A stretch of DNA of 64,000 nucleotides, from the NCBI GenBank assembly GCA_004138175.2, contig RYFE02000002.1, forward strand, positions 186,001 to 250,000. The letters are read 5' to 3'. Origin of the DNA: Chloroflexales bacterium ZM16-3. GTDB lineage: Bacteria > Chloroflexota > Chloroflexia > Chloroflexales > Chloroflexaceae. Both the position numbers and the translations under genes were made by a program. The number at the start of each line of letters is the position of its first letter. Within the stretch, counting starts at the first letter, position 1. Below are positions 1 to 64,000 of this stretch, piece after piece. Below the pieces are notes generated by a model. It searched no databases. It saw nothing but the letters and a program-made list of their open reading frames with translations, and was not told the DNA's origin.

Positions 1-1025
1 TGGCCGAGCGCCACGGCGTGCGGCTGCGCCTCTTCCACGGGCGGGGCGGCGCGGTTGGCCGAGGCGGCGGCCCAGCAGGCGAGGCCATCCTCTCACAGCC
101 GCCGGGCACCCTCAACGGCCAGATCAAGATGACCGACCAGGGCGAGATGATCTCCGACCGCTACCTTGACCCGCGCACCGCCCACCGCCACCTAGAGCAG
201 GTGGTCAACGCCGTGCTGCGCGCCGGCTTCCCCGAGACCCTCCACCTCCCCGACCCGGCCTGGACGGCAGCCATGGAGCAGATCGCCGCCACCGCGCGCG
301 CCGCCTACCGTGGCCTGATCTACGACAACCCCGAGTTCCTAACCTACTTCCGCGAGGCCACCCCGATCACCGAGATCAGCCGCCTGCGCATCGGCTCGCG
401 CCCGGCCAGCCGCCGCAACAGCGCACGCATCGAGGACCTGCGGGCCATCCCCTGGGTCTTCAGCTGGATGCAGAGCCGCCACACCATCCCCGGCTGGTTC
501 GGCCTCGGCAGCGCCCTGGCCGACTTCGTCGGCGAGGAATTGCAGATTGCAGATTGCAGATTGCAGATTGAGGCCAGAGCCAGCAAACACAATCAACAAT
601 CTGCAATCTACAATCTACAATTACTTCGCACCATGTACCGCCAGTGGCCTTTCTTCACCACCCTGCTCGACAACGCCCAGATGATCATGGCCAAGGCCGA
701 CATGGGCATCGCCCGCCAGTACGCCGACCTGGTGGGCGACCAGGAGCTAGCCGGGCGGGTCTTCGCCCAGATCGAGGCCGAGTTCGCGCGCACCCGGCGC
801 ATGATCTGCGCCGTGGCTGAGGTGGATGAGATCCTCGGCGCGGTGCCGGTGCTCCAGCGGGCCATCCAGCAGCGCAACCCCTACGTGGACCCGCTGAGCT
901 ACATCCAGCTAGAGCTGCTGCGCCGCCTGCGCGACGAGGCCAGCGCCGAGGATCAGGAGCGGATCGAGACGACGGTGCTCATGTCGATCAATGGCATCGC
1001 CGCCGGCCTGAAGAATACCGGGTAG
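1..1025 (+). CDS. ppc: Phosphoenolpyruvate carboxylase, C-terminal part (5' end outside window)
   Basis: PEP carboxylase makes oxaloacetate from PEP and bicarbonate, an anaplerotic and CO2-fixing step in the cytoplasm. The frame is open from base 3 and begins inside the conserved catalytic segment LFHGRGGAVGRGGGP, followed by EAILSQPPGTLNGQIKMTDQGE. Further on are WPFFTTLLDNAQMIMAKADM and the conserved last residues NTG, so the C terminus is complete. About 29 residues (roughly residues 180-209 of the visible part, bases 537-623) do not belong to the family: ELQIADCRLQIEARASKH and following come from a palindromic heptamer repeat inserted in frame just before LLRTMYRQWPFF. The N-terminal half lies upstream of the window. 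The identification is certain; whether the enzyme carrying the insert is active cannot be told from the sequence. Confidence 0.95.
   Translation, partial: AERHGVRLRLFHGRGGAVGRGGGPAGEAILSQPPGTLNGQIKMTDQGEMISDRYLDPRTAHRHLEQVVNAVLRAGFPETLHLPDPAWTAAMEQIAATARAAYRGLIYDNPEFLTYFREATPITEISRLRIGSRPASRRNSARIEDLRAIPWVFSWMQSRHTIPGWFGLGSALADFVGEELQIADCRLQIEARASKHNQQSAIYNLQLLRTMYRQWPFFTTLLDNAQMIMAKADMGIARQYADLVGDQELAGRVFAQIEAEFARTRRMICAVAEVDEILGAVPVLQRAIQQRNPYVDPLSYIQLELLRRLRDEASAEDQERIETTVLMSINGIAAGLKNTG
537..623. repeat. Heptamer palindrome inserted in frame in ppc
   Basis: The left arm carries four GCAGATT units in tandem. After a ~28-base spacer the right arm carries the same unit inverted (CAATCTG, CAATCTA). 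The element is about 87 bp, 29 codons, and keeps the ppc frame open on both sides. The same unit recurs in inverted form between genes at 55538-55614. Confidence 0.85.
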
Positions 1026-1026
1026 G

Positions 1027-1255
1027 TAGGGGTTGGGAGTCAGGGGTTGGGTGTCAGGAGTCAGGGGTCGGGGTTCGGGAGTCGGGAGTCGGGGTTCGGG
1101 AGTCGGGGTTGGAGGTTGGGGGTTGGGGCAATCAGGCACGCACATCGGCGAGGCCAGGTACACGTTGATGCAAACGCCGCCCGCGTACGCCGGAGTCCGG
1201 CCCCCGACTCCCGACCCCCGACTCCCGACCCCTGACCCCCGACTCCTGACGCCTG
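1027..1255. repeat. Heptamer inverted array (GGGAGTC type) between ppc and Nudix gene
   Basis: Bases 1027-1127 read as about 14 consecutive 7-bp units of the type GGTTGGG, AGTCAGG, AGTCGGG. Bases 1196-1255 hold about 8 units of the complement (CCCCGAC, TCCCGAC). The two arms can pair over a ~70-base centre. This fills the whole gap between the two genes; no gene is visible in it. The same unit lies inside smc (51904-52020) and downstream of aapP (58905-58930). Confidence 0.85.
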
Positions 1256-1296
1256 TGGTATTATTTGCCGTCTACCCATCCTCAGCGGAGATCTGA

Positions 1297-1806
1297 ATGT
1301 ATCGCCAGCATAGCCACTGCTCATTCTGCGGCAGCACCTTCACCGACAGCCAGCGCTGGCCGAGGGTCTGCTCATCCTGCGGGAGCACCACGTACCGCAA
1401 CCCGCTCCCCGTCGTCATCGTGCTACTGCCCGTCGACGATGGGCTGCTGCTAATCCGGAGGGGCGCTGCCCCGCGCCAGGGCCAGCTGGCCCTCCCCGGC
1501 GGCTTTATCGAAATGAACGAGACCTGGCAGCAGGCCGCATCCCGCGAGCTCTATGAGGAGGCCGGCGTGCGCGTCTCGCCCGATCAGATCGATGACTTCG
1601 GCGCGCGCAGCACCCACGACGGCTACCTGCTGGTCTTCGGGCTCGGCCCGCAGCTGCGCGAGGTTGACCTGCCACCCTTTGTGCCGAATAAAGAGGCCGG
1701 CGCCCGCGCCCTGATCACCGTCCCCACCGAACTGGCCTTTCCCCTGCACACCGAGGCCGTCGCTCGCTTCTTCGCCCGCCGCAGCCAGTGGCGCACGATG
1801 ACCTAG
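1297..1806 (+). CDS. Nudix hydrolase with N-terminal zinc ribbon
   Basis: Predicted to hydrolyse a nucleoside-diphosphate-linked substrate; the substrate is unknown. Residues 8-28 hold two CxxC pairs (HCSFCG and VCSSCG), a zinc ribbon as in NADH-pyrophosphatase-like Nudix proteins. The Nudix box GX5EX7REUXEEXGU is intact as GGFIEMNETWQQAASRELYE followed by EAGV. At 169 aa it is a normal length for a ribbon plus one Nudix domain. The start ATG lies just after the heptamer array, so its promoter must be inside or at the edge of that repeat. It stands alone, downstream of ppc on the same strand. Confidence 0.9.
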   Translation: MYRQHSHCSFCGSTFTDSQRWPRVCSSCGSTTYRNPLPVVIVLLPVDDGLLLIRRGAAPRQGQLALPGGFIEMNETWQQAASRELYEEAGVRVSPDQIDDFGARSTHDGYLLVFGLGPQLREVDLPPFVPNKEAGARALITVPTELAFPLHTEAVARFFARRSQWRTMT

Positions 1807-1811
1807 GATAG

Positions 1812-1868
1812 TATTTTTAGACATTTCAGAGTGCTTATTTTTAGACATCGGGAAGTATCTTTAGACAT
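1812..1868. repeat. Three direct copies of TATTTTTAGACAT
   Basis: Copies lie at 1812-1824, 1836-1848 and 1856-1868 (the third has C for T at position 4), 24 and 20 bases apart. They fill the gap between the Nudix stop and the end of the broken recombinase. Tandem short motifs next to a recombinase gene resemble the end-binding sites of a mobile element; that is an inference. Confidence 0.6.
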
Positions 1869-1876
1869 CTCGTGCT

Positions 1877-2599
1877 TCATTGGGCGAGCAGCTGCGGCCC
1901 GTAGCGGCGCGCAACCTCGCCAAGGTTTACCACGGCATGCCTGCCGTCAAGGTATCGCGGGCGATGGTGGCCTGCTGTTCGGCCTTCTGGGTGAGGTGGG
2001 TGTAGATCGCGGTGCTGGTCGGCGAGCGATGGCCGAGCCAGACCTGGATCAGGCGCAGGTTGACGCCGGCTTCGAGCAGATGGGTGGCCCAGGAGTGGCG
2101 CAAGGTGTGGACGCAGGCCGCCTTCGGACTGCCCGAGGCGGCCAGGGCGGCGTGAAAGGCGTAGCGCACCGTCCGGTCGGAGAGGGTCACGGCATCGGTA
2201 TGGCGGCCGGCGCGGAGCGGCGCAGGGAACAGCCAGACCGGGTGGCGATGGGTGCGCCTGGGCCAGGATCTGCCAGACCTCATCGACACTCAAGACGACG
2301 GGCAGCTTGTGGACCGGGCGGGGGCGAAGCAGCTCAAGCCGCGGCCAAGACTGGCGCAGGGTGTGTTCGAAGAAGAATTTGATCGCGCAGAGAGCCACGG
2401 TGGCGGTCAAGCGGGCGACCCGCTTCTCGTTGTGGAGATAGAGAAAGTACTGACGCAGCTCCTCCTCAGTGACCTGATCCGGCGATTTCCGTACATACGG
2501 TGCCAGCTGCGTGACGGCCTGGAGATAGGCCCGCTGGGTATCAGGCGAGAAGCCGCGCAGCTGCATGTCCTCGGTCATCCGCTGGCGTAACGGGGGCAT
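1877..2599 (-). pseudogene. Tyrosine recombinase/integrase, internally deleted and frameshifted
   Basis: The N-terminal core-binding domain is intact (MTEDMQLRGFSPDTQRAYLQ, then TEEELRQYFLYLHNEKRVA). After LSVDEVWQILAQ the family-typical stretch with the first catalytic Arg is missing and the frame shifts. The C-terminal catalytic part continues in another frame between about 2289 and 1927: CVHTLRHSWATHLLEAGVNL, LGHRSPTSTAIYTHL, with the His-x-x-Arg and the Tyr preserved. The gene therefore lost a segment of the catalytic domain and its frame, and cannot make an active recombinase. Such recombinases often travel with IS91-like elements; no partner gene remains here. Confidence 0.85.
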
Positions 2600-2601
2600 C
2601 G

Positions 2602-2640
2602 CATCCTCCTATCGTCAAAACGACTACCGATAGGAGGATG
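2602..2640 (-). promoter_or_regulatory. Inverted repeat covering the recombinase ribosome binding site
   Basis: A perfect 13-bp inverted repeat (2602-2614 and 2628-2640, arm CATCCTCCTATCG) with a 13-base loop lies directly upstream of the recombinase start at 2599. Read on the minus strand one arm contains the AGGAGG ribosome binding site, so the hairpin could mask it, or the arms could be a binding site. From here to 2921 no gene is seen. Confidence 0.5.
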
Positions 2641-2921
2641 GTGACATAGGGAATGCGGTGATGACAAGTGGCGGAAAGGCTCGCGGGCGAGGGATGCATG
2701 AAAGCAGGGACAGCACAGCCGAACATGAGCGACTCACCTGCGCGCAGCGCTTCGTTCAATTCTAATTATCGCTGAACACACCAGGCAGGTCGACACTTCG
2801 GGATGGTAGATGATTCGCTCGCTCGGATATAATCGCTTCGGGGTCTTCATCGGTTCCTCCTACTCAGGATCCGAACCGATGATACCCCATTCGCCACACA
2901 GCGTTAGTTTTGCGGTATTGC

Positions 2922-3051
2922 CTTAATACGCAATAGAGCATAAGTAACGCTGTCACCCTGAGCGAAGCGAAGGGTCCCGGCCGGGATTCTTCGCTTCGCT
3001 CAGAATGACAGGACGCCTCACAGCGTTACTTCTGCGGTATTGCCTTAATAC
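2922..3051. mobile_element. Palindromic MITE, copy 1, with 8-bp target duplication
   Basis: The element spans 2930-3043 (114 bp) and is flanked on both sides by CTTAATAC (2922-2929 and 3044-3051). Its ends are inverted repeats and its centre is a strong hairpin built from GAGCGAAGCGAAG and its complement around CCCGGCCGGG. Relative to copies 2 to 6 it is in reverse orientation. A fragment of an older copy (GCGGTATTGC end) sits just upstream at about 2897-2921. Confidence 0.9.
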
Positions 3052-3059
3052 TTACTGCG

Positions 3060-3235
3060 CAGAGCTGTTGCAATGTCCAGCGCCCCGCTGGCTGGCGACT
3101 GAGGTCGCGCCGACGGGGCGCGTTGCGCCGGGCGTCGGCCTGCGCCGACGCCGGAACCGCCCGCGCAGGCGGGCGGCTGGCCGCAGGCTCCCGTGACGCG
3201 GCTTCAGCCGCCCGCGCAGGGCGAGCTTTACTCTA
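3060..3235. repeat. GC-rich palindromic intergenic stretch
   Basis: A run of GC-rich inverted segments, for example CCGCCCGCGCAGGCGGGCGG around 3158-3180, and pieces like GGCTTCAGCCGCCCGCGC. It resembles the remnant at 48345-48465. No credible gene is seen. Confidence 0.45.
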
Positions 3236-3240
3236 TTGCG

Positions 3241-4956
3241 TCAGAACAGCCCCACCGTATTCCCGTCCTCATCGATATCGATCATGTGGGCGGCCGGGTG
3301 CGCGCCCAGGCCAGGCATCGTCATCATATCGCCCGCCAGCGGGAAGATAAACCCCGCCCCGACGCTGGCCCGCACCTCGCGGATATGAAAGGTGTAGCCC
3401 GTCGGCGCACCCTTCAGCTCCGGGTCGTGGCTCAGACTAAGCGGCGTCTTCGCCATACAGATCGGCATCTGGCCAAACCCGTTCGCCTCAAACGAGGCGA
3501 TCTGCTCATCGGCAGACTCCGTGTAGCTCACCTCAGCCGCGCCATAGATCGTCGTCGCCAGCGTGTGGATCTTCTCCTTGATCGGCCGGTCGAGCTCATA
3601 GAGGAACTGCGGCCTGGCCCGCGACGCCTCAGCGGCGGCCACCACCTTGCGGGCAAGCTCCTCGCCGCCAGCCCCGCCCTCGGCGAAGACCGTGCTCACC
3701 GCCATATCCACCGCGCCCGCCTCCAGCGCGATCTGCCGCACCGCCGCGATCTCCGAGGGCTTATCGTCGGGGTAGGCATTCAGCGCCACCACCACCGGCA
3801 CACCAAAGGCCCGCACATTCGCGATCTGCTTGCGCAGGTTCGCCCCGCCCGCATACACATCGTCCGGGTTCTCAGCCAGCAACTCAGGCGGCAGCGGCTT
3901 ACCCGAGGTGATCTTATACTTGCCAGTGTGGCTCTTCAGGGCGCGCACCGTCGCCACCACCACCGCCACCGCAGGCCACAGCCCCGAGGCCCGACACTTA
4001 ATATCAAAAAACTTCTCGCCGCCCATATCCATGCCGAACCCCGCCTCCGTCACCACATAGTCAGCGGTGCGCAGGCCAATCTGGTCGGCCAGGATCGACG
4101 AGTTCCCGTGGGCGATATTCGCAAACGGCCCGGCGTGAACAAAGGCCGGCGTATTCTCAATCGTCTGCATCAAGTTCGGCTTCAGCGTCTCGCGCATCAG
4201 CACCGTAGCCGCCCCCGCCCCGCGCACATCCTCAGCCGTCACCGGCCGCCCGTCCCTGGTGAAGGCCACCACCATCTTCGCGATCCGCGCCCGCAGACCC
4301 TTAACCGCCTCAGCGTTGGTGCTACCCGTCGCCAGAGCCAAGATAGCCATCAGCTCGCTGGCCACCGTCATATCAAAGCCCGCCTCGCGCGGGATGCCGT
4401 CCTTCCTATCGCCCTGGCCAATCGTAATATTCCGCAAGAAGCGGTCATTCACATCCATCGCCCGGCGGATCAGAATGCGGTCCGGGTCAATATCAAGCGG
4501 GTTGCCGTGGTACCAGCTGTTATCCACCAGCGCCGCCAGCTGATTATGGGCCTGCTGGATGGCGTGAATATCGCCATTCAGATGGACAATGCTCTCCTCC
4601 AGCGGGATCACCTGAGAATAGCCGCCGCCAGAGCCGCCGCCCTTAATCCCGAAGGCCGGGCCAAGCGAGCTCTGGCGCAGAGCCACCGCCGCCCGCTTAC
4701 CGATCCGGTTTAGCGCCATCCCCAGACCAATCGTCGTCGTCGTCTTGCCCTCACCCAGCGGCGTCGGCGTGATCGCAGTGACAAGAATATACGTGCCGAG
4801 CGGCCGGTCGCGCAGCTCATCGAGCAGGTTCAGGTCAATCTTAGCTCTATTGCGTCCGTGGGGCTCCACAAACTGCGCCGGAATACCCGCCCGCTCAGCA
4901 ATAACCCCAATCGGCTCAACCCGCGCCGCGCTGGCGATCTCAAGACTCGTCTTCAT
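3241..4956 (-). CDS. fhs: Formate-tetrahydrofolate ligase
   Basis: Joins formate to tetrahydrofolate with ATP to give 10-formyl-THF, the entry to C1-folate metabolism. The 571 aa match the normal family length. The P-loop region is TPTPLGEGKTTTTIGLG at residues 63-79, followed by LRQSSLGPAFGIKGGGSGGG and the conserved DNSWYHGNPLDIDPDRI. The C terminus HMIDIDEDGNTVGLF is typical. The start lies 12 bases after the stop of the upstream homoserine dehydrogenase gene on the same strand, so both are probably co-transcribed. The long open frame on the opposite strand is a shadow. Confidence 0.97.
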   Translation of the reverse strand: MKTSLEIASAARVEPIGVIAERAGIPAQFVEPHGRNRAKIDLNLLDELRDRPLGTYILVTAITPTPLGEGKTTTTIGLGMALNRIGKRAAVALRQSSLGPAFGIKGGGSGGGYSQVIPLEESIVHLNGDIHAIQQAHNQLAALVDNSWYHGNPLDIDPDRILIRRAMDVNDRFLRNITIGQGDRKDGIPREAGFDMTVASELMAILALATGSTNAEAVKGLRARIAKMVVAFTRDGRPVTAEDVRGAGAATVLMRETLKPNLMQTIENTPAFVHAGPFANIAHGNSSILADQIGLRTADYVVTEAGFGMDMGGEKFFDIKCRASGLWPAVAVVVATVRALKSHTGKYKITSGKPLPPELLAENPDDVYAGGANLRKQIANVRAFGVPVVVALNAYPDDKPSEIAAVRQIALEAGAVDMAVSTVFAEGGAGGEELARKVVAAAEASRARPQFLYELDRPIKEKIHTLATTIYGAAEVSYTESADEQIASFEANGFGQMPICMAKTPLSLSHDPELKGAPTGYTFHIREVRASVGAGFIFPLAGDMMTMPGLGAHPAAHMIDIDEDGNTVGLF

Positions 4957-4968
4957 GCTCGCTCTCCC

Positions 4969-6036
4969 CTACATCTCCCGCGCCGTCGCCACAACATCAG
5001 CCAGCACACCCGCCGCCGTCACCGCCTGGCCCGCGCCGGGGCCGCGCACCACCAGAGGCTGCTCAGCGTAGCGCGTCGTCGTAAAGCTAAACAGATTATC
5101 CGGCCCGCGCAGGCTCGCCAGCGGATGCTCGGCGGGCACCGCCCGCAGACCCACACGCGCCCCCTCAGGCGTCACCGTCGCCACATAACGCAAGGCCGCA
5201 CCCTGTGCCCGCGACTCAGCCACCCGCGCGGCAAAAGGCGCGTCCAACTCCTCCAGCCGACCCATAAACTCATCACGGCTCACCGCAGCCAGCTCCGGCG
5301 GAAACCACGGCTCAGCCGGAACATCACCCAACTCCCAGGGCAAGCCACAGGTACGGGCCAAAATCAGCGCCTTACGCGCCACATCAGCCCCGCTCAAATC
5401 ATCGCGCGGGTCAGGCTCCGTATAACCCAAGCGATGAGCCGCGCGCACCGCCGCCGACAGCGGCGCACCCGCCTCAAGCTCCGCACACAGATAGCCCAGC
5501 GTCCCACTCATCGCCGCCTCAACCCGCACCAGCGCATCGCCGCTATCAAGCAACCCCTGCAGCGTCGAGACCACCGGCAACCCAGCGCCCGCCGTCGTCT
5601 CATAGCGCGTCGCCCCAGTCCGCGTCAGCGCCACAAAATCAGCCCACGCCGCACTCAGCGGCTTCTTATTCGCCAGCACCACCCGATGCCCAGCCGCCAC
5701 CGCCCGCGCCAGCGGAGCCTCGTGGCCAGCCGCCGCCGACACATCCACCACCACACAGGGGCCATCCGGCAGCAACACATCCCAGCTCTGGATCGCGCGC
5801 CCTTCGGGCGACGCCGCAAGCGAACCCCCGGCAGCCTTGGCACGCATGGCGGCATGGATTGTTTCAGCAGACAGCGGGAAACCGGACGCCAGCGCCCCCG
5901 CGCTATCCGCCAGCGCCAGATACTCCAGCCGCAACCCATAGCGCGCCGCCAGCGCCCCGCGCACCCCCAGCAGCTGCCCAACAAGCTCGCGCCCCACACC
6001 GCCGACACCGACCTGAACAACAAAGATATTTTTCAT
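4969..6036 (-). CDS. hom: Homoserine dehydrogenase, short form without ACT domain
   Basis: Reduces aspartate semialdehyde to homoserine with NAD(P)H, on the way to threonine and methionine. The N-terminal Rossmann motif VQVGVGGVGREL is at residues 7-18, the substrate region is ANKKPLS and YETTAGAGLPVVSTL, and the catalytic segment is GYTEPDPRDDLSGADVARK, which supplies the conserved Asp and Lys. At 355 aa the regulatory ACT domain of the ~430-aa form is absent, so feedback by threonine through ACT is not expected. It precedes fhs with a 12-base gap. Confidence 0.93.
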   Translation of the reverse strand: MKNIFVVQVGVGGVGRELVGQLLGVRGALAARYGLRLEYLALADSAGALASGFPLSAETIHAAMRAKAAGGSLAASPEGRAIQSWDVLLPDGPCVVVDVSAAAGHEAPLARAVAAGHRVVLANKKPLSAAWADFVALTRTGATRYETTAGAGLPVVSTLQGLLDSGDALVRVEAAMSGTLGYLCAELEAGAPLSAAVRAAHRLGYTEPDPRDDLSGADVARKALILARTCGLPWELGDVPAEPWFPPELAAVSRDEFMGRLEELDAPFAARVAESRAQGAALRYVATVTPEGARVGLRAVPAEHPLASLRGPDNLFSFTTTRYAEQPLVVRGPGAGQAVTAAGVLADVVATAREM

Positions 6037-6048
6037 AAATACCTGTAG

Positions 6049-6068
6049 GGACGCAGCGCGCTGCGTCC
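6049..6068. terminator. Perfect 20-bp palindrome between two minus-strand genes
   Basis: GGACGCAGCGCGCTGCGTCC is a perfect palindrome just upstream of hom and just after the stop of the next gene. It lacks a T run, so it is a hairpin or repeat rather than a proven terminator. It belongs to the same 'GTAGGGACGC' style as the hairpin at 36564-36592. Confidence 0.4.
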
Positions 6069-6926
6069 TTACGATAGAGAGGAAGTGCCCACCAGCATAT
6101 GCAACGCCGAATGGTCGAGGTCGCCGTGGCCAAGTTCCAGCAGACGAGCGAAGCGCGCAGCCGTATCCTCCAGGTGCGGCAGATGCAGACCAGCAGCCGC
6201 AGCCAACCCCTGCGCCAGCCGCAGATCCTTCAGCTGCGTAGCCGCCCGCCCACCCGGCGCATAATCGCGAGCGATCATCCGCGACCCGTGAACCTGCAAG
6301 ATCTTCGAGTCCGCAAAGCCACCAGCCAGCGCCCGCTGCATCAGCGCCGGGTCCACACCAGAAGCCTCAGCCAGCGCCACCGCCTCAGCCACCGCCTCAA
6401 TCGCCAGGCCAACAACCAGCTGATTAATAATCTTCACCGTATGGCCCGCCCCCGGCCCGCCCACCAGAGTCGGCCGACCGAGCGCCTGAAGCACCGGCAG
6501 CGCCCGATCAAAGTCAGCCTGAGCGGCCCCACACATAACCGCCAGATCGCCAGCCGCCGCGCCGCCCGGCCCGCCAGAGACCGGCGCGTCCACCCAGCCC
6601 ACACCAACCCCCGCCAGACGCGCGGCATGCTCACGGGAGCGGGCCGGGTCCGAGGTGCCCAGATCCACCACCAGCTGGCCAGGGCGCAGGTGCGGCTCAA
6701 TCTGTCCAAGCACCGCATCGACCGCCAACGAGTCAGCCAGCACCAGCAGACAGACATCAGCGCGGGCGGCGGCACCCACGCTCGCGTGGAGCAGCACCCC
6801 CGGCACACGAGCCGGGTCGATCGGCGAGCGGTTCCAACCTCGCACCGAAAACCCCGCCCGCAGCAAGGTCGCCGCCATCGGCCGACCCATCAGCCCCAAG
6901 CCAAAGATGCACACCGTCGGACTCAT
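6069..6926 (-). CDS. NAD(P)-dependent 3-hydroxyisobutyrate-dehydrogenase-family oxidoreductase
   Basis: Beta-hydroxyacid dehydrogenase family; the substrate cannot be read from the sequence (3-hydroxyisobutyrate, tartronate semialdehyde or succinic semialdehyde types). The N-terminal Rossmann motif GLGLMGRPMA is at residues 9-18, the substrate motif DAPVSGGPGGAAAG lies mid-protein, and the catalytic Lys is in GAGHTVKIINQ. At 285 aa it has the usual length. The stop lies about 30 bases before hom on the same strand, separated by a palindrome. Its possible link to glyoxylate or glycerate metabolism (a glycerate kinase is at 59 kb) is a guess. Confidence 0.9.
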   Translation of the reverse strand: MSPTVCIFGLGLMGRPMAATLLRAGFSVRGWNRSPIDPARVPGVLLHASVGAAARADVCLLVLADSLAVDAVLGQIEPHLRPGQLVVDLGTSDPARSREHAARLAGVGVGWVDAPVSGGPGGAAAGDLAVMCGAAQADFDRALPVLQALGRPTLVGGPGAGHTVKIINQLVVGLAIEAVAEAVALAEASGVDPALMQRALAGGFADSKILQVHGSRMIARDYAPGGRAATQLKDLRLAQGLAAAAGLHLPHLEDTAARFARLLELGHGDLDHSALHMLVGTSSLS

Positions 6927-7084
6927 CCCGCACCATCCCCGCTAGGTGACCCACTAAAAATCATCTGGCTGATTATCACATGGGCCAGCGATCAGGGCAA
7001 ATTGGCAGCCGGAGGCATGAGCCAGCGGCGGGTTTATGGGGGCGGCAAAGCCTCAGGACGTAGCAACAGCCCTGGAGGGCTAAC

Positions 7085-7113
7085 TTGCGCAGGCACACCA
7101 GATGTGGTACATT
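7085..7113 (+). promoter_or_regulatory. Promoter of tRNA-Gly
   Basis: TTGCGC (7085-7090), a 17-base spacer and TACATT (7108-7113) with TGG directly in front form a sigma70-type promoter with an extended -10. The predicted start falls just before the tRNA. Confidence 0.6.
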
Positions 7114-7121
7114 CGTCACAC

Positions 7122-7196
7122 GCGGGCGTAGCTCAGTGGTAGAGCATCTGCCTTCCAAGCAGATGGTCGCGCGTTCGAATCGCGTCGCCCGCTCCA
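7122..7196 (+). tRNA. tRNA-Gly, anticodon TCC, CCA encoded
   Basis: The acceptor stem GCGGGCG pairs with CGCCCGC, the D arm is GCTCAGTGGTAGAGC, the anticodon arm is CTGCCTTCCAAGCAG with TCC, the T arm contains GTTCGAATC, discriminator T, and CCA is encoded. It marks the left edge of the accessory region. Confidence 0.95.
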
Positions 7197-7220
7197 GTTT
7201 TAGGGCTGCCCAATGCGGAA

Positions 7221-7246
7221 CCCGCCGAGATGCTCGGCGGGTTTTT
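7221..7246 (+). terminator. Intrinsic terminator after tRNA-Gly
   Basis: A 9-bp stem CCCGCCGAG / CTCGGCGGG with loop ATG is followed by TTTTT. It lies 25 bases after the tRNA 3' end. The following bases 7250-7275 carry a short direct repeat CATGTAGCCAA. Confidence 0.85.
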
Positions 7247-7344
7247 GCGTCCATGTAGCCAATCATGTAGCCAAACTCGGCTGTCCCTGTCTGTACGCCG
7301 CTGTCTGTCGCCTCCATTCACAACGATGGGAAGATTTGGTGGAG

Positions 7345-7836
7345 ATGATCGTCACACCTATTGGCTTCGTTCGTGCCACACGGCAGACCCCCGAGGACGA
7401 CAACTGGGGCGGCACGGAGTCCGCGATCGCGCTGGCCGATGAACTGCCGGAGGATGCCCTCGTTGGTCTCGACGCCTTCTCGCACGCCGAGATCCTCTTC
7501 GCCTTCCACCAGGTCGATCCGGCGAAGATCGTCACCGGGGCGCGCTACCCGCGCAATAACCCGGACTGGCCGAAGGTGGGCATCTTCGCCCAGCGCGGCA
7601 AGAACCGACCGAACGGCCTGGGCCTGACCACGGTGCGTATCCTCGGGGTGGCCGGGCGGGTGCTGCGGGTGGCCGAGCTCGACGCCATCGACGGCACCCC
7701 CGTCCTCGACATCAAGCCAGTCATGGACGAGTTTCTGCCGCGTGGCCCCATCGCTCAGCCTGACTGGTCGCACGCGCTGATGCGCGACTACTGGCGCCAA
7801 ACCGATGATAACCCCTCGGGGCGCAGCGAGGCGTGA
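7345..7836 (+). CDS. trmO: tRNA (N6-threonylcarbamoyladenosine(37)-N6)-methyltransferase, TrmO family
   Basis: TrmO (TsaA/YaeB fold) methylates t6A37 in some tRNAs using SAM. The family hallmarks are clear: MIVTPIGFVR at the start, FSHAEILFAFH, then FAQRGKNRPNGLGLTTVRIL and the segment DAIDGTPVLDIKP. At 163 aa it matches the short single-domain bacterial form. The ATG at 7345 is chosen because the family motif begins there; an upstream in-frame extension would run through tRNA and terminator sequence. A close methyltransferase gene follows 61 bases downstream. Confidence 0.88.
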   Translation: MIVTPIGFVRATRQTPEDDNWGGTESAIALADELPEDALVGLDAFSHAEILFAFHQVDPAKIVTGARYPRNNPDWPKVGIFAQRGKNRPNGLGLTTVRILGVAGRVLRVAELDAIDGTPVLDIKPVMDEFLPRGPIAQPDWSHALMRDYWRQTDDNPSGRSEA

Positions 7837-7897
7837 TCGGTTGCTGCTGTTCCTTGACGCGCCTGCGCCTGCGACCAGGAATGATGGAGGATGACGG

Positions 7898-8431
7898 GTG
7901 GATCACCAGGAGATGGTCGCGCTGATCCGCAACGGGGTGTCGCGACCGGGCGGTGTCTGGGCAGACCTTGGCGCGGGCACGGGGAACTTCACCTGGGCGC
8001 TCGCCGAGCTTCTCGGGCCGCAGGCGACGGTCTATGCCCCCGACCGGGACGGGGCGGCGATCACGGCCCAGCGCGAGCGAATCCAACGCCAGCCGCCCGC
8101 CGCACGGGTCATCCCGCGCCAGGCCGACGTGACCCACCCCCTGGATCTGCCGCCGCTCGACGGGCTGCTGCTGGCGAATCTGCTGCATTTCGTCCGCGAT
8201 CAGGCCAGCCTGCTTCAGCACGTGGTGGGGCACCTCCCGCCAGCCGGGCAGCTGCTGCTGGTCGAGTATGAGCAGCGCCTGCCGATCCCCTGGGTGCCCT
8301 TCCCGGTGCCGTTTGCTCGGTTCAGCGCGCTTGCCGTCGCCGCCGGGTTTGGGTCGCCCCGACAGGTTGGCACGCGCCGCTCGCCCTCATCGGGCCGTGT
8401 CCTCTATGCCGCTGCCGCAGGGCGTGCGTAG
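7898..8431 (+). CDS. Class I SAM-dependent methyltransferase
   Basis: Small 177-aa methyltransferase of unknown substrate. The SAM-binding motif I is VWADLGAGTGNFTWALAE (residues 20-37), motif II is YAPDRDG, motif IV is PLDGLLLANLLHFV. The start is GTG at 7898, preceded by GGAGGATGACGG. The C terminus (RRSPSSGRVLYAAAAG) is typical of the YdaC/ubiE-like small methyltransferases. Same strand as trmO, so the two may be co-transcribed. Confidence 0.8.
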   Translation: MDHQEMVALIRNGVSRPGGVWADLGAGTGNFTWALAELLGPQATVYAPDRDGAAITAQRERIQRQPPAARVIPRQADVTHPLDLPPLDGLLLANLLHFVRDQASLLQHVVGHLPPAGQLLLVEYEQRLPIPWVPFPVPFARFSALAVAAGFGSPRQVGTRRSPSSGRVLYAAAAGRA

Positions 8432-8461
8432 CTCGTAGCGCATGCGAAGCCGTCATCGTGA

Positions 8462-8752
8462 TCACGGTGACGCCAGCGACGCTGCCATCTCCGGTGCGAC
8501 CCGCTGTAGCTGCCCGTGTGCGTCGTCCTGCACCACGCCGCCGTGATAGCAGACGATGGTCGCGACATCGAGGGCCGCCAGCGTTTGGACGGACTGCCCG
8601 GACTGCACGACGTCCGGCGTCGCTGTGGGGTTCGGCCCCTGGAGGCGGCCGTCATTGGCGGTCAGGGCATTCCCGGCCAGCAGCGTGCGCGTCCGCTCCA
8701 GGTAGAGACACATGTGGCCCGGCCTGTGGCCCGGCGTGAAGATGACACGCAC
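8462..8752 (-). pseudogene. MBL-fold metallo-hydrolase, C-terminal fragment
   Basis: Residues VIFTPGHRPGHMCLYLE and LLAGNALTANDGRLQGP, then VCYHGGVV, match the second half of a metallo-beta-lactamase-fold hydrolase. The first half with the HxHxDH zinc motif is absent: upstream on the same strand the DNA runs into an unrelated 17-codon fragment. It is a truncated remnant. Confidence 0.75.
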
Positions 8753-8777
8753 CCCACCGGCCAGGTCGAGTCAGATG

Positions 8778-8831
8778 TCATCCTGAAGTGGTGGTCAGGA
8801 TCGCGCGGATGCGTGTCAGGGCCTCACTCAT
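8778..8831 (-). pseudogene. N-terminal stub, possibly of a DinB-like gene
   Basis: ATG with a GGAGAG ribosome binding site starts MSEALTRIRAILTTTSG and then stops. The start looks genuine (DinB/YfiT proteins often begin like this) but only 17 codons remain before the MBL fragment. The assignment is weak. Confidence 0.35.
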
Positions 8832-8841
8832 GATGCTCTCC

Positions 8842-9003
8842 TCATGTGATCGCGCCCCCACTGGGCAGCTTCAACGCCCGAAAGTCGAAGTCGATGCGTG
8901 CGACGGCATCGGCGGCGATGTAGTCGCCGAGGATGGGATGCGCCACCGCCGCGTCGAGCGCCTTGCCGTAGAGCGTGGCGAGGTACGGCTCCTTGCCGCG
9001 CCC
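8842..9003 (-). pseudogene. Leucine-carboxyl-methyltransferase-like fragment
   Basis: Read in its own frame this stretch gives KEPYLATLYGKALDAAVAHP, then ILGDYIAADAVARIDFDF and ALKLPSGGAIT before a TGA. This resembles the N-terminal part of class I methyltransferases of the LCM family. The rest of the gene is missing on both sides. Confidence 0.5.
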
Positions 9004-9362
9004 GCATCGGCACGCTCCGCCTCCAGTCGCTGGAGGTGCCGACGCACCTCATCTGCGAGCGGTGCCGGCATCGGGAGCGTGCGCTGGCTCGACTCGGTCT
9101 TCGTGCCGCTGCGCACCAGATTCTTGCCGATCCGCTGGAGCGAGCCCTCCACCCGAACGGCCATGGCGTGGTAGTGGCAGAGCACCCGGAGGTTACTCAG
9201 GTCATTGCTGCCAAGCTTCCCGCTCTGGATATGGTCGATATGCGCCTCCTGGAGACTCACCGGGTGCGTGCCGTAGGGGTACTGGCAGCGACCCTGATCG
9301 CGCTCCCAGACCTGGCGACGGATTGTTCGCCAAAGCTCTCGTGAGGGGCGGCGGCGTGGCAT
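8871..9362 (-). pseudogene. HNH endonuclease N-terminus fused to integrase fragment
   Basis: The open frame of 163 aa starts with a good ribosome binding site (AAAGGAGCGTAGG). Residues 1-70 are HNH-like: RRQVWERDQGRCQYPYG, AHIDHIQSGKLGSNDLSNLR, LCHYHAM. From about residue 78 the sequence changes to GTKTESSQRTLPMPAPLADE, the middle of a phage-type tyrosine integrase, and from about residue 121 it runs out of frame over the LCM-like fragment. It is a chimera of at least three broken genes; the HNH catalytic region is incomplete. Confidence 0.7.
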
Positions 9363-9538
9363 CCTACGCTCCTTTCACGTGCGTACAGGCAGGACCCACG
9401 TCATGGTGTGCCCTGCCCTGCTCGTTCACGGACAGCGCCGTGGCGCTGTCTGGCCAGCGCAGCGATCATGGCTGCGTCGGCCGGGTACGGGGCTGCGTGA
9501 GGGTGCGATGCCTCACGCACCATGCTCGCTGGCTTGGT

Positions 9539-9585
9539 TGTCCGTTAACGGACAGCCATCTCGGTTGGTTGTCCGTTGACGGACA
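9539..9585. repeat. Two copies of the palindrome TGTCCGTTAACGGACA
   Basis: Perfect copy at 9539-9554 and the variant with TTGA centre at 9570-9585. A half-matching site lies at about 9424-9435. Other copies: 11244-11259, 11314-11329, 24176-24191, 27465-27480. Confidence 0.8.
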
Positions 9586-10195
9586 CGTATGGGTGTCCTT
9601 GCCTTGCCACGCCGTGCCGTGCCTGGCCAACGCCGTGCCTCGCCCAGTCAAGCCCCAGCCGGCACTGGTCGCGAAGCTCCGCGAGCGCCTGCCAGGGGGG
9701 CGTGGCGTCAATCAAGGCCCCGGACGAGAGCAAGATGGGGGAGCGCTGTGGCCCGCCGGGTGCCCGAAGGTTGGGCATGAGCGGGAGGAGTAGTGCCACA
9801 ACGATCTCGCTGACCACGCCAGCGGCGACCTGGATCTGTCGAGCGATTGACTCCAGCAATGTGGCGGGCTGTAATGCCTCCATCACGATATACACCTGAT
9901 CGCCATCCTGATCGCCGCTGGTGCGCAGCTGGGCGAAGCCGAACAAGTGCAGTGCCGCACACTGGCGGAGGACATTGGCAACGGGGGCACGACCGCCGTG
10001 CGTAATCGCAATCGTCAGGGCCCGCGCCCAGCCCGTGGCCGTTGTGGTGAAGACCGCGTAGGATAGCGGCACCTTCATGGTGTGCCCCGCGATGGTCAGA
10101 AAGCGAGCCTCATCGTTCAACGCCCGCGCGATATGAGCTGGGGTGAGCAACTGGGTCTTTGTGAGGTAGTCGTGGTCAGCGGATGCGGGGTTCAT
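9545..10195 (-). CDS. Hypothetical protein
   Basis: About 216 aa if started at the ATG at 10195; no family is recognised. The sequence has a natural composition (DYLTKTQLLTPAHIARALND, FGFAQLRTSGDQDGDQVYIV, a hydrophobic stretch VVSEIVVALLLPLMP) and the frame stays open over 650 bases, which is the only support. The first codons come from the 36-bp repeat at 10190-10225 and the last ones (VSVNGQPTEMAVR) from the TGTCCGTTAACGGACA palindromes, so both ends are repeat-derived and the gene may be a remnant. Confidence 0.4.
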   Translation of the reverse strand: MNPASADHDYLTKTQLLTPAHIARALNDEARFLTIAGHTMKVPLSYAVFTTTATGWARALTIAITHGGRAPVANVLRQCAALHLFGFAQLRTSGDQDGDQVYIVMEALQPATLLESIARQIQVAAGVVSEIVVALLLPLMPNLRAPGGPQRSPILLSSGALIDATPPWQALAELRDQCRLGLDWARHGVGQARHGVARQGHPYVSVNGQPTEMAVR

Positions 10196-10296
10196 CAGTG
10201 CAAATCCGCATTCGGGCGCTGGGACTTTCGCTGTATTGACATGACCGTCACCGTAATCGAGTTCATCAGTGCAAATCCGCATTCGGGCGCTGGGAC
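10190..10296. CRISPR. Two 36-bp direct repeats with one 35-bp spacer (CRISPR-like)
   Basis: Exact copies at 10190-10225 and 10261-10296 (start GTTCATCAGTGCAAATCCGC, end CGCTGGGAC) are separated by 35 bases of unrelated sequence. Repeat and spacer lengths fit CRISPR. There are no cas genes in the window and no third copy, so this may be a decayed array, an orphan mini-array, or a chance duplication. Confidence 0.4.
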
Positions 10297-10315
10297 GAAG
10301 GCGGTCATGTACCAA

Positions 10316-10848
10316 TCGAGCAGGGCTGCATTATGCGTAGCTATGCACGAAGGGCTGTGCGCGCATGCATCTGGGAAGCGTACCATGGGTGGCTCCAATG
10401 CCGCACAAAGTTGGCAGCATCGGGCCAGATGCGTATCATGGGGAGTACACCGTTTCCCCAGGTACCGTTTGCCCGCTGCTGTCCGCCCTTGGGCAGGCAG
10501 GTGTATATTCGGCTGCGGACGAGCACAGCGCCCATCACCGGCAGCGGTGCCACTCTATGTGGTGGGTGGGGAGCGATACAAATTTAGAAGCGACGTATGC
10601 CGCGATACCTGTGCGTCCGTATCGTCTGGAATGATTGCCAACGGACACGCTGGTCAGCTTCCTTTGCGCGTCTGATGTCATCGTTGGTCGCCTTCGTGTC
10701 TGGTGAGCACCACACGGCACAGATAGTTTGACGCGATGAGCGGAGAGAATCAGCAGGATCGGCAGGGTAAGGACGCGCGATCCAACGCCAGCAGACGACC
10801 CCGCGCTTCACAGTGGCCGAGCCGGAAGGGAACCGGTGATCCAACGCG
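10316..10848. other. Stretch without a recognisable gene
   Basis: Several short overlapping open frames occur on both strands, none with a family signature or a convincing ribosome binding site. I see nothing further in it. Confidence 0.5.
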
Positions 10849-10931
10849 CCATGATTTCGTTGATTTCCAATCTGGGGTATCGTCACTCGCATACATGTAG
10901 TTATCCAGATTGGAAATCAACGAAATCATGG
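10849..10931. repeat. Perfect 27-bp inverted repeat with 29-base loop
   Basis: Arms at 10849-10875 and 10905-10931 (CCATGATTTCGTTGATTTCC...) are exact complements. Neither arm is G+C rich and no T run follows, so this is not a usual terminator; a recombination or replication site, or the ends of a small mobile element, are possible. Confidence 0.8.
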
Positions 10932-11010
10932 CTTCGCGGTTTCGCGGCTCTCGTGGGGCGACTAACGATAGTTCGTTCGATATGCGTAATCGACTCCTTC
11001 TTCGACGGTC

Positions 11011-11219
11011 ACCACCCCTGCCGATTCTTCCGGGTCGTCAGTTTCGGCATCATGGGTTTGCGATGATTACCACCCCTGCCGATTCTTCCGGGCCGTCAGT
11101 TTCGGTATCATGGGTTTACGATCTTCGGGCGTGTCGCGGATTGTGGGGTGGCACACGTGAAGCGGCTCGCAACTTTTGGGCGTGTCGCGGATCGTGGGGG
11201 ATGGCACAATTGAAGCGGC
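11011..11219. repeat. Two families of tandem direct repeats
   Basis: A 54-bp unit occurs at 11011-11064 and 11069-11122 (period 58, few mismatches; contains ACCCCTGCCGATTCTTCCGG). Immediately after it a ~40-bp unit (GGGCGTGTCGCGGATTGTGG) occurs at 11127-11166 and 11178-11219. No coding capacity is evident. Confidence 0.75.
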
Positions 11220-11243
11220 GTGACGGGGAGACTCTCGCAGCCC

Positions 11244-11329
11244 TGTCCGTTAACGGACACGTGATGCTGACTCTGACGGATGTCTTTCGACACCGTCCTC
11301 TATGACTCCACGCTGTCCGTTGACGGACA
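11244..11329. repeat. Two further TGTCCGTTAACGGACA palindromes
   Basis: Perfect copy at 11244-11259 and the TTGA-centre variant at 11314-11329, 70 bases apart start to start. Confidence 0.8.
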
Positions 11330-11418
11330 GCCGCCCAGAGCACCGGGGCCGCAACCGTCATGCGGCTCGCACCGCCTATAATGGCCTCAGGTAACGCGCC
11401 GAGACGGTGAGGATGTGT

Positions 11419-11942
11419 ATGGAGCTTCGGCCTCTCGCCCGCGAGGAGATCGCGCTTGTCTGGACGATCGACCGCCGCGAGGTGATCAATCACATCTACT
11501 CCCTGCGCGACGGCGCGCTCGTGCTGGAGCCTGAGCACTACGACATGCAGGGCTGGCCGCCCGGCGAGGCCGAGACGTACACGCCGCTGCTCCTGGCCTG
11601 CTACGACCGGGGCGGCGTGTTCACCGGGGCCTTTGATGGCGCGACCCTCGCCGGCATCGGCGTCGTGGATACGGTCTGTCGCGGCCCCCAGCGCGACCTG
11701 CTCCAGCTGGAGTTTCTGCACGTCAGCCGACCCTATCGTGGCAGGGCCTCGGCCGGCGGCTCTTCGCCCACGCCCAGGCGATCTCAGCGGCGCGCGGGGC
11801 GCACGGCCTCTACGTCTCGGCCACGCCATCGCAGCACACCATAGGCTTCTATCAGAGCCTCGGCTGCCAGGTGATCGCCGAGCCTGACCCCGAGCTCTTC
11901 GCGCGGGAGCCAGCGGATATCCACCTAGTGTGTCGCTGGTAG
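11419..11942 (+). pseudogene. GNAT acetyltransferase with a single frameshift
   Basis: Starts MELRPLAREEIALVWTIDRR, and the acetyl-CoA loop region begins LEFLHVSRPYRG. There the frame breaks: the expected continuation is found in the next frame as GLGRRLFAHAQAISAARGAH, SATPSQHTIGFYQSLGCQ and a stop at 11940-11942. One missing or extra base near 11747 explains it. All GNAT elements are present across the two frames, so it is either a very recent pseudogene or a sequence error. Confidence 0.8.
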
Positions 11943-12353
11943 GCTTCCTTGTTCGTCAATAGACACGTCCGCCGTACCTCTGGTGCTGCCCGAGAAGGTT
12001 TTGCCGCCAATGCGTGCGGATATACATACCTTCATCGACTCAAATTTTGCCCCCCGCGTGGTATACTTTCGACCAAGCGCCGGTAGCTGGGCACGGGAGT
12101 GCGTGCGGCCGGCCGTTCTCGTCTGTTAAAGCACGGCGCGGTCGCTAGCGCCGCGTTTATGAGTAAGGTTTCCCGTAACGATGCAGCTGTCGCCGCACTA
12201 CGTTGGTCTGATCAGGCTCGCCTCGTCTGCGCACACGCGCCCTGGTCGCGGCCCCCGCCGATCGGCATCGGCGCACCCCACGCCCCGGAACCTCTCCGCT
12301 GTTGAGTCGCCCGCGCTCCCTCGGGATGCGACAGGCCCAGGATCTGCGCGCCC
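11943..12353. promoter_or_regulatory. Leader region of the restriction-modification operon
   Basis: No gene is seen in these 411 bases. TATACT at 12062-12067 preceded by TGG is an extended -10 candidate that would give a leader of about 280 nt to hsdM; a clear -35 is not visible. Confidence 0.35.
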
Positions 12354-14411
12354 ATGAGCAACTTTCAGGACAAGGTGTCTTTTATCTGGTCGGTGGCCGA
12401 TGAGGTGCTGCGCGATGACTTCAAGCGCGGCAAGTACCCCGATGTCATCCTGCCCTTCACCGTGCTGCGCCGCCTCGACTGTGTGCTCCAGCCCACCAGG
12501 GACAAGGTGCGCGAGCGCTACGCGGCGCTCCAGGGCAAGGGCCTGTCCAACCTCGACGGGCAGCTGCGCAAGGCAGCCGGCCACTCTTTCTACAACACCT
12601 CGCCCTACGACTTCCCCCGCCTGCTCCAGGACGGTAAGAACATCGGGACGAACCTGCGAACCTATATCAACGGCTTCTCCGAGAACATGCGCGAGGTGAT
12701 CGAGAAGTTCAAGCTGCGCTCGACCATCGACACCCTGGAGGAGAAGGGCCTGCTCTTTCAGCTGATCCAGAAGTTCAGCGCGGTGGATCTGCACCCAGAT
12801 ACGGTGAGCAACCACACGATGGGCACGATCTTCGAGGAGCTCATCCGCAAGTTCAATGAGCAGATGAATGAGAACCCTGGCGAGCACTTCACCCCGCGTG
12901 AGGTGATCCGCCTGATGGTGCGCCTGCTGCTCGATGGCGACGCGGCGATGCTCCAGCAGCAGAGTGTGATTCGTACCGTGTACGACCCCTGCGCCGGCTC
13001 GGGCGGGATGCTCTCGACGGCCAAGGAGTATGTGCTTGGGACGATCAACGCCACTGCGGACCTGCGCCTCTTTGGCCAGGAGGTCAACGACGAGACCTTT
13101 GCGATCTGCACGTCGGATATGCTGATCAAGGGCGATGACCGCGACGCTGAGAATATCAAGCCGGAGTCTAGCCTCTCCCGCGACGGCCACCCCCACGCGA
13201 CCTTCGACTATATGCTCTCCAACCCGCCCTACGGCAAGGATTGGAAGAAGGAGCAGAAGGTGGTCGAGGATGAGGCGGAGCGTGGCGACCTGGGCCGCTT
13301 CGCGGCTGGCACACCCCGGATCAGCGACGGCCAGCTGCTGTTCCTCCAGCACATGATTTCCAAGCGCAAGCCGCCGGAAGAGGGCGGCAGCCGGATCGCG
13401 ATCGTCCACAACGGCTCGCCGCTTTTCACCGGCGATGCGGGCAGCGGCGAGAGCGAGATCCGGCGCTGGATCCTGGAACACGACTGGCTGGAGGCGATTG
13501 TCGCCCTGCCGGGGCAACTGTTCTACAACACCGGGATCACCACCTATATCTGGGTGCTCTCCAACCGCAAGCCGCCGCAGCGCGCCGGCAAGGTGCTGCT
13601 GGTGAACGGCGCGGCCACGCGCATGGAGGGCGATAAAGAGGTTGAGGTCTTCGCGCGCAAGATGCGCCGCAGCCTGGGCGATAAGCGCAATGAGCTTAGC
13701 GATGAGCATATCGCTGCGCTGGCGGCCCTGGCCGCCGCCTTTGCCGACGGGCCGTACACAAAGGTCTTCGCCACAACCGACTTTGGCTACCGCAAGATCA
13801 CGGTCGAGCGCCCGCTGCGCCTGAACTTCCAGGTGTCGCCGGAGCGGCTGGCCAGGCTGCGGGAGGAGAAGGCGTTCCTGGCCCTGGCCGGCAAGCGCAA
13901 GGATGCGGCCGAGCGCGCCCGCTCCAGCGAGCAGGCGGCCATCCTCGCCGCCTTGGGCACCCTCGCCCCCGCGCAGGTCTGGAAGCGTCGCGACGCCTTC
14001 GAGCAGGCCCTCGACGCGGCGATCAAGAAGGCCGGGCTGAAGCTTGCCGCGCCGCTGCGCAAGGCGGTGCTCAGCGCACTGGGCGAGCGCGACGAGACGG
14101 CCGAGATCTGCCGCGATGCGCGCGGCAACCCCGAGCCCGACCCCGAGCTCCGCGACTTCGAGAACGTCCCGCTCAGCGAGGGTGTGGACGCCTACTTCGC
14201 CCGCGAGGTGCTGCCCCACGTGCCCGACGCCTGGGTCAACCAGGATGTGCGCGACCCGCAGGATGGCCAGGTCGGCAAGGTGGGCTACGAGATCAGCTTC
14301 ACGCGCTACTTCTACCAGTACCAGCCGCCCCGGCCCCTGGCCGCAATCGACGCCGAGATCAAGGCCCTGGAGGATGAGATCGCTGCGATGCTCCAGGAGG
14401 TAACCCAGTGA
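12354..14411 (+). CDS. hsdM: Type I restriction-modification DNA methyltransferase subunit HsdM
   Basis: Methylates adenine at the site chosen by HsdS and is part of the M2S and R2M2S complexes. The N-terminal helical domain is residues 1-170. The SAM site DPCAGSGGML is near residue 215 and the adenine-methylase motif IV NPPYG is near residue 289. The C-terminal ~170 residues contain helical segments for HsdS contact and end with IKALEDEIAAMLQEV. The 685 aa are in the long form of the family. The stop TGA overlaps the GTG start of hsdS by four bases, so the two are translationally coupled. The 777-codon open frame on the other strand is a shadow. Confidence 0.96.
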   Translation: MSNFQDKVSFIWSVADEVLRDDFKRGKYPDVILPFTVLRRLDCVLQPTRDKVRERYAALQGKGLSNLDGQLRKAAGHSFYNTSPYDFPRLLQDGKNIGTNLRTYINGFSENMREVIEKFKLRSTIDTLEEKGLLFQLIQKFSAVDLHPDTVSNHTMGTIFEELIRKFNEQMNENPGEHFTPREVIRLMVRLLLDGDAAMLQQQSVIRTVYDPCAGSGGMLSTAKEYVLGTINATADLRLFGQEVNDETFAICTSDMLIKGDDRDAENIKPESSLSRDGHPHATFDYMLSNPPYGKDWKKEQKVVEDEAERGDLGRFAAGTPRISDGQLLFLQHMISKRKPPEEGGSRIAIVHNGSPLFTGDAGSGESEIRRWILEHDWLEAIVALPGQLFYNTGITTYIWVLSNRKPPQRAGKVLLVNGAATRMEGDKEVEVFARKMRRSLGDKRNELSDEHIAALAALAAAFADGPYTKVFATTDFGYRKITVERPLRLNFQVSPERLARLREEKAFLALAGKRKDAAERARSSEQAAILAALGTLAPAQVWKRRDAFEQALDAAIKKAGLKLAAPLRKAVLSALGERDETAEICRDARGNPEPDPELRDFENVPLSEGVDAYFAREVLPHVPDAWVNQDVRDPQDGQVGKVGYEISFTRYFYQYQPPRPLAAIDAEIKALEDEIAAMLQEVTQ

Positions 14412-15733
14412 CCGATACGCTTGACGCGACCACGCGCTACCGGCCCTACCCCGCGTACCGCGACTCCGGCGTCGAGTGGCTAGGCGAGGTGCCTGCGCAT
14501 TGGGACGTGAAGCGGCTGAAGTACTGTGCAAGCGTTAACATGGGGCAGTCGCCAGACTCTGAGGAATGCAACATTGAAGGATCTGGCCCACCTTTCCTAC
14601 AAGGAAATGCTGAATTTGGTGCTGTACATCCACAGCCTAAACTGTATTGTCCAAGTGCCAGGAAATTTGCCCAGCCTGAAGATATACTCTTGTCAGTCAG
14701 AGCTCCTGTCGGGGCACTCAACGTGGCAAACAGAGTCTATGGCATCGGTAGAGGTCTTTGTGCAATTAAATTCAATACTGAATTCATAGATTTTAAATTT
14801 GGACTCTACATGCTACGAATCGTTCGACAGGAGTTAACTGCAACTGCTACTGGCACCACCTATGATGCTGTTTCAGTGGATGATGTGAATGTTTTGAGTG
14901 TTCTTTTACCTCCACTCCCCGAGCAGCGCGCCATCGTCGCCTTCCTCGACCGGGAGACGACGAAGCTCGATGCCCTCATCACCCGTAAGGAGCGCCTGAT
15001 CGCGCTGCTGGAGGAGAAGCGCGCCGCGCTGATCAGCCACGCCGTGACGAAGGGGCTCGATGACGCGGCACCGATGAGGGACAGCGGGGTATCCTGGCTC
15101 GGCGAGGTGCCGGCGCATTGGGAAGTATCTTGCCTCAAGTTCATCATGTCTCATATTGTTGACTGCTTGCATGCAACTCCGACGTATATTGAGGGTGGTG
15201 ATTTTCCAGCCATTCGAACAGCTGATGTAGAACCTGGAAAAGTAGATACTGATAATGCAAAACGACTTGACAAGGAACAGTACGAAAAGTGGATCGGCCG
15301 CCTCGTTCCTCGTGAGGGAGATATCCTTTATTCGCGCGAAGGAGAGCGGTATGGCATTGCTGCTGTAGTTCCGCCAAACACAAAGCTATGTATTTCACAG
15401 AGAATGATGCTTTTCCGTGCAAGAGTACCGCATGTGAGCGACTACTTCATGTGGCAACTCAATTGTCCACATGTCTATCAACAAGCATCCCAGGATGTGA
15501 TGGGCTCTACTGCCCCTCATGTTAATATTGAGCACATTCGAAATTTCTTCCTACTTGTACCTCCGATCTGTGAACAAAAAGCTATCGCTAGTTATATTTA
15601 CACTGAATCGACTCATTTCGACGCCCTCATCGCCAAGAACCGCCGGCACATCGGCCTGCTGCGCGAGCGGCGGGCGGCGCTGATCGCGGCGGCGGTGACG
15701 GGGAAGATCGACGTGCGGGACCTCACCCCCTAG
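14408..15733 (+). CDS. hsdS: Type I restriction-modification specificity subunit HsdS
   Basis: Recognises the bipartite DNA target for both methylation and cleavage. It has the classic duplicated layout: DSGVEWLGEVPAHWDVKRLK (residues ~18-38) then target recognition domain 1, the conserved region LPPLPEQRAIVAFLDRETTK with helix RKERLIALLEEKRAALIS, a second DSGVSWLGEVPAHWEV, recognition domain 2, and the second helix. The two recognition domains (about 14530-14910 and 15130-15600) are visibly AT-richer than the conserved parts, a sign of domain exchange. GTG start coupled to hsdM. The last residues DLTP and the stop are supplied by a palindromic repeat. Confidence 0.95.
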   Translation: MTDTLDATTRYRPYPAYRDSGVEWLGEVPAHWDVKRLKYCASVNMGQSPDSEECNIEGSGPPFLQGNAEFGAVHPQPKLYCPSARKFAQPEDILLSVRAPVGALNVANRVYGIGRGLCAIKFNTEFIDFKFGLYMLRIVRQELTATATGTTYDAVSVDDVNVLSVLLPPLPEQRAIVAFLDRETTKLDALITRKERLIALLEEKRAALISHAVTKGLDDAAPMRDSGVSWLGEVPAHWEVSCLKFIMSHIVDCLHATPTYIEGGDFPAIRTADVEPGKVDTDNAKRLDKEQYEKWIGRLVPREGDILYSREGERYGIAAVVPPNTKLCISQRMMLFRARVPHVSDYFMWQLNCPHVYQQASQDVMGSTAPHVNIEHIRNFFLLVPPICEQKAIASYIYTESTHFDALIAKNRRHIGLLRERRAALIAAAVTGKIDVRDLTP

Positions 15734-15846
15734 CCCCCTCTCCTATGAGGAGAGGGGGGGGGTATGCGTGGAGATGCGGTGAAACCTCACCCCCCGGCCC
15801 CCTCTCCTATGAGGAGAGGGGGAGCCGCGCAGCGGCGGGGGTGAGG
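15721..15846. repeat. Two copies of a CTCACCCCC...GGTGAG palindromic repeat
   Basis: Copies at 15721-15761 and 15785-15846 share CCTCTCCTATGAGGAGAGG as their centre. The first provides the hsdS stop codon; the second lies in the leader of the next gene. A third copy is at 16226-16275. Confidence 0.8.
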
Positions 15847-15869
15847 TCTCAGGAGACGGGGTGAGGTCA

Positions 15870-16253
15870 ATGAAGCGAGGCATCGTTACCGGCCAGGCTG
15901 TCAGTGCGGAGAAGGTTGCGCGATCACGCGAGCTACGCCGCGCAATGACGCCGAGTGAAGCGAAGCTGTGGGATCACCTGCGCGCCGGTCGGTTGGGCGG
16001 CCTCAAGTTCCGCCGCCAGCAGATTATTGATGGCTTCATCGCCGACTTCTACTGTCATAGCGCCGGCCTTGTGGTCGAGGTAGATGGCGCAGTACACGAG
16101 TCTCAGCGCGAGTATGACCGTGAGCGGGATCGGGCCATCGCAGCCCACGGGCTGCGGGTGCTGCGGGTGACGAACGACGAAGTTGAGCAGGATATCGAGG
16201 CAGTACTGCGGAGCATTTTGCAAAACCTCACCCCCCAGCCCCCTCTCCTCTGA
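15870..16253 (+). CDS. DUF559 endonuclease-like protein
   Basis: DUF559 proteins have a Vsr-like, PD-(D/E)XK-type fold and are thought to be nucleases; the true role is unknown. Seen here: RSRELRRAMTPSEAKLWDHL, FRRQQIIDGFIADFYCH, LVVEVDGAVHESQREYDRER, GLRVLRVTNDEVEQD. These contain the conserved D-x(n)-ExD/G core. The ATG at 15870 is chosen because the family homology begins shortly after and a GGAGACGGGGTGAGG stretch precedes it; a GTG at 15861 is an alternative. The C-terminal NLTPQPPLL is read from the repeat at 16226-16275. It sits inside the restriction operon. Confidence 0.85.
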   Translation: MKRGIVTGQAVSAEKVARSRELRRAMTPSEAKLWDHLRAGRLGGLKFRRQQIIDGFIADFYCHSAGLVVEVDGAVHESQREYDRERDRAIAAHGLRVLRVTNDEVEQDIEAVLRSILQNLTPQPPLL

Positions 16254-16275
16254 GGAGAGGGGGCTGGGGGGTGAG
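16226..16275. repeat. Third CTCACCCCC...GGTGAG palindrome
   Basis: A nearly perfect 50-bp palindrome centred on CCTCTCCTCTGAGGAGAGG. Its left arm codes for the end and stop of the DUF559 gene, and its last bases GTGAG contain the likely GTG start of the following gene. Confidence 0.85.
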
Positions 16276-16894
16276 CTCAAAGAAGTCGAGGCCCGTCGTG
16301 GACCCAACGCTCATCCCAGTCTTCATCGTCGTCTTTGTTGGCGGTGGCGCCGGTGGATTCATGCTCGCCTGGTTCCTCGTTGGCCGCCAGATGACCGCCC
16401 TGACCACCCGCGCCGCCACCGCCGAGGGCAAGCTCGCCGCCGCCGAGCAGGGCGATCAGCGCCTGCGCGACGCCTTCGCCAGCCTCAGCCACGACGCCCT
16501 CCTGGCCACGCCCACCACCCTGATCGCCCTGCTGAAAGCGGTGGCCCTGGGCTGGCGCGAGGCCCGTCTGGCCAAGGACGCGCACAAGATCAAGGACGAG
16601 GGCGAGAAGATCTACAAGGCCCTCAGCACCATGGCCGGGTGTGTGACCGATCTGGGCAAAGCGATGCGGCGCAGCGTCGCCGAGTACAACAAGCTGATTG
16701 GCAACATGGACTCAACCCTCTTCCTCAGCGCCAAGCGCATGCGCGACTTAGAGGTCAGCAGTGCGCTGCTTGCCACGCCAGATACCATTGAGGAGCCGCT
16801 GCGCGACTTCAGCCGGGCCGAGCTTTTGCCGGAGCCAGCTGGCGACGATCATCTCACCCCGGCCTATCACAACGGGGGCAGCCCCAGCGCGTAG
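16271..16894 (+). CDS. RmuC-family protein with internal deletion
   Basis: RmuC proteins limit inversions at short inverted repeats and carry a restriction-endonuclease-like core. This copy (207 aa instead of about 350-450) has the N-terminal membrane segment (LIPVFIVVFVGGGAGGFMLA, residues 15-34) and a coiled-coil start. At about residue 77 it jumps directly to the C-terminal region, ATPTTLIALLKAVALGWREA, followed by YKALSTMAGCVTDLGKAMRR and MDSTLFLSAKRMRDLEVSS. The nuclease-like middle is missing without loss of frame. It is probably non-functional as a nuclease, or a shortened membrane-coil form. The GTG start lies within a palindromic repeat. Confidence 0.7.
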   Translation: MSSKKSRPVVDPTLIPVFIVVFVGGGAGGFMLAWFLVGRQMTALTTRAATAEGKLAAAEQGDQRLRDAFASLSHDALLATPTTLIALLKAVALGWREARLAKDAHKIKDEGEKIYKALSTMAGCVTDLGKAMRRSVAEYNKLIGNMDSTLFLSAKRMRDLEVSSALLATPDTIEEPLRDFSRAELLPEPAGDDHLTPAYHNGGSPSA

Positions 16895-16902
16895 GAGGTG
16901 CC

Positions 16903-19900
16903 GTGGACACATCGGAGCGAGACTTCGAGACCACCGTCGTCGCCGTGCTCACCGGCATCGCCCCCGGCAGCCTGGTGCGCGAGCGCGGCGTGAGCTACGG
17001 CGACCCGCCGCTGCGCTTTGTCGAGCGCCCGTACACCCAGTATGACCGCGCCCTCGGCCTCGACCCCGGCGCGCTCTTCGACTTCCTCTACACCACCCAG
17101 CCCCAGACCTGGGCCAAGCTCCAGCAGCAGCACGGCGAAGCCCTCGCCAAGGAGCGCTTCCTCAAGCGCCTGGTCAAGGAGATCGCGACCCGCGGCACGC
17201 TGGATATCCTGCGTAAGGGTGTGGTGGACATGGGCTGCAGCTTCAGCCTTGCCTACTTCCGGCCCGAGACCGGGCTTAACGCCGAGCACCAGCGGCGCTA
17301 TCGGGCTAACCTGCTCAGCGTGACCCGCCAGGTACGCTACAGCCTCAAGAACGAGAACAGCCTCGACCTCGTGCTCTTCCTCAACGGCCTGCCGATCATC
17401 ACCGCCGAGCTCAAGAACCCGCTCAAACAGCAGACCGTCGAGCACGCCGTGCGCCAGTACCGCCAGCAGCGCGACCCCAAGGAGCCGCTGTTCGCCCTGG
17501 GCCGCTGCCTAGCCCACTTCGCCGTCGATACCGACCTGGTCTACATGGCCACCCACCTGCGCGGCAAGACCACCGTCTTCCTGCCCTTCAACCAGGGCCG
17601 CGATAACGGTGCCGGCAACCCCGACAACCCCAACGGCTTCAAGACGGCCTATCTCTGGGAGGAGGTCTGGCAGCCCGACTCGCTGCTGGAGATCATCGAC
17701 CACTTCGTACAGCACGTGCCAGTCAAGGATGCGCAGGGCAAGCCCACCGGCGCGAAGCGGCTGATCTTCCCGCGCTACCACCAGCTGGAGGTCGTGCGTC
17801 GGCTGATCGGCCACACGCGAGCGATGGGCGCCGGGCAGAACTATCTCATCCAGCATAGCGCAGGCAGCGGCAAGAGCAACAGCATCGCCTGGCTCTGCTA
17901 CCGGCTGGCCGGGCTCCACGACGCCAACGACGCCCGCGTCTTCGACAGCATCGTGGTGATCACCGACCGGCGCGTGCTCGACAAGCAGCTGCGCGACACC
18001 GTAAGCTCGTTTGAGCAGGTCAAGGGGCTGGTGAAGGCGATCGAAGCCAACAAGGCCCAGGAGCTCGCCCAGGCCCTGGAGGTCGGTCGAGCGATCATCA
18101 TCACCACACTCCAGACCTTCCCCTTCGTCGTCCAGAAGATCGGCACGCTGCCGGGGAAGCGCTTCGCCATCGTGGTGGACGAGGCCCACTCCTCACAGAG
18201 CGGCGAGGGCAGCAAGGCGCTCAAGCAGGTGCTGGCGACCGCCAGCCTGGAGACCGCCGCGCAAGACGAGGCACCGGAGGAGGATCAGCAGGATGCGGTC
18301 AATACTGCGGTCGAGACCGCTATGCGCCAGCGCCAGCGCCTGCCCAACCTCAGCTTCTTCGCCTGGACGGCCACGCCCAAGGGAAAGACCCTGGAGCTCT
18401 TTGGGGTGCGCCGGCCCGATGGCAGCTACGCGCCGTTCCACCTCTACTCCATGCGCCAGGCCATCCAGGAGGGCTTCATCCTCGACGTGCTACAGAACTA
18501 CACGACCTTCAAGGTCTACTTCAACCTGCACAAGCGCATTGAGGACGACCCGCAGTACGACAAGCCAAAAGCGCTGGCCCTGCTCAAAGCCTACGCCGAC
18601 CTCCACGAGCACGCCATCCGCACCAAGACTGTGATCATGGTCGAGCACTTCCACGCGCAGGTGCGCCATCGCATCGGCGGCCAGGCCAAAGCCATGGTCG
18701 TGACCCGCTCGCGGCTGCACGCCGTGCGCTACAAGCAGGCATTCGACCGCTACCTACAGGAGCGCGGCTACCCGTACCGGGCGCTGGTTGCGTTCTCGGG
18801 GGCGGTGCGCGACCCAGACACGCAGCTGGAGTTCACCGAGACTGAGATGAACGGCGTCCCCGAGAGCCAGACCGCCGAGACCTTCAAGCAGGCACCCTAC
18901 CGATTCCTGATCGTCGCCGAGAAGTTCCAGACCGGCTTTGACCAGCCGCTGCTGCACACCATGTACGTAGACAAGAAGCTCAGCGGGGTCAACGCCGTCC
19001 AGACCCTCTCGCGGCTGAACCGGATCCACCCGGAGAAAGAAGACACCTTCGTCCTCGACCTAGCCAACGACGCCGAGGAGATCCAGGAGGCGTTCCAGCC
19101 CTTCTACCAGGCGGCCGTGCTCAGCGAGGGCACCGACCCGAACAAGCTCTACGACCTCCAGCGCATCCTTGAGGAGTACCGGCTCTACACCCGCGACGAG
19201 GTGGCGGCATTCGCCCAGATCTACTTCGCCCGCACCGGCAAGCAGGAGCAGCTGCACCCGATCCTCAACCCGGTGGTAGACCGCTACATCCAGCGCAGCG
19301 CGGAGGAGCAGGCCGACTTCCGCACCCACCTGCGCGACTACGTGCGGCTCTACGCCTTCCTGGCGCAGGTGATCACCTTCGTAGACGCCGATCTGGAGAA
19401 GCTCTACCAGTGGGCGCGGCACCTCGTGCGCAAGCTGCCCGTGACCCGCGACGAGCTCCCGGTGGAGATCACCGAGAACGTGAACATGGCCTCCTACCGC
19501 ATCCAGCAGACCAGCACCGGTGAGATCAAGCTGCTGGACGAGGATGGCGCGCTGCAGCCGATCAGCGACCTGGGCACCGGACGACCGACCGGCGAGAGCA
19601 TGGCCCCCCTCTCCGCGATCCTGGCCTACCTCAACGAGCACTTCGGCACCGCGTTCAGCGACGCCGACAAGGTGGGCTACTTCGCCGACGACATGGAGCG
19701 CCGCCTGAGCGCGCAGGCGGGCCTGGGGCGCGCCCTCGACCCGACGATCAACCCCTCGCCCGAGACGCGCCGCCTGGCCTTCGACAGCTTCTTCGGCGAC
19801 GCCCTAGAGGACATGATCGACGCCAACTTCGACATCTACAAGAAGATCGTGGACGACGCCGACTTCGGCACGCTCTTCCGCGCGTTCATGTTCGACCGGA

Positions 19901-19944
19901 TCGAGCAGGGGCTGCGGGGCGGAGCCATGAGCAGTCTGAAATGA
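16903..19944 (+). CDS. hsdR: Type I restriction enzyme, HsdR helicase-nuclease subunit
   Basis: Translocates DNA and cleaves unmethylated DNA together with HsdM2S. The N-terminal nuclease has GLPIITAELKNPLKQQ (residues ~162-177), with the E-x-K of the PD-(D/E)XK site. The SF2 motor has HSAGSGKSNSIAW (Walker A, ~residue 318-330), VVDEAHSSQSG (DEAH box, ~423-433), FFAWTATPKGKTL (motif III) and EKFQTGFDQPLLHTMYVDK and QTLSRLNRIHP (motifs V-VI). The 1013 aa are normal. GTG start 9 bases after the RmuC-like stop. A separate HsdR-type C-terminal fragment lies beyond the ABC-3C genes at 23793. Confidence 0.95.
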   Translation: MDTSERDFETTVVAVLTGIAPGSLVRERGVSYGDPPLRFVERPYTQYDRALGLDPGALFDFLYTTQPQTWAKLQQQHGEALAKERFLKRLVKEIATRGTLDILRKGVVDMGCSFSLAYFRPETGLNAEHQRRYRANLLSVTRQVRYSLKNENSLDLVLFLNGLPIITAELKNPLKQQTVEHAVRQYRQQRDPKEPLFALGRCLAHFAVDTDLVYMATHLRGKTTVFLPFNQGRDNGAGNPDNPNGFKTAYLWEEVWQPDSLLEIIDHFVQHVPVKDAQGKPTGAKRLIFPRYHQLEVVRRLIGHTRAMGAGQNYLIQHSAGSGKSNSIAWLCYRLAGLHDANDARVFDSIVVITDRRVLDKQLRDTVSSFEQVKGLVKAIEANKAQELAQALEVGRAIIITTLQTFPFVVQKIGTLPGKRFAIVVDEAHSSQSGEGSKALKQVLATASLETAAQDEAPEEDQQDAVNTAVETAMRQRQRLPNLSFFAWTATPKGKTLELFGVRRPDGSYAPFHLYSMRQAIQEGFILDVLQNYTTFKVYFNLHKRIEDDPQYDKPKALALLKAYADLHEHAIRTKTVIMVEHFHAQVRHRIGGQAKAMVVTRSRLHAVRYKQAFDRYLQERGYPYRALVAFSGAVRDPDTQLEFTETEMNGVPESQTAETFKQAPYRFLIVAEKFQTGFDQPLLHTMYVDKKLSGVNAVQTLSRLNRIHPEKEDTFVLDLANDAEEIQEAFQPFYQAAVLSEGTDPNKLYDLQRILEEYRLYTRDEVAAFAQIYFARTGKQEQLHPILNPVVDRYIQRSAEEQADFRTHLRDYVRLYAFLAQVITFVDADLEKLYQWARHLVRKLPVTRDELPVEITENVNMASYRIQQTSTGEIKLLDEDGALQPISDLGTGRPTGESMAPLSAILAYLNEHFGTAFSDADKVGYFADDMERRLSAQAGLGRALDPTINPSPETRRLAFDSFFGDALEDMIDANFDIYKKIVDDADFGTLFRAFMFDRIEQGLRGGAMSSLK

Positions 19945-19964
19945 GTGTATCCGTCTGCGGTGCT

Positions 19965-19996
19965 TTGACAGAAAGGTTTGTAGCGTAATCTATAAT
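19965..19996 (+). promoter_or_regulatory. Candidate promoter of the ABC-3C operon
   Basis: TTGACA (19965-19970) and TATAAT (19991-19996) are both perfect hexamers, but the spacer is 20 bases, longer than the ideal 17. It lies 20 bases after the hsdR stop and 30 bases before the next start, which suggests the AT-rich operon brought its own promoter. Confidence 0.45.
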
Positions 19997-20025
19997 CACG
20001 GCCGCCTAGAAGGAGACATCGGAAG

Positions 20026-21243
20026 ATGACAACATCACATTCTGCGGGCGGACAAGCAATTGGCTACTACTACCAAGTTGTCTATGCCTTATATCACCTC
20101 TTCCAAGGTAGTGACGAGTTGCAGATTGCCATTGAGCGCGCAGACGATATTGAGACAATAGACAAAAAGGGCCTGCTCCAATTGGTACAAACAAAACATC
20201 ACCAAAATACTGACGCACGAATATCAAACAGCAGCATTGATTTATGGAAGACTCTCTCCATTTGGAGTTCTTATCTAGAAAGTGGAATGTTCTTACCCGA
20301 AAACACCTTGTTATTATTAGTAACAACTGCAAGTGCCTCGCCGAACTCCATCCCCTTCCTCTTAAGTCAGGATCAAAGAGACACAAACAAGGTTCTCGAT
20401 AAAATCATTACCTATACGAATAGCACAAAGAGTGATGATATTAAGCGTTACGCGTCAGTCTTCTTGCAATTAAAAGAAAAACACCAAAAAATGTTAATCC
20501 AAAGCATTAAAATACTAGATAGATCGTGTAATATTACCGATATCGGCAGTGATATTGCCGCAAAGTTTCATGGCACACATAAAGAACATCGAGAGCCTGT
20601 TTATCAAGCATTACTTGGCTGGTGGTTTGAGCGATTAACGAGTCACCTCTTTGACCGCTCAGTGAATTTCATATCAAAAGACGAAGTTGTTGATCGACTC
20701 GCAATAATCAACGATAACTACAAAAAGGGGCAACTGCCGTCACCAAGCGAGAGCGAGGTGGAATTCCCGCAGATAGCTGACTTATCGAGGGATCAGCGCA
20801 AATTCATCCGCCAATTGCAAGCAATTGGCGTCGGTGATCGCAGAATATTGAACGCAATGTATGATCATGATAGAGCTGTAACTGACCGTACTCACTGGGC
20901 AAGAACAAAGCTTATGTTTGAAAACGACTTTAATCGGTTTGATGATTCTTTGACCCGGGAATGGGTAGAGTGCTTCGAGGGAACTATCGAGAAATACATA
21001 CTGGAGCACCGGAAGATGATCGAAGCCATAGATGATGACGAGTGCAAACTACTAGGGCAGGAGATCTACAATCGTGCTTATAGTATGACGGTGTCAATTA
21101 TTGGCAAGTCACCCTTACCTCATATACCTAGAGGCAGTCTCCACATGCTTGCCAACGCAAGCCCATCACGAATAGGCTGGCATCCTCGCTTTCAAGAACT
21201 ATTTGACAGTACATCTGTAGAGGCTAAGGACGTAAAACCATGA
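20026..21243 (+). CDS. ABC three-component (ABC-3C) system, large non-ATPase component
   Basis: 405 aa. The N terminus SAGGQAIGYYYQVVYALYHL with LVQTKHH, preceded by acidic residues, resembles the dsDNA-nuclease-like (restriction-endonuclease-fold) start found in defence proteins that begin GGxxAxxGFxYQ. The C-terminal part (RKFIRQLQAIGVGDRRILNA, LTREWVECFEGTI, LGQEIYNRAYS, GSLHMLANASPSRIGWHPRF) matches the C-terminal domain of ABC-3C effectors as I know the family. Ribosome binding site AAGGAGA. The stop overlaps the next start (ATGA). Strongly AT-richer than hsdR just upstream. The toxic activity is not established. Confidence 0.75.
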   Translation: MTTSHSAGGQAIGYYYQVVYALYHLFQGSDELQIAIERADDIETIDKKGLLQLVQTKHHQNTDARISNSSIDLWKTLSIWSSYLESGMFLPENTLLLLVTTASASPNSIPFLLSQDQRDTNKVLDKIITYTNSTKSDDIKRYASVFLQLKEKHQKMLIQSIKILDRSCNITDIGSDIAAKFHGTHKEHREPVYQALLGWWFERLTSHLFDRSVNFISKDEVVDRLAIINDNYKKGQLPSPSESEVEFPQIADLSRDQRKFIRQLQAIGVGDRRILNAMYDHDRAVTDRTHWARTKLMFENDFNRFDDSLTREWVECFEGTIEKYILEHRKMIEAIDDDECKLLGQEIYNRAYSMTVSIIGKSPLPHIPRGSLHMLANASPSRIGWHPRFQELFDSTSVEAKDVKP

Positions 21244-21731
21244 ACCCATGGCAAAATCGCCCTCCGGAAATTGCAAATCTTTTCAATCCGGCATTTTGTG
21301 CTCTTGTTATACGCGAAGCATTACTTTCGTATTACAAGGAGAGAGATGAGGAAATGCCTTTCTCTCTAGTATTTCTACTCCTACCTATTGTGCTCCATCA
21401 GGAAACCAGAGGTTTACTTCCAAAAAGAGATACTGTATTAATGATAGAATGGTGTGATACACACCTGAATGTTCTTTATGACTTTCCTTCGAGAGCAAAA
21501 CGGCTAGTGCCGTTTACTAAAGAGGCTATTATCTTTGGTGTGCAGAAACGAACAATGGCACTGTCCACTAAGTCTTCATTAAAGGCCGTGGGTACTATTC
21601 ATAGCCCTAGTAACTGGACTGACAAGACAGAGCCCAGTGATTGCCTTAGCGCATCACGACTAGTAGGCCGGTGGTTTGCTGCTACAGGTGCTGAAGCAAC
21701 GATTTACAGACTTTGGGGAGTAAAGCCATGA
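21240..21731 (+). CDS. ABC-3C system middle component
   Basis: 163 aa; a small linker protein of the three-component system. The family-typical layout is NRPPEIANLFNPAFCALVIR at residues 6-25 followed by FSLVFLLLPIVLHQETRGLL and FTKEAIIFGVQKR. Its partner role between effector and ATPase is known only from comparative genomics. The start overlaps the upstream stop (ATGA) and its own stop overlaps the next ATG in the same way, so all three genes are translationally coupled. Confidence 0.8.
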   Translation: MNPWQNRPPEIANLFNPAFCALVIREALLSYYKERDEEMPFSLVFLLLPIVLHQETRGLLPKRDTVLMIEWCDTHLNVLYDFPSRAKRLVPFTKEAIIFGVQKRTMALSTKSSLKAVGTIHSPSNWTDKTEPSDCLSASRLVGRWFAATGAEATIYRLWGVKP

Positions 21732-23722
21732 GTATGCAGATCAAGGCTATTGTCCTATACAATCCAAAAGGCTTACGCCGACACATAGACTTCACATTGG
21801 GGGCCGTCAATATCATCACGGGAAGTAGTGACACCGGGAAGTCTGCCATTATTCGAATTGTAGAGTATTGTCTTGGAAGTCCAGATTTTAATATTCCGGA
21901 AGGGAATATCCGAACAGATGTAGACTGGTATGGTATTCATTTACGTGTAAATCAATTTGATGTCTTTATTGCCAAACCAAAACCAGACCAGGGTAAAACG
22001 AAACAGAGTCGGGCATACATGACTTACGGTGAGAGTCTTGAGGTACCTGCTCACATCCAACTCAAAATCAATCACACTGATAGCGATATCCGGCAAACCT
22101 TATCGCGACTCCTTAGAACGCGAGATGGAGAACTGAACATCGAATATCAGCAACAAGAACTACTACGCACTTCTTTAGAGTATACGCTATTTTATCTCTT
22201 TCAAGATAGTAGCGTAATTGCTAATCCAGACATTGTTTTTCATCGGCAGCAGGAGCAGGGAGTCCCACAAGAGATCAAAGAAACACTCCCCTACTTCTTG
22301 GGGATCGTAAATGACTATGATCTCGTACGCCAGCGCGCACTAGATGCCGCTCAATCTACACTAAGGAGTATTCGAAGCAAACTTCGGCAACTAGAAACAA
22401 TCCTAGAATCGCAACGCAAAAATCAGACTGAACTACTTCGGGAAGCGCAAGAAGTAGGACTAACAACAGATACAATGTCAGGCTTTGATGAATTATCTTC
22501 AAGCGCTTTTCTTTCACGAGAATTTTCATGGCGGCCTACAGTAAATCCTATAGTAGAAGATGAAAGAATTTCACAAGCCCAAGCGGAGATAGTAGAACTT
22601 AGACGACAAGCCCGTGCTGTTCAAGAGGAAATCACCTCGGTTGAACTATATCTACGTACAGCAGAGGGCTATTCTAACGAGGTCAACGAGCAACTATTGC
22701 GTCTTGAGGCCATAGAAATTTATACAAGTCCTGATGATATGTTCAGCGATGTATGCCCTTTGTGCAACACCCGGTTACAGCAACCAGTCCCACAGGCTAC
22801 AGACATTCGCTCCTCGCTCCAAAAATTGGGGTCAGATTTGAAATCTGTACAGCAGGAGCAACCCATGCTGCGAGAACATTTACTTGGATTGATGTCCATT
22901 CGCGAAGAATTTAGAAAACGAGTTGCTGAATCAGTTGCTACAGTGAATCGGATTATTCAGGAGCAAGAGCGTACACGTGAGGCTTTTCAACAAGTTCTCA
23001 ATTCAAGTGCCTTGGCTAATCGCGTTATTGGCAAAATCCAGCAGCACAAAGCAACAGCGATATCAGATGAAGAACTAGTTTTACTCAGGCGACAAGAAAG
23101 AGAAACGCAGGAATTAGTCAGTGAGTTAAGGAGTGCCACTAACGTAGAAGATACTGAAACGGAACGTGATAGAATAACGAACTTAATAGGGCAACAAATG
23201 ACGACATGGGCTAGAGATCTCGATCTTAATCTACTGGGTCGTTATCGTCTGGATTTAAAAAGGCTCATGGTGTATGTTGATGGTGATGATAGATCTATAC
23301 CAATGAATCAGATTGGGGGGAGTAAGAACATTCTTGGCTGTCACCTCATCACATTATTTGCTCTGCACCAATCTTTTATTGCGCGGAGAAGGCCAGTTCC
23401 TAGCTTCATCATTCTCGATCAACCAGCACAGGGCTTTTTTCCATCAAAACAGGCTTATGAAGCTTTAGAGGGTAAGAAAGGAGAAGTTGACGAGAACAGT
23501 GCTGATCTAGTTTCGGCACGACAAATGTTCGAGTTCTTGTTTGAGGTATGTCAAAGTCTCAACGCACAGTTTCAAATCATCGTTCTTGAACACGCCAACT
23601 TAGACTACGACAAATTTCAAGAGGCTCTCGTTGAGAAATCTTGGACGGAGGACAATGGGTTGCTACCTGGCACATGGAAACCCACACCAGTACAAGGTGA
23701 GCAGTTAGATCTATTCGAATGA
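21728..23722 (+). CDS. ABC-3C system ATPase, DUF3732 SMC/Rad50-like protein
   Basis: 664 aa. Walker A GSSDTGKSAI at residues 32-41, a long central coiled coil (about 215-510), CPLC at about 343-346 in the middle of it like a Rad50 zinc hook with one CxxC per subunit, the ABC signature QIGGSKNILG near 528, and Walker B SFIILDQPAQGFFP near 558-571. This is the sensor or motor ATPase of the ABC-3C conflict system, thought to detect unusual DNA. The ATG at 21728 is used because of the ATGA overlap with the middle gene. Low G+C and a run of non-host codons suggest recent transfer. The start at 21713 (TTG) is rejected. Confidence 0.88.
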   Translation: MSMQIKAIVLYNPKGLRRHIDFTLGAVNIITGSSDTGKSAIIRIVEYCLGSPDFNIPEGNIRTDVDWYGIHLRVNQFDVFIAKPKPDQGKTKQSRAYMTYGESLEVPAHIQLKINHTDSDIRQTLSRLLRTRDGELNIEYQQQELLRTSLEYTLFYLFQDSSVIANPDIVFHRQQEQGVPQEIKETLPYFLGIVNDYDLVRQRALDAAQSTLRSIRSKLRQLETILESQRKNQTELLREAQEVGLTTDTMSGFDELSSSAFLSREFSWRPTVNPIVEDERISQAQAEIVELRRQARAVQEEITSVELYLRTAEGYSNEVNEQLLRLEAIEIYTSPDDMFSDVCPLCNTRLQQPVPQATDIRSSLQKLGSDLKSVQQEQPMLREHLLGLMSIREEFRKRVAESVATVNRIIQEQERTREAFQQVLNSSALANRVIGKIQQHKATAISDEELVLLRRQERETQELVSELRSATNVEDTETERDRITNLIGQQMTTWARDLDLNLLGRYRLDLKRLMVYVDGDDRSIPMNQIGGSKNILGCHLITLFALHQSFIARRRPVPSFIILDQPAQGFFPSKQAYEALEGKKGEVDENSADLVSARQMFEFLFEVCQSLNAQFQIIVLEHANLDYDKFQEALVEKSWTEDNGLLPGTWKPTPVQGEQLDLFE

Positions 23723-23792
23723 GAAATTTAAATGCATATCGCCTGTGACACCCTTGTTAAAGACTCTCGTCTCGGTGCTGACACAAATCTAG

Positions 23793-24113
23793 AGCGATCT
23801 CGCCCGACGCGGTGTTTCAAAAAAGGTGGTCGCGAACGAGAATCAGGTTGTGTACGAGGACGAGCAGAGCAAGGCGCTGGTCGCGCTGGCTGAGATCTTC
23901 CACGAGGCCAGGGGCAGCACCACGCCGGTGGTGGTCGAGCGAATCGTCGCCGACATCGACGCAATCGTGAAGGTCGTGTGCTTCCCCGGCTGGCAGCAGA
24001 CCATCGCCGGCGAGCGCGAGGTGCGGCAGGCCCTACGCAAGACCTTGCTGAAGTGCAAGCTGCACCAGGAGCAGGACCGCTTCGACCGGGCCTACGCCTC
24101 CATCGCGCAGTAG
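23793..24113 (+). pseudogene. HsdR-type C-terminal fragment
   Basis: The frame, open from 23793, reads DLARRGVSKKVVANENQVVY, then ALVALAEIFHEARG and AGEREVRQALRKTLLKCKLH, ending in FDRAYASIAQ. This resembles the extreme C terminus of type I restriction R subunits, but there is no start and no upstream body. The G+C returns to the host level here, right after the AT-rich ABC-3C genes. It is either the severed tail of another hsdR or part of a gene split by the ABC-3C insertion. Confidence 0.55.
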
Positions 24114-24175
24114 TACTGAGGCCGCGTGGCCGTAGGCTACCCCGTACCAGCGCTTCCCTGCCGATTCATGCCCGC

Positions 24176-24191
24176 TGTCCGTTAACGGACA
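24176..24191. repeat. TGTCCGTTAACGGACA palindrome
   Basis: Perfect 16-bp copy followed by AGAGGTGCGATC; the copy at 27465 is followed by the similar AGCGTGCGATC, so the conserved block extends beyond the palindrome. Confidence 0.8.
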
Positions 24192-24257
24192 AGAGGTGCG
24201 ATCTGCTGGCGTGGCGAATAGGGATGCTCAGCGCAGCGCGTCAGCCAAAGACGAGGA

Positions 24258-24596
24258 TCATGACAATGTGGTCCCGACGCGATTGACGATGGCTTCCTTG
24301 ACCACAAACCCAACCCGTTGATACAGGCGGATGGCGGGGTTGCCCGCACGCACGTTCAGCGTAACCGCCGGGAACCGATCTTTGGCGATGGCCAGGTACG
24401 CCTGTAGCAGCTGCGTGCCGACGCCCTTGCCGCTATAGGTGGGAAGCACGGCGGCGGCCAACTCCGGGGTGACATCATCGATGTAGCCACAGGTCTTGTG
24501 GTCGCCAATCTGCAGCCGCGACCAGACGGCCCTGATCGGCTGGCCGCCAGCGTAGCCAATCACGCCGATATCGGTTGGGGCTCCCCATTCCGCCAC
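24258..24596 (-). pseudogene. GNAT acetyltransferase, N-terminally truncated
   Basis: 112 aa carrying the acetyl-CoA-binding half: YIDDVTPELAAAVLPTYSGK, GVGTQLLQAYLAIAKDRFP, LNVRAGNPAIRLYQRVGFVV. The first beta-alpha units typical of GNAT proteins are missing, and the upstream DNA is occupied by an unrelated frame on the other strand. Probably a fragment; the reading frame itself is clean. Confidence 0.65.
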
Positions 24597-24952
24597 ATAC
24601 GCTCGGGGACATCCTGATCCGTCTCGCCATCCTCAGCCTTGAGGTGCTGCGTTCCCCGCTCGGCCTGACGATCCTCGGCCTGCTGATTCTGCGCGTGGCC
24701 TTCTACCGGCTGCGTGGGAAGCCGGTGCCGATGCTCTTCACCGCCACGCGCCACGCGGCGGTGATCGCTACGACGCTCACGACGATTGTGAACAACGGCG
24801 GCACGAATGACCTGCTCCAGTTCCGCATCAGCGACTGGAATGAGAACTTCCTGCGCGTGTGCTGCACGGGCACCTACCGGCAGTTGGAGTGCGCTGGCCT
24901 GATACCGGTTGATCGCCAGACGCGCGAGCGCATCCAGATGCATACGGGGTGA
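24575..24952 (+). CDS. Hypothetical protein, possibly truncated at its start
   Basis: 125 aa, no recognised family. A hydrophobic stretch SPLGLTILGLLILRVAFYRL (residues ~27-46) could span the membrane, followed by a soluble part FRISDWNENFLRVCCTGTYR. The start overlaps the truncated GNAT gene on the other strand, so the true N terminus may be lost. Composition is host-like. Confidence 0.4.
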   Translation: MGLPIPPHTLGDILIRLAILSLEVLRSPLGLTILGLLILRVAFYRLRGKPVPMLFTATRHAAVIATTLTTIVNNGGTNDLLQFRISDWNENFLRVCCTGTYRQLECAGLIPVDRQTRERIQMHTG

Positions 24953-24987
24953 AGGTGATCGCGCGATCTCCTCGCGGCGCATCTGTG

Positions 24988-24996
24988 TGCTACACT
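24988..24996 (+). promoter_or_regulatory. Extended -10 candidate (TGCTACACT)
   Basis: The same TGnTAnAnT pattern as at other genes in the window, 77 bases before the methyltransferase start. No good -35 is seen. Confidence 0.35.
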
Positions 24997-25073
24997 CTCC
25001 TTCTCCCAGGACGTCACTCGACGACGGGATAGCGTGGAGCGACCGCCGTTTCATATGCGAGGATACCTGCACT

Positions 25074-25703
25074 ATGGCCGACCCATCACCGCCCGCAAAT
25101 CCCTGGCTCGCCACCCGTACACGCACCGGCCAGGAATACGATGCGCCCTATGAAGCCCGAGCTGCCGCCGGCGGCAATGTGCATGGCGAGGCCGATCTGC
25201 TCACCGCGCTGCTGCCGGCCATGGCCCCCCAGCCTGCCGTGGATACGCCCTATCGGGTGCTGGATGCCGGGTGCGGCACCGGGCGGATCGCGATTGAATT
25301 GGCCCGCCGCGGGGTCGCCGTCGTCGGCGTCGATCTCGATGCGGTCATGCTCACGCAGGCGCGGGCCAAAGCGCCCCAGCTTGATTGGCGGCAGGGCGAT
25401 CTGGCGGCTCTTGATCTTGGCCGGCGCTTTGACGCCGTGCTGCTCGCGGGGAATGTGATGATCTACCTGACGCCAGGCACGGAGGCGGCCACGCTCGACA
25501 ATCTGGCCCGCCACCTCGAACCGGGCGGCCTCGTCGTCGCGGCCTTTGAGCTCCCGCCACCATCCTGGTCACACCTGACCCTGGAAACCTATGATCGTCT
25601 GGCCGCAGCGGCAGGGCTCACCCTGGTCTCGCGCTGGTCAACCTGGCAGCAAGATGTCTGGCGTCCAGAGGATCACTACGCGGTATCCGTCCACCGCAGG
25701 TAA
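25074..25703 (+). CDS. Class I SAM-dependent methyltransferase
   Basis: 209 aa, substrate unknown. Motif I VLDAGCGTGRIAIELARRGV at about residues 60-79, the acidic residue of motif II in VVGVDLDAVML, motif IV FDAVLLAGNVMIYL, and the late LARHLEPGGLVVAAFELP. It is complete. The ATG at 25074 starts MADPSPPANPWLATRTRTGQ, which fits the family; upstream in-frame sequence has no homology. It stands alone between decayed genes. Confidence 0.85.
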   Translation: MADPSPPANPWLATRTRTGQEYDAPYEARAAAGGNVHGEADLLTALLPAMAPQPAVDTPYRVLDAGCGTGRIAIELARRGVAVVGVDLDAVMLTQARAKAPQLDWRQGDLAALDLGRRFDAVLLAGNVMIYLTPGTEAATLDNLARHLEPGGLVVAAFELPPPSWSHLTLETYDRLAAAAGLTLVSRWSTWQQDVWRPEDHYAVSVHRR

Positions 25704-26072
25704 TCAGCCAGCCGGCGTCGCTCGTCGTTTGCCAGCCTCCAGGCTCCACACGCACGCTCCGGCAGTTGTTTCTTCACCACGATCCGGCACCGCCCGGTGA
25801 ACTCAGCTACGGGCAACCCCGCCTGCGCAGCGATACCCTATCCCTCGTAGAACCATCTCGACGACTCACATTTCCCTATGGGACGCTGCGGCGCGCCTGC
25901 TCTGCGATGGAGAGCGAAAGCAAAGAAAGCGCAACGGCACTATGGACATGGCACGTTCTGGGTATTTCCCCGTGCCCCCTACGCACTATGGTAGAGGCAT
26001 CGTTGATCACGACGCACCACACCGCTCGGGCGCCGCGACCCATATCACTCCATCATCGTCCAGGAGGTCGCT
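25704..26072. other. Intergenic stretch without a gene
   Basis: 369 bases; the open frames on the plus strand lack homology and good starts. AGGAGGTCGCT just before 26073 is the ribosome binding site of the following lipoprotein gene. I see no other signal. Confidence 0.5.
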
Positions 26073-26909
26073 ATGTCCCGCCCAATTCTCGCCCTCGCCC
26101 TGACCCTTGTCCTTTCCGGCTGCGCCGCCGCAGCACCCACCATCCAGATGCCCGTCGAGGTGACTCGGGTCGTTCAGATGGAGGTGACCCGCGAAGTTAT
26201 GGCCGTTCAGACCCAGATTGTCGTGGTGACGGCCACATCGGAGCGTGCCCTGCCCACTACCGTACCGACTCGAGAGCCGACAGTTGTGAGCGCGCCGACG
26301 GCGATGCCAGAGCCGACAGCGATACCCGAGCCGACCGCCGTGCCCGAGCCGACTGCCGCTCCTCCACTGCCTGAAGGCGAGAGTGTCCCGGGGCAGATCA
26401 TGCGCACCATCCGCATCTTCGACATACCCAATGAGTTTGAGGGAAGAGAAGTCATCAGCGCGGACCCTGGCGTCACCATTGACGTGCTCTATCGTGGCGG
26501 CCAGTGGTATCAGGTGCAGGGCGAGTCGAAAAGCGGTAATAGCTTCACCGGCTGGGTCTACAAGGATTGGATGAGCATCGCGCCCGAAGATGCGGCACGC
26601 CTCCAGCCCTACCCTGACGCCCTGCCCGTGGTCGTCACCAAAATCACCCAGACGGTCGGTAACGACGGGTACAAGTACTGGACTGGGAGCATCATGAACA
26701 TCGGGGCCAAGACCGCCTACGATGTGCAGATGGAGATCTCGCTCAACGGCCAGATCGGCGATACCGAAACCCGCGTCGACCGCGGCACGGCCTTCGTCGC
26801 CACGCGCAACCTTGAGCCAGGCCAGGCTGCGAAGTTCACCGTGCGTACCGCCTGGGTTCGTACTGGCGATGCCTACTACGACTACCAGGTGCTCTGGACG
26901 GCACGATAA
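26073..26909 (+). CDS. Lipoprotein with Pro/Thr linker and SH3-like and FxLYD-like domains
   Basis: 278 aa, exported. The signal peptide ends in the lipobox LVLSGC (Cys17). Residues 30-55 are a short helical region rich in VTR and VVV; residues 60-97 are a Pro/Glu/Thr linker (PTAIPEPTAVPEPTAAP) of tandem EPTA units. An SH3b-like domain follows (IRIFDIPNEFEGREV, WYQVQGESKSGNSFTGWVYK). The C-terminal ~95 residues (VVVTKITQTVGNDGYKYWTG, LNGQIGDTETRVDRG, LEPGQAAKFTVRTAW) resemble an FxLYD-type extracellular beta-sandwich. The role is unknown. Preceded by AGGAGG. Confidence 0.75.
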   Translation: MSRPILALALTLVLSGCAAAAPTIQMPVEVTRVVQMEVTREVMAVQTQIVVVTATSERALPTTVPTREPTVVSAPTAMPEPTAIPEPTAVPEPTAAPPLPEGESVPGQIMRTIRIFDIPNEFEGREVISADPGVTIDVLYRGGQWYQVQGESKSGNSFTGWVYKDWMSIAPEDAARLQPYPDALPVVVTKITQTVGNDGYKYWTGSIMNIGAKTAYDVQMEISLNGQIGDTETRVDRGTAFVATRNLEPGQAAKFTVRTAWVRTGDAYYDYQVLWTAR

Positions 26910-26982
26910 CCGCTACCCTCCGGTTTACTAGAATGCATGCTGGTATCGCAACGATACAACGATATCGCCTAATCATACCAAA

Positions 26983-27093
26983 TATAGCAATCCTATCGTA
27001 GGTTGTGAAGTCCTTCGCATCAAGCTACGAGCGTTCCGCATCAGAAAGCAGTAGCTGGTCAGGTACCTTCACAACCCAGGTAGGATTGCTATA
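26983..27093. mobile_element. MITE-like element with ~33-bp imperfect inverted ends
   Basis: The ends TATAGCAATCCTA...GGTTGTGAAG and their complement enclose about 45 bases. Both tips are TATAGCAA / TTGCTATA, so a TA dinucleotide could be the target duplication, as with Tc1/mariner- or IS630-type elements. The element is 111 bp and non-coding and lies upstream of a small gene. Confidence 0.7.
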
Positions 27094-27130
27094 GGTGATA
27101 CCGTAAAACTTACGAATTGAGGAGCAAAAT

Positions 27131-27400
27131 ATGAGTAATAGTGCTACGATACGACCACTTGTTGCGCTTGCGAAGGATCGCGAAGTAAGGGCATTATCGC
27201 TTTTCGCCCAAGCCTGCAAGCGACTTACACAAGATGAACTAGCACAAAAATACCGCATTGAAATGGCTGCGGCACCACATCGAGACACTGTCCAAAAGAC
27301 ATACTTCGTGCATTCACACCACGGTATTCCAAGCACAGGCGATTCCACGTCTTACCAGTTCAATCACATGTCTACCGGCATTATCCTGAACGGAAGATGA
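27131..27400 (+). CDS. Small hypothetical protein
   Basis: 89 aa, MSNSATIRPLVALAKDREVR at the start; no family recognised. The support is a good ribosome binding site (GAGGAGCAAAAT before the ATG) and lower G+C than its neighbours, like the ABC-3C genes. It may be a recent import or a remnant of a longer gene. Confidence 0.45.
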   Translation: MSNSATIRPLVALAKDREVRALSLFAQACKRLTQDELAQKYRIEMAAAPHRDTVQKTYFVHSHHGIPSTGDSTSYQFNHMSTGIILNGR

Positions 27401-27464
27401 TTTCTCGCCAGGAGATGGTTGAGCCCTGGCCATCGCAGGTGACGAAGCGGGTCAGTGAGATCTC

Positions 27465-27480
27465 TGTCCGTCAACGGACA
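27465..27480. repeat. TGTCCGTCAACGGACA variant palindrome
   Basis: One-base variant of the island palindrome. It lies in the 310-base gap 27401-27710, in which no gene is seen. Confidence 0.75.
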
Positions 27481-27710
27481 AGCGTGCGATCAGGTGAAGC
27501 CGCGTCGCCTGTCGATCATCGCCATCGCCCTTCTCGCACCATGGCTGTCTCTGTCCCCTATCGATAAGTCGATATCAGACCAGAATCCTCGATGATCGTC
27601 TCCATGATCGCCGTCGTAGGCACGGTGGTGGAGCGTCATTGACTCGGCGGGGATCACCGTTATCATGCGGGAGATGTCCGACCCTGAAGGCTGCCGGTGG
27701 AGGGGCGCTG

Positions 27711-28037
27711 ATGTGGAGTCAACCGTTTGTGATCCCTGCTGGGATCTTCTTCGTCCTGACGCTGCCCTTGATCCTGGGGCTCATCCCGCCAAATCGCGGC
27801 TATGGCATTCGTACCGCAGCGACCCTCGCCGATCCCCAGGTATGGTATCGGGTTAATCGCGTTGGCGGGACGTCGCTGTGTCTGGCCAGCCTGACCTACC
27901 TGGTCGTCGCGGCGCTCGCCCCCACACCGCTCGCCGCCCGCAGCGATCTGCGCATCTGGCTGCTCCATCTCGCCGCGTTTGCCCTTCCCATGCTCGGCAG
28001 CCTGCTGCTGGTTCGCCGCGAGATCGCGCTCCGGTAA
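27711..28037 (+). CDS. SdpI-family membrane protein
   Basis: 108 aa. Three hydrophobic segments ([20 protein letters not shown] at 6-25; [36 protein letters not shown]) and the family signature [20 protein letters not shown], then RVNRVGG between the first two. In Bacillus SdpI gives immunity to the SdpC toxin; single SdpI-like proteins elsewhere have no proven role. The ATG at 27711 follows GGTGGAGGGGC. The upstream in-frame GTG/ATG extension is not homologous. Confidence 0.82.
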
Positions 28038-28086
28038 CCCATTTTGCGGCGTACCGCGCTCGCCTGCGTTGATCACCAGGGATGTT

Positions 28087-28230
28087 ATGCTTCCATTGCC
28101 CACCTTTCGCTACCACCCTGACCCGGTCGCCACCGGGAGTATCGCTGCCTCCGACAAACCGTGTCTGGTCTGCCAGCAGGCCCGTGGCTTCATCTACACC
28201 GGGCCGGTCTACGCCGAGCCTGACCTGGCA
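28087..28230 (+). pseudogene. CbrC-family N-terminal fragment
   Basis: [20 protein letters not shown], then [20 protein letters not shown], matches the start of UPF0167/CbrC proteins, including the CxxC. After AEPDL the frame runs into the GNAT fragment, which is in another frame. Only about 48 codons remain. Confidence 0.65.
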
Positions 28231-28550
28231 GCGATTCCACGACCCGCAGATCCCGATGCATGCGCTGGGCGCGTTCTGGGATGATCGGCTGGTGGGCATC
28301 GTGCAGTACCTCTTCCACTACTCGGCTTGGACGAGCGGCCCCTACTGCTACCTCCAGGATCTCTTCACGACGCCCGGCGCACGTGGACAGGGTGTTGGCC
28401 GCGCGTTGATTGAGGCGGTCTACGCCGCCGCGCTAGAGGCAGGCGCCAGCCGGGTCTACTGGCTGACCCAGGAGACGAATACGCAGGCGCAGGCCTTGTA
28501 CGACCAGGTTCATTCAGTACCGCAAGCTCTTTGGCGCGCGGCCAGCCTAA
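28223..28550 (+). pseudogene. GNAT acetyltransferase, truncated and frameshifted
   Basis: The middle of a GNAT domain ([58 protein letters not shown]) joins the CbrC fragment. After LYDQV a short deletion shifts the frame; the family C terminus FIQYRKLFGARPA is found in the next frame, ending at 28550. Both ends of the gene are damaged. The open frame as such runs on to 28594. Confidence 0.75.
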
Positions 28551-28562
28551 CGGGAGGTGTGT

Positions 28563-29231
28563 ATGAAGACCAAAAGCCCCTTTCGCACGGGTGACTCGGT
28601 GATCGTCAAGCCCGACATCCACGACCCTGACCTGGGCATGGGTATTGGCGGGTGGCAGGGGATCATCTCAGAGGTCAATGAGGCTGAGCAGCTGATCTGT
28701 GTGGACTGGGACAGCCAGACCCTCGCTGCGATGCCGGCGGCGGTGATCGACCGCTGTGAGGAGCAAGGCTTGGGCTGGGATCAGATGTACCTGGGGTTCA
28801 GCGATGTCCAAACAGCGCCGCGGCGCGATACGCCGGCCCAGCGGGCGCAGACGCTGGCCCGGCTCCATGCCGAGCACCAGTGGAGCCACCTGGGTGTCGA
28901 GGGTGCCCAGATCCAGGCGGTGATCGGGGCGGTCGATCCAGACGACCAGTGGGCGATCTATGAGGCGTGGGAGACGCACCTGCACCAGGTGCTGCGCTTC
29001 CCCTTCGAGGCGATCGTCGCCGAAGCGCCCGATCGCGGGCCGCTCCATCAGGGCGACCGGATGACGGTGCAAGCGATCACCGATACCGATGATCTGCGCG
29101 GGCTGATCGTCGCGTGTACCCATCAGCGGCACCGCACTCACTTCCCGCTCTGTGACCTAGAGGTGTTGGATCACCGCTCCCCAAACCACGACCCGGTGAA
29201 GATCTATGTGGTCTGGTTTGCCAACCGCTAA
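28563..29231 (+). CDS. Protein with C-terminal CcbP-like calcium-binding domain
   Basis: 222 aa. The last ~85 residues (LRFPFEAIVAEAPDRGPLHQ, GDRMTVQAITDTDDLRGLIV, HRTHFPLCDLEVLD) resemble the cyanobacterial calcium-binding protein CcbP. The N-terminal ~60 residues (FRTGDSVIVKPDIHDPDLGM, GWQGIISEV, LICVDWDSQTL) look like an SH3-like beta barrel. Possible role in calcium buffering or binding, by family only. The ATG at 28563 follows GGGAGGTGTGT; a GTG at 28557 is an alternative. It overlaps the end of the broken GNAT frame. Confidence 0.7.
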   Translation: MKTKSPFRTGDSVIVKPDIHDPDLGMGIGGWQGIISEVNEAEQLICVDWDSQTLAAMPAAVIDRCEEQGLGWDQMYLGFSDVQTAPRRDTPAQRAQTLARLHAEHQWSHLGVEGAQIQAVIGAVDPDDQWAIYEAWETHLHQVLRFPFEAIVAEAPDRGPLHQGDRMTVQAITDTDDLRGLIVACTHQRHRTHFPLCDLEVLDHRSPNHDPVKIYVVWFANR

Positions 29232-29260
29232 TGCCGCCTGCTGATACAGGAAGATGCCCC

Positions 29261-29875
29261 ATGGCCACGCTCGACCTGAAGAAGACCTTCAAACACCTCT
29301 ACGCGCCCTCGGCGAAGGCCAGCGCCGTCGTGGATGTGCCGCCGATGACGTTCCTGATGGTCGATGGGGCCGGCGACCCGAACACCGCCCCCGACTACGC
29401 CCTTGCCATTGAGGCGCTCTACACGCTCTCCTACACGCTGAAGTTCGCCCTCAAGCGCGAGGGCCTGGACTACACGGTGATGCCGCTGGAGGGCCTGTGG
29501 TGGGCCGAGGACATGACCCAGTTTCGTATGGACGAGCGCAGCAACTGGCGCTGGACGATGATGATCGCCCAGCCCGATGCGGTCACGGAGGCGCACTTCA
29601 CGGCCGCCTGCGCGGCCGCCATGAAGAAGCTTGCCCCGGCCACGATCGCCCGGGTGCGCCGGGAGGTCTACCACGAGGGCCTGAGCGCGCAGGTGTTGCA
29701 CATCGGCCCCTATGCGGCCGAGGCCCCCACGATTGACGCCCTGCACGCCTTCATCGCCGCACAGGGCTATGTGCGCACCGGGAAGCACCACGAGATCTAC
29801 CTCAAGGATCCGCGCAAGACGGCGCCGGAGAAGCTCCAGACGGTGATCCGCCAGCCGATCACGCCCGGCGCGTAG
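29261..29875 (+). CDS. GyrI-like small-molecule-binding-domain protein
   Basis: 204 aa. GyrI-like/SOUL-type proteins bind small hydrophobic ligands or act on drugs. The family pattern is LDLKKTFKHLYAPSAKASAV, then VDVPPMTFLMVDGAGDPN, YTLKFALKREGLDYTVMPLE, GLWWAEDMTQFR, and the late GLSAQVLHIGPYAAEAPTID with LHAFI and KHHEIYLKDPRKTAPEKLQT. It is complete. The ATG at 29261 follows AGGAAGATGCCCC; a start at 29231 would add eleven non-homologous residues. Probably expressed with the CcbP-like gene 30 bases upstream. Confidence 0.85.
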   Translation: MATLDLKKTFKHLYAPSAKASAVVDVPPMTFLMVDGAGDPNTAPDYALAIEALYTLSYTLKFALKREGLDYTVMPLEGLWWAEDMTQFRMDERSNWRWTMMIAQPDAVTEAHFTAACAAAMKKLAPATIARVRREVYHEGLSAQVLHIGPYAAEAPTIDALHAFIAAQGYVRTGKHHEIYLKDPRKTAPEKLQTVIRQPITPGA

Positions 29876-29918
29876 CATATCGTAGATCCTGATGCAAGGC
29901 AATTCTCTTACAATAAGG

Positions 29919-30185
29919 CGCTCATGTGAAGTTAGCGTGCAACCCCGAAAGAACTAATGGTCTTTCTAGGCTTTGCAAAGCCAAATGCGTCGTTTATCCT
30001 AATTACGCAATACCGCAGAAGTAACCCTGTGAAGTGTTCTGTCATTCTGAGCGCAGCGAAGAATCCCGGCCGGGACGCTTCGCTGCGCTCAGCGTGACAT
30101 GGGTGACAGGGTTACTTCTGCGGTATTGCCTAATTACGATAATGCGAACATACGCTCACCTTTGCACGCTAACTTCACATGAGCG
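29919..30185. mobile_element. Element with perfect 24-bp inverted ends, carrying an inserted MITE
   Basis: Arms at 29919-29942 and 30162-30185 (CGCTCATGTGAAGTTAGCGT...) are exact complements. The 219-base centre includes MITE copy 2, so a younger element jumped into an older one. No coding capacity. Confidence 0.8.
29999..30137. mobile_element. Palindromic MITE, copy 2, with 8-bp target duplication
   Basis: Element 30007-30129 (123 bp) flanked by CTAATTAC at 29999-30006 and 30130-30137. Ends GCAATACCGCAGAAGTAAC and its complement. Confidence 0.9.
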
Positions 30186-30228
30186 AATAAAGTAGAGTAA
30201 ACGCCAGTGCTGCCTGGGATGAAGCCCA

Positions 30229-30885
30229 ATGAAGCTCCTGTTCATCTGTAGCCAGAATCGGCGGCGGAGCCTGACGGCCGAGCAGATCTTCGATGGGGTC
30301 GCCGGTCACCAGGCCCGCTCGGCGGGAACCGAAGATGGTGCCCGCATTCGCGTGCCCCCTGGCCACCTCGGCTGGGCCGATCTCGTCTTTGTGATGGAGC
30401 GCCGGCACCGCGATCGCCTCCGCGCGAAGTTCGGCCAGGAGATCGCCGGGAAGCGCGTCATCTGCCTGCATATCGCCGACGACTACGGTTATATGGATGC
30501 CGCCCTCATCACTCGTCTGGAAGCGGAAGATGTCACTGAGCGTCAGGTAGCGGGTCATGCGAGTCGGCGATACAGGTCGGCATGTTTCTGGACGATATCG
30601 TCAATCGCCTCCTGCACCTCCGGTGCCGGTCGCATCAGCAGTTCTGCAATACTCAAGCGAATGAGATCTTCGGGGGTGATACCGAGCACCTTCGCACGCT
30701 GGGAGAGGAGGTTGAGGCGCTCTTCAGGAATATCAAGGGTGATGACGGTCATGGGCTCCGCTCCTCCATTACGGTCTGTTCGCGCCGTGTCGCTCATCGA
30801 TTCTATCACACCGTACCACCCTGGCGCTGACACAGCGTACATCATTGGCTGCCCCACCGCGGTGTGGCCTCCCAGGCGTTCATAG
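30229..30885 (+). CDS. Low-molecular-weight phosphatase-like protein with abnormal 3' extension
   Basis: Residues 1-100 match a distinct branch of the low-molecular-weight tyrosine phosphatase fold: MKLLFICSQNRRRSLTAEQI (P-loop with the Cys replaced in part: CSQNRRRS), GHQARSAGTEDGARIRVP, WADLVFVMERRHRDRLRAKF and CLHIADDYGYMDAALI. After about residue 103 the frame runs antisense through an antitoxin gene, so residues 104-218 are not real homology. A stop that would fit the family exists in the next frame at 30548-30550. The gene's 3' end was therefore altered by the joint with a Doc-like stub. Confidence 0.7.
   Translation: MKLLFICSQNRRRSLTAEQIFDGVAGHQARSAGTEDGARIRVPPGHLGWADLVFVMERRHRDRLRAKFGQEIAGKRVICLHIADDYGYMDAALITRLEAEDVTERQVAGHASRRYRSACFWTISSIASCTSGAGRISSSAILKRMRSSGVIPSTFARWERRLRRSSGISRVMTVMGSAPPLRSVRAVSLIDSITPYHPGADTAYIIGCPTAVWPPRRS
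30526..30558 (-). pseudogene. Stub of a Doc/Fic-type toxin start
   Basis: The ATG at 30558 overlaps the antitoxin stop (ATGA) and starts MTRYLTLSDIF, a Doc-like N terminus, then continues into sequence antisense to the phosphatase gene. Only about 10 codons of toxin remain. Confidence 0.5.
30555..30752 (-). CDS. Antitoxin-like protein, orphan
   Basis: 65 aa: MTVITLDIPEERLNLLSQRA at the start, then LGITPEDLIRLSIAELLMR and a C-terminal helix VQEAIDDIVQKHADLYRRLA. This is the short ribbon-helix-type layout of antitoxins paired with Doc/Fic or PIN toxins. Its stop overlaps the start of a toxin of which only a stub remains, so it has lost its partner. The start at 30752 is chosen over the longer in-frame start at 30857, whose extra residues have no homology. 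Confidence 0.65.
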   Translation of the reverse strand: MTVITLDIPEERLNLLSQRAKVLGITPEDLIRLSIAELLMRPAPEVQEAIDDIVQKHADLYRRLA

Positions 30886-30893
30886 AACCCCTA

Positions 30894-30902
30894 TGCTACA
30901 AT
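30894..30902 (+). promoter_or_regulatory. Extended -10 candidate (TGCTACAAT) before the Uma2 gene
   Basis: TGC directly followed by TACAAT, 40 bases before the start at 30942. Same pattern as at 37304 and 54076. Confidence 0.45.
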
Positions 30903-30941
30903 GAGGCTCAGCGCGCCTGCAGCGAGCGAGGAGGTATCCCT

Positions 30942-31580
30942 ATGACAACCGATACGGTCGAGATGGGTGAGACGATGGTCTCCCCCATTCTCATGGATCA
31001 CGCCCTCAAGGGGCCACCCCAGGGCCGCTGGACGATTGTGCATTGGGAGCGCCTGCCCGATGACGGCAACCGCTACGAGATCATCGATGGGAAGCTGTAT
31101 ATGACCACGGCGCCGAGCGCATTTCACCAGTGGATTGTCGGTGCCTTCATTGAGCACCTCGGTGTGCCGTCCCGCCAGCGTGGCCTGGGGATCTGGTTTA
31201 CCGCACCGATTGGTGTGCTGTTCTCCCAGCGCGACGCCATCCAGCCCGACTTCCTGTTCATCCGTGCCGAGCGCGCGGCGGAACTGGTGCGCGACCGCCG
31301 GGTGCGCGGCGCGCCCGACCTGGTGGTCGAAGTGCTCTCACCGGGGAATAACACCGAGGAGATGGCGAAGAAGCGCGCCATGTGTGCGCGGGGCGGTGTC
31401 CCGGAGTATATCGAAGTTGATCCTGCGACCCGCAGCTTGGCGATCTTCCATCTGGTGGATGGTGCCTACGGGGAGCCCGCCATGTACGCGGAAGCCCAGA
31501 CGATCAGCCTGGCCTGCCTGGCCGACCTGCCGCTGCGGATCGCGGCGCTCTTCGCCGGCGCCCCAGATACGACGCTCTGA
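30942..31580 (+). CDS. Uma2-family putative endonuclease (DUF820)
   Basis: 212 aa. PD-(D/E)XK-fold family, abundant in cyanobacteria and Chloroflexi; role unknown. Seen are NRYEIIDGKLYMTTAPSAFH, FTAPIGVLFSQRDAIQPDFL, GAPDLVVEVLSPGNN and KKRAMCARGGVPEYIEVDPA, giving the D-x(n)-E-x-L/K active-site pattern (PDF, PDLVVEVLSP, the E in EYIEVD). Strong ribosome binding site GAGGAGG before ATG 30942. Followed closely by the XisI-like gene. Confidence 0.88.
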   Translation: MTTDTVEMGETMVSPILMDHALKGPPQGRWTIVHWERLPDDGNRYEIIDGKLYMTTAPSAFHQWIVGAFIEHLGVPSRQRGLGIWFTAPIGVLFSQRDAIQPDFLFIRAERAAELVRDRRVRGAPDLVVEVLSPGNNTEEMAKKRAMCARGGVPEYIEVDPATRSLAIFHLVDGAYGEPAMYAEAQTISLACLADLPLRIAALFAGAPDTTL

Positions 31581-31607
31581 CAGCTATACGAAGGATACGG
31601 GAGAGGA

Positions 31608-31883
31608 ATGGAGACCATTTCCCGCTATCGGCAGATCATCACCCGCGTGCTCAGCGATCTTGCCGAGGCAAGCGCACGTGATGATGTGGAGGTGCTGCCG
31701 CTCTTCGACGTAGCGCACGACAACTACCTGCTGATCGATGCGGGCTGGCGTGGCGTGCGGCGCATCCATCACATCATTGCCCATCTGGAGAGTGTTGCAG
31801 AATTCCCCGAACTATTCTACGTGCGAAGTATCCCGCCGGAAACAGCCGCTGAAGGCTTGACAAACCGCCTCCCTGGGGCATGA
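31608..31883 (+). CDS. XisI-like protein with repeat-derived C terminus
   Basis: 91 aa. The first ~59 residues match XisI, an fdxN-element excision controlling factor family: ISRYRQIITRVLSDLAEASA, DVEVLPLFDVAHDNYLLIDA, GWRGVRRIHHIIAHLE. From ESVAEFPELF on, the sequence is read from an inverted-repeat element (31785-32032), replacing the family's usual C terminus. It therefore may not work. XisH, its usual partner, is absent; a Uma2 nuclease precedes it. Confidence 0.7.
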   Translation: METISRYRQIITRVLSDLAEASARDDVEVLPLFDVAHDNYLLIDAGWRGVRRIHHIIAHLESVAEFPELFYVRSIPPETAAEGLTNRLPGA

Positions 31884-32032
31884 TTCAGGTGTCAAAACCA
31901 AGTCATTCTCAAAGGTGATTTAGCGCATCTCCTAGCCCTAGAGCCGCCCACGGCAATTCCCAAAGAGCCCAAAAAACTGCCCCCCGAGGTCGCCGGGGCC
32001 ACCCACGCCCCCAATTCTGCAACACTCTCCAG
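31785..32032. mobile_element. Element with perfect 20-bp inverted ends between two damaged genes
   Basis: CTGGAGAGTGTTGCAGAATT at 31785-31804 and its exact complement at 32013-32032. The 208-base interior has no gene. Both genes reading into it (XisI-like from the left, formylglycine-enzyme-like from the right) end with the same residues ESVAE encoded by its tips. Confidence 0.75.
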
Positions 32033-33086
32033 TAGGTGTAGATGTAGGAGTCGAGGCCAGGGAGGCTGCTGCCCCGCGCCCCCGCAGCGAACATTTGAGC
32101 TATAATACGAGTCGCCTCGTATCGGTGCATCTTGATCACTCGTTGTAAAGTCTTCTTTGAGCCAGTGGGCACGTTCGGGGTACGCCTGAGCGCTGCTTGT
32201 CGTCCACTCCCAGACCGTCCCGGCCAGATCTAGCGCACCGCAGGCCGCCGCCCCAGCGGGGCAGGTTGCCACATCAGGTGACGCCTCTTCCCATGAGCGG
32301 CCAAAGACGGCATGACGGGCGGTCGGTGAATCATTGCCCCACGGATAGCTGTGCCGCTGCCAGGCAGCATCGTAGGCTGCCGCCGCCTCCCACTCCGCCT
32401 CGGTCGGCAGGCGCAGGGTGTAGCCACGGGGCAGAGTTCGCGCAAGCTGCGCGCTCAGCCAGGCGCAGAAGGCGGTCGCCTCGTACCAGCGCACACCGGT
32501 CACCGCTTGCTGCGGGCGACTGTTAAAAGGCGACTCGCGCCAGCGCCAGGGCTTCGGCTCCTTTGACCCGCGCAGCCATTCCTTCCCCTGAGGTGTCCAC
32601 CAGCGCGCGTCGCGGTAGCCGTCGGCCTCGATGAACGCGGTGTACTGCGCGACCGTCACCGGCGCCCGGGCGATCCAGAAGCCGTCCAGCGCCAGGTTGG
32701 CCGCAGCAGCATCCCGCTCCCAGCCGCCAATGCGATAGGTTCCGGGGCAAACGTAGCACCAGACGCCGCTGGTGCTCCTTGGCCGTGTAGGTGTAGCTGA
32801 CGTTTACCGTGCCGCTACTGTCCCCGATCACCGGCCCGTAGATCTGGGCCTGATCCGTTACGTTTACGACGCCCTTCACGACAGCGCCGCCGGCGACATC
32901 GCCTATTTTCACATCGCCGACCTGGCTGCCGTCGCCGAAGAAGACCAGGGCCTCGACGCGGGCGCGCTGGTCGGGGTGCAGATCTGCCGTCTTACGATCA
33001 AAGGCGGCGCGGGCCGTGGCCTCGTCGAACTCCTCACGCAGTTCGCGCAGCGTTGCAGCCAGGGTAGTGAGTTCGTCATCGTTCAT
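31892..33086 (-). pseudogene. Formylglycine-generating-enzyme-like protein with effector-type N terminus, frameshifted
   Basis: The 5' part (from ATG 33086) encodes MNDDELTTLAATLRELREEF and a beta-repeat region GDGSQVGDVKIGDVAGG, then VVNVTDQAQIYGPVIGDSSG, typical of N-terminal modules of Chloroflexi signalling proteins. After YTAKEHQRR a deletion shifts the frame; the FGE-sulfatase domain continues in another frame: VTVAQYTAFIEADGYRDARW, TGVRWYEATAFCAWLSAQL, LRLPTEAEWEAAAAY, LDLAGTVWEWTTS. The C-terminal RG-x-SYYSSNVRC is also scrambled and then runs into the inverted-repeat element. At least two breaks; non-functional. Confidence 0.8.
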
Positions 33087-33370
33087 TGGCGTGTGCCCTC
33101 CTCGAAACCACTGAGCAACTGAAGGAGTGAAGCACTGAGCTATTCATGCAGGGCCGTCCGCAGCTCGCCCACCCTCAGGTGGCATCTATGCTGAGAGTGC
33201 TGGGCCAGTCAAGAAAAGTATAACATGACAGCCAATAGGCCGTATAAGTGTGTGGCTATTTTTATATACGTCAATACATCTAGCTACCCAAATACTGCTA
33301 TGACACCACCCTGATCTCACTGCGGCCTAGCTATGTTTTATCTTCTAGACAATACAACTGTACACAGGTA
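33087..33370. other. AT-richer intergenic stretch without a gene
   Basis: Contains a degenerate run ACTGAGCAACTGAAGGAG (33113-33145) with roughly 7-base spacing. No gene is seen. Confidence 0.45.
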
Positions 33371-33399
33371 TTGGCAATTGATATACGGAGTGATATAGT
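33371..33399 (+). promoter_or_regulatory. Promoter of the HTH gene
   Basis: TTGGCA (33371-33376), 17-base spacer, TATAGT (33394-33399) with TGA in front (extended -10). It lies 25 bases before the GTG start. Confidence 0.65.
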
Positions 33400-33424
33400 T
33401 GCGGCGTAGCGATAGGAGGTAGCG

Positions 33425-33676
33425 GTGATCCAGCTACGGGTTCGCGAGGTGGCGGAGCGCCGAGGGGTAACAACCATCAAGGCGCTGGCTGAGGTGGCGT
33501 CCTTAGCCTATGACACCGCCTCCGACCTCTGGCACGGGCGGATGCTGCGGGTCGACCGGGCAGTGCTCTTTCGCGTCTGTCATGCCCTGTACTGCACGCC
33601 GGGGGATTTGCTCACAATGCCCGCAGAGGATGAGCACGCGGGGAATCACAACGCCGAGCCAGTGCTCGCAGCTTAA
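33425..33676 (+). CDS. XRE-type helix-turn-helix regulator
   Basis: 83 aa Cro/CI-type DNA-binding protein: MIQLRVREVAERRGVTTIKA, LAEVASLAYDTASDLWHGRM as helix-turn-helix, then LFRVCHALYCTPGDLLTMP, the usual XRE end. The GTG start is fixed by GATAGGAGGTAGCG just upstream. The short leader and good promoter suggest it may be autoregulated. It is the last gene before tRNA-Thr, at the edge of the accessory region; its targets are unknown. Confidence 0.88.
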   Translation: MIQLRVREVAERRGVTTIKALAEVASLAYDTASDLWHGRMLRVDRAVLFRVCHALYCTPGDLLTMPAEDEHAGNHNAEPVLAA

Positions 33677-33905
33677 CAACTGCACTAGCTCGGCAATGTG
33701 CCATACCCAGGCTCACACCCGGGATCCGGTTTTGTAGTGCGCTGTCAGTTCTTGGCGGGACCCAGCGCACCGTCTATTGCAAAGGCTCTAGAGAACCTTA
33801 ACAATCGAGATATAGCCTTGTGAGAGGTGCGTGATTCGTATAGCCCGAGGGCCGCGACGATCACATGTATCGACACGGCCCTCCTGGTTGTACTGCCCAA
33901 ACGAG

Positions 33906-33981
33906 TGGAGCCAATGGAGAGGCTCGAACTCTCGACCTGCTGTTTACGAAACAGCTGCTCTACCAACTGAGCTACATTGGC
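33906..33981 (-). tRNA. tRNA-Thr, anticodon CGT, CCA encoded
   Basis: On the minus strand: acceptor GCCAATG pairs with CATTGGC, D arm GCTCAGTTGGTAGAGC, anticodon arm CTGTTTCGTAAACAG with CGT, T arm with GTTCGAGCC, discriminator T and encoded CCA. It marks the right edge of the accessory region. Confidence 0.95.
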
Positions 33982-34087
33982 GTAACGCCGACTATTGTAG
34001 CGGAAAGGGCCGTACCTGTCAAGGTAGCCGCACGCGAATGCAAAGCTTTGGAGGGTCTTGCTGTCCTGAATATAAAGGTGCTAGATA

Positions 34088-34096
34088 TGCTATAAT
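34088..34096 (+). promoter_or_regulatory. Extended -10 promoter of lon (TGCTATAAT)
   Basis: A perfect extended -10 without a clear -35, 48 bases before the lon start. No CIRCE-like inverted repeat is seen, so heat-shock control cannot be claimed. Confidence 0.5.
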
Positions 34097-34143
34097 TTTC
34101 GTATATTCGCATCGCGGGGCACACGCCCCCGGGAGGATCCGCT

Positions 34144-36563
<2,420 letters not shown>

Positions 36564-36567
<4 letters not shown>

Positions 36568-36592
36568 AGACGCCCCGGCGGGGCGTCTCTAC
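36564..36592. terminator. Hairpin containing both stop codons of two convergent genes
   Basis: GTAGAGACGCCCC, loop GGC, and the exact complement. The first TAG (36565-36567) ends lon and the complementary TAG (36589-36591) ends the SH3 gene on the minus strand. A shared bidirectional terminator is the natural reading, though there is no T run. Confidence 0.6.
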
Positions 36593-37245
36593 GGCGCGGG
36601 GGTCAGGAAGTCTACCGCCACCCAGCCCTCTTGTCCATCGGGGGCCTTTACCTTGCGCCACATATAATCGCCGCCGGGGGTGTCCTCGCCGATCTGCTCG
36701 ACCCGCGTGCCGTCGGGCAGGCTGGTTATCTGCTGACCGTCGGTAGATGGAGTGGATCGTAGGAAGAGCCCTAGTCCGCCCGTGCCGGTGACGGTGAAGA
36801 ATGTCGGCGCGGGGGGTGTGGTGGGCGCTGCTGTGGGCGCGATGATCGGCGTCAGGGCGCTCTCAGCGCCGACGCCGACGAAGCTGGTGGGAGCCTTCTG
36901 ATCCTCAAGGCTCAGCCCGGCGTTACGCTGGTCGTTGCGCCCGTAGGCCAGCAGGGCGATCAGCAGGATGAGCATGAGTACGGCGACGCCTGCGATATAG
37001 CGCCATCCGCCGGCCTGTAGCCAGAGCTGGAACTCCTGCGGCGAGGTGGGCAGCCCGCCGCGCCCGCGCCGCGCCGCGCCGCTGGAACGCTCGCTGCGCC
37101 AGCCCGGGTTCACCGGCTCTCGCTGGCTCCACTCGTCGCCGCCTGCGCTTAGCCGCTCGGTGCGCCGCGCCGCGCCGCGCCCGCCATCCTCTTCTGAAAG
37201 CCGCTCTGTCTTGCCGCGCCGCGACTGATCGCTCCCCTCGCTCAT
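36589..37245 (-). CDS. Membrane-anchored SH3b-domain protein
   Basis: 218 aa. The N-terminal ~95 residues are cytoplasmic, charged and disordered, with TERLSEEDGG and TERLSAGGDE as a near repeat. One membrane helix follows (YIAGVAVLMLILLIALLAYG). A Pro/Thr linker (APTAAPTTPPAPT) leads to a C-terminal SH3b domain (GLGLFLRSTPSTDGQQITSL, GTRVEQIGEDTPGGDYMWRK, GQEGWVAVDFL). A cell-wall-sensing role is possible. The ATG at 37245 has GAGAAGGGGAAG upstream; 37284 is an alternative. Confidence 0.75.
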   Translation of the reverse strand: MSEGSDQSRRGKTERLSEEDGGRGAARRTERLSAGGDEWSQREPVNPGWRSERSSGAARRGRGGLPTSPQEFQLWLQAGGWRYIAGVAVLMLILLIALLAYGRNDQRNAGLSLEDQKAPTSFVGVGAESALTPIIAPTAAPTTPPAPTFFTVTGTGGLGLFLRSTPSTDGQQITSLPDGTRVEQIGEDTPGGDYMWRKVKAPDGQEGWVAVDFLTPAP

Positions 37246-37303
37246 GCGCTCTTCCCCTTCTCTCTTCAGCATAGCTGTGCGCATGATAGCATAGGACGGG
37301 CTG

Positions 37304-37312
37304 TGCTACAAT
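37304..37312 (+). promoter_or_regulatory. Extended -10 promoter of pyrC (TGCTACAAT)
   Basis: TGC plus TACAAT, 72 bases before the pyrC start; -35 weak. Confidence 0.45.
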
Positions 37313-37326
37313 GCGGAGGATCGAGC

Positions 37327-37369
37327 AACTGAGTGTTGAGTGCTGAGATATCGCACGAACTCAACACTA
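37327..37369. repeat. Heptamer inverted array (TGAGTGT type) in the pyrC leader
   Basis: AACTGAG TGTTGAG TGCTGAG, then GAACTCAACACT inverted. It sits between promoter and start and could fold in the mRNA leader. Confidence 0.6.
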
Positions 37370-37383
37370 TCATCGGAGATGGA

Positions 37384-38388
37384 ATGGAACTACAGCTCAC
37401 CTCGCCCCTCGATATGCACCTGCACCTGCGCGAGGGGGCTATGCTTGACCTTGTGGCGGCCCTGAGCGCGCGCGACTTCGCTGGCGCGGTGGTGATGCCA
37501 AACCTTGTGCAGCCTGTCGATAGCCTGGAGCGCCTTGCGTATTATGGCGCGGCGGTAGAGGCGGCCACGTCCAACTACACCTTCGCGCCTTACCTGACCC
37601 TGTTCTTCCGCGCCTACGACGAGGCTACGCTCGCCGCCGCCCGCCCGCAGATTATCGGCCTGAAGCTCTACCCCGATGGGGTGACGACGAATAGCGCCGG
37701 GGGTGTGCGCGACCTTGGGGAGATCGAGCCGACCCTGACGATTATGGAGCGGCTCGGCATCCCGCTGCTCGTCCACGGCGAGAGCCACGGCTTTGTGCTC
37801 GACCGCGAGGTCGAGTTTCTGTCTGTCTACGCGCGCCTCGCCCGCCGCTTCCCGTCGCTGACGATTGTGATGGAGCATATCACCACGGCGGCCGCCGTGG
37901 CCCTGCTCGACGAGTACCCCAACCTGTACGCCACTGTCACCCTCCACCATCTGCTGATCACGCTCGACGATCTGGCCGGTGGGCTGCTCCAGCCCCACCT
38001 CTTCTGCAAGCCGATTGCCAAGCGCCCCGAAGACCGCGCCGCGCTGCGATCCGCCGCCCTGCGCGCCCACCCCAAGCTGATGTTCGGCAGCGACTCGGCA
38101 CCTCACCCGCTCAGCCGGAAGGAGTCATCCGGCTGCGCCGCTGGGGTCTTCACGGCGCCGGTGATCCTGCCGCTGCTCGCTGAGCTGTTTGAGCGGCACG
38201 ATGCGCTACCACAGCTCCAGGCTTTTGTATCAGATAACGCCCGAGCGATCTACGGAGTCAGACCGCCCGCGAAGACGATTACGCTGGCCCGCACGCCGTG
38301 GGCTGTCCCCGCGAGCTACGGCGATGTTGTGCCCTTCTTCGCCGGGCAAACCCTGCCATGGCAGGTAGTTACGAGGTCGAATGATTAA
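37384..38388 (+). CDS. pyrC: Dihydroorotase
   Basis: Third step of pyrimidine synthesis: carbamoyl-aspartate to dihydroorotate, zinc-dependent. Class II (PyrC) form of 334 aa. Metal ligands are visible: HLH in [10 protein letters not shown] (residues 10-18), the carboxylated Lys94 in [11 protein letters not shown], His in LLVHGES, His in IVMEHITT, and Asp in FGSDSAPH. The ATG at 37384 follows CATCGGAGATGG and begins the family homology ([14 protein letters not shown]); the upstream in-frame start at 37333 would translate the heptamer repeat. It overlaps the next gene by 8 bases. Confidence 0.96.
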
Positions 38389-39664
38389 CCAGGAAGCTGT
38401 GCGTGCCGTCGCTGATGCTCGCTTTGGCGAGCGCTTCGTCCGCCCACTCTACGACAGCTACTGCTTCTCCCGCGTTCCCCACACCATCGAGGCTATGCTC
38501 ACCGGCGCAGTGACGCCCGGCCTGCCAGCTTCCGCCCTGGCCGGTATGCCCGACCGCTGCGAGACGGTGATCTTGATCTTCCTCGATGCTCTCGGCTGGC
38601 GCTTCTTTGAGCCGAGGGCCGAGCGCTACCCCTTCCTGAGGCGCTTCCTGGAGTCTGGTGTGATCTCGCCGCTCACCACGATGTTCCCCTCTACCACGGC
38701 CGCCCACGTGACGACGCTGAACACTGGGCTGTCGCCGGCCGCGAGCGGGGTGTTTGAGTGGTTCTACTACGAGCCGCAGCTTGATACGATTATTGCGCCG
38801 CTGCTCTTCTCGTACGCCGGGGATCGTGGCCGCGAGACCTTGACCAGCGCCGGGGTGGAGGCGTCCGACCTCCTCCCGAGGAGCACGCTCTACCATCGGC
38901 TCGCCAGGGCTGGGGTGCGCTCGACGATTATGCAGCACCGCGACTATGCCAAATCCTCGTTTACGCGCACGGTCTGCGCCGGTGCCGAGGTGGTCTCCTT
39001 CCGCACGATGCCTGAGGCGCTGACCACGCTCTCACAGCGCCTCGCGAACCGGCCTGGCCCGGCGTACTACTACCTCTACTTCGACATGATCGATGCGACA
39101 TCCCACATGTACGGCCCCGACAGCGCCCATGTGGATGCCGAGATCGATATGGCCCTCACCGCGCTCGACCGGCTGCTTCACCCGGCGCTTCAGTCTCGTA
39201 ACAGCGATATCGCCCTGCTGCTGATCGCTGACCACGGCCAGATCGCCGTGAACCCGAAGACGACGATCGCGCTCAACCGGCTGATGCCCGAGCTCGCGCC
39301 AGCTACCCGCACGAGCTCGGCCGGTGTCCCACTGGTGCCGGCCGGGTCGCGACGCGATATGTTTCTCTACATCCGTGACTCGCAGCTTGATGCGATTCAT
39401 GCTGGGCTCTCGGACGCCCTCAGAGGGCGGGCCGAGGTCCACCGCACCGCCGATCTGATCGCCGCCGGGATGTTTGGCCCCGACCCGAGCCCGGCCTTCC
39501 TGAGCCGGGTCGGCAACCTCGTGGTGCTGCCCTACGCGGGCGAGTCGGTCTGGTGGGAGTTCGCCGAGCGCGGGAAGTTCGAGTCGACCTACCGGGGCTC
39601 ACACGGCGGGCTCACCCGCGACGAGGCGGTGACTCAGTTGGCCGCGCTCTACTACGGCGATTGA
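38381..39664 (+). CDS. Type I phosphodiesterase / alkaline-phosphatase-superfamily protein
   Basis: 427 aa metal-dependent phosphohydrolase; substrate unknown. The superfamily pattern is clear: [16 protein letters not shown] (metal Asp), [20 protein letters not shown] (nucleophile Thr and surrounding NTG), [20 protein letters not shown] (Asp/His ligands), [13 protein letters not shown] (Asp-His) and late [13 protein letters not shown] (His). No signal peptide, so cytoplasmic. The start overlaps the pyrC end by 8 bases, suggesting coupling. Homologous to nucleotide pyrophosphatase-like proteins. Confidence 0.88.
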
Positions 39665-39686
39665 GACTTCTGAGCGTGCTATGCTA

Positions 39687-40688
39687 TCATCCACCGGCAC
39701 CCGCACGCAGCGACTCCACCGTTCGTCGGCGGGCCTCAGCGTCGCCAACCGGCGGTCTGTAGCCCAGGTCGCGCGCGGCCTGCTCCCCGCTGAAGAAGAA
39801 GTCGACGCAGGTCGATGCGACCACATAGCGGGTGAGCGGCGGGGCCGCACGCAGCAGGCCGCCAGCCGCCAGCGTGGCCAGCTCCCAGGCCGCCGCCAGC
39901 AGGTAGGCCACACCGTAGGGGATCGTATGGGTTGGCACGGGCAGGCCGAGGTCGCGCAAAAATGGATCGAAGAAGGCGAAGAAGTTTCGCGGCGCGTGAT
40001 CGGTGATGAAGTAGCTCGCCCCCGCAACCGGCGACCCCAGCGCAAGCTGATCCGCCGCGAGCAGGTGGGCGTGGGCCACATTCTCCACGTAGACGTGGTT
40101 AAACACCGCGCGCCCGTCGCCTAGCCGCACGCCACGGTTGGCTCGGGCCAAGGCCAGAACGGGAGGGAAGCGGTGCGGGTCGCCGGGGCCATACACCCCG
40201 CCGAGCCGCAGCGCGCAGGTCGCCAGGCCGCCGCGCCCGTTTGCCTGGAGCACCTCGCGCTCGGCGAGCATCTTCGTGCGGCCGTATACGTCCAAGTGGC
40301 GTGTAGGGTAAGGCAGCGACTCGTCGCCCGTGCGGATGGGGCGACCATCGAAGACGACATCAACCGAGCTAGTGTAGACCAGCTTCCGCACGCCGGTGCC
40401 GATACAGGCCGCGATCACATTGCGGTTGCCATAGAGGTTGACCTCGTAGAGCCGTCGGCCGCTGCCGGGCCGCACATCGACGAGCGACGCCGTCTGGAAG
40501 ACCGTATCAACGCCGCAGCATGCCTCGGCCACATCGGCCGGGTCACAGATATCGCCGACCAGCGACTCCACCCGCTCATCATCAAGCGGCTTTAGGTCGA
40601 GGACGCGCACGTGCTGCCCCCGCTGGAGCAGCGCATCAACCACATGCCGGCCAACAAAGCCAGCCCCCCCAATCACCAGGCTCACCAT
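39687..40688 (-). CDS. NAD-dependent epimerase/3beta-hydroxysteroid-dehydrogenase-type protein
   Basis: 333 aa extended short-chain dehydrogenase. Cofactor motif VIGGAGFVGRHVVDALL at residues 5-21, acid of the second strand in VLDLKPLD, catalytic YGRTK (Tyr-x-x-x-Lys) in HLDVYGRTKMLAEREV, and the Ser in LVYTSSVDVVFDG. The 3beta-HSD group includes sterol and hopanoid/sugar enzymes; the true substrate is not deducible. It is transcribed toward the phosphodiesterase; the two stops are about 20 bases apart. The AGCACTG-rich stretch at 40690-40760 upstream has a loose 7-base rhythm. Confidence 0.88.
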   Translation of the reverse strand: MVSLVIGGAGFVGRHVVDALLQRGQHVRVLDLKPLDDERVESLVGDICDPADVAEACCGVDTVFQTASLVDVRPGSGRRLYEVNLYGNRNVIAACIGTGVRKLVYTSSVDVVFDGRPIRTGDESLPYPTRHLDVYGRTKMLAEREVLQANGRGGLATCALRLGGVYGPGDPHRFPPVLALARANRGVRLGDGRAVFNHVYVENVAHAHLLAADQLALGSPVAGASYFITDHAPRNFFAFFDPFLRDLGLPVPTHTIPYGVAYLLAAAWELATLAAGGLLRAAPPLTRYVVASTCVDFFFSGEQAARDLGYRPPVGDAEARRRTVESLRAGAGG

Positions 40689-40792
40689 CGTATCAGCTCC
40701 CTATAGCACTGCTATAGCACTGAGCAGCATGCTTGAGCCACTGAGGCACTGAATCTGGTGGCTCGCTGCGCTCGCGCCTTCCTATGACAGGC

Positions 40793-41923
40793 TCAATCCC
40801 TCTGCCCGCCGCTATAGTGGCGATGCGCATGCGGGATGAGCGCATCTTCCAGGTCGCGATATACCTGCACCTCATCGAGATCCAGCCCTAGCCCTACGAG
40901 TGCCTGGGCCACCTCGGGGCGGATGCCCACCATTGCGACATCGACCCCAAGGAGCCGCGTTGCGCGAACCGTGTTCAGCAGGCCAAGCGCGACCTGACTG
41001 TCTACCAACAGCACCCCGCTGATATCCAAGATCAGGCGGCGCACCGCTCCGCCCTGGGCCTCATGGAGCGCCCTATCCTGGAGGGTCTGGAGCCGGGCGG
41101 TATCGAGTGACCCGACCAGCGGCATCACCAGCGTACCTGCACCCACGGGCAGCAGCGGCACGCTCAGCTCGCGGATGGCCTCGCGCTGCTGGGCAAGCTC
41201 CTCCAGCAGGGCGGCCTGGGCGGCAGCGCGCGACTCGACATCGGCGAGCGCGCCGCGCAGGGCGGACGTGCGCTCGCCGACTGTGCGCTCCAGCGCGTCG
41301 CGCTGCTCGGCGATCTCGCGCTCGCGGTCAAGCGCCGCGCGCAGCGCCTCGCGCAGCGCACGGCCAAAGCGGGTCACAAATACACTCAGCACCGCTGCGG
41401 CAGAGAGGTATCCGCCAAGCACACCGCCAAAGTTCTCGCCGTGTTGCGCCGCGAAGCCAACCAGCGGGAGTCCCGACGCCTCCAGCGCCATCACGGTGGT
41501 GATGCCAACGAGGCTTAGCCCCACGATCCAGAGCGCGCCGCTGCGCCCGGCCAGCAGCCCGGCGAAGACGAGCGGCAGAGCGAATGTGAACATTGCCGCC
41601 CCGGAGCTGCGGGTTCCGGTGGACATCAGCACACCTACGCAGAGCAAGACGATGCTTACGCTCGTTAGGATGACGGATTGAGCGAGTTTGCCACGCCGCA
41701 GCAGAGCCAGCGCACCAAGGTACAGCGGCAGCTCCAGCAACACCAGCGCCTCGACGGCAAACGCCTGCGCTATCGGCAGCTCGCTGAGAAACGGCAGCGG
41801 CGTCGAGAGCAGCGTCACGGCAATCAGCGACAGCAAGAGCGTCTGGACGAGGAATGACTGCTGATGCTCCAACGGGTCACGGAACTCGACAGCGCGAAGC
41901 CATGCCTGGATGCGAGCTATCAT
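40793..41923 (-). CDS. Membrane protein with coiled coil and C-terminal STAS domain
   Basis: 376 aa. About six membrane segments (for example LLLSLIAVTLLSTPLPFL, LAQSVILTSVSIVLLCVGVL, LSAAAVLSVFVTRFG) in residues 20-190, an amphipathic coiled coil (REALRAALDREREIAEQRDA to ELAQQREAIRELS), and a STAS domain (TLVMPLVGSLDTARLQTLQD, RRLILDISGVLLVDSQVALG, DVAMVGIRPEVAQALVGLGL). It resembles RsbR/stressosome-like sensors with a membrane input module. The ATG at 41923 (MIARIQAWLRAV) is chosen; a start at 42019 would add residues without homology. Confidence 0.82.
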   Translation of the reverse strand: MIARIQAWLRAVEFRDPLEHQQSFLVQTLLLSLIAVTLLSTPLPFLSELPIAQAFAVEALVLLELPLYLGALALLRRGKLAQSVILTSVSIVLLCVGVLMSTGTRSSGAAMFTFALPLVFAGLLAGRSGALWIVGLSLVGITTVMALEASGLPLVGFAAQHGENFGGVLGGYLSAAAVLSVFVTRFGRALREALRAALDREREIAEQRDALERTVGERTSALRGALADVESRAAAQAALLEELAQQREAIRELSVPLLPVGAGTLVMPLVGSLDTARLQTLQDRALHEAQGGAVRRLILDISGVLLVDSQVALGLLNTVRATRLLGVDVAMVGIRPEVAQALVGLGLDLDEVQVYRDLEDALIPHAHRHYSGGQRD

Positions 41924-42013
41924 ATGCTGTGTCCTGTGTGAATGAGCGCTGTGTTGGCAATCGCTTCGTGCATTGTAACACTGCAACCCGGTACTAGCAC
42001 ATTGCCTGTGCCG

Positions 42014-42042
42014 TTGCACACAAGTTATGGCCGTGTTACACT
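42014..42042 (+). promoter_or_regulatory. Promoter giving a near-leaderless transcript
   Basis: TTGCAC (42014-42019), 17-base spacer, TACACT (42037-42042), with TGT in front. The expected transcription start (about 7 bases on) falls on the ATG at 42050. A minus-strand TGTTACAAT (41972-41980) faces the STAS gene. Confidence 0.65.
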
Positions 42043-42049
42043 AAGCCGT

Positions 42050-42448
42050 ATGAAGACGGTCGATCAGCATATATATGATGTCGCCCTGGAGCGGCTGCGG
42101 CGAGCGGCGCACCTGCCGTCTCTGCTCGCAGCGATGCTGCTCGGGCTGCTGCTGATCCAACCCACGCTCTGCATCGTCCACTGCGCAACCGCCACCCACG
42201 CCGACGCCGCCGCCGACGCCAGCGGTAGCCAGAGCCACCTGATCTGTAGCCTCTCGGATAGCCAGTCCGCCCAGAGCACCCACATCCTTGTGCCGGCCTT
42301 CTGGCCGAGCCTGCCTTCCGCCGCGCTGAGCACACTAGTGCCGGTCGCGCTGCTGCTGGCCCTGCCGCTCCTGGCTATCGCGGGCCTCTGCTCCATCCTC
42401 TGGGCACCGCCCATCCCCCCTCCACGTGCGATCACGGCCTACTGCTAA
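42050..42448 (+). CDS. Small membrane protein of the copper cluster
   Basis: 132 aa; two hydrophobic segments, LPSLLAAMLLGLLLIQPTLC (residues ~23-42) and ALSTLVPVALLLALPLLAIA (~93-112), and a short polar loop with Cys/His (CIVHCATATHADA, HLICSL). C terminus PPIPPPRAITAYC. No named family is certain; it resembles small DUF2946-like proteins found beside copper genes. It precedes PCuAC, SCO and FixH-like genes and is probably part of that unit. The promoter suggests leaderless translation. Confidence 0.65.
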   Translation: MKTVDQHIYDVALERLRRAAHLPSLLAAMLLGLLLIQPTLCIVHCATATHADAAADASGSQSHLICSLSDSQSAQSTHILVPAFWPSLPSAALSTLVPVALLLALPLLAIAGLCSILWAPPIPPPRAITAYC

Positions 42449-42473
42449 TCGCAGACTTCAGATTGCAGATGAC
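42448..42473. repeat. Short heptamer array (ATTGCAG type)
   Basis: ATCGCAG ACTTCAG ATTGCAG ATGAC directly at the stop codon of the small membrane protein; a single arm of the unit found in ppc. Confidence 0.5.
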
Positions 42474-42513
42474 ATGCTGCATCAGTACGCTGTATCGTGA
42501 TCTCGTACCATCC

Positions 42514-42681
42514 GAATAAACGCAATACCGCAGAAGTCACGCTGTCACCCAGGAAGCCACATCCCCATGTCACCCTGAGCAAAGCGAAGGGTCTTCCCGT
42601 TCGAAGGTGGTAGATGCTTCGCTGCACTCAGCATGACAGATAGCCTCACAGCATTCCTTATTTGCGGTATTGCGAATAAAC
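42514..42681. mobile_element. Palindromic MITE, copy 3, with 8-bp target duplication
   Basis: Element 42522-42673 (152 bp, longer than the others and diverged in the right arm) flanked by GAATAAAC at 42514-42521 and 42674-42681. It lies between the small membrane protein and the PCuAC gene. Confidence 0.9.
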
Positions 42682-42705
42682 CCACCTATAGAAAGACACA
42701 CACCA

Positions 42706-43263
42706 ATGCGACAGCGCATGCAGATTCTTGGGATCATGCTCGGCATCATGCTCCTCGCCGCCTGCGGCCCCAGCCCGGCCAAGCTCAGCATCAATGAGCC
42801 ATGGGCCAGGGCCGCCGCGATGACCGGTGCCTCCGCCTCTGGCGGCAATATGGGCAATAGCGGGACGATGAGCGGGACGACGGGGATGGGCAATAGCGGG
42901 GCGATGTCTGGCACCATGGACATGGGCGGCACAGATACCGCCCCGAGCGGCGGCACCAGCGCGGCCTATATGGTCATCGCCAACACCGGCGGCACCGCCG
43001 ACGCGCTGATCAAGGCCGAGAGCGATGTGGCCGACAGCGTCGAGCTACACACCATGACCATGCAGGACAATGTCATGAAGATGACGCCGGTGGAGAAGAT
43101 CGACATCCCGGCCAACGGCCAGGCCGAGCTGAAGCCCGGCAGCTTCCACGTGATGCTGATCGGTCTGCGCCACGACCTGAATGATGGTGATATCGTGAAG
43201 CTCACCCTGACCTTCCAGAACTCGGGCACGATGCAGGTTGAGGCACCGGTGCGCAAGCCGTAA
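42706..43263 (+). CDS. Copper chaperone PCu(A)C, lipoprotein
   Basis: 185 aa periplasm-side copper chaperone that delivers Cu(I) to cytochrome c oxidase. Lipobox LLAAC with Cys20. The classical site HX10MX21HXM is exact: His115, Met126, His148, Met150. A Met-rich, Gly/Ser-rich insert at residues 48-74 (NMGNSGTMSGTTGMGNSG and following) lies between the signal and the beta-sandwich and is a likely extra copper-binding loop. The ATG at 42706 is chosen since the upstream TTG at 42670 lies in MITE sequence. First of three copper-linked secreted proteins. Confidence 0.92.
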   Translation: MRQRMQILGIMLGIMLLAACGPSPAKLSINEPWARAAAMTGASASGGNMGNSGTMSGTTGMGNSGAMSGTMDMGGTDTAPSGGTSAAYMVIANTGGTADALIKAESDVADSVELHTMTMQDNVMKMTPVEKIDIPANGQAELKPGSFHVMLIGLRHDLNDGDIVKLTLTFQNSGTMQVEAPVRKP

Positions 43264-43269
43264 CGGCAA

Positions 43270-43310
43270 GGGGATAGGAGACAGGGGATAGGCGTGAAGC
43301 CTATCCCCTG
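43270..43310 (+). terminator. Heptamer hairpin between PCuAC and SCO genes
   Basis: GGGGATA GGAGACA GGGGATA GG followed by the complement CCTATCCCCTG; an 11-bp stem at 43282-43292 / 43300-43310. No T run, so it may only attenuate or stabilise. Confidence 0.45.
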
Positions 43311-43334
43311 CCCTTAATCTAAAGGAAACCCACG

Positions 43335-43976
43335 ATGACCCGGATCAGCCTTGCGCTTGTGCTCCTACTGACCCTGCTGCTGAGCGCCTGCGCCACAGGT
43401 GCCGCACCCGCAGCCACCCCCGTCGCAGATACAAGCACCGACTCTGATGTGCCAACGGCGGGCACCGAGATCACGCCGCCGAAGGATCTGACCGACTTCA
43501 CGCTGCCAAGCAGCGAGGGCGGCAAGCCGCTCAGCCTGAGCGACCTGCGCGGCAAGCCGGTGCTGGTCTACTTCGGCTACACCTTCTGCCCCGATGTCTG
43601 CCCCACCACGATGGCAGAGTTCATCCGCATCAAGCAGGATCTTGGCGACCAGGCCGACCAGCTGGCGGTGCTGATGGTGAGCGTTGACCCGGAGCGCGAT
43701 ACGCCCGAGGTGATGCAGCGCTATCTGAAGGCATTTGACCCGAGCTTCATCGGCATGAGCGGCGACGACGCGACGCTGCGCAAGATCGGCGGCGAGTATG
43801 GCCTCTACTACGAGCGCCATAAGGTTGAGGGCAGCGCCGCCGCTTACCTGGTGGATCACAGCGCCGCCGCCTACCTGATCGATAAGCAGGGCCGCCTGCG
43901 CATGGTCTACGGCTATGGCACGCCCCACACGGTGATCGCGCCCGATGTGCAGCGCCTAATCGCCGAGCAGAGCTAG
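43335..43976 (+). CDS. SCO1/SenC-family copper metallochaperone
   Basis: 213 aa thioredoxin-fold lipoprotein that helps load the CuA site of cytochrome oxidase. Lipobox LLLSAC (Cys19). The copper motif CPDVC gives Cys85 and Cys89 within YFGYTFCPDVCPTTMAEF, and the third ligand is His175 in YLVDHSAAAYLID. The stretch AAAYLVDHSAAAYLID shows a small internal duplication around the ligand. Ribosome binding site AAAGGAAACCC. Linked with PCuAC and the FixH-like gene. Confidence 0.93.
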   Translation: MTRISLALVLLLTLLLSACATGAAPAATPVADTSTDSDVPTAGTEITPPKDLTDFTLPSSEGGKPLSLSDLRGKPVLVYFGYTFCPDVCPTTMAEFIRIKQDLGDQADQLAVLMVSVDPERDTPEVMQRYLKAFDPSFIGMSGDDATLRKIGGEYGLYYERHKVEGSAAAYLVDHSAAAYLIDKQGRLRMVYGYGTPHTVIAPDVQRLIAEQS

Positions 43977-43979
43977 GTT

Positions 43980-44006
43980 CAATGCAAAATGCAAAGTGCA
44001 AAAAAA
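43980..44006. repeat. Short heptamer array (GCAAAAT type)
   Basis: GCAAAAT GCAAAGT GCAAAAA between the SCO stop and the next gene. A similar array lies before smc (53772-53794). Confidence 0.5.
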
Positions 44007-44040
44007 AGATCTGCTTGATCATGCCCTGAGGAGAAGGTAT

Positions 44041-44460
44041 ATGGCACGCTGGATACGCGCGCTGGCCGGGGCGATCATCCTGGCCCTTAGCCTGACATCT
44101 TGCGCGGCCTCGGTGCTGCCGCCCCTGGCCGATGGCTTGGTGCGCGCCCAGATGATGCGTGATGGGACGACCTTCACCCTCGATAGCGTCGCCGCCCCCC
44201 AGATTAATACCACGCAGCACCTGCGGATCACCCTGACCGACGCCAATGGCCGCCCGGTCGATGCCCAGAGCGTCTACTTCGACCTGAAGATGGATATGCT
44301 CTGCCTGAGTGGCAGCAAGCCGGTGGCGAACCCTATCGGGCGCGGGGGCTACGAGATAGATGTGGTCTATGTGATGGCGGGCGACTGGAAGGTGACGGCG
44401 GTGGCCGATATGGGCGACCACGAGCTGAAGGTGACGTTTCCGATTACTGTTGTGGAGTAG
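44041..44460 (+). CDS. FixH/YtkA-like lipoprotein
   Basis: 139 aa. Signal with lipobox LSLTSC (Cys21) and one beta-sandwich domain: RAQMMRDGTTFTLDSVAAPQ, TTQHLRITLTDANGRPVDAQ, VYFDLKMDMLCLSG and GRGGYEIDVVYVMAGDWKVT. This is the YtkA-like/FixH-like pattern with the conserved Met-rich MDM, often found with copper or oxidase assembly genes. The ATG at 44041 follows GAGGAGAAGGTAT. Last gene of the copper cluster. Confidence 0.78.
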   Translation: MARWIRALAGAIILALSLTSCAASVLPPLADGLVRAQMMRDGTTFTLDSVAAPQINTTQHLRITLTDANGRPVDAQSVYFDLKMDMLCLSGSKPVANPIGRGGYEIDVVYVMAGDWKVTAVADMGDHELKVTFPITVVE

Positions 44461-44464
44461 ACAA

Positions 44465-44493
44465 GGGTACAGGGCAGAGGGTGCAGGGTACAG
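44465..44493. repeat. Heptamer array (GGGTACA type)
   Basis: GGGTACA GGGCAGA GGGTGCA GGGTACA immediately after the stop of the FixH-like gene. Confidence 0.55.
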
Positions 44494-44585
44494 GCCGAGC
44501 GCATCAGAAAGCGATCCGTGACACCAAAGGGCAACGTATTTTGAAACCTTGTCTCATCATAGTTTCGCAGGGATGTGGCGTAATG

Positions 44586-44616
44586 AAGGCCGGTGAGCGC
44601 ACGCTCGCCGGCCTTT
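44586..44616 (+). terminator. Terminator-like hairpin after the copper cluster
   Basis: AAGGCCGGTGAGCG pairs with CGCTCGCCGGCCTT (one G-T pair), followed by TC; a strong stem with only a short T tract. It separates the copper cluster from the transporter operon. Confidence 0.5.
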
Positions 44617-44734
44617 CTGCGCCGTGGGAATCCGCTGCACGGCTTTGCCCATATGGTTGTAAAATTGTAAGCGCTCCGTTGGCACCGCAGGAGCTACCCA
44701 TATCGCGGTGCAGTATCACTCAAAGGGGACAGGT

Positions 44735-45679
44735 ATGAGACGACTAGGGATGACGATGGTGGCCTTCCTCCTGCTTTCGCTGTTTGCGGCGTGCGGGGGG
44801 CAGACGGCAAGCGCGCCCACCGCCCCGGCCGCGACGGAGGCACCCGTCGCTGTAGCGACAGATTCCACGGCCACGGAAGCCCCGCCCGCCGAGGCCACCG
44901 CTGAGCCCGCCGAGGCCACCGCTGAGCCCGCCGAGGCCACCGCTGAGCCCGCCGAGACCACCAGCGCGCTGCCCGACCTGGGCGGGCGCGAGGTGACTAT
45001 CGCCGTGGAGAACGCCTACCCGCCGTTCAACTATGTCAACCCCGCGACCAGCAAGGGCGAGGGGTGGGACTACGAAGCCTGGAATGAGATCTGCAGCCTG
45101 CTGAACTGCACCCCGTCCTACCAGGAGGCGTCCTGGGAGGGCATGATCCAGGCCGTGGCAAACGGGCAGTTTGACGCAGCCGCCGATGGCATCACCATCA
45201 CCGAGGAGCGCGCCCAGCAGGTGGACTTCTCGGAGGGCTACATCCAGGTGTCCCAGCGCCTGATGACGCGCGTGGGCGAGGATCGCTTCAAGAACATGGA
45301 CGAGTTCGTGGCGAATGATCAGCTGCGCCTCGGCACGCAGACCGGCACCACCAACTACGAGACGGCCAAGAGCCTTATGCCTGAGTCGCGCATCCAGGCA
45401 TTTGAGCAGTTCCCCTTCGCCGTGGCGGCCCTGATCAACGGCGACGTTGACGCGGTGCTGATGGACGAGACGGCGGGCCAGGGCTATCTCGGCACAAACG
45501 CCGAGCAGATCACACTGGTGGGCGACCCGATCACCAGCGACCAGCTCGGCTTCATCTTCCCCAAGGGCAGCGACCTAGTTGGGCCGGTGAACCTCGCGCT
45601 GGAGCAGATGCGCACGAGCGGGAAGCTTGACGAGCTGGCAAAGAAGTACTTCAGCGCCGAGTTCAAGCTGCCAGAATAG
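44735..45679 (+). CDS. Polar amino acid ABC transporter, substrate-binding lipoprotein
   Basis: 314 aa. Lipobox LFAAC. A Pro/Ala/Thr/Glu linker contains three exact 21-bp units (AEPAEAT repeated, bases ~44893-44953). The family-3 solute-binding domain follows: REVTIAVENAYPPFNYVNPA, GWDYEAWNEICSLLNC, EGMIQAVANGQFDAAADGIT, GTQTGTTNYETAKSLMP, VDAVLMDETAGQGYL. Amino acid ligand likely. The ATG at 44735 follows AAAGGGGACAGGT. With the permease and ATPase downstream it forms a complete importer. Confidence 0.93.
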   Translation: MRRLGMTMVAFLLLSLFAACGGQTASAPTAPAATEAPVAVATDSTATEAPPAEATAEPAEATAEPAEATAEPAETTSALPDLGGREVTIAVENAYPPFNYVNPATSKGEGWDYEAWNEICSLLNCTPSYQEASWEGMIQAVANGQFDAAADGITITEERAQQVDFSEGYIQVSQRLMTRVGEDRFKNMDEFVANDQLRLGTQTGTTNYETAKSLMPESRIQAFEQFPFAVAALINGDVDAVLMDETAGQGYLGTNAEQITLVGDPITSDQLGFIFPKGSDLVGPVNLALEQMRTSGKLDELAKKYFSAEFKLPE

Positions 45680-45764
45680 TTCGGGCTACCGCAGTCCGTT
45701 GCGTTTGCATGAGGTGTCAGAGAGAGCAATGCCCTGCCTGACCCTCACAGTCCATGTTTGAATC

Positions 45765-45812
45765 AGGGGGGGCCAGGGAGCGCGAGGCGCTCCCTGGCCC
45801 TCCCCCAAAAAA
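45765..45812 (+). terminator. Strong hairpin between binding protein and permease genes
   Basis: GGCCAGGGAGCGC, loop GAG, complement, extended by G and C runs, followed by A6. The A run excludes a classical plus-strand terminator; partial attenuation or mRNA protection would fit the higher dose needed of binding proteins. Confidence 0.45.
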
Positions 45813-45844
45813 CCTTGCAAACCTTATGTGCTGAAGGAGTGCGC

Positions 45845-46645
45845 ATGGCCGTCGATCAAGAGCAGATCATCACCTCCAAGCGGGATGTCGTCGGTCGTAC
45901 CAATCTGAAGCAGTTTCCCTGGTGGTTCCTGATCATCCTGGCGATTGCTGGCTACATGACCATTCGGATCATCATCGACCCGCTCTATCAGGGCATCTTC
46001 AACACAATTTTGCAGGGAATCGGCACAACGCTGTACGTAACGGTCATCTCGTTTGTGTTCGCGCTGCTGCTCGGGCTCATCCTGGGGCTCGGGCGTGTCT
46101 CGACCAATCCGATCTGGCGTAACCTATCGATCAGCTACATCGAGTTCATCCGCGGCGTGCCGATGCTGGTGCTGATCTTCACCATCTCCTTCGCCGTCGT
46201 GCCAATGTTCGCGCGTACCTTCGGCCTGTCCAACAACTCAGTCTCGCTCACCACGCGCGCGATCATTGCGCTGGTGCTGATCTACGGGGCGTATATCGCG
46301 GAGATCTTTCGGGCGGGGATCGAGTCGATCGGGCGCGGCCAGTCGGAGGCGGCCCGCTCGCTGGGGATGTCGCGGGTGCAGTCGATGCGCTATGTGATCC
46401 TGCCGCAGGCGATCCGTAACGTGATGCCGGCCCTCGGCAACGACCTGATCGCGCTGCTGAAAGACACATCCCTCGTCTCGGTGCTTGGCGTGCGCGAGAT
46501 GACGCAGGTCGCGCGGCTCTCGGTGAGCACCAGCTTCCGCTACGAAGAGACCTACTTCATTCTCACGCTCTTCTACCTGACGATGACCCTGGTTCTCTCG
46601 CTGCTCTTGCAGTGGTTGCAGCGCCGGGTGGGCGCGAAGGGATAG
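45845..46645 (+). CDS. Polar amino acid ABC transporter, permease
   Basis: 266 aa inner-membrane permease of the HisMQ type. Membrane helices include [56 protein letters not shown] and [16 protein letters not shown]. The EAA loop for ATPase contact is [20 protein letters not shown]. The ATG at 45845 follows CTGAAGGAGTGCGC. The following ATPase starts 4 bases after the stop. Confidence 0.93.
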
Positions 46646-46649
46646 CATC

Positions 46650-47399
<750 letters not shown>

Positions 47400-47407
47400 A
47401 CAAGGCT

Positions 47408-48322
47408 TCAGGGCTGGTACAGGTAGCTGTCCCAGCCCTGGCTGGTCAGCTGGGCACCATCTTCGCAGAGCAGTAGCCCGGCGTAGCCAGGCCGCGCATC
47501 GACCCAGGCGATCCCGCTGTTCCCCAAGATGAAGAGCAGCTTGGCGGCCACCTCAGCCTCGCGGGCCGATGGCGCAACCGCCGTGGCGGTGAGGGCTGGG
47601 GTTTCGGCGGGCTGTCCGCTGCGCGGGTCGATGATATGGTGACGCCAGGTGTCGCCCACCTTCCAGCGCCGGTAGTCGCGCCCGGAGGTTGCCACGCCGC
47701 CGCGCGAGAGCAGCAGCAGACCGAGGGGCGCGTCGGCGTCGAGCGGGTTCTCTATGCCAACCGGCCAGGGCTGGCCGTCGGCCATCGGGCCGCTCACCGC
47801 AATGTCGCCGCCGGCGTCGATCAGGGCCGGGGCGTAGGAGGCCAGGCGCCGGGCCGCCTCATCAGCAGCCCAGCCCTTGGCGACCCCGCCCAGGTCGATG
47901 TGGACACCCTCAGGCAGACGCACCGCGTGGTGGCGCGGGTCAAGCTCGATCTGCTGCCAGTCTGTGGCGCTCGGGGCGGGCGCAGACACGGCAGCTAGAC
48001 CGGGGCCAGCGGCGAAATCCTGAGTATAGCCGGTCGCCTTAACCGCGTCGAGCAGGGTGGGCGTGACGACGCCCTCGCTCTGGCGGGCCGCATCTAGGGC
48101 GACAGTGAGCACCGACCAAAGGGTCTCGCTGAGCGGGATCCAGAACCCAGCGTCGGCGTTGAGCTGTGAGAGCTCGCTGTTGGCCCGGAAGCGGCTGAGG
48201 CACTGCTCCCAGCCCTCGAACCAGCCCGGCACCTCCCGCAGCACGGATGCGGCATCCTCGCCCTCCCCGTCGATCACCGCCAGCATCTGGCAGCCCATCG
48301 CACGAAACTCAAGCCGCTCCAT
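47408..48322 (-). CDS. apbE: FAD:protein FMN transferase, ApbE family
   Basis: 304 aa. Transfers FMN to Thr of flavoproteins such as NQR/RNF subunits. Family signs: EFRAMGCQMLAVIDG at the start, WEQCLSRFRANSELSQLNA, the metal/FAD region VHIDLGGVAKGWAADEAAR and LIDAGGDIAVSG, SGRDYRRWKVGDTWRHHIID, then late PALTATAVAPSAREAEVAAK. No signal peptide is visible, so it is a cytoplasmic or tail-less form. Convergent with the transporter ATPase with an 8-base gap. Confidence 0.92.
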   Translation of the reverse strand: MERLEFRAMGCQMLAVIDGEGEDAASVLREVPGWFEGWEQCLSRFRANSELSQLNADAGFWIPLSETLWSVLTVALDAARQSEGVVTPTLLDAVKATGYTQDFAAGPGLAAVSAPAPSATDWQQIELDPRHHAVRLPEGVHIDLGGVAKGWAADEAARRLASYAPALIDAGGDIAVSGPMADGQPWPVGIENPLDADAPLGLLLLSRGGVATSGRDYRRWKVGDTWRHHIIDPRSGQPAETPALTATAVAPSAREAEVAAKLLFILGNSGIAWVDARPGYAGLLLCEDGAQLTSQGWDSYLYQP

Positions 48323-48344
48323 AATCTATGCTCCTGTTCTGCCT

Positions 48345-48465
48345 CGCCCGGCGGCTGAACCCGCGGGCTATGTCTGCGAAGGCCGCCTGCGCGGCCTACC
48401 TGAGGACGTGCATGCGGCCTTCGTAGACCGTAGCCCACCCGTTTACGGGCCGGGCTCGTGACGTT
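48345..48465. repeat. GC-rich palindromic remnant
   Basis: Segments such as GCGAAGGCCGCCTGCGCGGC and GCCCACCCGTTTACGGGCCG form short stems. It resembles the stretch at 3060-3235. No gene between apbE and the pentapeptide gene. Confidence 0.45.
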
Positions 48466-48555
48466 GCAACAGCTCGCCTCCCCTACAAAAGTTATAGCAT
48501 AACAAAGTTAGAGAATGATTGAGGCGAGATGTAGTTCGTATGAATAGCTCATCGG

Positions 48556-49236
48556 CTACTTGACATCAGGTGCCTCGGCGGTGACGACCAGGCCCAGGAT
48601 GGCGGCGAGCTCCGCAGCTTGCTCGGGCGAGACGATCGCGCCTTGGAGCTCGCGCAGGCCAACCTGAAGCCCGGTGAGTGTCGAGCCACGTAGGTCGGCG
48701 CCGCGCAGCGTGGCCTCGCGGAAATCGGCCCCGCTCAGGTCGCAGTCACGAAAGATCACCCCGCTTAGGTTTGAGCCGGTGAAGGATGCTGCGCGAAGCC
48801 CGCAGCGCTCGAAGCGCACCGCGCGCAGGGTCGCGCCCCAGCAGCGGAGCGCCTCGGCGTTGCCGCGCTGGAAGATCACATCATCGAGGCGCGCGTCGAG
48901 CAGGGCGGTTCCGAGCAGCCGACAGCCCAGGAGCGAGACCCGGCGCAGCTCCGCGCGGGTGAGCGTTGCGCCGGCCAGGTCGCAGGTGTCGAGATGCACA
49001 TCGGTCAGCTGAAAGCGGGTCAGCTCGGCCTGCGTGAACCGCACCCGCCTACAGACCAGCTGGTCGAAGGCGACATCCTCGACGCGTGCGGCAGAGAGGT
49101 CGGCGTCAGCGATAGTGATAGCGTGGTAGTCCGTCTGGTCGGCGAGCATGAGCGCAGCCGGTGCCGACGGCAGATCGGCGGGAAGATCCGGGGGGCGTAT
49201 GCCATGGGTAGGTGGAGAGGATCGTTTACGTGCCAT
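48556..49236 (-). CDS. Pentapeptide-repeat protein
   Basis: 226 aa. Residues ~40-205 form a right-handed quadrilateral beta helix of A(D/N)LXX repeats: ADLSAARVEDVAFDQLVCRR, ADFREATLRGADLRGSTLTG, CDLAGATLTRAELRRVSLLG. Role unknown; some such proteins mimic DNA and protect gyrase. The N-terminal ~35 residues are Pro-rich. The C-terminal helix VSPEQAAELAAILGLVV is usual for the family. Divergent from the next gene. Confidence 0.92.
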   Translation of the reverse strand: MARKRSSPPTHGIRPPDLPADLPSAPAALMLADQTDYHAITIADADLSAARVEDVAFDQLVCRRVRFTQAELTRFQLTDVHLDTCDLAGATLTRAELRRVSLLGCRLLGTALLDARLDDVIFQRGNAEALRCWGATLRAVRFERCGLRAASFTGSNLSGVIFRDCDLSGADFREATLRGADLRGSTLTGLQVGLRELQGAIVSPEQAAELAAILGLVVTAEAPDVK

Positions 49237-49292
49237 TGAGAATACTCCGGTGAAGCAGTGCTACAGCCCTTCGTTATCATCCAACGAGGGGC

Positions 49293-49320
49293 TTGACAAC
49301 AGCGAAGTCCGCCCTATAAT
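49293..49320 (+). promoter_or_regulatory. Consensus sigma70 promoter
   Basis: TTGACA (49293-49298), 16-base spacer, TATAAT (49315-49320), both perfect. A dyad CCCTTCGTT / AACGAGGGG (49267-49291) lies directly upstream and could be an operator. Confidence 0.75.
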
Positions 49321-49401
49321 AGAACATAGGAGCCAAATGGATGTTCGGCAGGAAGATCGGTAAGGCGGAATACAGTATTATAAGCACGAGTGAGGACGAC
49401 G

Positions 49402-49929
49402 ATGAGCCACGAGACGATCGATATCCCCCAGGCCGATGTTCTCTGGGATGTTGCGCGGGTGCCTGAAGCCATCGCCCGCGGGAGGTCGCTGCCGGACGAG
49501 ATCGGGGTCTACATCGGCACGAAGGTCGCCCGTCAGGGGCTCTACTACACGCAGGCCGCACGCATCCTTGGCTTTGTGAAGCCCAGCAAGCCAGGCGATC
49601 CGGTTGAGCTAACGCCGTTTGGTCGAGCCTTCGCCACCTATAATCAGGCCGACCAGCGCACCGCCCTGCGGCGTATGCTGCTCCAGCGCGAGCCGACTCG
49701 CTCGGTGGTGGTGGCCATGCGCTCTAGCGATGGCCTGCTGCGCCCCGAGATCGCGGTCGTCCTCCAGAGCCTCGCGCCACTGGCCCAGAGCACCGCGCTC
49801 CGCCGCTCCGCCACCGTCGCCGCATGGCTGTGCGCCACCGGCCTGGCCCGCTGGACGGATGGCCGCCTGTCCTACTGCGGCCCAAATGTGCCAGTGCAGC
49901 CCTCCTTCCCCCGCCAAAATGCCGCGTAG
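49402..49929 (+). CDS. Hypothetical protein, possible winged-helix type
   Basis: 175 aa; no certain family. DVARVPEAIARGRSLPDEIG, YYTQAARILGFVKPSKPGDP and VELTPFGRAFATYNQADQRT look like the two short helical modules found as C-terminal partners of AAA or restriction-type ATPases ('AAA-associated' or DUF7226-like), here as a stand-alone protein. Strong promoter directly upstream. The ATG at 49402 follows GTGAGGACGACG; GTG 49390 is an alternative. The stop touches a 44-bp palindrome. Confidence 0.6.
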   Translation: MSHETIDIPQADVLWDVARVPEAIARGRSLPDEIGVYIGTKVARQGLYYTQAARILGFVKPSKPGDPVELTPFGRAFATYNQADQRTALRRMLLQREPTRSVVVAMRSSDGLLRPEIAVVLQSLAPLAQSTALRRSATVAAWLCATGLARWTDGRLSYCGPNVPVQPSFPRQNAA

Positions 49930-49972
49930 GAATGCCAAAGGGGCGCATCGCGATGCGCCCCTTTGGCATTCC
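49929..49972. terminator. Perfect 44-bp palindrome after the gene
   Basis: The left half begins GGAATGCCAAAGGGGCGCAT and the right half is its exact complement, with no loop. It starts on the last base of the stop codon. Likely a terminator or mRNA 3'-end hairpin, without a T run. Confidence 0.55.
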
Positions 49973-49987
49973 TGGCCAAGCCCCAAC

Positions 49988-50117
49988 CCCTAAACGCAAT
50001 ACCGCAGAAGTAACGCTGTGAGGCATCCTGTCATTCTGAGCGAAGCGAAGAATCCCGGCCGGGACCCTTCGCTTCGCTCAGGGTGACAGCGTTACTTCTG
50101 CGGTATTGCCCCTAAAC
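49988..50117. mobile_element. Palindromic MITE, copy 4, at the smc stop codon
   Basis: Element 49996-50109 (114 bp) flanked by CCCTAAAC at 49988-49995 and 50110-50117. The right duplicate contains the smc stop codon (minus strand TAG), so the element jumped onto the very end of smc and duplicated its stop. Confidence 0.9.
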
Positions 50118-53100
50118 ATATTCTTCCACCCGCAACGAGATCGTCTTCGACGCGCCATCGTCACCCATCGTCACGCCGTAGAGCGTATCGGCGGCATCGA
50201 TCGTGCCCCGGTTGTGCGTGATCAAGATGAACTGTGTCTGGTCGACGAGGGACTGGAGGGCGTCGCGGAAGCGCCCGACGTTCGACTCATCCAGGGCGGC
50301 ATCGGTCTCGTCCAGAATGCAGAAGGGGCTAGGGTTCACCTTCAGGATGGCGAAGAGCAGGGCGGCGGCGGTGAGGGTGCGCTCGCCGCCCGAGAGCAGC
50401 GAGATGCTCTGCTGCTTCTTGCCGGGCGGGCGCACGATGATCTCGACGCCCTGGCCGCGCCCGCTGGACGGATGCTCTTCCTGCCCGTCCTCGGGAAGGT
50501 CGCCGTTGCTAGATGGGCCGCCAGTGAGCTGAAGCTTCGCCGAGCCGCCGCCGAAGAGCCGCACGAAGCTCTGCTCAAACTCGGCGGCCACCGCGTTGAA
50601 GGTGGTGATGAAGCGCTGGCTCATCGCGCCCTCAAGGGCGGCGATCAGCTCTAGGAGCGAACCCTCGGCCTCGCGCAGGTCGGCCACCTGCTCGCTGAGG
50701 AAGCGGTGGCGCGCGGCGGCCTCATCATACTCCTCTAGGGCCAGCTGGTTCACCGCGCCCAGGCGCAGGATCTTCGCCCTCAGGGCGTCGATCTCGGGCT
50801 GGAGGCGCTCGGCGGGCGCGTCCTCGGCGGGCGGCTCCAGCGCCTCCACATCAATATCATCAGCGGCGGCCCGCTCGTAGATGGCGTCCTGGCGATCTGT
50901 GGCGCGCTGCGACTCCATGGCGGCGCGGCCGTGGGCAGACTCGCGCTCAAGCAGGGCGGCGGTGGCCTCCTGCTCGCGGCGCTCCAGGTCGGCCTGGGCA
51001 GACTCGTTGGCACGCAGGGATTGCTCGGCCGGGTCGATCTGGGCGCGCAGGGCGTCGATCTCGGCTAGGAGGGCGTGATGCTCAGCCTCGATACGGGCAT
51101 GGGCTGCGCCGATCCGCTCACGCTCGGCCTCCTGGTCGGCCACGCTCGCCGCCAGCGAGACCAGCTGGCGCTCGCCCTCGGCCAGGCTGCGCTCGTGGGC
51201 GGCGAGCAGGGTGCGCTGGGCGCGCAGCTGTCCCTCGGCGGCCCCGGCGGCAGCGCGCAGGCCAGCTACCCGCTCCTGGGCGGCCCGGTCGGCCTGGGCC
51301 TCGGCGTCCTGGCGAGCGCGCAGCTCGGCCAGACGCAGCTCGGCCTCGGCGGCGGCCCTCTCGGCGGCCGTACGCCGCCCTAGCAGCTCGGTCTCCTGTC
51401 CCTGGAGGGCGGCCACATCGTGGCTAAGGCGCTCCTGGCGCTGCGCGGCCCAGCCGCGCTCCTGCTCAGCCTGGGCCACCCGGCGGGCCGTGCCATCCAG
51501 CTCGGCCCGCCGCGACTCGACCATGCGGGCGGCATCGCGGGCGCGGGCCTCAAGCTCGCGGATGGATTGGGAGTGGGCCTGGATCTTGGCCTCTAGCTCA
51601 GCGCGGCGGGACTCAGCCCGCTCCACGGCGGCGCGGGCGGCCTCAACCCGGCCAGGAAGCTCGCGCAGCTCGCGTTCACGACGCAGCGCCCCGCTCTCCT
51701 TCGTCTGCGCGCCGCCCGTCACCGAGCCGCCGCTGCTCACCTGCTCGCCCTGAAGCGTCACAATTGTCCAGCCGCCCGAGAGCCCCCGCAGTTCGGCGCG
51801 GGCCGTAGCCAGGTTATTGACGATCATCACCCGACCAAGCAGCTGCCGGGCCACCGCCGCATAGCGCTCGTCGTAGTCCACAAGGTCGGCGGCGACACCG
51901 AGCACGGGAGTCGGGAGTCGGGAGTCGGGAGTCGGTGCCCCATCCCGTGCGCCCTCACCTGCATTGAAAGTCAATCCTTGTCTTGGCCCAGACTCCCGAC
52001 TCCTGCCGCCCGACTCCCGGATCGAATCCAGCGGCATAAACGTCGCCCGGCCAGCCCCGCTGCGCTTGAGGTCGGCGATCGCGTCCTCGGCATCCGCCCA
52101 GCGCTCGACCACAATGTTTTGAAGGCGCGAGCCGAGCGCGACCTCGACGGCGGTCTCCAGCTCGGCGGGGGTGCGGATGATCGACTGGACGAGGGCGAAG
52201 CCGGGTCGGTCTGCCTTCTCGGCCCACTGCATGGCGGCGCGCACGCCGGCGAAGGCCCCGGTGTAGGAGCGGGCCAGGCGGGCGAGCGAGTCGAGGCGGG
52301 CCTCGACGTCGGCCAGGGCGCGGCGGGCGGCGGCTCGCTCATCTTCGGCGGTGGCCCGCTCGGCGCGCAGCGACTCCAGCGCGGCGCGGGCGGCCCGCTC
52401 GGCCTCGGCGGCCTCGGCGCGGGCGGCCTCGGCGGACGTAAGCGCGGCGCGGGCCGCCTCGACCTGGGCGCTGGCGGCGGCCAGATTCTCGGCGGCATGG
52501 GCGGCGGCAGCCTCTAGCTCGGCGCGGTCGCGCTCAAGGCGGGCGGCCTGATCGCGCAGCTGCTCAGCCCGGCTGGCCCCCTCGGCGACAGCGGTTGCCG
52601 CACGGAGGGAGGTGTCCTGGGCGGCCCGCAGGTCGCGGGCGAGGGCCGCGCGGATCTGCTCAGCGCTAGCCATCTCGGCCTCGGCGGCGCGCAGGGCGAC
52701 CCGCTGGGACTCAAGGGCAGACTCGGCAAGGGCCGCATCCTCGGCGGCGGCGGCGCGGCGGGCCTCGTCCTCGCCCTGGCGCAGGGCCAGCTCGTTACGG
52801 CGGCGCTCTAGCTCCTCGGCCCGGCGGGACAGGGACACGAGGCGCTCGCCATCCACGGCCAGGACGCGCTGGGCATCCTCAGCCCGGCGGTGCAGCTCGC
52901 CGCTGCGCTGATGCAGCGTGCCCAGCTCATCGCGCTGGCCGCGCAGCGCCTCGCGCAGGGCGCGCAGGTCGTGCGAGACGGCCAACTGCGCGGCGCGGGC
53001 CTGCTCCAGCGCCTGCTCCAGGCCGAGAACCTCGGCGCGGGCGGCGGCGGTGGCGGCCTGGGCGGCCCGCCAGATCGCAGCGTAGTGTCGCTCCTGAAGC

Positions 53101-53762
53101 GCCCGCAGCTCAACGCTCAGGTCGCGGTACTGGCGGGCCTGGCCGGCCTGACGCTTCAGCGAGCGCAGGCGCGGCTCCAGCTCGCCAAGCAGGTCGCCCA
53201 CCCGCTGGAGGTTCGAGTCCGTCTCGCGCAGGCGGCGCAGCGACTCGGCCTTACGCAGCTCAAAGCCGCCAATCTCGGCCGCATCCTCAAAGAGCCGACG
53301 GCGCTCCTCGGGCCGCAGGGTCAGCGCAGCGTCCACCAGCCCCTGGTTAATGATCGTGTAGGAGCCGCCGAGTGGCTCGGTGGCCTCCTGGACATCGCGC
53401 AGGCGCACGCGGGCCCGGTTGATGAAGTACTCGCTGTCGCCAGCGCGGGTGGTCCGGCGCGAGATCGTCACCTCGTCGAAGTCGAGCGGCAGCAGGCGGT
53501 CGCTGTTATCAATGGTCAGCGCGACCTCGGCCAGCCCGGCGGGGGCGCGCCGCCCGCCGCCCGAATAGATCAACTCCTCAGAGCGCTTGCAGCGCAGGGT
53601 GGATAGGCTCTGCTCTCCAAGCACCCAGCGCACTGCGTCGGCGAGATTCGACTTACCCGAGCCATTCGGACCAACCACGGCCGTGATGCCGGGGCGGAAC
53701 TCGACCGTCGTGCGGGAGGCGAATGTCTTGAAGCCCTGGATATCAATGCGCTTGAGGTACAT
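50112..53762 (-). CDS. smc: Chromosome segregation protein SMC with in-frame repeat insert
   Basis: 1216 aa condensin ATPase. Walker A VVGPNGSGKSNLADAVRWVL near residues 29-48, long coiled coils (about 165-510 and 670-1000), hinge around 510-670 (ADRPGFALVQSIIRTPAELE, GWTIVTLQGEQVSSGGSVTG), signature LLSGGERTLTAAALL and Walker B CILDETDAALDESN. Residues ~581-619 in the hinge, RESGGRSRESGPRQGLTFNA to PTPDSRLPTPV, are read from a GGGAGTC heptamer palindrome and replace what should be a short linker between DSIR and LGVAADLVDYDERY. The ATG at 53762 (MYLKRIDIQGFKTFA) is chosen; the upstream codons are repeat sequence. Confidence 0.96.
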   Translation of the reverse strand: MYLKRIDIQGFKTFASRTTVEFRPGITAVVGPNGSGKSNLADAVRWVLGEQSLSTLRCKRSEELIYSGGGRRAPAGLAEVALTIDNSDRLLPLDFDEVTISRRTTRAGDSEYFINRARVRLRDVQEATEPLGGSYTIINQGLVDAALTLRPEERRRLFEDAAEIGGFELRKAESLRRLRETDSNLQRVGDLLGELEPRLRSLKRQAGQARQYRDLSVELRALQERHYAAIWRAAQAATAAARAEVLGLEQALEQARAAQLAVSHDLRALREALRGQRDELGTLHQRSGELHRRAEDAQRVLAVDGERLVSLSRRAEELERRRNELALRQGEDEARRAAAAEDAALAESALESQRVALRAAEAEMASAEQIRAALARDLRAAQDTSLRAATAVAEGASRAEQLRDQAARLERDRAELEAAAAHAAENLAAASAQVEAARAALTSAEAARAEAAEAERAARAALESLRAERATAEDERAAARRALADVEARLDSLARLARSYTGAFAGVRAAMQWAEKADRPGFALVQSIIRTPAELETAVEVALGSRLQNIVVERWADAEDAIADLKRSGAGRATFMPLDSIRESGGRSRESGPRQGLTFNAGEGARDGAPTPDSRLPTPVLGVAADLVDYDERYAAVARQLLGRVMIVNNLATARAELRGLSGGWTIVTLQGEQVSSGGSVTGGAQTKESGALRRERELRELPGRVEAARAAVERAESRRAELEAKIQAHSQSIRELEARARDAARMVESRRAELDGTARRVAQAEQERGWAAQRQERLSHDVAALQGQETELLGRRTAAERAAAEAELRLAELRARQDAEAQADRAAQERVAGLRAAAGAAEGQLRAQRTLLAAHERSLAEGERQLVSLAASVADQEAERERIGAAHARIEAEHHALLAEIDALRAQIDPAEQSLRANESAQADLERREQEATAALLERESAHGRAAMESQRATDRQDAIYERAAADDIDVEALEPPAEDAPAERLQPEIDALRAKILRLGAVNQLALEEYDEAAARHRFLSEQVADLREAEGSLLELIAALEGAMSQRFITTFNAVAAEFEQSFVRLFGGGSAKLQLTGGPSSNGDLPEDGQEEHPSSGRGQGVEIIVRPPGKKQQSISLLSGGERTLTAAALLFAILKVNPSPFCILDETDAALDESNVGRFRDALQSLVDQTQFILITHNRGTIDAADTLYGVTMGDDGASKTISLRVEEYV
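51904..52020. repeat. Heptamer palindrome inserted in frame in smc
   Basis: Four GGGAGTC units at 51904-51936, a 60-base middle, and complementary GACTCCC/CGACTCCC pieces at 51988-52020. 117 bp, 39 codons; the smc frame stays open. Confidence 0.85.
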
Positions 53763-53771
53763 AGTGTCAAC

Positions 53772-53794
53772 GCAAAAGGCAAAGGGCAAAAGGC
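53772..53794. repeat. Heptamer array (GCAAAAG type) before smc
   Basis: GCAAAAG GCAAAGG GCAAAAG GCA directly upstream of the smc start. It was the target for MITE copy 5, whose duplication GGCAAAAG comes from it. Confidence 0.6.
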
Positions 53795-53914
53795 AATACC
53801 GCAGAAGTAACGCTGTGATGCGTCCTGTCATTCTGAGCGAAGCGAAGAATCCCGGCCGGGACCCTTCGCTTCGCTCAGGGTGACAGCGTTACGTATGCTC
53901 TATTGCGGCAAAAG
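53785..53914. mobile_element. Palindromic MITE, copy 5, upstream of smc
   Basis: Element 53793-53906 (114 bp) flanked by GGCAAAAG at 53785-53792 and 53907-53914. Same orientation as copy 4, so smc lies between two direct copies 3.8 kb apart. Confidence 0.9.
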
Positions 53915-54055
53915 ACAACATTTGGGCACTTCGCTGAGATGCCGTAGAGGCGACGGGTGCTCAGCCCCCAGCCCCCAACCTCGGCTGCGCATTGTATCAC
54001 ACCAAGGTGCGCCGGGAGCGCAATGAAAGCAATAGCACAGCTTCTTGCCATGCCA

Positions 54056-54084
54056 TTGCACAGCGCACAGGGATATGTTACAAT
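54056..54084 (+). promoter_or_regulatory. Promoter of the aapJQMP operon
   Basis: TTGCAC (54056-54061), 17-base spacer, TACAAT (54079-54084) with TGT in front. It gives a leader of about 260 nt. Confidence 0.65.
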
Positions 54085-54280
54085 TCGAGGTAATCCCAGT
54101 AGGACAAATACCACGCAGTGTAGCGTTGCCCGCGCAGATTTCCCCGCTGTAGTGCGCACCGGGCAGTGAAACCGATTACACACCGGGTTTTTGGCGTAGC
54201 CGTGCTACGTGCCGCAACTGGTGATCGTTTGATCGCCATAGCCGATAGCGGATAGGCTGGGATCAACACTTGGGTTCGTG

Positions 54281-54338
54281 GCGACACACCTCCGCCGATA
54301 GGGTTCGGCACCGAGGAAGTGTCGCGTGGAGCTTTTTT
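54281..54338 (+). promoter_or_regulatory. Structured leader with T6 run before aapJ
   Basis: Three stacked stems can form (GCGACAC/GTGTCGC, CCTC/GAGG, GCCGA/TCGGC), followed after 7 bases by TTTTTT and then directly by the ribosome binding site AAGGAGAG. This looks like an attenuator or translation switch, but no known riboswitch is recognised. Confidence 0.4.
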
Positions 54339-54351
54339 AAGGAGAGACCGA

Positions 54352-55533
54352 ATGAAGCGACAGATTCTCCCGTTGCTAGCGCTGACCTTCGCCCTGGCCC
54401 TGACGGCCTGTGGCGGACAGGCCCCGCAGGCTGCTGCCACCACCGCCCCGGCGGCCGCTGACACCGCCGCCCCGGCGGCCCCCGCCGACACCGCTGCCCC
54501 GGCCACCGAGGCCCCGGCCGCCCCGGCCGCCACCGCTGCGCCGGCCCCCTCCACCAGCGACGCAGCCCAGCCCGCCGCCGGCGGCCGCCTACAGACGATC
54601 ATCAGCCGTGGCAACCTGATCTGCGGCGTGAACACGGGCCTCCCCGGCTTCATGAATGTCGACTCGGCCGGCGCCTACACCGGCTTCGACGTCGATTTCT
54701 GCAAGGCGATCGCCGCCGCGATCTTCGACGACCCGAGCAAGGTTGAGTACCGGCCCCTGAGCTCCCAGGATCGCTTCACCGCCGTGCAGACGGGCGAGGT
54801 CGATGTGCTGATCCGCAACAGCACCTTCACCCTGAGCCGCGACGGCTCGCTCGGCCTCGACTGGGCCCCGACCACCTTCTACGACGGCCAGGGCATGATG
54901 GTGCGCAAGGATAGCGGCATCAACACCCTGGAGGACATGGACGGCGCGACGGTCTGCGTGCAGACCGGCACCACCACCGAGCTGAACCTGGCCGACCAGT
55001 TCAAGGCTCGCGGCCTGACCTTCACCCCGGTGGTCTTCGATAGCAACGACCCGACGGTGGCTGCCTACGACGCCGGACAGTGCGACGGCTTCACCACCGA
55101 TAAGTCGGGCCTGGTATCGAGCTTGTCCAAGCTGACAAACCCGGCCGACCACAAGATCCTTGATGTGACGATGTCCAAGGAGCCGCTCGGCCCCTCGACC
55201 CTCTCGGGCGACGCGCAGTTCAGCGACGCGGTGCGCTGGATTGTCTACGCGACCTTCCAGGCTGAGGAGTATGGCATCACCTCGGCGAACATCGGCGACT
55301 TCACCAGCAGCGAGCTGCCGGAGATCCAGCGCTTCCTGGGCCTGGCCGATAACAAGCTCGGCGATGGCATCGGCCTGCCGAACGACTTCGCCGTCCGCGT
55401 GATCAAGGGCGTGGGCAACTACGCCGAGATCTACGACCGCAACCTCGGCCCCGAGACCCCCTTTGACCTGCCGCGCGGCCTGAACGCGCAGTACACCAAC
55501 GGTGGTCTGCTCTACTCGCCGCCGTTCCGCTAG
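54352..55533 (+). CDS. aapJ: General L-amino acid ABC transporter, substrate-binding lipoprotein
   Basis: 393 aa, AapJ/BztA-type. Lipobox ALTAC, then an Ala/Pro/Thr linker of about 65 residues (residues ~22-85) instead of the short one in proteobacteria. The domain is typical of the Aap group: GRLQTIISRGNLICGVNTGL, PGFMNVDSAGAYTGFDVDFC, KVEYRPLSSQDRFTAVQTGE, RNSTFTLSRDGSLGLDW, and the late VRWIVYATFQAEEYGITSAN. First gene of a four-gene importer. ATG 54352 follows AAGGAGAGACCGA. Confidence 0.94.
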   Translation: MKRQILPLLALTFALALTACGGQAPQAAATTAPAAADTAAPAAPADTAAPATEAPAAPAATAAPAPSTSDAAQPAAGGRLQTIISRGNLICGVNTGLPGFMNVDSAGAYTGFDVDFCKAIAAAIFDDPSKVEYRPLSSQDRFTAVQTGEVDVLIRNSTFTLSRDGSLGLDWAPTTFYDGQGMMVRKDSGINTLEDMDGATVCVQTGTTTELNLADQFKARGLTFTPVVFDSNDPTVAAYDAGQCDGFTTDKSGLVSSLSKLTNPADHKILDVTMSKEPLGPSTLSGDAQFSDAVRWIVYATFQAEEYGITSANIGDFTSSELPEIQRFLGLADNKLGDGIGLPNDFAVRVIKGVGNYAEIYDRNLGPETPFDLPRGLNAQYTNGGLLYSPPFR

Positions 55534-55537
55534 ATCT

Positions 55538-55614
55538 GATTGCAGACTGTAGATTGCAGATTGTAGATTGCCAGCGCGGCAATCTACAATCTGCAATCTG
55601 CAATCTACAATTGC
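55538..55614. repeat. Heptamer inverted array (GATTGCA type) between aapJ and aapQ
   Basis: Five units GATTGCA GACTGTA GATTGCA GATTGTA GATTGCC, then the complement CAATCTA CAATCTG. Same unit as the insert in ppc. It fills the gap between the two genes. Confidence 0.85.
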
Positions 55615-55628
55615 GAACAGGTGAATCT

Positions 55629-56825
55629 ATGGCTGTAGCCACCCCACCGCAGCAGCACGCAAGAATCCCCTTCTATCGCGACACACGGATCATCGCGATC
55701 ATCCTCCAGGTCGTCTTCACCCTCGTCGTCGTTGGCGGGATCTGGTTCCTCTACACGAATATGATCGAGGGGCTGCGCAAGGCCAACCTACTGCCAAGCC
55801 TCTCGTTTTTGTCTCAGCCAACCGGCTTCGCGATCTCCGAGAGCGTCATCCCCTATAGCACAGAGAGCAGCTACGGCCAGGCATTCCTGGTCGGCATCAT
55901 CAACACATTACGCATCGCGATCACGGGAGTCATCCTGGCTACGCTCCTGGGGACGGTGGTCGGTATCTTCCGCATGTCGAGCAACTGGCTGCTGCGCAAC
56001 CTCGCCACTACCTACGTGGAGATTGTGCGTAACATCCCGCTGTTGCTCCAGCTGATCTTCTGGTTTCTGCTCACCAAAGAGTTTCCCCGCGTGCAGGATA
56101 GCATCAACCTCGGCGGGCTGCTCTACCTGCATAACCGTGGCGTGACGATGGCATGGCCACGCGAGGGCGATGACTTTAGCTCCTGGGTGCCCTGGCTCTG
56201 GGTTGGTCTGGCCGCTGGCATTATCTTCTATATTGTGCGGCGCGTGCAGTTTGCTCGCCGCGATAGGCCCGGCGTCGCGGCACCTCAGGCATTCCTGATC
56301 TCCGGCGGCGTGGTGCTGCTCGGCCTGGTGGTGGTGCGCCTGACCGGCGGCCAATGGCCGCTCTTTTTGGAGATCCCCCAGCTCAACCGCTTCAACTTTG
56401 TGGGCGGCTCGACGATCACCCCGAGCTTCGCCGCGCTGCTGATCGGCCTGGTGGTCTATACGGCCACCTACATCAGCGAGATCGTGCGCAGCGGCATCCA
56501 GGCCGTCAGCAGGGGACAGCGTGAGGCAGCCCGCGCGCTCGGCCTCACCAATGGCCAGGCGTTGCGATTGGTGATCTTCCCGCAGGCGCTGCGGATTATG
56601 ATCCCGCCGCTGACCAGCCAGTACCTGAACCTGACGAAGAACAGCAGCCTGGCCGTGGTGATCGCCTACCCCGACCTGTTCTATGTCGGCAACACGATCA
56701 ATAACCAGACCGGGCAGGCGGTGCCGGTGATCCTTATGCTCATGCTGAGCTACCTCTCGCTCAGCCTGATCACCTCGCTGATGATGAACTGGTATAACAA
56801 GAAGATTCAGCTCGTCGAGCGGTAG
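55629..56825 (+). CDS. aapQ: General L-amino acid ABC transporter, permease AapQ
   Basis: 398 aa, the long permease of the Aap type with an extended first periplasmic loop. Helices include IIAIILQVVFTLVVVGGIWF, then NTLRIAITGVILATLLGTVV, IPLLLQLIFWFLL and VIAYPDLFYVGN. The EAA loop is RGQREAARALGLTNGQALRL. ATG 55629 (MAVATPPQQHARIPFYRDTR) follows AACAGGTGAATCT; upstream codons are repeat sequence. The next gene starts 10 bases after the stop. Confidence 0.93.
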   Translation: MAVATPPQQHARIPFYRDTRIIAIILQVVFTLVVVGGIWFLYTNMIEGLRKANLLPSLSFLSQPTGFAISESVIPYSTESSYGQAFLVGIINTLRIAITGVILATLLGTVVGIFRMSSNWLLRNLATTYVEIVRNIPLLLQLIFWFLLTKEFPRVQDSINLGGLLYLHNRGVTMAWPREGDDFSSWVPWLWVGLAAGIIFYIVRRVQFARRDRPGVAAPQAFLISGGVVLLGLVVVRLTGGQWPLFLEIPQLNRFNFVGGSTITPSFAALLIGLVVYTATYISEIVRSGIQAVSRGQREAARALGLTNGQALRLVIFPQALRIMIPPLTSQYLNLTKNSSLAVVIAYPDLFYVGNTINNQTGQAVPVILMLMLSYLSLSLITSLMMNWYNKKIQLVER

Positions 56826-56835
56826 GGAGTAGCGC

Positions 56836-58062
56836 ATGGCAACAGAAGCGGCACGGGCCAGGCCAGATCGCCCCTCGTTTGTCCTCTGGGACTGGCTGCG
56901 CCAGAACCTGTTCAACAATTGGTATAACAGCGTCATCAGCGTGGTGATCCTGGTCGTCGTATTCCAGGCGGTGAGCGGCTTTGTGGGCTGGGCGCTCACC
57001 GCACCCGGCTGGTCGGCAGCGATTACCAACCTGAAGGTGCTCACCACATGGACCTACCCGACCGATCAGGTCTGGCGGCCAGCCCTGGCGGTCTGGATCG
57101 TCGCCCTGCTGCTCGGCCTGAGCGGCGGGGTCTGGCGCGGCATCCCGCAGACTCTGGCGATCGGCTTCGGCGTGATCATGCTGATCCTGGGCGTGCTGGC
57201 CTTCGCCTTGCCTCCCGCCACCACCCCCCTGCCAGTTAGTGGGACGTTCTTCCTGCTGATCTCCGGCGTGACGACCGGGGTCGGCTACGGGCTGGGCCTG
57301 CGCGTGGGAGAGCCGCTACGCTGGCCGCTGGTGATCTCCTGGGTGCTCGTGTACCCTGTGGCCGTGCTGATCATCCGTGGCGTCGGCGGCCCGCTTCCCG
57401 AGGTTCCCACCAACCTCTGGGGCGGCCTCATGCTGACCATGCTGCTCTCGATTAGCGGCATCGTGCTCTCCTTTCCGCTCGGCGTGCTGCTCGCCCTCGG
57501 CCGACGCAGCAACCTGCCGGTGGTGAAGTGGTTCTGCATCATCTACATCGAGTTCATCCGCGGCGTGCCTCTGGTGACGGTGCTGTACATGGGTTCGCTG
57601 ATGCTGCCGCTCTTCCTGCCCAGCGAGATTCGCATTGATGGGGTGATCCGGGCGATGGTCGCGGTCACGCTGTTCAGCGCGGCCTACCTGGCGGAGAATG
57701 TGCGCGGCGGCCTACAGTCGCTACCTAAGGGGCAGGCCGAGGCGGCCCGCGCACTCGGCCTAAACACCGTGCAGACAACCCTGCTGATCACGCTGCCCCA
57801 GGCGCTGCGCGCGGTTATCCCGGTGCTGGTCGGCCAGTTCATCGGCCTGTTTAAGGACACCTCGCTGGTGGTGATCGTCGGTCTGGTTGACCTGCTCGGC
57901 GCCGCGCAGAATGTGGTCGGCCAACCCCAGTGGCTCGGCACCCCCGGCGGCGTCTGGCGCGAGACCTTCCTGGTGATCGCGCTGGTCTACTGGATCTTTA
58001 GCTTCACCATGTCGCGCACCAGCAAGACGATCGAGGAGAACCTCAGCGTCGGACATCGGTAA
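56836..58062 (+). CDS. aapM: General L-amino acid ABC transporter, permease AapM
   Basis: 408 aa, second permease. N-terminal WDWLRQNLFNNWYNSVISVV is the AapM/BztC signature. About eight helices (LAVWIVALLLGLSGGVW, LAIGFGVIMLILGVLAFALP, LMLTMLLSISGIVLSFPLGV, LFSAAYLAENV). EAA loop KGQAEAARALGLNTVQTTLL, then VLVGQFIGLFKDTSLVVIVG. Forms the channel with AapQ. Confidence 0.93.
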   Translation: MATEAARARPDRPSFVLWDWLRQNLFNNWYNSVISVVILVVVFQAVSGFVGWALTAPGWSAAITNLKVLTTWTYPTDQVWRPALAVWIVALLLGLSGGVWRGIPQTLAIGFGVIMLILGVLAFALPPATTPLPVSGTFFLLISGVTTGVGYGLGLRVGEPLRWPLVISWVLVYPVAVLIIRGVGGPLPEVPTNLWGGLMLTMLLSISGIVLSFPLGVLLALGRRSNLPVVKWFCIIYIEFIRGVPLVTVLYMGSLMLPLFLPSEIRIDGVIRAMVAVTLFSAAYLAENVRGGLQSLPKGQAEAARALGLNTVQTTLLITLPQALRAVIPVLVGQFIGLFKDTSLVVIVGLVDLLGAAQNVVGQPQWLGTPGGVWRETFLVIALVYWIFSFTMSRTSKTIEENLSVGHR

Positions 58063-58121
58063 TTTTTGATTTTTGATTTTTAATTTTGGATTGCGCAATC
58101 CAAAATTAAAAATCAAAAATC
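58063..58121. repeat. Perfect 54-bp AT-rich palindrome between aapM and aapP
   Basis: Arms at 58068-58094 and 58095-58121 are exact complements. The arms have a 7-base rhythm (TTTTTGA TTTTTGA TTTTTAA TTTTGGA). It lies directly between two genes of one operon and would fold in the mRNA. Confidence 0.85.
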
Positions 58122-58137
58122 GGCAATTGGAGCAGCT

Positions 58138-58890
58138 ATGAGCGGGCAAACCGACCAAGACGGCGATATTATCATCTGCGAGAATGTGAACAAGTGGTAC
58201 GGCGAGTACCACGCCCTGCGTGAGGTGACGACGACGGTGAAGAAGGGCGAGGTGGTGGTGATCTTCGGGCCGTCGGGCAGCGGCAAGAGCACCTTCATCC
58301 GCACGATTAACCGCCTGGAGGAGCATCAGGAGGGCAAGATCATCGTCGATGGCATCGAGATGACGAATGACATCCGCAACATCGATACGATCCGCCGCGA
58401 GACGGGTATGGTCTTCCAGCAGTTCAACCTCTTCCCGCACCTCAAGGTGATCCAGAATGTCACCCTGGCACCGATCTGGGTGCGCAAGAAGACGCGCAAG
58501 GAGAGCGAGGTCAAGGCGCTGGAGCTGCTGGAGCGTGTGGGCATCAAGGAGCAGGCCCAGAAGTTCCCCGGCCAGCTCTCCGGCGGGCAGCAGCAGCGTG
58601 TGGCGATCGCCCGCGCCCTGGCTATGGAGCCACGGATCATGCTCTTCGATGAGCCCACCTCGGCCCTCGACCCTGAGATGATCAAAGAGGTGCTCGATGT
58701 GATGAAGGAGCTGGCCCGCAGTGGCATGACCATGCTCTGCGTGACCCACGAGATGGCCTTCGCCCGCGAGGTGGCCGACCGCATGATCTTTATGGATCGC
58801 GGCCAGATCGTCGAGGAGGGCACCCCCGAGCAGATCTTCAGCGCCCCGCGCCACGAGCGGACGAAGCTCTTCCTGAGCCAGATTCTGTAG
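58138..58890 (+). CDS. aapP: General L-amino acid ABC transporter, ATP-binding protein AapP
   Basis: 250 aa. Walker [22 protein letters not shown]-loop [13 protein letters not shown], signature [18 protein letters not shown], Walker [17 protein letters not shown]-loop [16 protein letters not shown]. Closely similar to the ATPase at 46650. The start ATG at 58138 follows GGAGCAGCT and the AT-rich palindrome. Confidence 0.95.
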
Positions 58891-58904
58891 CGCAAACAAG
58901 GCTT

Positions 58905-58930
58905 CAGGAGTCGGGAGTCAGGAGTCGGTG
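58905..58930. repeat. Short heptamer array (GGGAGTC type)
   Basis: CAGGAGT CGGGAGT CAGGAGT CGGTGCC, a single arm of the unit found in smc and before the Nudix gene. Confidence 0.6.
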
Positions 58931-58998
58931 CCGCCGCATCAGCAAGCCATGCAGGCTACCAAACGGTAACGTACTCTAAAACCGTGGCTCAGACCGTG

Positions 58999-59039
58999 AT
59001 CACAAACGGGCGAAGGCTTTGCCTTCGCCCGTTTGTGAT
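58999..59039. terminator. Bidirectional terminator-like hairpin
   Basis: A 19-bp perfect stem (ATCACAAACGGGCGAAGGC and its complement) with loop TTT between the end of aapP and the convergent glycerate kinase stop. No long T run. Confidence 0.6.
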
Positions 59040-59044
59040 TCTGC

Positions 59045-60424
59045 TCACCAGGCGAAGAGGAAGGCCAGGTCGTTCACATTGGTGTCGGTGGGGCCGGGGC
59101 GCAGCAGGTCGCCAAGGGCGGCGAAGAAGGGGTAGGCGTCATTGCGGGCCAGGTGGGCGGCCGGGTCGAGGCCGCGGGCGCGGGCGCGGGCCAGGGTCTC
59201 GCCTGTCACCACAGCCCCCGCCGCGTCGGTCGGCCCATCGCCGCCGTCGGTGGCCAGGGTGATCAGGGCAACATCGGGCAGGCCAGCAAGCTCGCCCACG
59301 GCGGCCAGAGCCAGCTCCTGATTGCGCCCGCCGCGCCCGTCGCCGCGCAGAGTCACGGTGGTCTCCCCGCCGACAATGACGCAGGCCGGGCGCGGCAGGG
59401 GCCGCCCGGTTGCGGCCATCTCGCGGATGATCGCGCCGAGGAAGCGCCCGGCCTCGCGGGCCTCGCCCTGGAGGTAGGTGCTCAGCACCAGCGCACTGAG
59501 CCCGGCGGCGCGGGCGGCATGCGCGGCCGCCTCGGCGGCCTGGAGGTTGCTGCCCACCAGCAGCGTGCTCGCCCGCGCGAAGCAGGGGTCGTCGGGGCCG
59601 GGGGTCTCCTCCAGATCGCCGGATGCCCCACGCCGCAGGCGATCAACAATGGCCGAGGGGGCCGACTCGCGCAGCCCGTAGCGATCCAGCACCGCCAGGG
59701 CATCGGCGAAGCTGCTGGGGTCAGGCACCGTCGGGCCAGAGGCGATCACATCCAGGGGGCTACCGACCACATCGGAGAGCACCAGGGTGACGAGGTCGGC
59801 GGGATGAGCCATGCGCGCAAGTCCGCCGCCCTTAATTATGTCAAGATGCTTACGCAGCGCGTTAATCTCGTTGATGCTGGCCCCGCAGGCCAGGAGCTGC
59901 CCAGTGAGCGCCTGAATATCGGCCAGGCTCAGGCCAGGGGCGGGCAGGCTGAGCAGCGCCGAGCCACCGCCCGAGATCAGGGCGATCACCAGGTCGCCCG
60001 CGCGGGACTCGGCCAGCAAGTCGGCGATCCGCCGCGCCCCAGCCACGCTGCGCTCGTCGGGGACGGGGTGGCCGGCGGCAAGGATGTGATAAGACCCAGG
60101 ATGCGGGAGCAAAGCTCCCGCATCCTGGGTCTTATCACTCTTTATCACCATCACACCGCCCGAGAGCCGGTCGGCGATCACCTCGGCGGCGGCGGCGGCC
60201 ATAGGGCGGCCAGCCTTCCCGCAGCCCACCAGCAGTACCCGCGCGATCTGGGACAGGTCGTAGCGCCGCCCGCCAACAGTGAGCAGATCGCCCTCGCGGC
60301 GAAGGGCGGATCGCACGGCGGCGGCAGGCTCGACGGCGTCCAGGGCCGCAGACAAGATGGATGCCGCCGTCGATCCCCAGGGGGCCGTACGCAGGGTCGT
60401 GCTGAGCAGGCGTTCAGGGTTCAT
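59045..60424 (-). CDS. Glycerate 2-kinase (MOFRL family) with in-frame palindrome
   Basis: 459 aa class II glycerate kinase; phosphorylates D-glycerate at C2 with ATP. Family marks: VLLVGCGKAGRPMAAAAAEV, ALISGGGSALLSLPAPGLSL, ALRKHLDIIKGGGLARMAHP, VGSPLDVIASGPTVPDPSSF, VIVGGETTVTLRGDGRGGRN, LATDGGDGPTDAAGAVV. Between VMVIKS and ILAAGHPVPDERS lies DKTQDAGALLPHPGSYH, read from a 53-bp palindrome (60086-60138). The ATG at 60424 (MNPERLL) is chosen; it has GGAGGGAGCGCCT upstream. A longer start at 60487 would overlap the next gene. Confidence 0.93.
   Translation of the reverse strand: MNPERLLSTTLRTAPWGSTAASILSAALDAVEPAAAVRSALRREGDLLTVGGRRYDLSQIARVLLVGCGKAGRPMAAAAAEVIADRLSGGVMVIKSDKTQDAGALLPHPGSYHILAAGHPVPDERSVAGARRIADLLAESRAGDLVIALISGGGSALLSLPAPGLSLADIQALTGQLLACGASINEINALRKHLDIIKGGGLARMAHPADLVTLVLSDVVGSPLDVIASGPTVPDPSSFADALAVLDRYGLRESAPSAIVDRLRRGASGDLEETPGPDDPCFARASTLLVGSNLQAAEAAAHAARAAGLSALVLSTYLQGEAREAGRFLGAIIREMAATGRPLPRPACVIVGGETTVTLRGDGRGGRNQELALAAVGELAGLPDVALITLATDGGDGPTDAAGAVVTGETLARARARGLDPAAHLARNDAYPFFAALGDLLRPGPTDTNVNDLAFLFAW
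60086..60138. repeat. 25-bp-stem palindrome inside the glycerate kinase gene
   Basis: Arms at 60086-60110 and 60114-60138 are exact complements with loop AAA. The coding frame stays open through it. Confidence 0.85.
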
Positions 60425-60446
60425 AGGCGCTCCCTCCTTGTATAGC

Positions 60447-61985
60447 CTAACGCCGTTGCTGAGTGGCGGCACTTGAATGCTTGGCACCCGCTGTGCAGCC
60501 GCTCAACAGCACACTACAATCACGTGACGGTGTGCGAATAAAAGGGAGCCAGATGCGATAGATGTGATTTGGCGCTACCTGGGCCGGGGTGGGGGTACTC
60601 GTTGCGGTATAGGTTCGTGTCGCTGTGGCAGTCCTGGTCGCCGTGCTGGTCGGCGTGTTCATCGGCGTGTTCGTGGCCGTGGCGGTATCAGTCGGCGTGT
60701 TCGTCGGCGTGTTGGTGGCCGTGGCGGTATCGGTCGGCGTGTTCGTCGGCGTGTTGGTGGCCGTGGCGGTATCGGTCGGCGTGTTCGTCGCCGTGCTGGT
60801 TGGCGTGTTCGTCGGCGTGTTCGTCGAGATCGCAGTGTTCGTCGCCGTGCTCGGAGGGTTCCCCGATTCCGTCAGCGTACCGCCGGAGATAGTCGTCCTA
60901 TCACGCACCACCAGATAGCTGTAGATCTCATCGGAAGGTGCCATCCACAGCTCGTCCGTACCGCCGGGGCCGTAGGTGGCGTAGGCGTTGTTGAGCACTT
61001 TACCCAGGTTGCTCTCCTGGTTGCCATGGCTCAGCGTATTGAACCAGAAGTGCCGATTTGCGCTGGCATTCGCCGACATCCAGTTAAAGGTCGCTATAGC
61101 ACCGCTCGAACTCGCCTCGATACCTGTATCCCGTCCGATCTTGTCGATGGTCGAGTCCATGGCGATGGCCGTCTGCGCGCCGCTCGTGTAGTCGGTGCCA
61201 TCCACATTCATCAGCGGGTTCCCCTGCGACTCGTTAAAGAGCAGGGTGGTTGCCCCATCGCGCAGCGCATCAAATGGCGCGTCATAGGCGGCGTCGAAGC
61301 AGGGTGCCGCAAAGGCCAGCACCACATGATCCGGGTGGCTGCTCGCCGCCACTGCCTGCTCCACCACAGCGAGGCCATCGGTGATCTCCGCAGACGTCTG
61401 CCCGCCATAGCATGCGTGTGACCACGTATGGTCGCCGACGGCCCAGCCCTGGTTGATCAGCTCAAGCAGCCCTGGCTGATCGATGATCCAGCCGGGTTCC
61501 TCTCTGGTTTCCGAGACGATATTGCCGATCATAAACAGGGTGGCCCGCCAGCCCTTCGCGTTGATCTGGTCGATCTGCTTCTGAAGGTTGACATTATCGT
61601 CCATACCGTGTGACCAGGCCCAGGCTTTGTTGCCCTTCAGCGAGGCCTTGTTCACCGTGATCCCGGTGGGCGCGCTGGCGGCGCTGAAGGTAATCTCCGC
61701 CGTGCCGATCTGGTCGCTGGTGAAGATAAAGTCGCCGGTGGCTGAGTCGTAGCTGCTCGACAGCGCCGCAACACCATTAACCCTAGCAGAAGGGCTACTG
61801 ACTGTGCCGAGGTGAACAATATAGCTCAGATCGGTGTAGAACAGCGCCGGGAGCGCAGTCTGCTTAATGCTGAAGGTGTAGGTGTATGCAGTGCTGCTCT
61901 GAGCGTGGACAGGCCAGCCTACGAAGCCAAGGGCGAGCGCCATAGCGATGGTAAGCGTAGCTATTCCGCTCCGAAACCAATTCAT
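60447..61985 (-). CDS. Secreted polysaccharide-deacetylase-like protein with Thr/Pro repeat tail
   Basis: 512 aa. Signal peptide ending WPVHAQS, a small beta domain (~30-115), then a NodB-like domain: [34 protein letters not shown], and [12 protein letters not shown] (His-x3-His metal motif). Residues ~385-470 are a Thr-rich tail of [10 protein letters not shown]-type units. The tail ends [15 protein letters not shown], close to the 'YLPL' end motif of many Chloroflexi exported proteins. The catalytic Asp pair is MDDN rather than TFDDG, so activity is uncertain. The last codons approach the start of glycerate kinase. Confidence 0.82.
60655..60830. repeat. Tandem coding repeats in the deacetylase-like tail
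   Basis: Units of about 48 bp (with sub-units GTCGGCGTGTTCGTCGGCGT) code for [10 protein letters not shown]-type blocks on the minus strand. The apparent Val/Gly-rich open frame on the plus strand is a shadow. Confidence 0.75.
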
Positions 61986-62027
61986 AGTAAGGATTATCCG
62001 TGATAGATTGATCGCAGTAGAACAAAC

Positions 62028-62089
62028 CTCACCCTGTCACGCTTCGCTCAGCGTGACATGTATGACCGGGTGACTTCTACGCTACTGCC
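62028..62089. repeat. Remnant of the palindromic MITE
   Basis: CACCCTGTCACGCTTCGCTC and GGTGACTTCTACGCTACTGC resemble the inner part and one end of the MITE, without flanking duplication. Confidence 0.5.
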
Positions 62090-62096
62090 ATTGATC

Positions 62097-62227
62097 CAAT
62101 AAAGGTAATACCGCAAAAGGAGCGCTGTGGCATTTCCCTGTCATTCTGAGCGAAGCGAAGAAACCCGGCCGGGACCCTTCGCTTCGCTCAGGGTGACAGC
62201 GTTCCTTTTGCTCTATTGCCAATAAAG
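62097..62227. mobile_element. Palindromic MITE, copy 6, with 8-bp target duplication
   Basis: Element 62105-62219 (115 bp) flanked by CAATAAAG at 62097-62104 and 62220-62227. Confidence 0.9.
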
Positions 62228-62320
62228 TATTGTGATCGTATCTGTTGTAGGTGAACAAGCGATGACATGCACTACAGTAGCGTAGGTGCATCAGGATACG
62301 AGTCTATGATGCGTAATCAG

Positions 62321-62434
62321 GCAGTCGAGCATACGTAGCGCTGTCAGGTATCCGGTTAGACTGAGCGCAGCGAAGAATCTCAGCCGGGACGCTTCACTTA
62401 GCTCAGCGTGAGAGCGTTCCTTCTGCGGTATTGC
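62321..62434. mobile_element. Degenerate MITE, copy 7
   Basis: Keeps the right end (GTTCCTTCTGCGGTATTGC) and the GAGCGCAGCGAAGAATC centre; the left end and the flanking octamers (GTAATCAG, TTACTCAG) have diverged, so it is older. The rest of 62228-62672 shows no gene. Confidence 0.65.
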
Positions 62435-62672
62435 TTACTCAGATACTATTACTGGGAATAATGACAATTTTGTTGTATACGCAATGAATCAGCGGCATGC
62501 GCCCCAGGTGCAGGAGGGCACGATCCGCAGCGTCTCAATCACCTAATGACTCCGCTCAGCAGCTCTATTGCACAGAGAAGAGTGCTGCGCTATACTCGGG
62601 AATGCTGGACGTCCTCACGCGGCGGTGAACGCCCGTGGCGTCCGGTATACTATTGTTAGCAGGAGTGGAGCG

Positions 62673-62951
62673 ATGGAGCAGGTGCGCGCACACGTATTTA
62701 TCTCAGGTCGGGTCCAGGGTGTCAACTTCCGCGCCTATATGCGCGACCGGGCGCGCGAGGCGGGCGTTGAGGGCTGGGTTCGCAACCTCAGCGATAGCCG
62801 GGTAGAGGCCGTTTTTGAGGGCACGCGCCCGGCGGTGCAGAAGCTCGTCAGCTGGTGCTACAGCGGGCCGGTTCACGCCGAGGTTGCCAAGGTTGAGCTG
62901 ACGTGGGAAGAACCGACGGGGAAAGAGGGCAGCTTCGGCATCCTCTGGTAG
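62673..62951 (+). CDS. Acylphosphatase
   Basis: 92 aa; hydrolyses acyl phosphates. The catalytic pattern GRVQGVNFRAYMRDRAREAG (Arg in the phosphate loop) and VEGWVRNLSDSRVEAVFEG (Asn) is complete. The family usually has GxVQGVGFR; here the second Gly is Asn, which is tolerated in some members. ATG 62673 follows AGGAGTGGAGCG; the upstream in-frame start at 62568 would add non-homologous residues. Confidence 0.92.
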   Translation: MEQVRAHVFISGRVQGVNFRAYMRDRAREAGVEGWVRNLSDSRVEAVFEGTRPAVQKLVSWCYSGPVHAEVAKVELTWEEPTGKEGSFGILW

Positions 62952-63026
62952 CATAGTCCCCACGCAACCGTTCAGGTGCCCCAGCCGTCTAACCCGCAAT
63001 AAGCACTGCTATGAAAGGGCGCGCGA

Positions 63027-64000
63027 TGCAACGATATCGCTGGAAACTCATCACCAGCGTCCTGATCAGCCTGGCGATTCTGGTGCTGGCCTTTCTCAAC
63101 CGAGCCTGGATCATTGATGCGTTCGGCCTCCTCCGCGGGGCGAAGCCGGCCTGGCTCATGCTCGCGCTCGTCCTGATCGGGCTAAGCTACCTGATGAGCT
63201 CACAGGTGTTCAACGTCGTCCTACGCTCGCTCGGCTACAAGATGAGCTTGCTGCGGCTGTGGGCCGCCGCGCTAGTGGCGATCGTGATCAGCCAGTCGGT
63301 GCCTGCGGGCGGCGTGGGCAGCTACGCGTTCCTGCTGAGCAACTTCACCCGTCGCGGTATCTCATCGGGCGAGGCGGCGCTGATAGCCTCGCTTGAGACG
63401 CTCAGCTATGCGGTGTCAATGCTGCTGATCTTCAGCTTCAGCCTGGTCTTCCTGGCAGGGCGCGGCCTGGCCACCGGCGAGGCGAGCTATGTGTCCGCAA
63501 TTGTCGGCGTGGCCCTGATCAGTACGGTAGCCTTTGTGCTCACCCGCCGGGCCGATACGCTGCGCCGCTGGCTGATCGGCCTGAAGAACGGCCTAGGCCG
63601 ACTGATCGGGCAGGAGTGGGGCGACCGCTGGGCGGATCACATCGTCAACGATCTGGCCCGTGCCCGCGCCCTGCTCTCCAGCCGTCGCCGCGACGTGGCC
63701 CTGCTGGTGCTCATTCAGATGACCGCGCTCAGCGGCCACAGCATGGCGATGCTCCTCGTGCTGCACAGCCTTGGGGTGAGCACAAGCTTCGCGGTGGTGA
63801 TGGCGGCATTCGGCATCGCCCTGATTACCTCGACCTTCAACGTGCTGCCGGGCGGCGGCGGCACCGTCGAGGCGGCCCTGGTGGCCGTGCTCAGCCAGCT
63901 CGGCGTCGGCCCGGCCGCCGTGCCTGCGGCGGTGATCTTCCGGCTGTTCAACTTCTGGCTCGCCGCGCCGATCGCCGCCGGCTGCTACCACTGGCTGATG
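63027..64000 (+). CDS. Lysylphosphatidylglycerol-synthetase-TM / flippase-like membrane protein (3' end outside window)
   Basis: At least 324 aa with about eight membrane helices (LITSVLISLAILVLAFL, WLMLALVLIGLSYLMSSQVF, WAAALVAIVISQSVPAGGVG, AIVGVALISTVAFVLT, FGIALITSTFNVLPGGGGTV, FRLFNFWLAAPIAAG). The pattern SQSVPAGGVGSYAFLL and NVLPGGGGTVEAAL with GPAAVPAAVIFRLFNFW is typical of the UPF0104/MprF-TM family that moves or flips lipids. ATG 63027 follows AAAGGGCGCGC; ATG 63012 is an alternative. The frame is open to the window end. Confidence 0.88.

Follow-up and report, generated by a model that had tools for sequence, protein, structure and literature searches.

A gene for a glycerate 2-kinase-like enzyme in Chloroflexales bacterium ZM16-3 contains a perfect DNA hairpin within its coding sequence, in a loop of the protein that tolerates change, and this hairpin has probably been kept perfect, and its own loop inverted, by template switching of the DNA polymerase. 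We infer this mechanism from comparison of the sequence with that of a sister species, Oscillochloris sp. ZM17-4. The features concerned are as follows, numbered within the window, that is, the whole stretch of 64,000 nucleotides that was analysed:

59045..60424, minus strand: intact glycerate 2-kinase-like gene (DUF4147 and MOFRL), 459 amino acids from the ATG at 60424
60086..60110, no strand assigned: left arm of the palindrome, the second arm in the reading direction of the gene, encoding LPHPGSYH
60111..60113, no strand assigned: 3-base loop of the palindrome, AAA on the plus strand and TTT on the coding strand (in the sister, TTT on the plus strand)
60114..60138, no strand assigned: right arm of the palindrome, the first arm in the reading direction of the gene, encoding DKTQDAG and part of A
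58999..59039, no strand assigned: second perfect hairpin, with 19-bp arms and the 3-base loop TTT, 5 bases past the end of the glycerate kinase open reading frame

The palindrome at 60086–60138 is 53 bases long, with all arm bases complementary (25/25) around a 3-base loop, as the initial annotation had described it. That annotation was also right in placing the palindrome in frame within a glycerate kinase, and in finding no 7-base rhythm in it. The nearest palindromes of the 7-base kind in the window, at 55551–55599 and 58068–58121, lie by simple gene calls at a gene edge and between genes, respectively, while in other parts of the contig recN and mnmG have such palindromes in frame. The glycerate kinase frame is listed from a GTG at 60487 (59045–60487), and the ATG at 60424 was used for analysis; it is intact across the palindrome and matches DUF4147 and MOFRL at near full length. 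Two PDB sequences match the protein, one of them titled putative glycerate kinase, as do two NCBIfam glycerate 2-kinase models, neither of which reaches its curated cut-off. At about 60629–60850 in the window, there is a near-tandem coding repeat in the C-terminal part of a neighbouring 512-amino acid open reading frame.

The palindrome is a derived, in-frame feature, as is seen from its presence in 2 of 54 distinct homologues (the usable sequences from loci L003–L073). These two, the present gene and that of Oscillochloris sp. ZM17-4, reach a loop palindrome score of 25, the next best being 9 (L010 and L028). In L028, from one other genus, the score corresponds to a weak, imperfect palindrome in the same loop, and in L010 to one in or near the same stretch. 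The motif used to cut out the loop misplaced it in L029 and L031, in the palindrome scoring and in the loop-length count alike; scans of these two whole loci list no perfect hairpin whose arms reach 11 bases. Of 30 loci scanned over their whole length, only the present gene and its sister have a perfect hairpin at this site. No homologue examined has the segment encoded by non-palindromic DNA; the one other gene that has it is that of the sister, where it is itself a perfect palindrome.

Comparison with the glycerate kinases of relatives bears out the restriction of the palindrome to this pair of genes, but not the earlier claim that it adds about 17 residues. Here, 21 residues separate the strand VMVIK from AGHPVPD, as compared with 14–40 (median 16) in 49 of 51 homologues, L029 and L031 being left out; in nine of the 49 this loop is as long or longer. 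A profile of the 52 other homologues gives a net insertion of 4 residues in both palindromic proteins. An insertion of 17 residues is ruled out by the profile (+4) and by the loop lengths (+5 over the median). Since loop length varies from 14 to 40 residues among homologues, the palindrome fills a naturally variable loop. In the AlphaFold model, the palindrome residues are at about 96–113, mostly between the strands at 87–95 and 112–117, and pLDDT falls below 50 at residues 101–109. The model thus suggests that the encoded residues form a floppy, disordered surface loop, which would be why the protein tolerates them.

The history of the arms can be read from the sister gene, in which reciprocal mapping places a palindrome at the same site, again with 25/25 bases paired. 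Over the 53 bases the two genes differ at seven positions, comprising two compensatory arm pairs and the three loop bases, and no pair is broken. The loop is exactly inverted between the sisters (AAA versus TTT), resulting in a Leu/Lys swap in the protein, and each paired change alters an amino acid in arm 1 while being silent in arm 2. Under a simple uniform model that ignores codon structure, the probability of four arm changes forming two complete pairs with the right bases is about 1.4e-4, with the loop not counted. Outside the palindrome, 135 differences are found over about 1173 aligned positions. As 92 of these are at third codon positions, purifying selection appears to act on the gene outside the palindrome.

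Clues as to which arm is ancestral conflict, with codon usage slightly favouring arm 1 as the native one, the paired changes being missense in that arm and silent in the other, and the linkers of Chloroflexus resembling arm 2 by eye. Only these two sequences carry the palindrome, and there was among the homologues no close outgroup in an intermediate state by which a change could be placed on a branch. Some assemblers handle palindromes poorly, and an error of assembly behind the difference in loop orientation is conceivable. However, that the palindrome as a whole is an artefact of assembly is highly improbable, as it is present in the assemblies of two species, with arms that are different yet perfectly paired, and with open reading frames in both.

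Template switching between the arms of an inverted repeat yields paired change together with exact loop inversion, and it is on this basis that we read the history of the arms. On the simplest view, the common ancestor of ZM16-3 and Oscillochloris sp. ZM17-4 would already have had a perfect hairpin, which arose in, or was brought into, a disordered surface loop of the glycerate 2-kinase where length is tolerated; it may have arisen in situ. While the DNA is being replicated, the nascent strand would switch onto the opposite arm, copy it and return. A single event of this kind would rewrite one arm to match the other as its exact complement, giving the appearance of paired substitutions, and could also leave the loop inverted. 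Neither arm copying nor loop inversion alters length, and so the reading frame would be kept. What is found here is what is looked for in a coding inverted repeat maintained by template switching: perfect arms with a short spacer in a coding sequence, arms that change together and an exactly inverted spacer.

With two paired changes and one loop inversion at the site, the pairs alone leave room for selection on pairing. The hairpin might then be held as an RNA or DNA signal, namely an intragenic terminator, an attenuator or an mRNA stabiliser. The predicted RNA fold of 60086–60138 is indeed very stable (z = -10.5 on one strand and -11.05 on the other), a terminator scan scored a terminator-like pattern there on the strand opposite the gene, and most hairpins in the genome are between genes or at gene edges. 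However, on the minus strand, which is the gene direction, the scan flagged no G+C-rich stem with a T-run behind it, as an intrinsic terminator would have. Additionally, 52 of the 54 homologues do without the palindrome, and selection on pairing alone does not account for an exactly inverted loop. We therefore find a signal role quite improbable for this hairpin. The second hairpin, at 58999–59039, appears to be of similar build and would sit where a terminator is expected. The matching interval in the sister is much longer (about 1.6 kb), with no matching hairpin listed in it.

The initial annotation saw in the glycerate kinase palindrome a separate class of palindrome that enters genes in frame, and whose stem might recur in the genome. 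Such in-frame entry is familiar from the palindromic elements of Rickettsia, which are found in frame in protein genes and belong to a repeat family. A mobile palindromic element of that type, or a REP-like one, inserted in frame with its ends as the arms, would be an alternative origin. Two observations are in its favour: REPs occur within genes, with GTAG repeats reported in Chloroflexi, according to the available text of PMC3733652; and the present genome does have a repeat family of palindromes with 3-base loops that is found in frame in histidine kinases. To this extent the notion of a separate class holds. Its entry into the glycerate kinase is unproven, since a second copy of the stem is missing from its own genome at E <= 0.001. 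Across 40 further genomes of the family, the stem gives, apart from the orthologue in the sister, only matches of 15–36 bases. The best non-orthologue match among these genomes (E = 8e-4) is to another small palindrome, and short palindromes with a core similar to the stem are seen in some of them (L112, L114, L116). With no copy in its own genome and only matches of 15–36 bases in relatives, a repeat family containing the glycerate kinase palindrome is unsupported.

Inspection of the flanks by eye gives no target duplication on both sides of the palindrome, there being a short GTGATAA repeat just outside one arm only, and neither a GTAG nor a CGTC tag adjoins the stem. The net gain of 12–15 bases, rather than 53, also argues against insertion of such an element, which on the whole we consider unlikely. 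It could still account for the origin of the palindrome, with its upkeep being due to template switching.

The template switching that we favour can be set against the hairpins of the genome at large, which are abundant. The 355-kb home contig has 51 perfect hairpins with arms of at least 13 bases and a loop of up to 10, as compared with 0 and 1 in two first-order Markov sequences, which puts the palindrome at 60086–60138 well beyond what chance would give. In about 750 kb of the genome, 142 hairpins have arms of at least 12 bases. By gene calls made with a simple codon score, 91 of these are between called genes, 41 are at gene edges and 10 are inside open reading frames by at least 75 bases, although for several of the "interior" ones near frame starts, C1:281546 being one, the true start probably lies downstream of the hairpin. 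In 47 of the 142, arms of at least 18 bases are combined with loops of 3–5, and many of these have, by eye, a G+C-rich inner stem and A+T-rich ends. The glycerate kinase hairpin has this same build, but is inside a gene. The initial annotation, made from a single sequence, had missed this preference of hairpins for gene edges and intergenic DNA, as well as the co-variation of the arms and the inversion of the loop at 60086–60138.

In the sister genome, 90 of the 142 hairpins could be placed, and 26 are conserved above 68% identity. The loop is inverted in five of the 26 (as reciprocal pairs), the same in four, uninformative in seven (0–1 base) and changed otherwise in nine, with one dropped. 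The five with inverted loops, all of 3 bases, are C40:20686, C40:48344, C40:246086, C1:187721 and C1:281546, the glycerate kinase site being among them. C40:48344 and C1:281546 are only about 73% alike between the sisters, and their inverted loops possibly reflect replacement by a related hairpin. C1:307338 was dropped as an inverted loop, its match being another copy of a repeat family; its counterpart on the sister's C1 has the loop in the same orientation. Unpaired changes in the sister are seen in some conserved hairpins, such as C1:191315 (20/22 paired) and C1:38083 (18/20). In another genus, the loci L024 and L028 show a TAC/GTA loop inversion with identical arms.

The same spots were also compared for the presence of any hairpin in the sister, similar or not. 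Placement counted as strict when the contig pair was the same and the alignment on either side covered 150 bases or more; hairpins needed arms of at least 14 bases, and a 65% cut was used for calling them unrelated. On these terms 54 of 112 hairpin sites were placed, and the sister interval contains a hairpin at 28 of the 54 (7 similar, 21 unrelated). Of the gene ends that lack a hairpin here, 408 were tried and 150 placed, 33 of them with a hairpin in the sister; of 761 random positions tried, 401 were placed, 7 of them with a hairpin. The excess over gene ends is significant (Fisher p = 1e-4), with a control unmatched for the kind of gene end (convergent or not). A run with looser placement gave 34/60 hairpin sites (22 unrelated), 36/157 gene ends and 9/461 random positions.

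Such exchange is also seen within genes. A histidine kinase of this genome (G000) has an in-frame palindrome of the repeat family, with 18-bp arms and a 3-base loop, in the region of its HATPase domain (G000:C1:271859-271897, L180). The orthologue in the sister (G004), which is 88% identical, has at the same place an in-frame palindrome with the 7-base rhythm (G004:C1:327493-327583, between the L216 and L215 matches). In a second histidine kinase pair, 64% identical, it is the sister that carries the 3-base-loop family palindrome; the stretch in the present genome resembles the 7-base kind by eye and scores as no palindrome. The family in question, GAGGGTCTCAGGGAGGG, has differing 3-base loops, three full copies here and a further one in the sister (allowing up to 3 mismatches), and many single-arm matches. 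Its full copies are at:

G000:C1:271859, C41:40137 and C73:113087, copies of the GAGGGTCTCAGGGAGGG palindrome in this genome
G004:C1:301050, copy of the GAGGGTCTCAGGGAGGG palindrome in the sister

In-frame palindromes with the 7-base rhythm are present in the DNA repair gene recN (G000:C40:137428-137483), where the sister is without a counterpart, and in the tRNA-modification gene mnmG (G000:C40:260060-260104), where the sister has a worn form. A nested arrangement is found at G004:C95:340360-340421 (in L109), where a GTAGGGACGCAGCG unit and its mirror are at the centre of a GTAGGGGCGCAGCA palindrome. It looks as though palindromes insert into the centres of palindromes.

One tentative reading of these patterns, and one that we would not yet back, is that the gene ends of this lineage and a few floppy protein loops, that of the glycerate kinase among them, act as sockets in which unrelated perfect palindromes are swapped while the spot stays palindromic. 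If true, this would imply a process of exchange that targets hairpins and goes further than template switching of the ordinary sort. That unrelated palindromes take each other's place at the same spots is a less expected result than the template-switch site, and the dense hairpin set of this genus is a natural system in which to measure the rates at which hairpins are flipped, repaired and replaced. The glycerate kinase site itself is a clear bacterial case of an already known mutational process, and offers a clean bacterial example, in the gene of a working enzyme, in which the arms have changed in pairs and the loop is exactly inverted. It serves to illustrate that replication error, rather than selection, can give rise to seemingly compensatory evolution and to changes in a protein.

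Within a limited set of literature, we found no work joining template switching, loop inversion and a terminator, nor, beyond the yeast study PMC8604942, any paper joining spacer inversion, inverted repeats, template switching and bacteria. The glycerate kinase palindrome resembles intragenic REPs, as far as these are described in the available text of PMC3733652, and also the Rickettsia elements, in being a palindrome in a protein gene; it differs from both in that no second copy was found here. In the mitochondria of Nematomorpha, perfect inverted repeats of up to 284 bp are present in working protein genes, with both arms encoding conserved protein (PMC6649704, in the portion available). 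There, as here, a perfect repeat is coding, but the present case is of one variable loop with 25-bp arms.

In RNA genes, template switching creates and maintains hairpins, and the authors of PMC8794818, in the sections available, expected paired change with loop inversion to be the strongest support for it, while finding this combination extremely rare in rRNA (six cases in their Table 1, with no enrichment over simulation). The glycerate kinase site shares with these hairpins a paired substitution plus loop inversion, although it is in a protein gene and not an RNA gene.

The closest parallel is in yeast coding genes, where, in the available text of PMC8604942, template switching between the arms of inverted repeats homogenises the arms and inverts the spacer. 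Ten spacer inversions are reported there in coding sequences, with arms of 10–16 bp, and an AA/TT spacer in SPO75 switches between Lys and Leu. Our case differs from what is described there in being bacterial, in its 25-bp arms, in the comparison of species rather than strains, and in the absence of the palindrome from 52 of 54 homologues. It has in common with the yeast genes the homogenisation of arms and the exact inversion of the spacer, with an AAA/TTT switch between Lys and Leu here as against the AA/TT switch between the same residues in SPO75.
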